Of a stretch of 32,181 nt of DNA, positions 1 to 32,181 are shown in pieces. How positions within the stretch are numbered: position 1 is the stretch's first letter; each line of letters opens with the position of its first letter. A program made the position numbers and the translations under genes. The stretch comes from Deltaproteobacteria bacterium CG11_big_fil_rev_8_21_14_0_20_42_23 (GTDB lineage Bacteria; UBA10199; 2-02-FULL-44-16): contig PCXC01000018.1 in NCBI GenBank assembly GCA_002796345.1, positions 1-32,181 on the forward strand, written 5' to 3'. The notes beneath the pieces were generated by a model that did not search any database, was not told the DNA's origin, and saw only the letters and a program-made list of their open reading frames with translations.

Positions 1-32
1 ATACGCTCATATTGAGCTTTTGTAAGTTCCAT
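1..32 (-). CDS. IS5-type transposase, N-terminal fragment (runs off the window)
   Basis: Reading the minus strand from an ATG at 32-30 gives MELTKAQYER and then the window ends. This N-terminus resembles the opening of many IS5-family DDE transposases, which typically begin M-E-L-(T/S)-x-x-Q-(Y/W)-E-R-I. A purine-rich GGGAGGG lies directly against the ATG, closer than a usual Shine-Dalgarno spacing. Only ten codons are visible, so family assignment rests on this short similarity plus the context: the plus-strand gene beginning at about 85 has lost its 5' part here. No catalytic residue can be seen. Confidence 0.55.
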   Translation of the reverse strand, partial: MELTKAQYER

Positions 33-84
33 CCCTCCCACATCTCACTTTATCTCTTCTTTGTCAATTAGTGTTAACACGCCC
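1..84 (-). mobile_element. Terminal part of an IS5-type insertion sequence
   Basis: The minus-strand transposase start at 32 is preceded by about 50 bases of non-coding DNA. Those bases end in a sequence reading GGGCGTGTTAACACTAATTG on the minus strand (84 to 65), which I take as the terminal inverted repeat. The next bases (85-86, TA, within CTAG) would be the target duplication expected of an IS5-group element. The other end of the IS lies outside the window, so neither the repeat nor the duplication can be confirmed. The plus-strand repeat-protein frame is open across the boundary but meets a stop at 23-25 inside the presumed IS. Confidence 0.5.
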
Positions 85-2764
85 TAGTTCTGCAACGAAT
101 GCTACCGAATCTGGAACACAACAAGTAACCGTAACGATTACCGATGATGACACTGCCGGGATGACAGTTGCGCAATCCGGAGACGCAACCAACGTTACTG
201 AAGGCAGTACTACAGATACTTTTAAGGTTGTGCTCGATTCAACTCCAACCGCAGATGTAACAGTTACTCTTACTGCAGATGACGAAACGAGTCTTGATAC
301 TTCCAGCTTAACGTTCACTTCAGAAAACTGGAACACAACTCAAACGGTAACCGTAACTACGGTTGACGATGATCTTGTAGAAGGTGCACATACGTCTACC
401 ATCAGCTTTAGTGTAGCAAGTGAAGATGCAGACTATAGCGATTTTTCTCTCACTGATATTACGGCAAACGTTACAGATGATGATTCAGCAGGTGTAAGCA
501 TTGCGGAATCTGGCGGAGCAACAAGTGTAACGGAAGGTTCGGTGACAGCAGATACTTATACCGTCGTGCTTACAAGTGAACCGACAGCAAACGTTGTGGT
601 TGTACCAACATCAGCCAGTGGAGCTCAAGCTTCTCCAGCTTCGCTCACCTTTACATCAGCAAACTGGGATACACCACAGACAGTTTCCGTGTTATCAGTA
701 GACAACAGTTTAGATGATGGAAACCAAACTATTATCATTACGCATGCAGCAAGCAGTGACGATACAGATTACGATGGAATTGAAATTAACGATGTAAATG
801 TAACTGTAGTTGATGATGATTCAGCTGGTGCAAGCATTAGCGAATCAAGTGGATCAACAAGTGTAGACATTGATGGAACCAGCGATACGTATACTCTTGT
901 TCTCACTTCACTTCCAAGCGCAAGTGTAACGGTTACTCTAAATGGCGGAACTGATGTAAGTGTTTCTCCAACAGCACTTACCTTCACCACCGCAAATTGG
1001 AATACTCCGCAAACCGTGACGGTAACCTGGAATGCGGCTACTGGAGATTCTGCAACTATTACGCACACTGCAGCAAGTGATGATGCAAGTTATAACGGAG
1101 TTTCTATTGCAAGTGTTACCGTGAGTATCACCGATGGAGAAACTGAATCGTGCGGAGATGGCCCAGTAGCAAGTGCTGGCAGCGATGTTGTGCTCAATGC
1201 AAGTGACACGGTGACCTTAAGTGGAGCAAGTTCAACTGGATGTAACTTAACGTACAGTTGGGCTATTACTTCAGGTGATGGAAGTGTAAGTAGTGCTACA
1301 AGTTCAACGCCAGTGTTTACTTCAGCTGGAGCTGGAACAAGCGTTGTTACCTTAACCGTGACTGATAGCAACAATGAGAGCAGCACCGACACCGTGAGCA
1401 TTGTGCAAGTAAGTCAGAACGTGACCGTTGTTACTCCAAGTGAACAAATTGTTTTGTCCGGTAGCAATTACAGCGTTAGCGAAACAGCACACGGTTCAGG
1501 AAGTATCACCTTAAGCTTCACGTATGATGGCAACGAATTCACGATCATTGTTCCAAACAGATCTGCTTCAAGTCTTGATTATAACATTGCCATTACCAAT
1601 GCGGGTTTTGTGGTGGTGTGTTTACCAGAAGCTTCAAGCCAAGAGGGGGTTTGCTACTTCTCGCAATCAACAGCCGATACCCTTTCAGGCTTGTATGAAC
1701 TGAACGAACGAAAAAGTACTCCATCAGCATTTAACACTGTAAGTGGATCTCAATCGGGAGATCGGCTTGGACATGGCATTGGATCAAACAACGCCGGAGA
1801 TCACGTTTACATCTCAGCGCCAGGAGCTTCAACTAATGGGATCATCAGAATTTATGAACTTGTAGACGGAAGTCAACCAACGGAAACAGGAAGTGTGTTT
1901 GGAAGTTTAGATTATCCAGCATGATCAGCCTTTAGAAATGGATTTGTGCTTGAAGATGCAGACAGTATTTTCTTTGGAGATTGTAACGCTTCATCAAATG
2001 AGCAGCTTAACTTAAGTGCTTCAGCATCGGGAGATAGCGGTACAGACTTAGAATCCCGCGGACTCAGTGATGGAGAAATGCCATACATCTTTATGCAGTC
2101 TGTTGTAGATTTGGGAAGCAGCGTCAATCTTTCTACAAGCGATCCTGACCTCACGGTTGATTGTACCAACTGCGCGCTCCAAGGCAGTGCCTTTGGCGAC
2201 GTGAACAATGATGGAGAAGATGACATGCTGTTGTGCACAAGTGATGCGGCGTACATCATGTATGGCCCGCACTCACTCAGCGTAGCTCTTAGCTTAGATG
2301 ACGCCGATGTAACCATCAGCAACGATGTGGGTGATGCTTCATTCTGCCAATCTTCATCAATAGCTGATGTTACAGGAGACGGTGTTGCCGATATGGTGAT
2401 TGGTGGAGAAAATTCACTTTACGTTGTTTATGGATCGTCAGGTTTGTCAGCCAGCATTTCATTGGCATCAAGTTCTGTAGTGAATATCATCAGCGGAGTT
2501 GGTGTGGGTGATGACATCTTGATTAAGAGTGATTCCATTTCCATTTATTCAAGCGATGCAAAACAATATACCATTGGAGGAAGCAGTTCGATCAGTGGAA
2601 CATCTGACGGTGCTTCAGGCGCTGCAGGCAATTATCTTGGATGTCAACTAGGATCCGGCGGAAATCTAGATATGTCACCACTTGCCGTTTTCGCCTTCTT
2701 TCTCACAGGCCTCATTTTCTTCCGAATAAAAAGCACCAACCATGCAAGTGAAGACGCAGCTTAA
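85..2764 (+). pseudogene. Broken secreted repeat protein (Calx-beta-like, PKD-like, FG-GAP, C-terminal anchor)
   Basis: One reading frame runs from the IS junction to 2764, interrupted only by TGA at 1922-1924. Domain order: the tail of one repeat, then three repeats of about 107-112 residues (143-1132) carrying NW(N/D)T(P/T)QTV(T/S)V and a DDD(S/T)AG boundary. A PKD-like segment follows (about 1160-1420, with YSWAITSGDG and VVTLTVTDS), and then FG-GAP-like repeats with calcium-binding loops (DVNNDGEDD near 2200, DVTGDGVAD near 2365). The C-terminus has a hydrophobic stretch (SPLAVFAFFLTGLIFF) followed by R-I-K. These are features of large exported surface proteins that bind ligands or other cells. 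The gene has no start codon with a ribosome site and no signal peptide, because its 5' part was removed at the IS. The frame restarts at ATG 1946 only by chance. A sequencing error could explain the TGA but not the lost 5' end. Confidence 0.8.
143..1132 (+). repeat. Three tandem Calx-beta-like repeats of 107-112 codons
   Basis: Units start at the DDD(S/T)AG boundary codons at 143, 476 and 812, and the third ends near 1132 (periods 333, 336 and 321 bases). Each contains the signature T(F)(T)..NW(N/D)T(P/T)QTV(T/S)V about 60 residues in. Similar units occur in large bacterial adhesin-like proteins. The DNA identity between units is modest, so they are old duplications. Confidence 0.75.
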
Positions 2765-2789
2765 GTCTGCAAGCCGTTCACCCTCGCTT

Positions 2790-3923
2790 TTATAAGAAGA
2801 GCATTCCCGTAGTAGGCATAGCTGCGCGAGCTGCAGCGCCTAGTCCGTATGAGGTTCCATCTAGTGCAGGAAGTTGTACTTGCAATGTAGAGCGAGCAAA
2901 GCGTTGTTCTCCAGCGCTTGCACTCCATGTACTTCTTGGATGTACCGTTAAAGCCCCGAAAGTAATTCGTCTATCTGTGACATCGCTTATTCCAACAGCA
3001 TGTTTGAAAGAAGGGAGTGAGCTTTGAACACTGAGAAGGCCTGTTGCACCATCTGTTTTTATAGTGATGCTTTTTTCAAGACTTGGATGTGCTGATGATG
3101 CTGCAAGTCGTATTAAATCTAAGGTGAAAATTGCCAGGTTTATGGGATTTTCAGTTACGATGTCAGTTCCTTCAGAGAGAAGTGTTGTTTGAGGAAGAAT
3201 TCCTTCACCGTTGAATCTCGTTCTTAGAAGATATTGAAGCGATTGGTGTTGAGCTAAAGCGGCTCTGAATTCATCTGCAGTATCAAGTGCTGTCGCATCG
3301 AAAGAGCGTAACCATTCTATCGTAGCTTGCCCAAGTGCTAAATGTGTATTGCGTTGATAACGAAATTCAGGAAGATTTTTTATATCATCTCTTTTATAGC
3401 CTTCAATTTCTTCCAAAGCTTTATCTGGTGAAAAATATTTTGCAAAAGAAGTGAGAAGGGTGTTCACGGCAAGTCTTGCAACTTGTATATTCGCGCCCTC
3501 TCGTGTCTCTAAAGCTCCAAGCAGATCTGCGAGAGCGTGTTCAAATTTAATGACATCCGCACACACTTGCCCCCAGAAAAAAAGATTGGCTCCTGGCCAA
3601 GTGCCTATTTGCCTGCGTTGTCCAAGGAAGGTTTTAAAATATTTTTCTACCTCATCAAAGTTTGCTCGGTGAGGTAGAAGTCCCTTTGTAAAAAAAGCTC
3701 TTGCTTCGGTACGATCTCGAAAACAAGCTTGGTCACGTGCCCACAATGCAAAATGTGTCCTATATGCTTTATAAGCTTCGCTTCCAGCAGTGCCTTCAGT
3801 TTCAAGATAAAGCGATTCTAAAGACTCATCATATAATCTAAACATTAAATCTGTATGTGCAAGTATTGGTGTTTGAACTTGAATAATGGTGACTCTTTCA
3901 TCCGGTATTACCGCTGGTCTCAT
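2790..3923 (-). CDS. Hypothetical protein, family A: helical N-terminus with possible degenerate GHKL-type C-terminus
   Basis: 377 residues from the ATG at 3923, chosen because AAGGAAGGA sits 6-7 bases upstream; an in-frame GTG 16 codons earlier has no such site. No signal peptide or membrane segment. I do not recognise the family. It shares blocks with the products at 4068-5276 and 12989-14080. These are a motif near residue 110 (FWGQVCADVIKFEHALADLL), an EFRAALAQHQSLQYLL helix, a block NPINLAIFTLDLIRLAA, and a final strand TLQVQLPAL. The last two lie where histidine-kinase ATPase domains have their N-box helix and last strand, but the catalytic Asn and the glycine boxes are not evident. It is last in a minus-strand cluster, 144 bases after its relative. 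Function unknown; a degenerate kinase-like or scaffold fold is only a guess. Confidence 0.8.
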   Translation of the reverse strand: MRPAVIPDERVTIIQVQTPILAHTDLMFRLYDESLESLYLETEGTAGSEAYKAYRTHFALWARDQACFRDRTEARAFFTKGLLPHRANFDEVEKYFKTFLGQRRQIGTWPGANLFFWGQVCADVIKFEHALADLLGALETREGANIQVARLAVNTLLTSFAKYFSPDKALEEIEGYKRDDIKNLPEFRYQRNTHLALGQATIEWLRSFDATALDTADEFRAALAQHQSLQYLLRTRFNGEGILPQTTLLSEGTDIVTENPINLAIFTLDLIRLAASSAHPSLEKSITIKTDGATGLLSVQSSLPSFKHAVGISDVTDRRITFGALTVHPRSTWSASAGEQRFARSTLQVQLPALDGTSYGLGAAARAAMPTTGMLFL

Positions 3924-4067
3924 AACATTTCCTTCCTTCAAAAGCTTAACATCACTGTAATTGCCGCTCACTTAGTGCGTTGCGGCTGCTATATCAACTC
4001 TTTTTTACCTTAGCATTCTTAAACCAGCCATTGGCAGTGATGGTGGGTTCACGGAACTTGCTTGTTA

Positions 4068-5276
4068 TCATTTTTCACCTGTCCCGAAGCCACCTATCAA
4101 AGTTCCCGTTGATGTGGAAGCTGTGTCGAGGTGTGGAGTGCTTGTGTCTTGATTTTTCTGTCTTGCGATTTCTGGAATGACAAGAGAAAGGCGTGAGTGA
4201 TATCCAACAGCTTGTTGTTCTGCACTTGCTTCCTCTACGGTCAGTTGAGCATTGGGATGAATTTCTTTTGCAGCTTCAGCTAATGCTGCTTTTGCGGCGT
4301 CACTGTTTTCATATCCAGCAAAAAGATTGTAAGAAGTATCCAATATCAGCAGAGCATTTGGCATCTGATGTGGGATAAGAATTTCCAGTTGATGAGACTT
4401 GCGCATCGCTAAAGCACCCACCATACGCAAAACTTCAAGCAGAAAAATTTTTACTTCAATTGGCTTATCCGTTTGAAGTTCGGCTAATTCTGAATGTGCC
4501 GTTATTCTTGTAGCATAGTCTATAGCTACACTTGCTGCTTCCAAGTGTTTTATAAAGCTTGAAACACTTTGATGCTGTTCAAAGAATACATTGCTCAGAC
4601 GAAGAAAGGCGTTGTAAGCATCTGATCCCACTTTGCCTTGGTTGATATACAAATCTCTTAAATTAGCATGTGCATTGTACAGATAAAGTGCAGCTAATCT
4701 GCCAATGTGAAAATGATGATCGGCCTCAAAGGAATCGCCAGCTGAAGAGAGTGTATAAAGATTTAAGGTATCAGTTTCATATCTTGTGAGTTGGTCAAAG
4801 AGTTCTTTCAACTCTATTGCATTGTCGGTTGTAGGATTTCTTCTTTTTTCAGCTGCCGAAAAACCAAAGCTGCGCAGGATACTTTCGTAAAAAATATAGT
4901 CACGCAAAACAATTCCCCATACATCATCTGCTGCTACTGCACCGTGACTTGTGGTGCGAAAAAACCGGTGAAAGTGATATTCCAAAGTATCGTGAGGTTG
5001 TACAGTTCCCCCAGCTGTTCTTTCACACATGAACTTTGCATCATTTCTCTCAAAGGCAGTTTGAAAACGATCCAAGGCTGAAGGTAGAGTGTTTGGAAAG
5101 GGACCAGCGAAATCTCTTGCTGTTCGCACGTGCCTGTAAACGGTATCAGAGAAAAGATTGTAAGCACTTTGCTGCGCCCTTGAATCACTTGCCCCGGTCC
5201 AAAGCTGATAAAGTTCATGAGCTCTAAAAGCTGTATACCCTGCACGTGCTTGACCTGGTTTCAGTACAAGAAACAT
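4068..5276 (-). CDS. Hypothetical protein, family B (relative of 2790-3923 and 12989-14080)
   Basis: 402 residues from the ATG at 5276, which has GGAG five bases upstream. A TTG five codons earlier is less likely. The shared blocks are VWGIVLRDYIFYESILRSFG (near residue 125), a DAYNAFLRLSNVFFEQHQS helix, KPIEVKIFLLEVLRMVGAL, and a final strand RLSLVIPEI before a low-complexity Ser/Thr/Gly tail. The N-terminal half is mostly helical and rich in Tyr, Phe and His. No signal peptide, zinc site or catalytic motif is visible. It begins 30 bases after the acyltransferase stop and probably shares its transcript. I cannot assign a function. Confidence 0.8.
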   Translation of the reverse strand: MFLVLKPGQARAGYTAFRAHELYQLWTGASDSRAQQSAYNLFSDTVYRHVRTARDFAGPFPNTLPSALDRFQTAFERNDAKFMCERTAGGTVQPHDTLEYHFHRFFRTTSHGAVAADDVWGIVLRDYIFYESILRSFGFSAAEKRRNPTTDNAIELKELFDQLTRYETDTLNLYTLSSAGDSFEADHHFHIGRLAALYLYNAHANLRDLYINQGKVGSDAYNAFLRLSNVFFEQHQSVSSFIKHLEAASVAIDYATRITAHSELAELQTDKPIEVKIFLLEVLRMVGALAMRKSHQLEILIPHQMPNALLILDTSYNLFAGYENSDAAKAALAEAAKEIHPNAQLTVEEASAEQQAVGYHSRLSLVIPEIARQKNQDTSTPHLDTASTSTGTLIGGFGTGEK

Positions 5277-5306
5277 AACCACTCCATCCAAACGATAAAA
5301 ATATCG

Positions 5307-6302
5307 TTATTCCCAAATAGTATCACGCTGTTCGAGTTCTTTTTCGAGCATTTGTGAAAGAAGTTGCTTCATTTTTTCAGCTTCGGCTGAAAAATAATCA
5401 GCGCGCTCTAAATCAGCCGTAGAAGGCGTTTTAGGGCGAATGGGTTTTCCAAAAACGATGGTCCATTTCGTGGGAAGCGGAATAAGCCCAAGTGGCCCAA
5501 GCCAAGGAAAGGTAGAAGTGGCGGGGAGATAGGGAAGTCCAAGGTAGTGCGCGAAGCTTTCATTTTTCTCTAAAAGTGGGCTCGATTCTTCGGCCCCAAT
5601 AACAGCCACGGGAACAATAGGCGCATTATGCTCCAGCGCGAGCTTCACAAAACCACCGCGTCCAAACGATTGCAGCTGATAGCGATGTTGATAATCTTTC
5701 GAGAGTCCCTTTACCCCTTCCGGAAAAAGTAAAACCTGTTCGTTATGCGACAAGAGGTGTTTCGCATTTTGAATTGAAGCGGGCAAACCTCCTACAAGCC
5801 GCATAAATGCTGCGCCTCCGGGAAGGTTGAACACAAAATCATCTACTAAGTAGCGCGTTTGTCGCGCCGCTTTGGTGTGGTTGAAAAGTGCGCAGGTGAT
5901 CATGCCCGCATCAAAGGGAATGAGGCCAGAGTGATTGGCAATAAACAAGGCTCCCTTTTTTTGCGGAATATGTTCAGCACCTTTTACGGTAACTCGAAAA
6001 TAGTGATGATAAAAAAACTGCGAAAAAATACGAATGAGCGAAATAATATTTTGGCTTTTCCCTTCTTCATCAATGTCGGAGGTGAGCTCATCAAAAAATG
6101 CCGAAGACTTTCCAATATACTGCGAAAAAGTTTGATAGGCCTTAAAGACTTCTGGCTGCGAAGAAACAAACTGTAAAAAAGAAAGGTTAAGTTCTTGAAA
6201 GTGTTTGCTTTGCGAAAAATCGGCAAAAAGATGTTTTAAAAATTCTTTGAACAAAAGAAAATCGGAACTCACACGCTTTGGAGTAAAATAAGGCTGGGAC
6301 AT
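5307..6302 (-). CDS. PlsC-type (LPLAT/MGAT-like) acyltransferase
   Basis: 331 residues. The family transfers acyl chains to glycerol lipids or other lipid acceptors at the inner membrane. The acceptor/catalytic motif is seen as NHSGLIPFD (near residue 123), the H-S-G-x-x-P-x-D form found in MGAT-like members rather than the strict HX4D of PlsC. The second motif FPEGVKG (near 195) matches the FPEG block, and PIVPVAVIGAEE (near 231) the substrate-pocket strand. The N-terminal 110 residues precede the catalytic domain and are helical, with no clear family match. There is no strong ribosome site. It lies 16 bases after the membrane protein gene on the same strand and 30 before family B, suggesting one operon. 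Exact substrate cannot be read from sequence. Confidence 0.85.
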   Translation of the reverse strand: MSQPYFTPKRVSSDFLLFKEFLKHLFADFSQSKHFQELNLSFLQFVSSQPEVFKAYQTFSQYIGKSSAFFDELTSDIDEEGKSQNIISLIRIFSQFFYHHYFRVTVKGAEHIPQKKGALFIANHSGLIPFDAGMITCALFNHTKAARQTRYLVDDFVFNLPGGAAFMRLVGGLPASIQNAKHLLSHNEQVLLFPEGVKGLSKDYQHRYQLQSFGRGGFVKLALEHNAPIVPVAVIGAEESSPLLEKNESFAHYLGLPYLPATSTFPWLGPLGLIPLPTKWTIVFGKPIRPKTPSTADLERADYFSAEAEKMKQLLSQMLEKELEQRDTIWE

Positions 6303-6318
6303 GGCAGGGGTTTAACGT

Positions 6319-6771
6319 CTAAAAGTGAGAAGGTCTACTTCTTTTTGCCTGAGAATAATAATGGAGGGTGACCAAAAAGAGAATGGCGTCCACAATTCCC
6401 GAAACCAAGTAGAGAAAAAGAGGAGTTGAGGTGTAAAAGACATACAGGAAAGCCAGTGTAGACGTAGCTTTGGCGACTAAGATAACGCTGGCATAGTGAA
6501 TATGACGCAGGTTGTTATTTGCAGCTTTTAGTGCGCAGTAGCTCAAAACAAAAAACGAAGACAAGCCCAAGACAAACCAAAACTGAAAATCACTTGCAGA
6601 TGTTGCAGTATGTTTCCAGTGAAAAAAAGTAATTCCAATTTGACTGACGTAGTTGAAAATCCATTCAGAAAAGAAAAGAAAAGCGAACGCAAAGAAGAGA
6701 TAAACAAGCCCAAGTAATCGCATAAAGGCAACAAAATTTCTCTCTTGTTTGGTAAAACCAGCATCCCTCAT
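6319..6771 (-). CDS. Small four-helix integral membrane protein of unknown function
   Basis: 150 residues with four hydrophobic segments at roughly 14-36, 60-84, 93-112 and 116-137, separated by short polar loops. The Lys/Arg-rich C-terminus (QAKRSRPSHF) suggests cytoplasmic ends by the positive-inside rule. No motif of a known transporter or enzyme is recognised. It is the first gene of the minus-strand cluster, 16 bases before the acyltransferase, so a lipid or envelope role is possible but only inferred from position. The ATG at 6771 has no obvious Shine-Dalgarno sequence. Confidence 0.7.
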   Translation of the reverse strand: MRDAGFTKQERNFVAFMRLLGLVYLFFAFAFLFFSEWIFNYVSQIGITFFHWKHTATSASDFQFWFVLGLSSFFVLSYCALKAANNNLRHIHYASVILVAKATSTLAFLYVFYTSTPLFLYLVSGIVDAILFLVTLHYYSQAKRSRPSHF

Positions 6772-6811
6772 GGTTGGTTTGATTCGCAGATGAGATCTAA
6801 AAAGTCAATGA

Positions 6812-6848
6812 ATAGTTCAATGGTTCAAGAGGGCAATGGGACAATAGT
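6812..6848. repeat. Dispersed repeat, longer copy (ATAGTTCAATGG ... CAATGGGACAATAGT)
   Basis: ATAGTTCAATGG at 6812-6823 and CAATGGGACAATAGT at 6834-6848 both recur, fused, at 29463-29483. The copy here has 16 extra bases in the middle that partly duplicate the CAATGG core. Both copies sit next to a larger inverted-repeat element. Confidence 0.6.
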
Positions 6849-7037
6849 GAAATCAGAAGCGAAGCGGTACTGATTTCCAGTTCGAGAGAAATATTCTTTC
6901 CTTTGTGAGAGCGCACTTTTGAGGCCTTCATCTCTCTGACAGCCATAAAGAAAATGATGAAGGCCGAAATGTTGGATGAAATTTCCGCGGCGCTTGAGCG
7001 GAAATTTCAGAGCGACGCAAAGGAAAGAATATTTCTC
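6849..7037. repeat. Multi-stem inverted-repeat element upstream of alr
   Basis: Four perfect inverted repeats are visible. An 8-bp stem pairs 6849-6856 with 6870-6877. A 20-bp stem pairs 6886-6905 with 7018-7037. Enclosed in it are a 10-bp stem (6923-6932 with 6956-6965) and a 12-bp stem (6977-6988 with 6998-7009). Folded as RNA or single-stranded DNA, the last three make a three-way junction. The length and perfection of the outer stem are well beyond chance. It could be a miniature mobile element or a structured leader or small RNA; no family is recognised. Confidence 0.7.
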
Positions 7038-7137
7038 ACACAATTCAAAATCAATTCCCGGAGCCGGAGTTTGACTTTCGTGGAGTGTATTGATATTTCC
7101 CCGCGTTCATCTTTTTCATCTGGAATGTGGAGTTTTT

Positions 7138-8301
7138 GTGACAGTTTTTCCAAAACAAGTTTTGCGACCAACTTACGCTGAAATAAATTTGTCGGCGCTT
7201 GTTTCAAATTTTCAATTACTTTCCCGTCTTCTTCCAAAAAATACCGAAATCTTAGCCATGGTAAAAGCCGATGCCTATGGTCATGGTGTTTTGCCTGTTG
7301 CAAAAACTTTGTTGCAGTTTGGTGTTGCCGGTTTTGGCGTTGCTACTATTGAAGAAGGCATCGAGCTGCGGCAAGCAGGAATTGATTGCCCAGTTTTGGT
7401 GATGGGTGGTTTGCTGGGTTTGGGTGAGCATGCCGCAGAAGCCATGATTGCCGCGGGTTTAACGCCTGTGATTCATTCAGCTGATGGGGTTCGATTGCTA
7501 AACGAAGCGTGCGCGCGATGTGGAAAAAAGCTAAAGGTGCATCTCAAAATCGATACCGGCATGGGCCGGCTTGGTGTGCGCCCAGAGGCTTTGGCCTTGG
7601 TGTTGGCGCGCTTGAAGCAAGCCCTACATTTGCAACTTGAAGGAGTGATGACGCACTTTGCTGAAGCTGATAATGAGAGCAGAACAGCAGAACAAATTGC
7701 AGGATTTGAAAAAGCCATGAAGAGCATCAAAGATTTTTTTCCCCATATTTCTGTATGGCATGCTGCAAATTCACAAACCATCATTCGCAAACAAGGTGTC
7801 AATCTTTCAGCTTCAGAAAAATGGTGGGCACGCCCGGGAATAGCGCTCTACGGCTCAAGTTGCGGAGTGCCGCTTCCAAAAGAGGAAAAGCTTGAACCTG
7901 TTATGAGCATCAAAAGTCAGTTAGCGCTTATCAAAAGAGTTCCAGCCGGTTCCAAAATTAGCTACGGTGGAACATATGTATGCAAACGTGAAACACGGCT
8001 AGCTGTTGTTCCAGTTGGATATGCCGATGGTTACCCTTGGAGACTATCGGGAAAAGCGTTTGCGTTGGTGCAAGAAACCCGAGTTCCCGTTATCGGCAGA
8101 GTGACCATGGATATGATTATGCTGGACATCACCGATCTTCCACAAAGCAAAATTGGAGATGAAGTGGTGTTGCTTGGAAAACAAGGTGCGGCATTTATTG
8201 GTGTGGATGAACTTTCGAATTGGGCTGGTGTAATTCCATACGAAGTGTTAAGCGGAGTTTCAAAACGTATTCCACGCATTTATGTGAGTTCAGCATGTTA
8301 A
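7138..8301 (+). CDS. alr: Alanine racemase
   Basis: 387 residues; interconverts L- and D-alanine with pyridoxal phosphate, supplying D-alanine for peptidoglycan. The PLP lysine is K43 in MVKADAYGHG and the second catalytic base is Y276 in ISYGGTY. The C-terminal domain shows VPVGYADGY and GRVTMDMIMLDIT. The start is the GTG at 7138, with GGAG five bases upstream, which places R-P-T-Y-A-E-I-N at residue 10 as usual for the family; the earlier TTG at 7090 has no site. The stop codon lies inside the first codons of mlaE (ATGTTAA overlap), so the two are translationally coupled. Confidence 0.97.
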   Translation: MTVFPKQVLRPTYAEINLSALVSNFQLLSRLLPKNTEILAMVKADAYGHGVLPVAKTLLQFGVAGFGVATIEEGIELRQAGIDCPVLVMGGLLGLGEHAAEAMIAAGLTPVIHSADGVRLLNEACARCGKKLKVHLKIDTGMGRLGVRPEALALVLARLKQALHLQLEGVMTHFAEADNESRTAEQIAGFEKAMKSIKDFFPHISVWHAANSQTIIRKQGVNLSASEKWWARPGIALYGSSCGVPLPKEEKLEPVMSIKSQLALIKRVPAGSKISYGGTYVCKRETRLAVVPVGYADGYPWRLSGKAFALVQETRVPVIGRVTMDMIMLDITDLPQSKIGDEVVLLGKQGAAFIGVDELSNWAGVIPYEVLSGVSKRIPRIYVSSAC

Positions 8302-9116
8302 AGTCTCGTGCCTTAAAAAAAATAAGTTTCTTGCAACAAGTCGCTAGCAATTTTGGTGAGAAAATACTTGGTGCCCTTTCGCTTTTTGGAAATTGGTATC
8401 TCTTCTCCAAAGAAATTTGCATTTGGATGTTCAAGCGCCCATTCCGAACAAGACAGTTCTTCCTCCAACTTGAATTTGTAGGTGTGAAATCAACTTGGAT
8501 TATTGTGTTAACCGCCTTCTTCACCGGAGCAGTGTTTGCGCTCCAATCTGGAAAAGTGTTTGCACTTTTTAACATGGAAATCATGGTGGGTGCCACGGTT
8601 GCGCTTTCACTTGCGCGTGAATTGGCGCCAGTTTTTTCCGCGCTTATGGTTACGGCAAGAGCATGCTCTGCAATGGCAGCAGAACTAGGCACCATGGTAG
8701 TTACCGAGCAGGTGGACGCCATGACCACCATGGCTGTTGAGCCCGTTCAGTATTTGGTGGTGCCACGAGTTTTGGCAACTACAGTGATGCTTCCTATTTT
8801 AACGATGTTGTTTAACCTTGTGGGAATTTTTGGTTCTTATGTGGTTGGAGTTTATTTGCTTTCCATTCACAAAGGTCCGTTTATGAGTAGACTTTATTAT
8901 CATCTCGATGTCGAAGATATTGTGGGTGGATTAGTGAAGGCAGCCTTTTTCGGTTTTACCATTGCAAGTATTAGTTGCGCTCAAGGGTTTTGGACAAAAG
9001 GTGGAGCTGCTGGAGTAGGAAAGTCTACAACCCGCGCTGTAGTTATGTCAGCGGTCTCCATCCTCATTTTAGATTATTTTCTCACCACGTGGATTTTGGA
9101 ATATTTCACACACTAA
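8295..9116 (+). CDS. mlaE: MlaE-type ABC permease for phospholipid transport
   Basis: 273 residues, inner membrane. MlaE is the permease of the MCE-type ABC transporter that moves phospholipids between inner and outer membranes. Several hydrophobic segments are visible, for example IIVLTAFFTGAVFALQSG and LPILTMLFNLVGIFGSYVVG. The family-defining cytoplasmic loop appears as ARACSAMAAELGTMVVTEQV, then D-A-M (near residue 120-140), the part that contacts the ATPase. The start at 8295 overlaps the alr stop by seven bases, and the gene ends two bases before mlaF. No mlaB or mlaC gene is in the window. Confidence 0.95.
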   Translation: MLKSRALKKISFLQQVASNFGEKILGALSLFGNWYLFSKEICIWMFKRPFRTRQFFLQLEFVGVKSTWIIVLTAFFTGAVFALQSGKVFALFNMEIMVGATVALSLARELAPVFSALMVTARACSAMAAELGTMVVTEQVDAMTTMAVEPVQYLVVPRVLATTVMLPILTMLFNLVGIFGSYVVGVYLLSIHKGPFMSRLYYHLDVEDIVGGLVKAAFFGFTIASISCAQGFWTKGGAAGVGKSTTRAVVMSAVSILILDYFLTTWILEYFTH

Positions 9117-9118
9117 TT

Positions 9119-9871
9119 ATGATCGAACTTAAAAACATTTGTAAATCATTTGGCGAACAACAAGTTTTGAAAAACTTAAGCCTCTCTTTGCCCAAGGGAA
9201 AAATCACCGTCATTATTGGTGGTTCCGGTTCAGGAAAAACCGTAACACTTCGGCATATGATTGGCTTGCTGAAACCAGATAGAGGGCAAGTGCTGGTTGA
9301 CGGTGTAGATATCAACAAACTGGGAAGAGTGGAATTGAATGAATGTCGAAAAAAATTTGGAATGCTCTTTCAGCATGCCGCTTTATTTGATTCGCTGAAT
9401 GTAGAAGAAAATATTGCCTTTCCTCTTCGTGAACACAGGCAATTAAAAGATGAAAAAAAAATTCGGGAAATTGTTGCAGAAAAATTAGAACTTGTAGGTT
9501 TGCCGGGCACCGAAAAGAAAATGCCAAGCGAGCTTTCGGGCGGGATGGCAAAGCGAGTGGGCTTAGCCAGAGCCATTGCCCTGGAGCCGGAAATTATTTT
9601 GTACGACGAGCCCACAACGGGGCTTGATCCTCTCATGACCCTTGCCATTGATAATCTCATTTATTCCATGCAGCAAAAACTAAACATTACTTCTATTGTA
9701 ATTAGCCACGATATTTCATCAACATTACGTATTGCCGATCAAATCGCCATGCTGTATCAAGGCGAGATGATTGAAGTAGCCGATCCTGAAACATTTCAAA
9801 AATCAGACAATCCTGTGGTTCAAGAATTTTTGAATGTAAGTCATCAAAAAATATCTGGGGGGAAACAGTGA
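9119..9871 (+). CDS. mlaF: MlaF-type ABC transporter ATPase
   Basis: 250 residues; the cytoplasmic ATPase that powers the MlaE permease. Walker A is GGSGSGKT (34-41), the ABC signature is LSGGMAKR (139-146, the M-A-K-R form usual in MlaF), Walker B is IILYDEPTTGLDP (about 159-171), and the switch histidine is in VISHD. The start is the ATG two bases after the mlaE stop. An upstream in-frame extension inside mlaE is not used. The stop overlaps the GTG of mlaD (GTGA). Confidence 0.96.
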   Translation: MIELKNICKSFGEQQVLKNLSLSLPKGKITVIIGGSGSGKTVTLRHMIGLLKPDRGQVLVDGVDINKLGRVELNECRKKFGMLFQHAALFDSLNVEENIAFPLREHRQLKDEKKIREIVAEKLELVGLPGTEKKMPSELSGGMAKRVGLARAIALEPEIILYDEPTTGLDPLMTLAIDNLIYSMQQKLNITSIVISHDISSTLRIADQIAMLYQGEMIEVADPETFQKSDNPVVQEFLNVSHQKISGGKQ

Positions 9872-11241
9872 AAAATTGGTCCGTTGAAGCTCGCGTTGGA
9901 GTTTTTGTTTTTATCATTTTGCTTTCTCTTGCCTGGCTTACCCTTCGCATCAGTGATCGAGCCGCAGTAGGAGGTACTGGTTACGAAATTTCCTTCAACG
10001 CTTCCTCTGCAAGTGGGCTTAAAGCTAAGGCTCCTGTTGAATTAGCGGGAGTTTCAGTTGGTTTGGTAAAAGAAGTTGAGCTTGGAGAAAATCAACAGGC
10101 AAAAGTAGTGATGGAACTCAATGACAATGTAAAATTGCCAGCAGACTCAAAAGTTATTTTGCGCACCAGAGGTTTTCTTGGTGAAACTTATGTGGAAATT
10201 GTTCCAGGTCAAGAATCTGACAACCTTTTAAAATCAAACGGAACGCTTCAAGATGCAACACGAACTGGCGATGTCAATTCTTTGGTGAGTCGCTTCAATG
10301 AAATTGCAGACGATGTAAAAGAAGTTTCAGGCAATGCTAGGTCTAAAGCTGGTTCAGATCCAGATGCTCCGGTAAATCAAATTATTGCAAACCTTCAGGA
10401 ATTCACGCGAGCTATCAAAGATGTCACCGTACAAAATTCTCAAAACATCGATAAAATTGCAACCAACCTTGCCGTTTTAAGCAGTGATTTAAAAGAGATG
10501 GTACAGCAAAACCGTGAAGATGTTCGCGCAACACTTGATCAGGTTGCATCCATCACCGGAAAAATTGACAGAGGTGAGGGAACGCTTGGCAAATTGGTGA
10601 ATGACGAAACAACCGTTGATAAAATCAACGATTCCCTTGATGGCCTCAATGATACGCTTGGCGGTTTTTCGCGATTGCAAACTGAGTTAGGTTTTCACAC
10701 AGAATATTTGGGCAAGTCTAAGGATTTCAAAAATTATGTTTCTCTTGCCTTAAATCCTTCGCCCGATAAAGCACTGTTAATCGATGTTTCCACAGATCCA
10801 GATCCAAACGCAGACTATATAGAACGAACGGTGGATGTAACTGCTGGCGGCGTAAGTTCTACGGTGAGTACAAACACGGCTACGGTTGATAGAAACCAAC
10901 TCCTTTTTTCGGCGCAGCTTGCAAAACGATTTTATGATCTTCAACTGCGTGGTGGAATTATCGAGTCAACCGGAGGTGTAGGTATAGACTACGTTCCCGG
11001 GCTTTATGGTTTGCATTTCTCCGCCTTTGATTTCTCAACACGCAATAATCAAAAGCCTCATTTAAAACTTCTCGGCGACATCAACCTCACCAAAAACCTT
11101 TATCTTTTGGGAGGGCTTGATGACATGCTCAATCCAACACAAAAAACGGATTGGTTTGTAGGTGCAGGCTTTAAATTTGTGGACGACGACATCAAGCGTT
11201 TTGCAGCTTTTGGAGGCGGAAAAAGCTTAACTGGCAAGTGA
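9868..11241 (+). CDS. mlaD: MlaD-type MCE-domain protein with a long C-terminal extension
   Basis: 457 residues starting at a GTG that overlaps the mlaF stop (GTGA). One N-terminal membrane helix (about 10-26, VGVFVFIILLSLAWLTL) anchors it in the inner membrane with the rest in the periplasm. The MCE domain follows (about 36-115), with the typical GLKAKAPVELAGVSVGLVKEV and RGFLGETYVEI. A helical region (about 140-270) follows that, as in MCE proteins that form a lipid tunnel. The last 170 residues alternate polar and hydrophobic residues (GIDYVPGLYGLHFSAFDFS, LYLLGGLDDML, WFVGAGFKF) and look beta-rich. E. coli MlaD is only about 180 residues, so this is a much longer form. Confidence 0.93.
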   Translation: MKNWSVEARVGVFVFIILLSLAWLTLRISDRAAVGGTGYEISFNASSASGLKAKAPVELAGVSVGLVKEVELGENQQAKVVMELNDNVKLPADSKVILRTRGFLGETYVEIVPGQESDNLLKSNGTLQDATRTGDVNSLVSRFNEIADDVKEVSGNARSKAGSDPDAPVNQIIANLQEFTRAIKDVTVQNSQNIDKIATNLAVLSSDLKEMVQQNREDVRATLDQVASITGKIDRGEGTLGKLVNDETTVDKINDSLDGLNDTLGGFSRLQTELGFHTEYLGKSKDFKNYVSLALNPSPDKALLIDVSTDPDPNADYIERTVDVTAGGVSSTVSTNTATVDRNQLLFSAQLAKRFYDLQLRGGIIESTGGVGIDYVPGLYGLHFSAFDFSTRNNQKPHLKLLGDINLTKNLYLLGGLDDMLNPTQKTDWFVGAGFKFVDDDIKRFAAFGGGKSLTGK

Positions 11242-11250
11242 TTTTAGTGC

Positions 11251-11278
11251 TTGCACGCTGTTTCCATGCTGTTATAGG
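11251..11278 (+). promoter_or_regulatory. Candidate sigma-70 promoter of purH
   Basis: TTGCAC (11251-11256) and TATAGG (11273-11278) are separated by 16 bases, about 30 bases before the purH start. The match is moderate at both boxes. Its position just after the mlaD stop supports a separate transcript for the purine genes. Confidence 0.4.
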
Positions 11279-11307
11279 ACGTCCCAACTTTTCATCTTGG
11301 AGGTTTT

Positions 11308-12906
11308 ATGCCAGCGGTACAACGAGCTCTTCTCAGCGTTTCTGACAAAACAGGTCTCCTTCCGTTTGCCAAAGAACTTTCGCGCTTAGGCATCGAGCTT
11401 CTTTCAACCGGCGGAACCGCTAAGTTGCTGAAAGAGAACAATATTCCCGTTATTGATGTTTCTGATTACACTGGTTTTCCCGAGATGTTAGATGGCCGAG
11501 TGAAAACCCTCCACCCCAATATCCATGCAGGTTTGCTGGCAAGACGAGATAACGCTGAACACATGCAAGCCCTAGAGAAACACGGCATTGGCCGCATCGA
11601 TCTTCTCGTGGTCAATTTGTATCCCTTCGAAAAAACTGTGGCCAACCCCAAGGCGAGCCTGGCTGAAGCGATTGAAAATATTGATATTGGCGGGCCCACC
11701 ATGATTCGCGCTGCGGCTAAAAATTACCAAGACGTAGCGGTGTTGGTTGATCCTGCTGATTATGCCTCCATTGCAAAAGAGTTGAGCGACGGAAAGGCAA
11801 CGCTTTCGCGTGAAACCTGTTTTGCTTTAGCGCAAAAAGTATTTGCCCATACTGCAGCTTATGATGCTGCTATCACCTCTTACTTAAGCACCTACAAAAC
11901 TGAAACCCAGCGAACCCAGATGCCACAAGTGTTTGCTTCGGTTTCATTTCAGATGCAAGAGCTTCGCTATGGAGAAAACCCACATCAACAAGCAGCATTT
12001 TATCGCGATGTGCACACAAGCGATGAAAGTTCGCTGGTAAATGCAAAGCAACTTCACGGAAAAGAACTTTCGTACAATAATATTTTGGATGCGGACGCAA
12101 CGCTGGAGATGATCAAAGAATTTATTGATGATCCCTTTGCCGTGGTAATTGTAAAACACACCAATCCATGTGGAGCTGCGCTTTCAAGTGCATCACTCGC
12201 AGATGCTTTTGCCAAGGCACAAAGCTGTGATCCCGTTTCCTGTTTTGGTGGTATTGTTGCTTTAAATCGCGAAGTAGACGAAGCAACAGCAAAGCTAATG
12301 GCAGCAAGTTTTTTTGAAGTGATTCTTGCGCCGTCATATTCGGCAACTGCTTTAGAAGTGTTACAAAAAAAGAAAAACATACGCCTCTTGGAACTTGGAG
12401 CATTGAAAAAAAATGCAGAACGAAAAGAGTACACGTTAAGAAAAGTGACGGATGGTTTGTTGGTTCAAGAAAAAGATGCTGCGTTAGTTGAAATAAAAGA
12501 TGCGCGTTGTGTTACCGAACGCCGTCCGCAGATAAAAGAAGAAGCGGCACTTCGATTTGCGTGGAAGATGTGCAAGCACGTGAAGTCGAATGCCATTGTG
12601 CTGGCAAGTCACGACCGCTTGCTTGGGGTTGGCGCTGGCCAAATGAGCCGCGTCGATTCTGTACGCATCGCGCGCATGAAGTGGAATGACATTGCCGCCA
12701 ATTTGCAACTTGAAGAAGATGCAGCATATGTGCTTGCTTCGGATGCTTTTTTTCCGTTTCGAGATGGTATCGACCAAGCCCGCGAAGCCGGTGCCACAGC
12801 GCTTATCCAGCCGGGTGGCTCTATGCGCGATGACGAGGTTATTGCCGCAGCAAATGAGCACCAAATGGCCATGCTGTTTACGGGCGAACGCCATTTCAAG
12901 CACTAG
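11308..12906 (+). CDS. purH: Bifunctional AICAR formyltransferase / IMP cyclohydrolase
   Basis: 532 residues, the normal length. It catalyses the last two steps of IMP synthesis: formylation of AICAR with 10-formyl-THF, then ring closure. The N-terminal cyclohydrolase (MGS-like) domain shows [40 protein letters not shown] and [14 protein letters not shown]. The transformylase domain shows [35 protein letters not shown] and KHVKSNAIV. The C-terminus is the usual [23 protein letters not shown] and [16 protein letters not shown] lies six bases before the ATG. It opens a purine cluster with purD and purE, interrupted by the unknown gene at 12989. Confidence 0.98.
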
Positions 12907-12988
12907 ATTGTAGCATCCGCAACTTTTTTGAGACTTGAGCGATAAGAGGGAAGAACAAAGTTTGATACAACAAAAGATTTGAGCTTCG

Positions 12989-14080
12989 ATGCCACCACTA
13001 AGTTTTGTACAACGCCCACTTCTGTTTCCTCCAGCAGCCTTAGCACTTGATGCCTTTCATGGGCCAAATCTTCTAAACAGTTTTCGCAAAATTGAAGGTA
13101 GCCTAGGCAGATACGCAGAAACGCTTTCTGCCTTTGAACGCGCCGTTCCTCATCGTGTCAGTAGCGGTTCTAGAGGAGCTCTTTTGCAGTACAGATATCA
13201 TCTTACAAATAGGAATGCTGCTCTTTCAGCGTGGGAACAATTTTTATATTCTGGAAGAAGACGACTGTTGGGAAAGAGCGATTTTGATCTCCGCTTTTAT
13301 TTGGGTCAGGCTTTTAATGATTATGCATTTTTCCACGAGCAACTCGCAGTCCTTGCAGTGCCTAAGTTTACAGATCAATCTCTTGCTTATAGAACCACTG
13401 CTATAAACAGACTCAGATTACGAGATCAGCAACTGCATTCTGCTTACACTTGTTACCCTCCTGATACCGCAGACCTTACGTTTGCCGAGCACCTTGTTCA
13501 GGAACTTTTCTTGGATGCAAGTCAGTTTTTACGGAGTGCACTTCATGATTTTGCATTTCAGACTGCGGATACTCAATCGACTTTTGCTGCTGCTTATGAA
13601 AACTACACTCCACCTCAAAGAATCTTACAACTTCTCTTCGGAGATGAAGTCCTTGGTAGGAGAGGATCTTTTGTACTAGAAGATGAAGTGGGAAAAAGAG
13701 AATCAATTCAAATTGCCCATGTTCCAGCACTAATAGCAATAATGAGCTACCTTTTGTGTTTATCTCAGCAAGTTGGAGCTAGGCCACACAGACAACGCTT
13801 TAAGCTTGAAGTAGACTTCAAGCGAGAGGAATATTACAATTTTATCTTTTGGGAAAGCAGATCAGCTTTGGATAACGCCTTTCAAAAGTCGCCAGTTTTG
13901 CTTGCGGGATTAGATTGTCTTGTAAAGGCTATTTGGGGAGATACTGCTCGCGTAAAAAATATTTCCGATGATATGGCCACTACACTAAGTATAAAAATTC
14001 CTCAAGTAGTCCAGGAAAATCAAGTGTCCAGTGGGTTATCTAGCGAACAGATTGCCTCTGCTGCGCTTAGTCTTGGGTGA
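12989..14080 (+). CDS. Hypothetical protein, family C (relative of the products at 2790-3923 and 4068-5276)
   Basis: 363 residues. It shows the same block order as the two minus-strand relatives. YLGQAFNDYAFFHEQLAVLA lies near residue 108, then a DTQSTFAAAYENYTPPQRILQLL region, then ESIQIAHVPALIAIMSYLLCLS where the others have their N-box-like helix. A final strand TLSIKIPQV precedes a short Ser-rich tail. Similarity is by eye and distant. There is no signal peptide, and the gene has a weak ribosome site. It sits between purH (82 bases upstream) and purD (90 bases downstream), but nothing in it suggests a purine role. Function unknown. Confidence 0.8.
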   Translation: MPPLSFVQRPLLFPPAALALDAFHGPNLLNSFRKIEGSLGRYAETLSAFERAVPHRVSSGSRGALLQYRYHLTNRNAALSAWEQFLYSGRRRLLGKSDFDLRFYLGQAFNDYAFFHEQLAVLAVPKFTDQSLAYRTTAINRLRLRDQQLHSAYTCYPPDTADLTFAEHLVQELFLDASQFLRSALHDFAFQTADTQSTFAAAYENYTPPQRILQLLFGDEVLGRRGSFVLEDEVGKRESIQIAHVPALIAIMSYLLCLSQQVGARPHRQRFKLEVDFKREEYYNFIFWESRSALDNAFQKSPVLLAGLDCLVKAIWGDTARVKNISDDMATTLSIKIPQVVQENQVSSGLSSEQIASAALSLG

Positions 14081-14170
14081 TAGGTTCGAGTTTCTGCGAA
14101 AAAATATAAATAGAATTTTTTTATGAGTAGGATAAGCAAGCTGTGAAATGTTTCAGCTGGAGGAAGTATC

Positions 14171-15454
14171 ATGAAAGTTTTAGTCATAGGTGCAGGTGGA
14201 AGAGAGCATGCTCTTGTTCATGCCCTAAAAAAATCTGAAAAAATTGAACAACTTTTTTGTGCGCCAGGAAACGCTGGTATAGATGAAGAAGCGAAGTGTG
14301 TTAACATTCCTGTAGATGATATGGAAGCACTTCTTCAATTTGCGCTGAATGAAAAAATGGACATCACGGTTGTTGGCCCTGAGCAACCACTTACAAATGG
14401 AATCGTTGATCTGTTTCAAAAAAATGGACTAAAGATTTTTGGCCCGTCGCGTGCGGCAGCCAGACTTGAGGCATCAAAATCATTTACAAAGGATTTTTGT
14501 GCTCGCCACAATATTCCAACTGCTGCTTATGAAACGTATACCAATTCTCATGCAGCTTTGGCGGCGCTTGAAGGAAAAAAATATCCTCTCGTTATTAAGG
14601 CCGATGGCTTGGCAGCGGGAAAAGGCGTCATCATTGCTCATTCAAAATTGGAAGCGGAAGATGCTTTAAAAAATATGCTTGAAGATATTGTCTTTGGAGA
14701 AGCTGGAAAAAAAGTAGTGATCGAAGAATTTCTCAAAGGTGAAGAGGCTTCGTTTATTGTTGTTTCAGATGGAAAACATGTTTTGCCACTTGCTACTTCT
14801 CAAGATCATAAAGCCATTTTTGATAACGATGAAGGCCCAAACACAGGCGGCATGGGCGCTTACTCGCCGGCACCAGTTGTGACTTCACACATCTATGACC
14901 GCATTATGCACGAAATTATTTATCCTACCATCAAGGGTATGCAAGAGGAAGATTCACCTTTTGTAGGTATTTTGTATGCGGGCATTATGATTGTGGACGG
15001 TGAACCGAAGTTGCTAGAATACAATGTTCGTTTTGGTGATCCCGAAACTCAACCTATTCTTGCGCGTTTGCAAAGTGATTTTCTTAGCCTTGTAGAATAC
15101 ACTCTGGATGCAAAACTTGATCAACTCGAATTGAAGTGGGATGAAAGACCAGCCGTATGTGTAGTGATGACTTCGGGTGGATATCCCAGCATGTATGAAA
15201 GAGGAAAAATAATTACAGGTATTAAACAGGCAAGTGAGTTGGAAGATGTAATGGTGTATCATTCAGGCACAAGTAAAAAAGATGGAGAATATCTTACAAG
15301 TGGTGGACGAGTGCTGTCGGTGACAGCGATTGGCAATCCTCTTGCTGTGGCCATTGAAAAAGCATACCAAGCGGTAAAAAAAATAAGATGGGAAGATTGC
15401 TACTACCGAAAAGATATTGGAATGAAAGCGATCAAACGCGAACATTCACATTAG
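14171..15454 (+). CDS. purD: Phosphoribosylamine-glycine ligase (GAR synthetase)
   Basis: 427 residues; ATP-grasp enzyme joining glycine to phosphoribosylamine, step two of purine synthesis. The N-terminal VLVIGAGGREHAL and CAPGNAGI are family hallmarks. The ATP-grasp core shows FGPSRAAARLEASKSFTKDF, PLVIKADGLAAGKGV and the metal-binding LLEYNVRFGDPETQ. The substrate loop is seen as DNDEGPNTGGMGAYSPAP. GGAGGA lies seven bases before the ATG. A TATAAA at 14105-14110 may be a -10 box, but no good -35 was found. Confidence 0.97.
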   Translation: MKVLVIGAGGREHALVHALKKSEKIEQLFCAPGNAGIDEEAKCVNIPVDDMEALLQFALNEKMDITVVGPEQPLTNGIVDLFQKNGLKIFGPSRAAARLEASKSFTKDFCARHNIPTAAYETYTNSHAALAALEGKKYPLVIKADGLAAGKGVIIAHSKLEAEDALKNMLEDIVFGEAGKKVVIEEFLKGEEASFIVVSDGKHVLPLATSQDHKAIFDNDEGPNTGGMGAYSPAPVVTSHIYDRIMHEIIYPTIKGMQEEDSPFVGILYAGIMIVDGEPKLLEYNVRFGDPETQPILARLQSDFLSLVEYTLDAKLDQLELKWDERPAVCVVMTSGGYPSMYERGKIITGIKQASELEDVMVYHSGTSKKDGEYLTSGGRVLSVTAIGNPLAVAIEKAYQAVKKIRWEDCYYRKDIGMKAIKREHSH

Positions 15455-15485
15455 ACCTCTTGCAGAACCTGCTGCGCGAGGTCTA
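15452..15485. promoter_or_regulatory. Inverted repeat between purD and purE
   Basis: TAGACCTC (15452-15459) and GAGGTCTA (15478-15485) pair perfectly over 8 bp and enclose a smaller GCAG/CTGC pair. The stem starts at the purD stop codon and ends directly before the purE ribosome site (AGGAG at 15487-15491). No T-run follows, so it is not an obvious terminator. It could protect the mRNA or tune purE translation. Confidence 0.5.
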
Positions 15486-15498
15486 TTAGGAGATAAAC

Positions 15499-15999
15499 AT
15501 GGGAAAGAATGTCCAAGTAAAAATATTAATGGGCTCAATAAATGATTGGGAATATTTAGAAGGTGCAGCAAAAGTGTTGGAAGAATTTGGAGTAAGCTAT
15601 TCCAAGCATGTTGCTTCAGCTCACCGAACACCTGCAAAAGTGCAAGCGATCATTCACGCTGCTTCAGAAGAGGGAACGCAAGTGTTCATTGCTGCAGCGG
15701 GCTACGCAGCCCATTTGGCGGGTGTTATCGCCGGGCACACGTTGTTGCCTGTTATTGGAGTGCCGCTCGATTCATCATCTTTGGCTGGTTTAGACTCTCT
15801 GCTCACTACAGCGCAGATGCCATCGGGTGTTCCTGTTGCTACTGTTACCATTGGAAAAGCTGGAGCAAAAAATGCGGCGGTGTTGGCAATCCAAATTTTG
15901 GCTTTGCAAGATGATGTGCTGAAAGAAAAATTGAAAGACTACCGAGAAAAAATGCGACAGAAAATTGAAGAAGATGACAAACAACTCAACCTTTCCTAA
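15499..15999 (+). CDS. purE: N5-carboxyaminoimidazole ribonucleotide mutase
   Basis: 166 residues; converts N5-CAIR to CAIR in purine synthesis. The substrate loop is MGSINDWEYL, keeping the Ser and Asp that bind the substrate though the residue before Asp is Asn instead of the common Ser. The catalytic histidine is in SAHRTP, and AAAGYAAHLAGVIAGHTLLP and LTTAQMPSGVPVAT are conserved blocks. It ends in a charged helical tail. These fit the class I (bacterial) enzyme, which needs PurK; no purK is in the window. AGGAG lies upstream of the ATG. Confidence 0.95.
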   Translation: MGKNVQVKILMGSINDWEYLEGAAKVLEEFGVSYSKHVASAHRTPAKVQAIIHAASEEGTQVFIAAAGYAAHLAGVIAGHTLLPVIGVPLDSSSLAGLDSLLTTAQMPSGVPVATVTIGKAGAKNAAVLAIQILALQDDVLKEKLKDYREKMRQKIEEDDKQLNLS

Positions 16000-16009
16000 T
16001 CCATAGTTT

Positions 16010-16645
16010 ATGACTGACTTCATTACGCTCAATGCAAATAAAATGAACCCTGTGGATGTGGAAAGGGTTGTTGCTCACTTGCGAGAAGGGCATGTCATTG
16101 CCTATCCCACAGAAACTATTTATGGTTTAGGCGCCGACGTTTTGAATAGAGCTGCGATTAAAAATATTTATAAACTCAAAGCGCGAGATCCGGGTTTGCC
16201 TATTTCACTTTTGGTTTCTGATTTATCGATGTTGAGAGATTTTGTTTCTGAAGTTTCAGATCAAGCTTTGGAATTGATTAAAACATTTTGGCCCGGCCCG
16301 CTCACTATTCTCTTTCCAGCATCTCCTCGGATACCAAAAGATCTTATTACAAACACCGGAAGAATTGGAATACGAATTTCATCTCATCCCGTTGCAACAG
16401 CAATTGTATCAGCATTTGGAAATCCCATTACAACTACAAGCGCCAATCTTTCTGGCTACCCACCGTCACTTGATGCCAAGCAAGTGTTGAAATACTTCGA
16501 TCAAAAATTGGCATGTATTGTAGATGGAGGAGAGTGTGAACCAAACTTAGGTTCAACCGTGGTGGATGTCACCAAAGAAAGTATGCGTATTATTCGTGAA
16601 GGCGCAATTCCCGCACAAGAAGTAATTCAGTGTTTTCAGGGTTAG
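16010..16645 (+). CDS. tsaC: Threonylcarbamoyl-AMP synthase (YrdC/Sua5 domain)
   Basis: 211 residues; makes threonylcarbamoyl-AMP from threonine, bicarbonate and ATP for the t6A modification of ANN-decoding tRNAs. The YrdC fold motifs are present: AYPTETIYGLG (near 32), the nucleotide-binding KxR in YKLKARDPGLP, FWPGPLTI, and SANLSG with the conserved S-x-N. It lacks the extra C-terminal Sua5 domain, so it is the short TsaC-like form. It starts ten bases after purE and converges on dciA, with the two stops seven bases apart. Confidence 0.93.
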   Translation: MTDFITLNANKMNPVDVERVVAHLREGHVIAYPTETIYGLGADVLNRAAIKNIYKLKARDPGLPISLLVSDLSMLRDFVSEVSDQALELIKTFWPGPLTILFPASPRIPKDLITNTGRIGIRISSHPVATAIVSAFGNPITTTSANLSGYPPSLDAKQVLKYFDQKLACIVDGGECEPNLGSTVVDVTKESMRIIREGAIPAQEVIQCFQG

Positions 16646-16652
16646 GGTTTGA

Positions 16653-17129
16653 TTAGACTTTTGGTCGTTTGATTTGAAAACTTTTCTTCATGGTTCTGCG
16701 AATAATTTCTTGAAGCTCTTCATCTTTTACCTGACTTACCGATTGCGCAATAAATTCCTTTTCATCTTCAGTGAGAGCTTTAATCGACCAAAATGAAAAT
16801 GATTTTCGAGCTGGTTTTTGCAATGGCCCAACTTGAAACTTGAGGTCATTCAAAACAAGTTCGGGATAAGACTCTTTAATTTTTTTTATAATATCTTGCT
16901 TCATAAACGTAAGTTCTTGAAGCCAGGAAGAATTGCTCACATGAATCAAGAGAGTGCGCCCAAGCCATTTTGCGGGCGAAGTATGTTTTGCCACCGAGGC
17001 ACCTGTGATTTTTGCCCATTTTTCCCAAAGAGCATAGCGCTCAATTCCTTTTTCCCAGCCAGCTTTTTTAGCACTTGAACTGAATACATTTGCGATGGGC
17101 GTGAGCCTGTTTGTCTTGATCTGAGCCAT
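16653..17129 (-). CDS. dciA: DciA-type replicative helicase loader (DUF721)
   Basis: 158 residues from the ATG at 17129. A longer open frame upstream crosses the dksA promoter and gene in antisense and is not credible. The DUF721 core is seen in about residues 5-100: TPIANVFSSSAKKAGWEKGI, ALWEKWAKITGASVAKHTSP, GRTLLIHVSNSSWLQELTFM and KQDIIKKIKESYP. DUF721 proteins include DciA, which works with the replicative helicase DnaB in bacteria lacking DnaC or DnaI. The Lys-rich C-terminal tail is typical. It is divergent from dksA. Confidence 0.85.
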   Translation of the reverse strand: MAQIKTNRLTPIANVFSSSAKKAGWEKGIERYALWEKWAKITGASVAKHTSPAKWLGRTLLIHVSNSSWLQELTFMKQDIIKKIKESYPELVLNDLKFQVGPLQKPARKSFSFWSIKALTEDEKEFIAQSVSQVKDEELQEIIRRTMKKSFQIKRPKV

Positions 17130-17161
17130 AGAGGACGCCAACTCTAGATGTTTCTTTGGAA

Positions 17162-17190
17162 TTGACAAGGGAAAATGTATGGGCAATAAC
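17162..17190 (+). promoter_or_regulatory. Candidate sigma-70 promoter of dksA
   Basis: A perfect TTGACA (17162-17167) is followed after 17 bases by AATAAC (17185-17190, four of six matches). It lies 27 bases before the dksA ATG, in the short gap shared with the divergent dciA gene. Confidence 0.55.
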
Positions 17191-17216
17191 GTTGGGCCAA
17201 ACAAAGGGGTTTTGTG

Positions 17217-17582
17217 ATGAAGAAAAAAGAAAAAGAAATGTTCGAAACACTGCTTAAAGAACGCAGAGCTGAGCTTGTTGCTACGGCAACTTCGGCAAAA
17301 GACAACCGGTTGGTGCTTGAGAGAGAAGACCTTCCAGATGAAGTTGATCTTGCTAGCTCCGAAGCTGATCAAGCAATGAATATGCGCCTTAAAGACCGCG
17401 AGCTTATTTTGCTGAAAAAAATCGATAAAGCTCTTCTGAAAATGCAAAATGATGAATATGGCATTTGCGAACGTTGCGGCGAAGAGATCGGCGTCAAACG
17501 TCTTGAAGCCAGGCCAGTAGCCGAGCTTTGCATTCGCTGCAAAGAAGAAACAGAAAAACTGGAAAGAGCATTTGCAGATTAA
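17217..17582 (+). CDS. dksA: DksA/TraR-family zinc-finger transcription regulator
   Basis: 121 residues. DksA-type proteins enter the RNA polymerase secondary channel and, with ppGpp, reprogram rRNA and amino-acid promoters. The coiled-coil region carries the acidic segment DLPDEVDLASSEAD (about 39-52) at the tip position, and the C4 zinc finger is C84-x2-C87-x17-C105-x2-C108. It is shorter than E. coli DksA (151), like many DksA-like paralogs. I chose the ATG at 17217, with AGGGG about seven bases upstream; a GTG codon directly before it is also in frame. Confidence 0.92.
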   Translation: MKKKEKEMFETLLKERRAELVATATSAKDNRLVLEREDLPDEVDLASSEADQAMNMRLKDRELILLKKIDKALLKMQNDEYGICERCGEEIGVKRLEARPVAELCIRCKEETEKLERAFAD

Positions 17583-17596
17583 TTTAGCTGCAAATG
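17569..17596. terminator. Hairpin between convergent dksA and glnE
   Basis: CATTTGCAG (17569-17577) and CTGCAAATG (17588-17596) form a perfect 9-bp stem with a ten-base loop. It overlaps the dksA stop and ends one base before the glnE stop codon. T-runs are weak on both sides, so a bidirectional terminator is plausible but not certain. Confidence 0.4.
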
Positions 17597-17597
17597 T

Positions 17598-20084
17598 TTA
17601 ATCGTTTTCCTCAAAATATTTTTTAAAAACCTGAAGCACTTTTTCTTTGCATGTTTGCAACTCTAGAAAAAGTGCTTCAGTATTTTTAAGTTCCAAATAA
17701 CGTGCAATGTCAGGTGTGATGTTACTTTTTTTGTACAGAACATCACTTGTTGTTTCAGAACTTAAGCGCAAAAGTGAAATGGTAGTATTGTAGTGTTCTA
17801 GTGCTGTTTCTAAAATGAGCATTTCTTCTTTTGTGATCAACTCAAATTCTCCCAATTTTGCAATGAGGCGCAGCGAATTTCTTTCCAATAATTCTGGATA
17901 CTGCTGCAATGAACGTAATTGCAGATATCGTATCAATAATTCAATGGTGCTTATGCCACCACTTCCATGTTTCAGGTGAATGAAGTCGTCACTTTCCTTT
18001 CCAAACTGTGATTGAAATTGAGTTTGGTAAGTATTGATTTTTTCTTTTAGGGTAGTTTTTTCTTCATGAGATTCAAAAAGAACCGATTGAATAACTTCCT
18101 GAATATTTTCTTGAAGTTTTTTATCTCCAGTAAGAGGTGTGTTTTTAAGGAGCATCATTTTTTCCCAAATTTCAGTTTGCTTTTTATGGTATTCACGAAA
18201 AGCTTCCAGCGAAATAACAAGGGCTCCAGATTTTCCAGACGGACGAAGGTCTGCATCGACATCGTATGTTTTTCCATATCGGGTTGGAAGGGAAAGGGTG
18301 GAAATAATTCTTTGAGCTAATTTCGTAAAAAAGTTTTTATTGCTCACCGAATGTTGCCCTGAAGTTTTTCCTTTTTCTCCGTAAATAAAAGCTACGTCTA
18401 AGTCCGATCCATAACACATTTCTCCAGACCCAAGCTTTCCAAAGCCAAGAATGGAAAAGCTCACAACATTTCCACTTTCATCACACGGTGTTCCATATTT
18501 TTCTTGCAGCTGCTGAAAGCAAAGGTCGTGAACAGTTGTTACGAGTGCTCTTGCCAATTGTGTGAGGCGAAGTTCAACTTTTGATCGAGAAATATTTTTG
18601 GAAAGATCAAGCGATTGAATACGACCGACTTCATGCTTTTTAAACCAAGCAAGAGAATCGGTTTGCTCCTCTTCGTTTTCACAGCTTGCAAGATTTACCT
18701 TTAATGCCTCTTCAATTTCATGCTGTTCGAAGTCGTCGTTGAAAAGGCTATCGAAGCAATTTGAAATAAAGAGACGATGTTTCAGAAGCGTATCGTTCAG
18801 TTCCGTTACTGAAGAAAACTGAAGCGCACTGCAAATTCTGGAAAGTTCTGAGCTGTCATTTGGAATGTGATGGGTTTGCTGATCGAAATTGAGTTGAAGT
18901 GCATTTTCAAATGTTCTGAAAAAGGAGTAGGCAGATTTTACTTTTTCTGCAATTTTTGGATGTAAGATATTTTCATTTTTTAACCTTTCAATTGCCTGAA
19001 AGGTGTTGTGTGTTCTGAGTTTTTTATTTTTTCCGCCATAAAGAAGTTGTTGGGCTTGAATAAAAAATTCAACATCTCTAATACCGCCTTTTCCAAGTTT
19101 GATATTTTGATGTGCCTCTCTTGTTTTTTCCTCAATCTTTCTTTTCATAGCTTGGATATTTTTTAGCTGATCGAATGTAATAGTTCTGGGATAAATAAAA
19201 GGTTCAAGCGATTCAAAAAAAGTTTCTGCCAACGCGTGGCTTCCCGCTACACACCTAGCTCTAATCAGCGCTTGACGTTCCCATTGTTGGCCACGTTCTT
19301 CGTAATACCGCAAGATGGTGTCGAGGGAATTTGCAAGTGGACCTTTTCCTCCTTCTGGCCGCAAATCGTGATCTACTCTAAAGACGAAGCCATCGTCCGT
19401 TTTTTCAGAGAGGCAATGCGTTATTTTTCTTACAAGCTGAGAATAAAATTCTGATGCTGATGGGGATGTATCTTTTGTATCATGTTTATAAATACAAATG
19501 AGATCGATATCAGAACTCATGTTTAATTCTACGGCTCCCAATTTTCCAAGAGCAATAATGCTTGCGGGAGGAAGGTTGGCTTCTTTAAGTGAAGCGACGT
19601 TTTTTTCAGTAAGCAGAGTGTGAAGAGTGTAGTTGTAGCAAGCTTCTAAGATGACATCGCAAACAGAACTCCACTTGAGTAAAATATTTTCACTGGGAAC
19701 TGTGCGTGAAAAATCTGCGGCAGCAAGTGCAACAAGGTGTTCGTATTTAAAATGGCGGAGAAGTGACATAAACTTCTCAAGAGAAAGTGGCTGGTCATCA
19801 GTTTTAAGCTTTAGGTTTAACTCTAAGCTAAGAGCAGAAGACTGGCTTTTTGCTTCTTTGCTCCCAAATGCTGGAAACGAAAAGTTCAAGCGGTCACTTA
19901 GAAGTGGATGTTGAATGAGATAGTGCACAAGGAGATGAGAATGTGAAAATAGGTAAGAAAGCAATTTTCCATTCGGCGAATCCCAATTAAAATCTGTATG
20001 CGCTTCCGCCGCATATGCTTTTTCGAAGAGTTGTTTTTCAGTTTCAGCTTGCTGGTGAAGATCTGAGAGTGTTGCTGAGGTCAT
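17598..20084 (-). CDS. glnE: Bifunctional glutamine synthetase adenylyltransferase / adenylyl-removing enzyme
   Basis: 828 residues. GlnE attaches and removes AMP on glutamine synthetase in response to PII. Two nucleotidyltransferase domains are visible. The N-terminal (deadenylylating) one has GKLGAVELNMSSDIDL and VDHDLRPEGGKGPLANSL. The C-terminal (adenylylating) one has GFGKLGSGEMCYGSDLDVAF and VDADLRPSGKSGAL, both with the metal-binding D-x-D. It is shorter than E. coli GlnE (946). The start at 20084 has AAGGGA just upstream; an ATG at 20108 has none. It overlaps the end of addA by 41 bases, so coupling to addA is likely. Confidence 0.95.
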   Translation of the reverse strand: MTSATLSDLHQQAETEKQLFEKAYAAEAHTDFNWDSPNGKLLSYLFSHSHLLVHYLIQHPLLSDRLNFSFPAFGSKEAKSQSSALSLELNLKLKTDDQPLSLEKFMSLLRHFKYEHLVALAAADFSRTVPSENILLKWSSVCDVILEACYNYTLHTLLTEKNVASLKEANLPPASIIALGKLGAVELNMSSDIDLICIYKHDTKDTSPSASEFYSQLVRKITHCLSEKTDDGFVFRVDHDLRPEGGKGPLANSLDTILRYYEERGQQWERQALIRARCVAGSHALAETFFESLEPFIYPRTITFDQLKNIQAMKRKIEEKTREAHQNIKLGKGGIRDVEFFIQAQQLLYGGKNKKLRTHNTFQAIERLKNENILHPKIAEKVKSAYSFFRTFENALQLNFDQQTHHIPNDSSELSRICSALQFSSVTELNDTLLKHRLFISNCFDSLFNDDFEQHEIEEALKVNLASCENEEEQTDSLAWFKKHEVGRIQSLDLSKNISRSKVELRLTQLARALVTTVHDLCFQQLQEKYGTPCDESGNVVSFSILGFGKLGSGEMCYGSDLDVAFIYGEKGKTSGQHSVSNKNFFTKLAQRIISTLSLPTRYGKTYDVDADLRPSGKSGALVISLEAFREYHKKQTEIWEKMMLLKNTPLTGDKKLQENIQEVIQSVLFESHEEKTTLKEKINTYQTQFQSQFGKESDDFIHLKHGSGGISTIELLIRYLQLRSLQQYPELLERNSLRLIAKLGEFELITKEEMLILETALEHYNTTISLLRLSSETTSDVLYKKSNITPDIARYLELKNTEALFLELQTCKEKVLQVFKKYFEEND

Positions 20085-23049
20085 GGTTTCCCTTTTTGCT
20101 TCTATCATGAGAACAAAGTTTGTTTATGTGATAAGGGCAAGTGCAAGAAGCTGATTCACATGGAAGTGAAAGGCCTTGGCAACTGTAGGTAAAAGAATTT
20201 ATTTTATCAACAATGTTTCTCAGTTCAGTTTTTGTGCTTTGTTTCATTTGTTCTGTGAGCGAAGTTGAAATGAGTTCTCCCGTATTGAAATAGAAAAGCG
20301 ATACTTGATTCACCTTCTGTTTTGAGACTTCTTCAATTGCAAGGGCATAACACATCATTTGCAAGTGGTAGTGTTTTGCGTGCTCGGCGCAGGTGCCACT
20401 TTCAATGCGATCGGTTTTGAAGTCTACAATTTCTAGAGCGTCACCTAAGGGTTTTACCCAATCTACTTTTCCTCTTAGATATGCGCTGTCAATATCCCAA
20501 ATAAAAGAGAATTCCTTTTTTCCTTCGGTGATCTGTTCAAAGTAAGGATGGTTCAAAAATGGAGTTAATGTTGAATGTAATTCAAACAATATATTTTGGC
20601 TTGGCAAGAGGTGGTGCGCATAACATTGTTTTTCAAGGAGAGTGTATATTTCCTTTTTATCGCGAGTGTTTAAGTTTTCAAGCGTAGCATGAATGATGCT
20701 TCCCTTTATATCGGCTGGTAAATGGCTCGCCTTTTTTGCAAAGAGAACTGTTCCTGGAAGTTTGAGGATATACTTTAAATAATATTCCTGAGGACATCTT
20801 ACATAAGTTTCAAGTTGTGAAATACTCAAAGTTTGCTTTTTGTGAGACTGCGAATGAATTTTTCCTTCTACATTTGATCTGGTGAAAGTCTGAATTTCAG
20901 GTTCGGAGAAAATCAGTTCACGTTCGTTTTCTTCATTTGGCTTAAAAACAGAACTCTTTACTTCGAGCAAAGCTTTCTGAATTAAGGGAAGCCAAATACT
21001 TCCTTTTCGAGTTTTACTTTCATCGGCTACTAAAAAAACAAGTTTTTGCTTTGCTCTTGTAAGTGCCACATACAAAAGACGAAGAGATTCTTCCTGGAGA
21101 GCTTCCTTTTCAAAATCGCAAAGTTGCGTAAATGCTGTGTTTCCTTCAAGTGGTGAGAGAGGGTTTTTACTTTTTTTGGTTTTGACGGCGATTCCTTTTT
21201 GACGAGAAAAACACCAAGAAAGAGTGTGTGCCTGTGGTGCCCTAAAGAGTTCAGGAAGAATGACTACTGGATATTCAAGTCCCTTTGAAGAATGTACTGT
21301 CATAATATGAACCGCATTTTTTTTATACGGATCTAAACTGTTATTTTTCTTCTTTCTCTCTTTATTTTGTTCCAAAAAGAGAATGCAATCTTTAATGCTG
21401 GCTCTGTGATTTTTTTCAAATGTGGAAATCAGCGAGATAAGGGTGTTTAATGGTGAAACACCTAAACCGTTATTGGAAATAATTTCGGAAAAAATCTTGT
21501 AGCCAGTTCTAAAAAAGAGAGCATGCAATAATTCAGAAGCAGAGCAATGCTTTGAGAGGAGAGTAATGCTGGAAAGAATCTCGTTTGCCTTTTCGTTTTG
21601 GAAAGCCGATTTTTTCAAAGGAGCCTGAAGAGAAAGTGAAAAAATATTTTCATCACTTAAACCAATAAAAGGTGAACGAAGCAGCGCTACAAGAGCGGTT
21701 TCATCTTCACGATCGTGAGCAAATTTGAGAAGAGAGAGGATGTCGTGAAATGCAGTGTTTTCGCTGATATCCTGAGAGATGTTGTTGGCAAGAAAGGGAA
21801 CGCCATGTTCTTTAAATATTTTTTGGTAAAGATAAGTTTTGGTTGAAGCCTGAAAAAGCAAGGCAATATCAGAATAAAGATACTGTTTTTTTTGCACCAA
21901 ACTTAAAATGTAGTTTGCCATAGCATAAGCTTCATGCGTTCGCTTTTGATCTACCGTTTCTTTTTCAGCCACAGGATAATGAAGCAGGAGGACGTCGTCA
22001 TCGTATTCAAGTTGCGAATGTGATTTTAGGCCGCGAGTGTTTTTGTCTTGGAGTACATTTTCTTTTTCTAAACTGTCTTCTAACGTTTGTGAACAGTGAT
22101 TGACAAAATCGAGAATGCCTTTTTTGGATCTAAAGTTTTCCTGAAGCACAATCGATTTTCCACCCGTATTTTCGATGAGATGGAGCATTTCAGTGAAGCA
22201 ATGTACATTTGCACCACGGAAGCGATAAATAGATTGGCGCGGATCACCCACAATAAAAAGTTTATTTTTTTTCGGTTGATAGAGATGTTTGATGAGCAAA
22301 TTCTGAACATCGTTTGTATCTTGAAATTCATCAACGAGGATGTGCTTCATTTTGTTTTGAAAATATTGGGGAACTTCAGGCCTTTGTTCAAAGAGTTCCA
22401 GTGTTTTTAGTTCAAGCCCTTGAAAGTCGATGCAAGCATGTGTGCTGTAATAGACATCAAGCTCATGTTCGCAGAGTAAAAAAACTTGGTGAGCAGCATG
22501 AAGAACTTCATACTGTTCTTCATCTGGTTTGAGTTTGCTTAAGTGTGTTTGTGCGTGCCATCTATTTTGAAGCAGCTCAGTTAAGAGTGAAGTGCTTGCT
22601 TTGATACCAATTTTTTCGGCTAAAAAATGAGCGTGTTTATTTTTCTGAAGAATAAGCTGCTTAAAAGTTTCTTTGATTATTTTTTGCGTTAGAAAAAAAA
22701 CAGCTTCTTCTGCAAGAACTTGCATCGCATTTGGAGAAAGATGAATCAAGTGTCCAAATTGTTTAAGCGTTTTTAAACAAAAGGCATGAAAGGTACCTAT
22801 ATGTGCAGTTTCAACATGCAAGGCAAGTTGGGGAGGAAGACTTTTTTTGAGCCGTTCTTTCATTTCCAACGCAGCTTTTTCGGTAAAGGTAATCGCTAAC
22901 AAAATCTCCAATGATTTATATTCTTCAACAATGTTGAGCATTCGTGAAACGAGCACACTTGTTTTTCCAGTTCCTGCTCCAGCAATCACTGCAAGTGATT
23001 GTGAGAGGTTTTGGCTTGCTTCAGTTTGTTGTGGTGTAAAAGTGTTCAT
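20044..23049 (-). CDS. addA: AddA-type UvrD helicase/nuclease
   Basis: 1001 residues from the ATG at 23049, five bases after the addB stop. With AddB it resects double-strand breaks for RecA. Helicase motifs are Walker A AGAGTGKT (23-30), AITFTEKAALEMKER, LVDEFQDTND, VGDPRQSIYRFRGA, VHSSKGLEYPVVILPEL and LYVALTRAKQKL. The C-terminal PD-(D/E)XK nuclease shows GSIIHATLENL, the catalytic EIVDFKTD and YHLQMMCYALA. Cysteines at YVRCPQEYY and at C-ESAS-C-T-C-PYHINKL-C frame this domain, the layout of iron-sulfur nuclease domains. The addB-addA order is the usual one. Confidence 0.92.
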   Translation of the reverse strand: MNTFTPQQTEASQNLSQSLAVIAGAGTGKTSVLVSRMLNIVEEYKSLEILLAITFTEKAALEMKERLKKSLPPQLALHVETAHIGTFHAFCLKTLKQFGHLIHLSPNAMQVLAEEAVFFLTQKIIKETFKQLILQKNKHAHFLAEKIGIKASTSLLTELLQNRWHAQTHLSKLKPDEEQYEVLHAAHQVFLLCEHELDVYYSTHACIDFQGLELKTLELFEQRPEVPQYFQNKMKHILVDEFQDTNDVQNLLIKHLYQPKKNKLFIVGDPRQSIYRFRGANVHCFTEMLHLIENTGGKSIVLQENFRSKKGILDFVNHCSQTLEDSLEKENVLQDKNTRGLKSHSQLEYDDDVLLLHYPVAEKETVDQKRTHEAYAMANYILSLVQKKQYLYSDIALLFQASTKTYLYQKIFKEHGVPFLANNISQDISENTAFHDILSLLKFAHDREDETALVALLRSPFIGLSDENIFSLSLQAPLKKSAFQNEKANEILSSITLLSKHCSASELLHALFFRTGYKIFSEIISNNGLGVSPLNTLISLISTFEKNHRASIKDCILFLEQNKERKKKNNSLDPYKKNAVHIMTVHSSKGLEYPVVILPELFRAPQAHTLSWCFSRQKGIAVKTKKSKNPLSPLEGNTAFTQLCDFEKEALQEESLRLLYVALTRAKQKLVFLVADESKTRKGSIWLPLIQKALLEVKSSVFKPNEENERELIFSEPEIQTFTRSNVEGKIHSQSHKKQTLSISQLETYVRCPQEYYLKYILKLPGTVLFAKKASHLPADIKGSIIHATLENLNTRDKKEIYTLLEKQCYAHHLLPSQNILFELHSTLTPFLNHPYFEQITEGKKEFSFIWDIDSAYLRGKVDWVKPLGDALEIVDFKTDRIESGTCAEHAKHYHLQMMCYALAIEEVSKQKVNQVSLFYFNTGELISTSLTEQMKQSTKTELRNIVDKINSFTYSCQGLSLPCESASCTCPYHINKLCSHDRSKKGNHDLSNTLRSSPAS

Positions 23050-23054
23050 GTCTC

Positions 23055-25709
23055 TTATCTCATTCTGCAAACACCTTGGTGAGGACAATGGCTACACTGC
23101 TCTAAATGTTCGGGAGCAAAATGTCCTTGATACATTTCCAAAAGATATTTTTTTGAATAGTTCATGCTTGTTTCTAAAAGTTCATCCCATATCTCTTCGG
23201 TAATAAGCGAGCGAGAACGTGGTGAAAAACCAAATTGATTTTTGTTGAGTTCCTTAAGGATAAGAGCATTTTCCGACTCTGGTTCTTGTGTAGAAACAAT
23301 TTTGAGCGCCACAGTTTTGTAATGAGGAAAGAGTGACTTCATGGCATGAGCATAGAGGGGAAGTTGTAAGTGTTTTCCCTCCTCGATGAGTGATCTCAAT
23401 TTTTTATCTTCTCTTCCAGATTTATAATCCACCAGCGCAATTGTGTTTCCGGCTGAGCTGATATCAACTCGGTCAATGCGGCCAGTTAAAGCAATATTCA
23501 GTTTTCCATCAAGTGAAACAATAAAGGGCTGATCATCTTTTCCAAAAGGAACTTCAAAAAGGTGAGGTGAGAGAGCGTCTTCAAGTTCTGATTTTTTAGA
23601 AAGCTCATAGTTTAAGAGATGTGAACTTGTTTTAATGAGCTCCGTTTCCCAGAGCTCTTGTAATAAAGAATGCGGAATATTTTTCTCTTCAAAAGCAGTT
23701 GCGCTTATTGCACTGAGTTCTGCTTGTATTTCTTCAAGCTTGCGAGCGGAGGTTTGAGATTTATAAAATGTTTCAAGCAAATGATGAAGCAGTGTTCCGC
23801 GATGACGTGGATCGAAATCTAAAAGATCTTTCTCTTCTTTTTCCTTCACTTTTAAAATGGAATCGAGAAAAAAGCGGAAAGGGCATTCTGCAAACGTTTC
23901 TAGAGCAGTTATGCGAAGAGGCTTGCTTTCCAGAATATGGTGAAGGTGCTTTTGAAGAGCGGGGTTTTGAATGTGACCGTGGTAGGTCAAATGTTCTGGG
24001 ATATGAAGCGTTCTCTCAAGTTCAAGTTGTACCTGAAGTGAAAGATGTTCCTTAAAATCATTTTCTTTCCATTGAGGATGAAGGAAGTAAGGTGTTGCAA
24101 TTTGAGTTGGGAGTGAAAGTTCCGCCAAAAATTCCGAAGGTTGATTTTCTTTTCCTTCACCATTTTGCTCTGAAAAGGAAAAAATAATTTCTTCATTTAC
24201 TTTTGTTACCCACATCAAAAACAGATATTTTTCTGCAGCATTTTTAAGTTCTGTTTTTTCATGAAAAATATTTTGGATGTCTTGATTCGAAAATGAAATA
24301 CGCGAAAAAAGTTCGTGTTCTTGATGAGAATGAGAAATATTGTTTTCAGTGCATTGAGTAATTAAAAGACGATCACGCGAATTTGCATTTCCTTGCCGAT
24401 ATTTTTTGAACATAATTCCAGCATTCTGAAATGCTTGATAAGAAAGCGAGAAGTTTTTTTCGCTAAGGTAAAAAATAAGATCTAGCATAAAATGGCTTGA
24501 AATGTTTGGAAGCGAAAAAAGTTTGTCCGTTATTTCAAGCTCCTTCAATATTTTTTCTAAAACTGAAAAAGTGAATGAACTTTTACTTACCTCTGCCTGA
24601 AAGGTTTGTGTTCTAAAGTCATCTTTCCATTGTTGTTGAAGCGAACTTTTTCGAAAATGTTCTCTGATGGCATGGGAAAAGCTGGAGATGTCTTGTTCAT
24701 CTGCGTATGCCTGAAGCAGCTCTTCCAATTCATTTTGCACTTGTGGTGGAAAACAGCTTGGCGTTTTGGGAAAAAAACTTGATTGAACATCTAATGAACT
24801 CAAGTGAAAAGCTAAATTCCCTTCAAAGCTTTTGTTTTCTTGGAGACAAACGGTTGGTGGATGAAAGAAATCATTTTCTTCTCCCAACAAAGTATGCAGC
24901 ACAAATTGTTCTTCATCATGTTGATGAGGTACAGAAATAAGTGAAGTATTTGGGGTGAAGTGAACTTTTGTTTCAAACTGAAAGGTGTGTTCTGGGTTTG
25001 GAAGCAGATTCTCTAAAAGTGTTTGAGAAATGGTATTTAAGTTTTCATGCTTTTGTTCAAATGTTTCCCAAGCAAGATATATCTTCACCTGCGGATAATG
25101 TTGTCTGATAAGGCTTAAGTAAAGATTGAGGGCACATGAAGGTTTAAAAAAATGATCTACACAGAGGGTGGTAAAAGGAAGTTCTTTTTTCTGCTGAAGA
25201 TGTAAAAAAAGTTCAAGATAGGCATCTTCACTATCGTGAACATCATGTTTTGTTTTGAGGGCTTCGTACAGTTCAAATGTTTTAAGAAAGAGCTGAAAAA
25301 AATGATCAGATTCCACAAGCGATTCGTGCAGCTTTTGCGGAGTTAGCGTGTAGCGTTTAAGTTTTTGAAGTAAATGTAAAAAAGTTTTTGCCGTATGAAG
25401 AAGTTGTGACTCACTTGAATGTGAAGGGTGAGTTTTTTTTAAAGCCTTGAAGCAAAGAAGTAAGGCCTGATTTTGGCTGAGGATATTTTTTTTGCTCTTA
25501 CAAATATTAAAACACCAGTCACGTGGAGTGGGAAACTGTGATTCAAGAATAGTTTTTTGCGTGCCTTCATGAAGTGCGCGATGTTTTATTTGTTCTGAAA
25601 TTTGCTTATTTGGACTCAGATAAACAGCGGCTTCATCTTGAAAAAAAAACTCTAAGAGCTTTTCAGTTTTTCCACTTTTTGGAGGGCCTATCAGAAGCGT
25701 GCTTGGCAT
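23055..25709 (-). CDS. addB: AddB-type helicase-nuclease subunit
   Basis: 884 residues. The N-terminus has a P-loop, GPPKSGKT (8-15), followed by a long, poorly conserved helicase-like region. The C-terminal nuclease domain begins at ETFAECPFRFFLDSIL and carries HRGTLLHHLLETFY, then GRIDRVDI and ALVDYKSGR with the catalytic D and K, and QLPLYAHAM. It ends CSHCPHQGVCRMR, so four cysteines (one before, C-x2-C-x5-C after) match the 4Fe-4S nuclease domain of AddB. The sequence is diverged from B. subtilis AddB and shorter. It lies 37 bases after comM and five before addA. Confidence 0.88.
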   Translation of the reverse strand: MPSTLLIGPPKSGKTEKLLEFFFQDEAAVYLSPNKQISEQIKHRALHEGTQKTILESQFPTPRDWCFNICKSKKNILSQNQALLLCFKALKKTHPSHSSESQLLHTAKTFLHLLQKLKRYTLTPQKLHESLVESDHFFQLFLKTFELYEALKTKHDVHDSEDAYLELFLHLQQKKELPFTTLCVDHFFKPSCALNLYLSLIRQHYPQVKIYLAWETFEQKHENLNTISQTLLENLLPNPEHTFQFETKVHFTPNTSLISVPHQHDEEQFVLHTLLGEENDFFHPPTVCLQENKSFEGNLAFHLSSLDVQSSFFPKTPSCFPPQVQNELEELLQAYADEQDISSFSHAIREHFRKSSLQQQWKDDFRTQTFQAEVSKSSFTFSVLEKILKELEITDKLFSLPNISSHFMLDLIFYLSEKNFSLSYQAFQNAGIMFKKYRQGNANSRDRLLITQCTENNISHSHQEHELFSRISFSNQDIQNIFHEKTELKNAAEKYLFLMWVTKVNEEIIFSFSEQNGEGKENQPSEFLAELSLPTQIATPYFLHPQWKENDFKEHLSLQVQLELERTLHIPEHLTYHGHIQNPALQKHLHHILESKPLRITALETFAECPFRFFLDSILKVKEKEEKDLLDFDPRHRGTLLHHLLETFYKSQTSARKLEEIQAELSAISATAFEEKNIPHSLLQELWETELIKTSSHLLNYELSKKSELEDALSPHLFEVPFGKDDQPFIVSLDGKLNIALTGRIDRVDISSAGNTIALVDYKSGREDKKLRSLIEEGKHLQLPLYAHAMKSLFPHYKTVALKIVSTQEPESENALILKELNKNQFGFSPRSRSLITEEIWDELLETSMNYSKKYLLEMYQGHFAPEHLEQCSHCPHQGVCRMR

Positions 25710-25746
25710 GGAGCCATTTAATGGTGCTGAAACGGCAAGTCAAGGT

Positions 25747-27258
25747 CTAAACCTTTTCTCCGCTTGGTCGTAATCGAAGGGCTTCTAAAATATCTTGATG
25801 CTCAATTTTTTCTCGAGGTGCTAAATCGGCAATGCTTCTTGCTACGCGCAAAAGTCGATGGACCGCGCGAGGTGAAAGGGATAAGTGTTCGGCAGCTTTT
25901 AGCAGAGTGGTTTTGGATTCATCGGAAATGACGCAATACTTTTTCATTTCTTGAGCATTAATTTTTGCATTTACTTTGCCTTGTCTTTCTTTTTGAATTT
26001 TTCGTGCCTTTAAAATTCTTTTTTGAATTAGCTCTGAGGATTCGGCAAGTTCTGAGCTGAAGAGGGTGTTGTGCTGCGGCGCTTTCAATTCTAAACTGAT
26101 ATCAATTCTATCTAAAAGTGGCCCAGATATTTTTCTCCGATAATGTTCAATGTCATGCGCGCTGCAGACACAAATTTTTTTGTCATGGCCCAAATACCCG
26201 CAGCGGCATGGATTCATGGAAGCAATCAGCATAAACGAGGCAGGAAAAGTGCTGCTGATGCCAGAACGGGAAATGCTGATTTTTCCTGATTCAAGCGGCT
26301 CGCGCAAAACTTCCAGCACATCTCTTCTAAATTCTGCAAGCTCATCCAAAAATAAAACACCATTATGTGCCAACGAAATTTCACCAACGTGTGGTGTGCT
26401 TCTTCCTCCCCCAACAAGGCCAGCATACGAAGCCGAATGGTGTGGCGCGCGAAACGGAACCTGATTGTAGTACAAGGTTTGTAAATCGTAGGTTCCTTTT
26501 GAGCTCATAATTTTAATGGTTTCCAATTTTTCCTCTTCTTCAAGTGGAGGAAGTATGCTGGGCAAACGTTCTGCAAGCATTGTCTTTCCTACGCCTGGTG
26601 GTCCAACCATAAGAAGATTGTGCGCACCGGCCGATGCAATTTCAAGTGCGCGTTTTGCAAGTGTTTGTCCTTTTACTTCACTGAAATTTGAACAGTGCTT
26701 TGGCGGAAGTTTTCGATTGAGCGTTTGTGGAGAAGACATTCTTTCTCCGCGTGAAAGAAAGGCAATGACTTCACATAAATTTTTGCAGGAAATAATTTCA
26801 ATATCTTTCAGCATGCGAAGTTCGTCTACGTTTTCATGCGGAATAATAATTCCATCGTACTGATGATCGCGTGCAAGAAGTGAAAACAAGAGGGCACCAT
26901 TTATTTTCAGCAGCTCGCCAGCAAGTGAAAGTTCTCCTGCCAAAAGATAGCGTTTTGTATTGTGTGCTTTCCACACCTGCCAAGCATGAAGCAGTGCAAC
27001 GGCAATGGGAAGATCAAAATGTGAACCTGTTTTTTTCACATTTCCCGGTGAAAGATTTACAATGGTTTTTCGATTTGGAATTTTGTAACCAGAATTTCTG
27101 ATGGCAGCGGAAACGCGGTCGCGCGCTTCTTTTACCGCCGTTTCAGCAAGGCCCACCATGCTCCAGCCAGGAAGCCCAGCTTTTTGCACGTCCACCTCAA
27201 CTGAAATGAGATGAGCATTAATTCCATAAAGACTTCCCGTTCTAATTTCAGACAGCAT
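25747..27258 (-). CDS. comM: ComM/YifB-type Mg-chelatase-like AAA+ ATPase
   Basis: 503 residues, full length. ComM is a hexameric branch-migration helicase that helps integrate transforming DNA; related YifB proteins are widespread. The N-terminal LonC-like domain shows LPGWSMVGLAETAVKEARDR and NLSPGNVKKTGSHFDLPIA. The AAA+ core shows GQTLAKRALEIASAGAHNLL, Walker A GPPGVGKT, Walker B GVLFLDELAEF, and a cysteine-bearing insert MNPCRCGYLGHDKKICVC. The C-terminal lid has LSPRAVHRLLRVARSIADL. It is divergent from trxB and probably leads the addB-addA-glnE transcript. Confidence 0.94.
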   Translation of the reverse strand: MLSEIRTGSLYGINAHLISVEVDVQKAGLPGWSMVGLAETAVKEARDRVSAAIRNSGYKIPNRKTIVNLSPGNVKKTGSHFDLPIAVALLHAWQVWKAHNTKRYLLAGELSLAGELLKINGALLFSLLARDHQYDGIIIPHENVDELRMLKDIEIISCKNLCEVIAFLSRGERMSSPQTLNRKLPPKHCSNFSEVKGQTLAKRALEIASAGAHNLLMVGPPGVGKTMLAERLPSILPPLEEEEKLETIKIMSSKGTYDLQTLYYNQVPFRAPHHSASYAGLVGGGRSTPHVGEISLAHNGVLFLDELAEFRRDVLEVLREPLESGKISISRSGISSTFPASFMLIASMNPCRCGYLGHDKKICVCSAHDIEHYRRKISGPLLDRIDISLELKAPQHNTLFSSELAESSELIQKRILKARKIQKERQGKVNAKINAQEMKKYCVISDESKTTLLKAAEHLSLSPRAVHRLLRVARSIADLAPREKIEHQDILEALRLRPSGEKV

Positions 27259-27363
27259 GAGAAAGTGAAAAGCAAATTGTAAACCAAGTTTAGAGCTTGA
27301 ATTTCAAGCGTTTTCTCTGCGGCTATTGTTGTAAGTTCGACGAATATGTAGCGCTTTGGAAGG

Positions 27364-27392
27364 TTGACCTTTTTTGGGGAAGCGGCTAGGTT
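27364..27392 (+). promoter_or_regulatory. Possible trxB promoter
   Basis: TTGACC (27364-27369) is followed after 17 bases by TAGGTT (27387-27392), a weak -10 match, about 30 bases before the trxB start. The rest of the 164-base gap to comM shows no clear operator. Confidence 0.3.
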
Positions 27393-27422
27393 CCACCAAC
27401 TTAAATTTCAGAAGGAGATGGT

Positions 27423-28352
27423 ATGGTTCATAATGTGATTATTATTGGTTCAGGCGCAGCGGGGTACACAGCGGCCATTTACGCGGCACGTGCTGAGTTG
27501 CAACCACTTTTGTTTGAAGGCTCTCAGCCGGGTGGTCAACTTACCATTACAACCGATGTTGAAAATTTTCCTGGTTTTGAACATGGCATTATGGGTCCGC
27601 AGTTGATGCAAGACATGCGCAAGCAAGCGCTTCGTTTCGAAACAAAAATGATTCAGCAAACTATTACAACCATTGACACTTCAAAAAGACCTTTTGTGCT
27701 CACCACCGACACAGGTGAAACCTATCAAGCAAAAACAATTATTGTAGCAACAGGTGCAACGGCAAAATTATTAGGTGTTGAAAATGAAATGAAGCTCATG
27801 GGAAAAGGCGTCTCTGCCTGCGCTACCTGCGATGGCTTCTTTTTCAAGGGCTTAGAAATTGTGATTGTAGGTGGTGGTGATACCGCAATGGAAGAAGCTA
27901 CTTTTCTCACAAAATTTGCTTCAAAAGTTACGGTGATTCACCGCAGAGATTCACTTCGTGCTTCAAAAATTATGCAGCAGAAAGCATTTGAAAATCCAAA
28001 AATTGAATTCATCTGGGATACTGAAGTGATTGATGTTCACGGAGTTGATCAAGATAAACTTACGGGCATTCGCTTGAAAAATTTAAAAACAGGTGAAGAA
28101 AGTGATTTTGCGTGCGAAGGTTTATTTATTGCTATTGGACACAAGCCCAATACTGAATTTTTAAAAGGTAAACTTGAATTAGATGACGTTGGTTACATCA
28201 TCACCAAAAAATCATCGATGGCCACAAGTGTAGATGGCATCTATGCTTGCGGCGATGCCCAAGACAGCATCTATCGCCAAGCCATTACAGCGGCTGGAAC
28301 TGGTTGCATGGCAGCAATTGATGTTGAGCGCTTTTTGCAAGGGCATGAATAG
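27423..28352 (+). CDS. trxB: Thioredoxin reductase
   Basis: 309 residues; FAD- and NADPH-dependent reduction of thioredoxin in the cytoplasm. The FAD motif is GSGAAG (9-14), the redox-active pair is C133-A-T-C136 in SACATCDGFF, the NADPH motif is GGGDTAMEEA, with VTVIHRRDSLRAS for the phosphate, and the C-terminal FAD block is GIYACGDAQDSIYRQAITAAGTGCMAA. AAGGAGATGGT directly precedes the ATG. The DUF3187 gene begins eight bases after its stop, so the two are likely cotranscribed. Confidence 0.97.
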   Translation: MVHNVIIIGSGAAGYTAAIYAARAELQPLLFEGSQPGGQLTITTDVENFPGFEHGIMGPQLMQDMRKQALRFETKMIQQTITTIDTSKRPFVLTTDTGETYQAKTIIVATGATAKLLGVENEMKLMGKGVSACATCDGFFFKGLEIVIVGGGDTAMEEATFLTKFASKVTVIHRRDSLRASKIMQQKAFENPKIEFIWDTEVIDVHGVDQDKLTGIRLKNLKTGEESDFACEGLFIAIGHKPNTEFLKGKLELDDVGYIITKKSSMATSVDGIYACGDAQDSIYRQAITAAGTGCMAAIDVERFLQGHE

Positions 28353-28360
28353 GATACCCC

Positions 28361-29482
28361 GTGAATAACCTTAAAACCAGAGTGAAAGGGCTTCATGTTT
28401 TTCTTTCACTTTTGTTTTGCGTTATCGTGTCTTCATTTTTTTCTTCATCACAAGTTTTTGCAGCTGCTTACAAAAGTTTTGGTCCCATTTCTCTTGTGAG
28501 TCAGAATCCCATTTACCTTCAAAACTTGCAGCTTCAAGCAAGACGCGCAACTGCGCTTCTTCCTGGCTCAAGTGAAGTTCAACTCGATTATGCTTTTAGC
28601 AATGTGTTCGAGTGGGAATCTAACAATACTTACGATCTCAATGTGGATATGGAAGTTCATGAAACCGCACTTTCATATCATCGCGGTTTTCAAGGTGATA
28701 TAGAACTTGGTGCACGTCTTCCTTTTTACACAACTGGAGGCGGTTTTTTGGATGCCTTTCTCGATTCCTATCATAATGCCTTTTCTTTTCCGCGAGGTGG
28801 AAGAGAATTTGTGAACAACGGAACCTTCAATTATCAGCTTTCGAAAAATGGAACGAATATATTTTCTTATCCGGAAGCAGATTTTGATCTTGGAGATATT
28901 GTTCTCAGTTTGAAGCAGCAATTTTTTCATGAAGATCAAGATAAAATAAATGCAGCATGGTTTGTAGATTTTAAAGTGCCGACGGGAACAGTACATTCTG
29001 GCTTTAGTTCCGGGCGGCCAGATTTTTTACTGGGCCTTGCTGCGGATGCTTCCTTTAAGAGCTTGCGAGCTTATCTGAATACAGCACTTGTAAGCACAAG
29101 TGGTCTTAGTGCTTTGCAAGGGTACATGAATGATCAACGTTTCGCGTTTAGTTTTGCTGCGGAATGTTCATTGCTTCCAACTTGGTCAGCCATTGTGCAA
29201 CTGAGTGGTGGCACTGCACTTTTGAAGGGAACAGCTTTGACACCTTGGAATGATGTTCCGCTAGATTTAATCATTGGCTTTCGAGGTGAAGAGCCAGGCT
29301 TGCTTGCGGGCAATGATCTTTTTTGGCAGTTTGGTTTTTCGGAAGATGTTTTATCCGTTGGCCCGTCAGTTGACTTCACCACTTTCTTTTCTCTTGGAAT
29401 CCGCTTTGGCCCGGAAGAGCAGAAGGGTTACCAAGGTGATTGGTATGCGCGTTCCGCTACTCATAGTTCAATGGGACAATAG
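28361..29482 (+). CDS. DUF3187-like outer-membrane protein
   Basis: 373 residues starting at GTG 28361, with AGGA six to seven bases upstream. A signal peptide is clear: basic start, hydrophobic stretch (VFLSLLFCVIVSSFF), cleavage probably after VFAA near residue 35. The mature part begins with the FGPISLVSQNPIYLQNLQLQ block typical of DUF3187 and is rich in alternating strands (VQLDYAFSNVFEW, DIELGARLPFY, AWFVDFKVPTG, SLGIRFG), fitting a beta-barrel. The role of the family is unknown. The last codons (about THSSMGQ) and the stop are supplied by a dispersed repeat also seen at 6812, so the original C-terminus may have been altered. Confidence 0.8.
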   Translation: MNNLKTRVKGLHVFLSLLFCVIVSSFFSSSQVFAAAYKSFGPISLVSQNPIYLQNLQLQARRATALLPGSSEVQLDYAFSNVFEWESNNTYDLNVDMEVHETALSYHRGFQGDIELGARLPFYTTGGGFLDAFLDSYHNAFSFPRGGREFVNNGTFNYQLSKNGTNIFSYPEADFDLGDIVLSLKQQFFHEDQDKINAAWFVDFKVPTGTVHSGFSSGRPDFLLGLAADASFKSLRAYLNTALVSTSGLSALQGYMNDQRFAFSFAAECSLLPTWSAIVQLSGGTALLKGTALTPWNDVPLDLIIGFRGEEPGLLAGNDLFWQFGFSEDVLSVGPSVDFTTFFSLGIRFGPEEQKGYQGDWYARSATHSSMGQ

Positions 29483-29483
29483 T
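29463..29483. repeat. Dispersed repeat, short copy, overlapping the end of the DUF3187 gene
   Basis: ATAGTTCAATGG and CAATGGGACAATAGT, which occur apart at 6812-6848, are fused here. The copy encodes the last six residues and the TAG stop of the upstream gene. It is followed within about 50 bases by the palindromic element at 29534. Confidence 0.6.
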
Positions 29484-29533
29484 CCAATAGGGCGATGGTT
29501 TGAAAGTGTGGTGGTGTTTAGTACTTAGTGCTC

Positions 29534-29662
29534 TTGTTTTTTGTTTGTCATCCTCTGGCTTGACCAGGGGATCCACAATTCTACTTCACTTTTAAAACCA
29601 CTAGATTCCCGCCTTCGCGGGAATGACAAAGAGGATACGCAGGATGACAAACCAAAAAACAA
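29534..29662. mobile_element. MITE-like nested palindrome (129 bp)
   Basis: The ends, 29534-29554 and 29641-29662, are inverted copies that differ by one inserted base. They include the perfect 12-bp pair GTTTGTCATCCT / AGGATGACAAAC. Inside are two hairpins: 29551-29558 with 29564-29571 (around CTTGA), and ATTCCCGC / GCGGGAAT (29605-29612 with 29617-29624). The GTCAT...GGGAATGAC pattern resembles small palindromic repeats dispersed in many proteobacterial genomes. It encodes nothing and lies between the convergent DUF3187 and ssb genes, where it could also end transcription from both sides. Confidence 0.7.
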
Positions 29663-29678
29663 CAGGGCGCTATAATTT

Positions 29679-30110
29679 TTAAAACGGCACATCATCAAAA
29701 GCTGATTCATTTGCGCCGGTGTCGAAGCCTGGAATGGTTTCGCCAGCAGCTTCATAAGAAGAGCCCGTGCTTGCTTCACCTTTCGAACCTAAAAACTGAA
29801 CGCGCTGAGCTACCACTTCTGTAGTGTAGCGTTTGTTTCCATCTTTATCATCCCATGCACGCGTTTGAAGGCGGCCTTCAATGTAGACTTGGCGGCCTTT
29901 TGAAAGATATTGCGCGCAATTTTCTGCTTGAGGACCCCAAACGACAACACGGTGCCATTCAGTTTTTTCTTGGCGTTGCCCAGACTTGTCGTTCCATTTT
30001 TCGCTGGTTGCAATATTCAGCGTGGTGACAGCTTGGCCAGTTCCAGTTACTTTTTTTTCAGGATCTTGCCCAAGGTTTCCGATGATGATTACTTTGTTTA
30101 CACTTGCCAT
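29679..30110 (-). CDS. ssb: Single-stranded DNA-binding protein
   Basis: 143 residues. The OB fold covers about 1-108: [18 protein letters not shown], then [44 protein letters not shown] and [16 protein letters not shown] short flexible linker leads to the acidic tip ending DDVPF, the canonical docking site for repair and replication partners. GAGG lies seven bases upstream of the ATG. It starts 16 bases after the lipoprotein gene. Confidence 0.97.
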
Positions 30111-30126
30111 ATTTTTACCTCACAGG

Positions 30127-30828
30127 TTAACGTTTCGATGCAATTTTTTCTTCAAGCTTTTTAGTTTGATCAATCCATCTCATGTAATCGGTGTTGCGTT
30201 TCCACAACGGAATTTTTTCTTTCGCTTTTTGAATGTGAGCGTGAGCTTGTTCAGTTTTTTCAAGTTTGAGAAGTGTGTCCGCGGAGGAAAGTAAATTCTC
30301 TGGATAATCAGGAGCAAGATTAATGGCTTCTTGCAAGTATTTTTCTGCTTTTTCTAAATCGCGCGTAATTCCATCTGGATAGAGTGTTGTTTGCGGAAGC
30401 TCGGTGTACACTTGGCCCAAAATTCTGTAGGCGCCAGCGTTTTCATAAGCGGGGTTGAGGTGAATCACCTGGTTTAAATCGGAAAGCATGCTTTTAATGC
30501 CTTCTTGATATCCAATGACTCGCGCTTGATAGAAGAGGCCAGTGTTGACGGCATGATAATAGTAGCAGCCTGCTTCTTCCGGATAGCGTTCGATGCAACG
30601 AGCCGCAAGCGCCATGCCTTTTTCGGCTTCATTTTTGGCCTGAAGTCTGGTGCCAGTATGAAAGGCTTGCTCGGAGGCGTTTCCCGCTTTCAATGCAGCC
30701 GCAATCAGTTCCTGAGAGCTTGAGGTCTCTGGAGTGATGGTGTAATTTTTTGCGGTTTTATGTTTTCCCGCACACTGGCAAAGAAGCATCAATACAGCCA
30801 GGCAGGGGAGGAGGTGTTTTTTTGTCAT
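30127..30828 (-). CDS. Putative lipoprotein with TPR-like repeats
   Basis: 233 residues from the ATG at 30828 (an in-frame GTG lies three codons earlier; neither has a clear ribosome site). The N-terminus MTKKHLLPCLAVLMLLCQCAG looks like a lipoprotein signal, with C17 or C19 as the lipidated residue, though the residue before Cys is not the usual Gly or Ala. The rest is helical with TPR-like segments, such as AYRILGQVYTELP, DLEKAEKYLQEAINLAPDYP and LLKLEKTEQAHAHIQKAKEKI. TPR lipoproteins act as envelope scaffolds; the partner is unknown. It heads the transcript that includes ssb. Confidence 0.75.
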   Translation of the reverse strand: MTKKHLLPCLAVLMLLCQCAGKHKTAKNYTITPETSSSQELIAAALKAGNASEQAFHTGTRLQAKNEAEKGMALAARCIERYPEEAGCYYYHAVNTGLFYQARVIGYQEGIKSMLSDLNQVIHLNPAYENAGAYRILGQVYTELPQTTLYPDGITRDLEKAEKYLQEAINLAPDYPENLLSSADTLLKLEKTEQAHAHIQKAKEKIPLWKRNTDYMRWIDQTKKLEEKIASKR

Positions 30829-30886
30829 GTGCGGCACTTAACAGGCTTTGCTTGGAGCAGCAATACCTTTTTCTTTTTTCTGTTTC

Positions 30887-30915
30887 TTGACGCGAAGAAG
30901 GGTGCATGCTAGGAA
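30887..30915 (+). promoter_or_regulatory. Candidate promoter of the tRNA-Cys locus
   Basis: TTGACG (30887-30892) is followed after 17 bases by TAGGAA (30910-30915), then 27 bases to the first tRNA base. The -35 box is good and the -10 box weak. It would now drive the tRNA remnant, the endonuclease gene and both downstream tRNAs. Confidence 0.45.
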
Positions 30916-30942
30916 CCCGCAGTTTCATTTTTTGAAGTTAAT

Positions 30943-30964
30943 GGCGGCGTAGCCAAGTGGTAAG
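30943..30964 (+). pseudogene. tRNA-Cys 5' fragment, broken in the D-arm
   Basis: The 22 bases read as a tRNA 5' end: acceptor strand GGCGGCG, then TA, then a D-arm GCCAAGTGGTAAG. They share CCAAGTGGT(T)AAG with the intact tRNA-Cys at 31661. The sequence then stops resembling a tRNA. No matching 3' acceptor strand CGCCGC appears downstream within the locus. The acceptor differs from that of the intact copy (GGCGCGA), so this is not simply a copy of it. Confidence 0.75.
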
Positions 30965-30981
30965 TATAAGTAACTGAAAGT

Positions 30982-31740
30982 ATGGAAATTGCCGAAAAAA
31001 GAGGTGGGCATAACCGTAAAAAATTCCATGAAGAATTTTTTAAGCAATGGTCTCCTTCAATGGCTTACGTATTAGGATATGCTTTTGCAGATGGTACTTT
31101 AATTGAGTCTCAAGTTGCTAGATGTTGTTACTTGAGGTTTGTAAGCAATGATAAAAGTTTATTACAACAGGTCAAGTTGGTGCTAGGGAGCGAAGTTAAA
31201 ATACAAAAAAGAGGTGTACGAAAACTTATAAGCCATAATAAAATCTACTGGAGCAAGCCAAGTTATGTGCTCAGTATTGGAAATAAGGTGCTTTTTCAGC
31301 AATTAGTTCAGCTCGGTTTGAAGCCTGACAAGTCTTTGGACATGCAATTTCCATATGTACCTCAAGAATATCTTTCATTTTTTATTCGCGGATATTTTGA
31401 TGGTGATGGTTGTGTGAGTATAACAAATCAAGGAAAAAGACTTCAGGTGGCTTTTACATCAGGAAGTAAAGAGTTTTTAACTACGTTATCTCAGCATTTG
31501 GCAAATATTTCTTTTGTAAAAAAACAAAACGTAGTTAAAAGTACAAGAAGTTATCAATTGAGATTTTCAACTCATGAAGCTATGCAAGTACTAGCTTTTA
31601 TGTATGAAAAGTTGGAGTTAGCTCTGTACTTAAAGAGAAAGTATAAAATATACCAACAATGGCGCGATACCCAAGTGGTTAAGGGGCCGGTTTGCAAAAC
31701 CGTTATTCGCGGGTTCGACTCCCGCTCGCGCCTCAAGTAA
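30982..31740 (+). CDS. LAGLIDADG homing endonuclease, reading frame extending through tRNA-Cys
   Basis: 252 codons. Two LAGLIDADG motifs are visible, AYVLGYAFADG (28-38) and FIRGYFDGDG (134-143), each ending in the catalytic acidic residue, so it is a monomeric two-motif enzyme that would cut a long asymmetric DNA site. Typical domain features follow each motif, and the second domain ends at about residue 226 (LYLKRKYKIYQQ). From residue 227 the frame is the tRNA-Cys gene itself, read WRDTQVVKGPVCKTVIRGF and on to a TAA at 31738. The last 26 residues are therefore tRNA-derived. The ATG lies 17 bases after the tRNA fragment and has no good ribosome site; a stop at 30967 closes the frame upstream. 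No group I intron core is seen. Confidence 0.92.
   Translation: MEIAEKRGGHNRKKFHEEFFKQWSPSMAYVLGYAFADGTLIESQVARCCYLRFVSNDKSLLQQVKLVLGSEVKIQKRGVRKLISHNKIYWSKPSYVLSIGNKVLFQQLVQLGLKPDKSLDMQFPYVPQEYLSFFIRGYFDGDGCVSITNQGKRLQVAFTSGSKEFLTTLSQHLANISFVKKQNVVKSTRSYQLRFSTHEAMQVLAFMYEKLELALYLKRKYKIYQQWRDTQVVKGPVCKTVIRGFDSRSRLK
31661..31733 (+). tRNA. tRNA-Cys (GCA)
   Basis: 73 bases. The acceptor GGCGCGA pairs fully with TCGCGCC (31726-31732), and the T-arm GCGGG/CCCGC encloses TTCGACT. The anticodon loop TTGCAAA has anticodon GCA, flanked by a stem with one mismatch at its base. The discriminator is T (U), as required for cysteinyl-tRNA synthetase. CCA is not encoded. The whole gene lies inside the 3' end of the endonuclease reading frame. 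Confidence 0.95.
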
Positions 31741-31755
31741 GAGAATTTCTTTTTT

Positions 31756-31843
31756 GCCCAGGTGGCGGAATCTTGGTAGACGCCTTGGACTTAAAATCCA
31801 ATGGAGGGCGACCTCCGTACCGGTTCGAGTCCGGTCCTGGGCA
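31756..31843 (+). tRNA. tRNA-Leu (TAA)
   Basis: 88 bases with a long variable arm (GGAGGGCGACCTCC region), as in class II tRNAs. The acceptor GCCCAGG pairs with CCTGGGC and the discriminator is A. The anticodon stem TTGGA/TCCAA encloses CTTAAAA, anticodon TAA. CCA is not encoded. It begins 22 bases after tRNA-Cys and is followed by a terminator. Confidence 0.96.
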
Positions 31844-31861
31844 CAAAGTTCGCCAAACAAA

Positions 31862-31894
31862 AACGCCTCAGCTCAATTGCTGGGGCGTTTTTTT
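31862..31894 (+). terminator. Rho-independent terminator of the tRNA locus
   Basis: AACGCCTCAGC (31862-31872) pairs with GCTGGGGCGTT (31879-31889) with one T-G pair around a six-base loop, and is followed by a run of seven Ts. It ends transcription after tRNA-Leu. Confidence 0.9.
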
Positions 31895-32008
31895 ATATTC
31901 GTTAACTAATTGAATTTTATAATGAAATCTGAAAATAAAAAAACAAGCAACATTTTTATAACTCTTGCGATAAGACTTTTGAATCGTGTCCAAAATAGAG
32001 GAGGAAAT

Positions 32009-32104
32009 ATGGCAGATGTTTGCTTTCAAAAGGGTGTTCAAGCTTGGTATCGAAAATCTACACATATCAAATCTGATGGTGGAAACTATATTAGTTCCCC
32101 CTGA
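32009..32104 (+). CDS. Possible small protein (31 residues)
   Basis: AGGAGG at 31999-32004 lies four bases before ATG 32009, one of the strongest ribosome sites in the window. The frame encodes MADVCFQKGVQAWYRKSTHI and eleven more residues, ending SSP. The same frame is open upstream to an ATG at 31922 (60 residues) without a site there. No similarity is recognised. It may be a genuine small gene or the front end of a decayed gene. The rest of 31895-32181 shows only AT-rich sequence and a short TTGAGC/GCTCAA inverted repeat at 32133-32161. Confidence 0.3.
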   Translation: MADVCFQKGVQAWYRKSTHIKSDGGNYISSP

Positions 32105-32181
32105 AAAACCCATTTTTTCAAGATAGCGGACCTTGAGCGGTGTGTTTTTTCGGAGGCTCAACAAAAATCAACCTCAAAAAA

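What the first reader, a model, noticed from the sequence alone, without database searches (positions are those of the whole stretch)
30943..31740. Homing endonuclease gene that broke a tRNA-Cys and appears to carry its own replacement tRNA-Cys
A tRNA-Cys 5' end stops in the D-arm, a LAGLIDADG gene follows, and then a complete tRNA-Cys. The acceptor strand of the fragment (GGCGGCG) cannot pair with the downstream 3' end (TCGCGCC) without two mismatches, while the downstream copy pairs perfectly. So the downstream tRNA was probably delivered whole with the endonuclease gene. A free-standing endonuclease gene that targets an essential tRNA and rescues its host with a substitute would be a distinct way to survive insertion, different from an intron or intein. 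The sequence facts are direct; the rescue model is inference.
Basis: partly seen in the sequence, partly recalled or inferred. Interest (0 to 1): 0.85.

Follow-up and report, generated by a model that had tools for sequence, protein, structure and literature searches.

The report
Endonuclease gene that replaced its tRNA
A small selfish DNA-cutting gene appears to have landed inside this bacterium's only cysteine tRNA gene, left the broken front end behind, and sits directly against a different, intact cysteine tRNA that must now do the job; this looks like a natural cut-and-rescue element, and many of its relatives sit against tRNA genes in other little-known bacteria.

Summary
Bases 30943-30964 are a 22-nt tRNA-Cys 5' end; a LAGLIDADG gene (30982-31740) follows, then the genome's only intact tRNA-Cys (31661-31734). 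A same-family genome (G001) lacks the endonuclease here but shares the neighbours; its intact tRNA-Cys starts with the same 22 nt, and all seven order relatives read have the GGCGGCG/CGCCGCC acceptor. So the native tRNA was broken in its D-arm. The intact tRNA differs: its first 23 nt and T-arm match tRNA-Cys of other families better, its middle is native-like, so "delivered whole" is likely but unproven. No intron is present. Of the 80 best cellular relatives, 70 lie beside a tRNA gene (41 with Cys downstream); of 80 distant viral relatives, 1 does. Endonuclease clades track the tRNA they sit beside. One relative in the window's own clade (L044) shows a probable mirror image: intact tRNA-Cys, endonuclease, displaced tRNA-Cys 3' end. 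Best reading: a free-standing homing endonuclease that targets tRNA-Cys and survives by bringing a divergent replacement. It works like fungal mitochondrial mobile ORFs and tRNA-restoring islands, but without integrase or intron and on a bacterial tRNA. Cleavage and homing are untested.

The parts
30887..30915 (+). Candidate native tRNA-Cys promoter, TTGACG-17 nt-TAGGAA, now upstream of the fragment
   Evidence: A TTGAC box lies 40-60 nt upstream of tRNA-Cys in six of seven order relatives and at -56 here; the -10 is read by eye, weak
30943..30964 (+). Displaced 5' end of the native tRNA-Cys (acceptor 5' strand and most of the D-arm), broken after nucleotide 22
   Evidence: 22/22 identical to intact tRNA-Cys of G001 at the syntenic place; scan score 22 against null maximum 10
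30982..31740 (+). Free-standing LAGLIDADG homing endonuclease gene; its last ~26 codons are the tRNA-Cys gene read in frame
   Evidence: Pfam; invariant A36-D37-G38 and G137-Y-F-D140-G-D142-G in 43 relatives; predicted fold pLDDT 88.6 matches I-Tsp061I, I-SceI, I-AniI, I-DmoI
31661..31734 (+). Replacement tRNA-Cys (GCA), the only tRNA-Cys of the genome
   Evidence: ARAGORN and Rfam; 88% identical to G013 tRNA-Cys; acceptor GGCGCGA unlike the GGCGGCG of its order
31756..31844 (+). tRNA-Leu(UAA), native right-hand flank
   Evidence: Closest to tRNA-Leu of its own order; the Cys-Leu order is conserved in G001 and G004
30127..30837 (-). TPR-like protein gene, native left-hand flank
   Evidence: Homologues at the same place beside tRNA-Cys in G001, G004, G006
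29679..30110 (-). Probable single-stranded DNA-binding protein gene (ssb), native left-hand flank
   Evidence: Homologues (63-72% identical) at the same place in G001, G004, G006; the name is from the sequence by eye

Best explanation
A free-standing LAGLIDADG homing endonuclease gene has inserted into the D-arm of the host's single tRNA-Cys gene. It came as a cassette whose 3' end is a divergent tRNA-Cys: at least its first ~23 nt, probably all or most of it. The native 5' piece and its promoter were left upstream; the piece no longer makes a tRNA. The new tRNA-Cys, read from the native promoter or from one inside the cassette, supplies the essential function. Because the replacement differs from the native sequence around the break, it should also resist the endonuclease, so one change would give both rescue and self-immunity. 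Shown: empty site in sister genomes, break point, non-native replacement, intact endonuclease fold with conserved catalytic residues, family-wide linkage to tRNA genes. Inferred: cleavage of native tRNA-Cys, homing, transcription, tRNA function, and that tRNA and endonuclease arrived together.
For: Sister genomes with shared neighbours carry an intact tRNA-Cys whose first 22 nt equal the fragment. The downstream tRNA is of another acceptor type than all seven order relatives read, and is nearest to tRNA-Cys of other families in its first 23 nt and T-arm. It is the only tRNA-Cys. No intron family matches. Endonuclease relatives: 70/80 beside a tRNA, 41 directly before tRNA-Cys, against 1/80 distant viral relatives; the target tRNA is clustered on the tree, 17 changes against 44 in shuffles. 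The endonuclease stop lies inside the first 21 nt of the tRNA in 25 of 42 Cys-linked loci, as expected if the tRNA front belongs to the cassette. L044, in the same subclade, has a probable mirror-image scar.
Against: Positions 24-48 of the replacement look native, so a single foreign donor is not proven. Except for L044 no other relative shows a scar. In G021 and G017 the endonuclease stands before tRNA-Asp with no tRNA fragment, where G010 of the same genus as G021 has none: insertion into a spacer also occurs in this family. No donor was found (closest protein 46-48% identical). One metagenome contig, no reads.
Confidence: 0.7

Rival explanations
1. The cassette carried only the 5' end of a tRNA (about 23 nt fused to the endonuclease's 3' end) and reused the resident 3' part; the T-arm and acceptor 3' strand changed later by compensatory mutation or were co-converted. 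This is a variant of the best explanation that differs in how much tRNA was delivered.
For: Positions 24-48 are native-like, 22/25 with G001; over the whole 3' part native and foreign are level, 43/51 against 44/51; in many relatives only the tRNA front is overlapped by the endonuclease frame.
Against: New front plus native back pairs only 4/7 in the acceptor, a poor tRNA at the start; T-arm changes are not needed for pairing yet are foreign-like.
Confidence: 0.25
2. A foreign tRNA-Cys arrived first by ordinary horizontal transfer beside the native one; the native gene became redundant, and the endonuclease later inserted between the two and destroyed the native copy, with no rescue by the element.
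For: Same final anatomy; tRNA genes do transfer horizontally; the endonuclease family also inserts into spacers beside tRNA-Asp.
Against: Needs two events and exact loss of the native 3' part; the ORF ends inside the tRNA with a 2-nt gap from its conserved end, as in L021 (8 nt); linkage of this clade to tRNA-Cys is family-wide.
Confidence: 0.15
3. An integrase-driven island in tRNA-Cys that decayed until only an endonuclease gene remained.
For: tRNA plus displaced fragment is the island signature (PMC4383910).
Against: No integrase in the 0.7-kb insert; fragment and restored tRNA are not identical repeats (18/23) as site-specific integration would give; the endonuclease family itself is linked to tRNA genes in many lineages.
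Confidence: 0.03
4. The fragment is the 5' exon of a tRNA split by an intron or trans-spliced with a 3' half.
For: Group I introns do occur in tRNA genes next to related endonucleases.
Against: No intron match at E<=1; joined halves mispair in the acceptor; a complete, better tRNA-Cys is already present.
Confidence: 0.02

Closest known systems
Fungal mitochondrial mobile ORFs (Allomyces atp6; Glomus atp6, atp9, cox2, nad3; PMC3630166)
   Same: Endonuclease ORF (often LAGLIDADG) enters an essential gene together with a foreign copy of one end of that gene; the native end is displaced and silent
   Different: There the target is a mitochondrial protein gene and its C-terminus; here a bacterial tRNA and its 5' end (3' end in L044)
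Integrase-driven genomic islands in tRNA genes (Islander, PMC4383910)
   Same: tRNA gene is split, a working tRNA is regenerated and a displaced fragment marks the other end
   Different: No integrase, 0.7 kb instead of an island, fragment and restored part differ in sequence, and here it is the 5' piece that is displaced
Phage T4/T6 SegB free-standing endonuclease (PMC13096335)
   Same: Free-standing homing endonuclease that sits beside and cuts inside tRNA genes and drives their spread
   Different: Phage-borne, not embedded in the tRNA it cuts, and no replacement of a broken tRNA is described in the passages read; that it is GIY-YIG is from general knowledge
Endonucleases of bacterial group I introns, and collaborative homing (PMC3984707)
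   Same: Homing endonucleases that occupy tRNA genes; relatives here stand beside intron-bearing tRNA-Asp and tRNA-Leu
   Different: The window has no intron; survival is by replacement, not splicing
LAGLIDADG genes in rRNA insertions of CPR bacteria (PMC11270868)
   Same: Same broad protein class and largely the same host group
   Different: Those lie in rRNA insertions thought to be spliced; this family stands beside tRNA genes. The word tRNA does not occur in that paper's text
Engineered home-and-rescue drives (HomeR, PMC7968924)
   Same: Cuts an essential gene, inserts there and carries a re-coded rescue that can use the native promoter
   Different: Synthetic, Cas9-based, in insects

Membership tests
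Free-standing LAGLIDADG homing endonuclease | Two LAGLIDADG motifs with catalytic acids in the LAGLIDADG fold | tested here: met
Free-standing LAGLIDADG homing endonuclease | Not inside an intron or intein | tested here: met
   No intron match; the ORF is not part of a larger host protein
Free-standing LAGLIDADG homing endonuclease | Alleles without the gene exist at the same place | tested here: met
   G001 and G004 empty sites
Free-standing LAGLIDADG homing endonuclease | Cuts the empty allele and not its own | not testable with these tools
   Needs biochemistry
Mobile ORF with foreign gene end (fungal mitochondrial type) | Displaced native gene piece next to the endonuclease | tested here: met
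   Fragment 30943-30964
Mobile ORF with foreign gene end (fungal mitochondrial type) | Replacement piece of foreign origin carried with the endonuclease | tested here: inconclusive
   Positions 1-23 foreign-type, 24-48 native-like, T-arm foreign-like; no donor found
Mobile ORF with foreign gene end (fungal mitochondrial type) | Host gene is a mitochondrial protein gene | tested here: not met
   The host gene is a bacterial tRNA gene; so it works like one but is not filed as a member
Integrase-driven genomic island in a tRNA gene | Restored tRNA plus displaced fragment | tested here: met
Integrase-driven genomic island in a tRNA gene | Integrase gene in the element | tested here: not met
   Only the LAGLIDADG ORF fits between 30965 and 31660
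Integrase-driven genomic island in a tRNA gene | Fragment identical to the corresponding part of the restored tRNA | tested here: not met
   18 of 23 aligned positions agree
Group I intron in a tRNA gene | Intron ribozyme between two exons of one tRNA | tested here: not met
   No RF00028 match; joined halves do not pair

The most novel reading that the evidence does not exclude
This is a recent, still readable case of a widespread class of tRNA-targeting homing endonucleases (Cys, Asp, Leu and Val lineages across Patescibacteria, Omnitrophota and this phylum) that act as natural cleave-and-rescue drives: each cuts an essential tRNA gene and carries a divergent, uncuttable tRNA of the same kind that replaces it, thereby swapping tRNA genes between distant hosts.
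Probability: 0.4. Interest if true: 0.82.

Novelty: new variant of a known kind. Interest (0 to 1): 0.64.

Why it matters
If true, bacteria have a natural counterpart of home-and-rescue gene drives, aimed at single-copy essential tRNA genes and needing neither intron, intein nor integrase. It would explain why many Patescibacteria carry LAGLIDADG genes running into the front of tRNA-Cys or tRNA-Asp and why some tRNA genes look horizontally replaced. It also gives a defined pair of DNA targets (native versus replacement D-arm), so the idea can be tested directly in a test tube. I found no description of this tRNA-adjacent family in the open-access papers searched.

Tried and rejected
Viral contigs: no relative with the single protein; with the alignment only distant LAGLIDADG genes, 1/80 beside a tRNA. 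Phage and plasmid records: only distant LAGLIDADG proteins, best rows at most 36% identical. Scar scans on the cellular relatives: only the window and L044 stood out; other hits were near chance level, an undetected truncated tRNA (L055), or intron-split tRNA-Asp (L304, L306, L307). Whether the tRNA 3' part is native or foreign could not be settled. A tRNA-Asp 5' piece in G031 (L191) looked like a second 5' scar, but it is a contig that ends 25 nt into a tRNA, so it was dropped. Intron and splicing models rejected. Ten paper searches found no report of tRNA-adjacent LAGLIDADG genes with replaced tRNAs; subscription papers and preprints are not covered.

Full report
Observation. The window contains, in order, GGCGGCGTAGCCAAGTGGTAAG (30943-30964), an ORF from ATG at 30982 to a stop at 31740, a complete tRNA-Cys at 31661-31734 and a tRNA-Leu(UAA) at 31756-31844. 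The ORF is a LAGLIDADG protein. Its frame runs on through the whole tRNA-Cys, so about 26 C-terminal residues are tRNA-encoded; the structure model gives these residues low confidence while the body is confident (mean pLDDT 88.6). The genome is 2.03 Mb, 99.99% complete, with 35 tRNA genes and a single tRNA-Cys.

Chance. In an ungapped scan of the region before the endonuclease against tRNA-Cys 5' ends, the fragment scores 22; shuffled regions give 7-10.

Sister genomes. G001, of the same family, has the same neighbours (a probable ssb and a TPR-like gene, then tRNA-Cys and tRNA-Leu) and no endonuclease. Its tRNA-Cys begins with exactly the 22 nt of the fragment and continues GCGACGG... to CGCCGCC. 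G004 shows the same empty arrangement; G006 too has an intact tRNA-Cys there, with another endonuclease further on. All seven order relatives whose tRNA-Cys was read have GGCGGCG/CGCCGCC. A TTGAC box 40-60 nt upstream of tRNA-Cys is present in six of the seven and, in the window, before the fragment. So the native tRNA-Cys gene was broken after its 22nd nucleotide, in the D-arm, and its promoter region was left in place.

The intact tRNA. It has acceptor GGCGCGA/TCGCGCC. By region, positions 1-23 agree at up to 22/23 with GGCGCG-type tRNA-Cys of other families in the class and at 15-19/23 with its own order. Positions 24-48 are native-like (22/25 with G001, 23/25 with G008, against 17-21 for the others). 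The T-arm (15-16/17 with G013, G026, G023 and G016, against 9-13 in the order) and the acceptor 3' strand are foreign-like. The tRNA-Leu is closest to that of its own order. Hence the 5' part is non-native and the right-hand junction lies within or just after tRNA-Cys. Whether the whole tRNA came with the endonuclease, or only its front with later co-conversion or compensation, is open. A simple hybrid of the new front and the native back pairs only 4/7 in the acceptor, which favours delivery of most of the tRNA.

No intron. No intron family matches the region even at E<=1. Joining the fragment to the downstream 3' half leaves two mismatches and one G-U in the acceptor.

The family. A scan of one genome per species found 172 relatives; the 80 kept are mainly Patescibacteria, with some Omnitrophota and others. 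Of these 80, 60 have a same-strand tRNA starting within 130 nt downstream (41 Cys, 17 Asp, 2 Val) and 10 more have one only upstream; the background in their flanks is about 0.1 tRNA starts per kb. Among 80 distant viral LAGLIDADG relatives, 1 is tRNA-adjacent. Some of the remainder abut group I introns, and in L304, L306, L307 and L309, from a second search, the tRNA-Asp after the endonuclease is itself split by an intron. In 25 of 42 Cys-linked loci the endonuclease stop codon lies within the first 21 nt of the tRNA, in 15 of them at the same D-loop codon. In a tree of 88 proteins the target tRNA is strongly clustered (17 changes against 44 in shuffles), and all Cys-linked proteins, the window included, fall in one group (100/99). 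This is what a family that homes to tRNA genes and travels with their 5' ends would show; it is correlation, not proof of cutting.

Mirror case. The window belongs to a subclade of nine (100/99) whose other members mostly have tRNA-Cys just upstream of the endonuclease. One of them, L044, has directly after the endonuclease stop the sequence GCGAATCTCGCCGTGGCCTC, a tRNA-Cys 3' end whose acceptor strand CGTGGCC differs from that of the intact upstream tRNA (TCCGGCC). None of 60 dinucleotide shuffles reached its score (14, against at most 12). This is a probable independent case of breakage plus replacement in the opposite orientation. No other 5' scar was found; old scars are expected to decay.

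Counter-case. In G021 and G017 a related endonuclease stands between a BtuF-like gene and tRNA-Asp without any tRNA fragment, while G010, of the same genus as G021, has the two genes adjacent. So members of this family can also sit in the spacer before a tRNA; breakage inside the tRNA is shown only for the window and, probably, L044.

Mechanism. Most likely the endonuclease cuts native tRNA-Cys near the D-arm, and repair from the endonuclease-bearing allele inserts the gene together with a divergent tRNA-Cys. That tRNA restores the function and, being different around the break, should not be recut. Cutting, homing, expression and tRNA function are inferred. The exact 22/22 identity of a now useless fragment to another genus suggests a recent event. 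The protein model matches solved LAGLIDADG endonucleases (I-Tsp061I, I-SceI, I-AniI, I-DmoI) and the catalytic motif residues are invariant among relatives.

Known kinds. The logic equals that of fungal mitochondrial mobile ORFs, which carry a foreign gene end and displace the native one (PMC3630166), and the anatomy equals tRNA-restoring integrase islands (PMC4383910). But there is no integrase, the repeat is not identical, and the target is a bacterial tRNA. Phage SegB shows that free-standing endonucleases can cut inside tRNA genes (PMC13096335). Engineered home-and-rescue drives (PMC7968924) have the same design. I rate it a new variant of a known kind.

Limits. One metagenome-type contig with no reads to check; no same-genus genome; the donor is unknown (closest endonuclease 46-48% identical); genome names are hidden; the literature search was limited to open-access papers.

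Noticed in passing
L010 1339-2374 (genome G006, same order as the window): A tRNA-Leu(UAA) 5' half directly after a related LAGLIDADG gene is followed by a group I intron (RF00028, 74.5 bits); ARAGORN missed this tRNA.
   Followed up: partly
L304, L306, L307, L309 (also intron matches in L096, L099): Endonuclease relatives stand directly before tRNA-Asp genes that are themselves split by an intron of about 200 nt after the first anticodon base (group I by Rfam in L306); possible collaborative homing between free-standing endonuclease and tRNA intron.
   Followed up: partly
L044 3707-3727: Probable tRNA-Cys 3' scar right after the endonuclease, with a different acceptor strand from the intact tRNA-Cys upstream.
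   Followed up: partly
25 of 42 Cys-linked loci, for example L032, L043, L059: The endonuclease frame ends inside the tRNA front, often at the D-loop stop codon, so RNase P processing of the tRNA would cut off the end of the endonuclease message; this may couple the two.
   Followed up: partly
L021 2691-3747: A tRNA-Gly followed about 190 nt later by a 27-nt copy of its own 3' end, then a frameshifted endonuclease relative 8 nt before tRNA-Cys and then tRNA-Val.
   Followed up: no
L201 1571-4569 (genome G031): A duplicated C-terminal piece of a BtuF-like gene stands just before the tRNA-Asp-linked endonuclease, after a pentapeptide-repeat ORF; in G010 the same gene abuts tRNA-Asp with no endonuclease.
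   Followed up: partly
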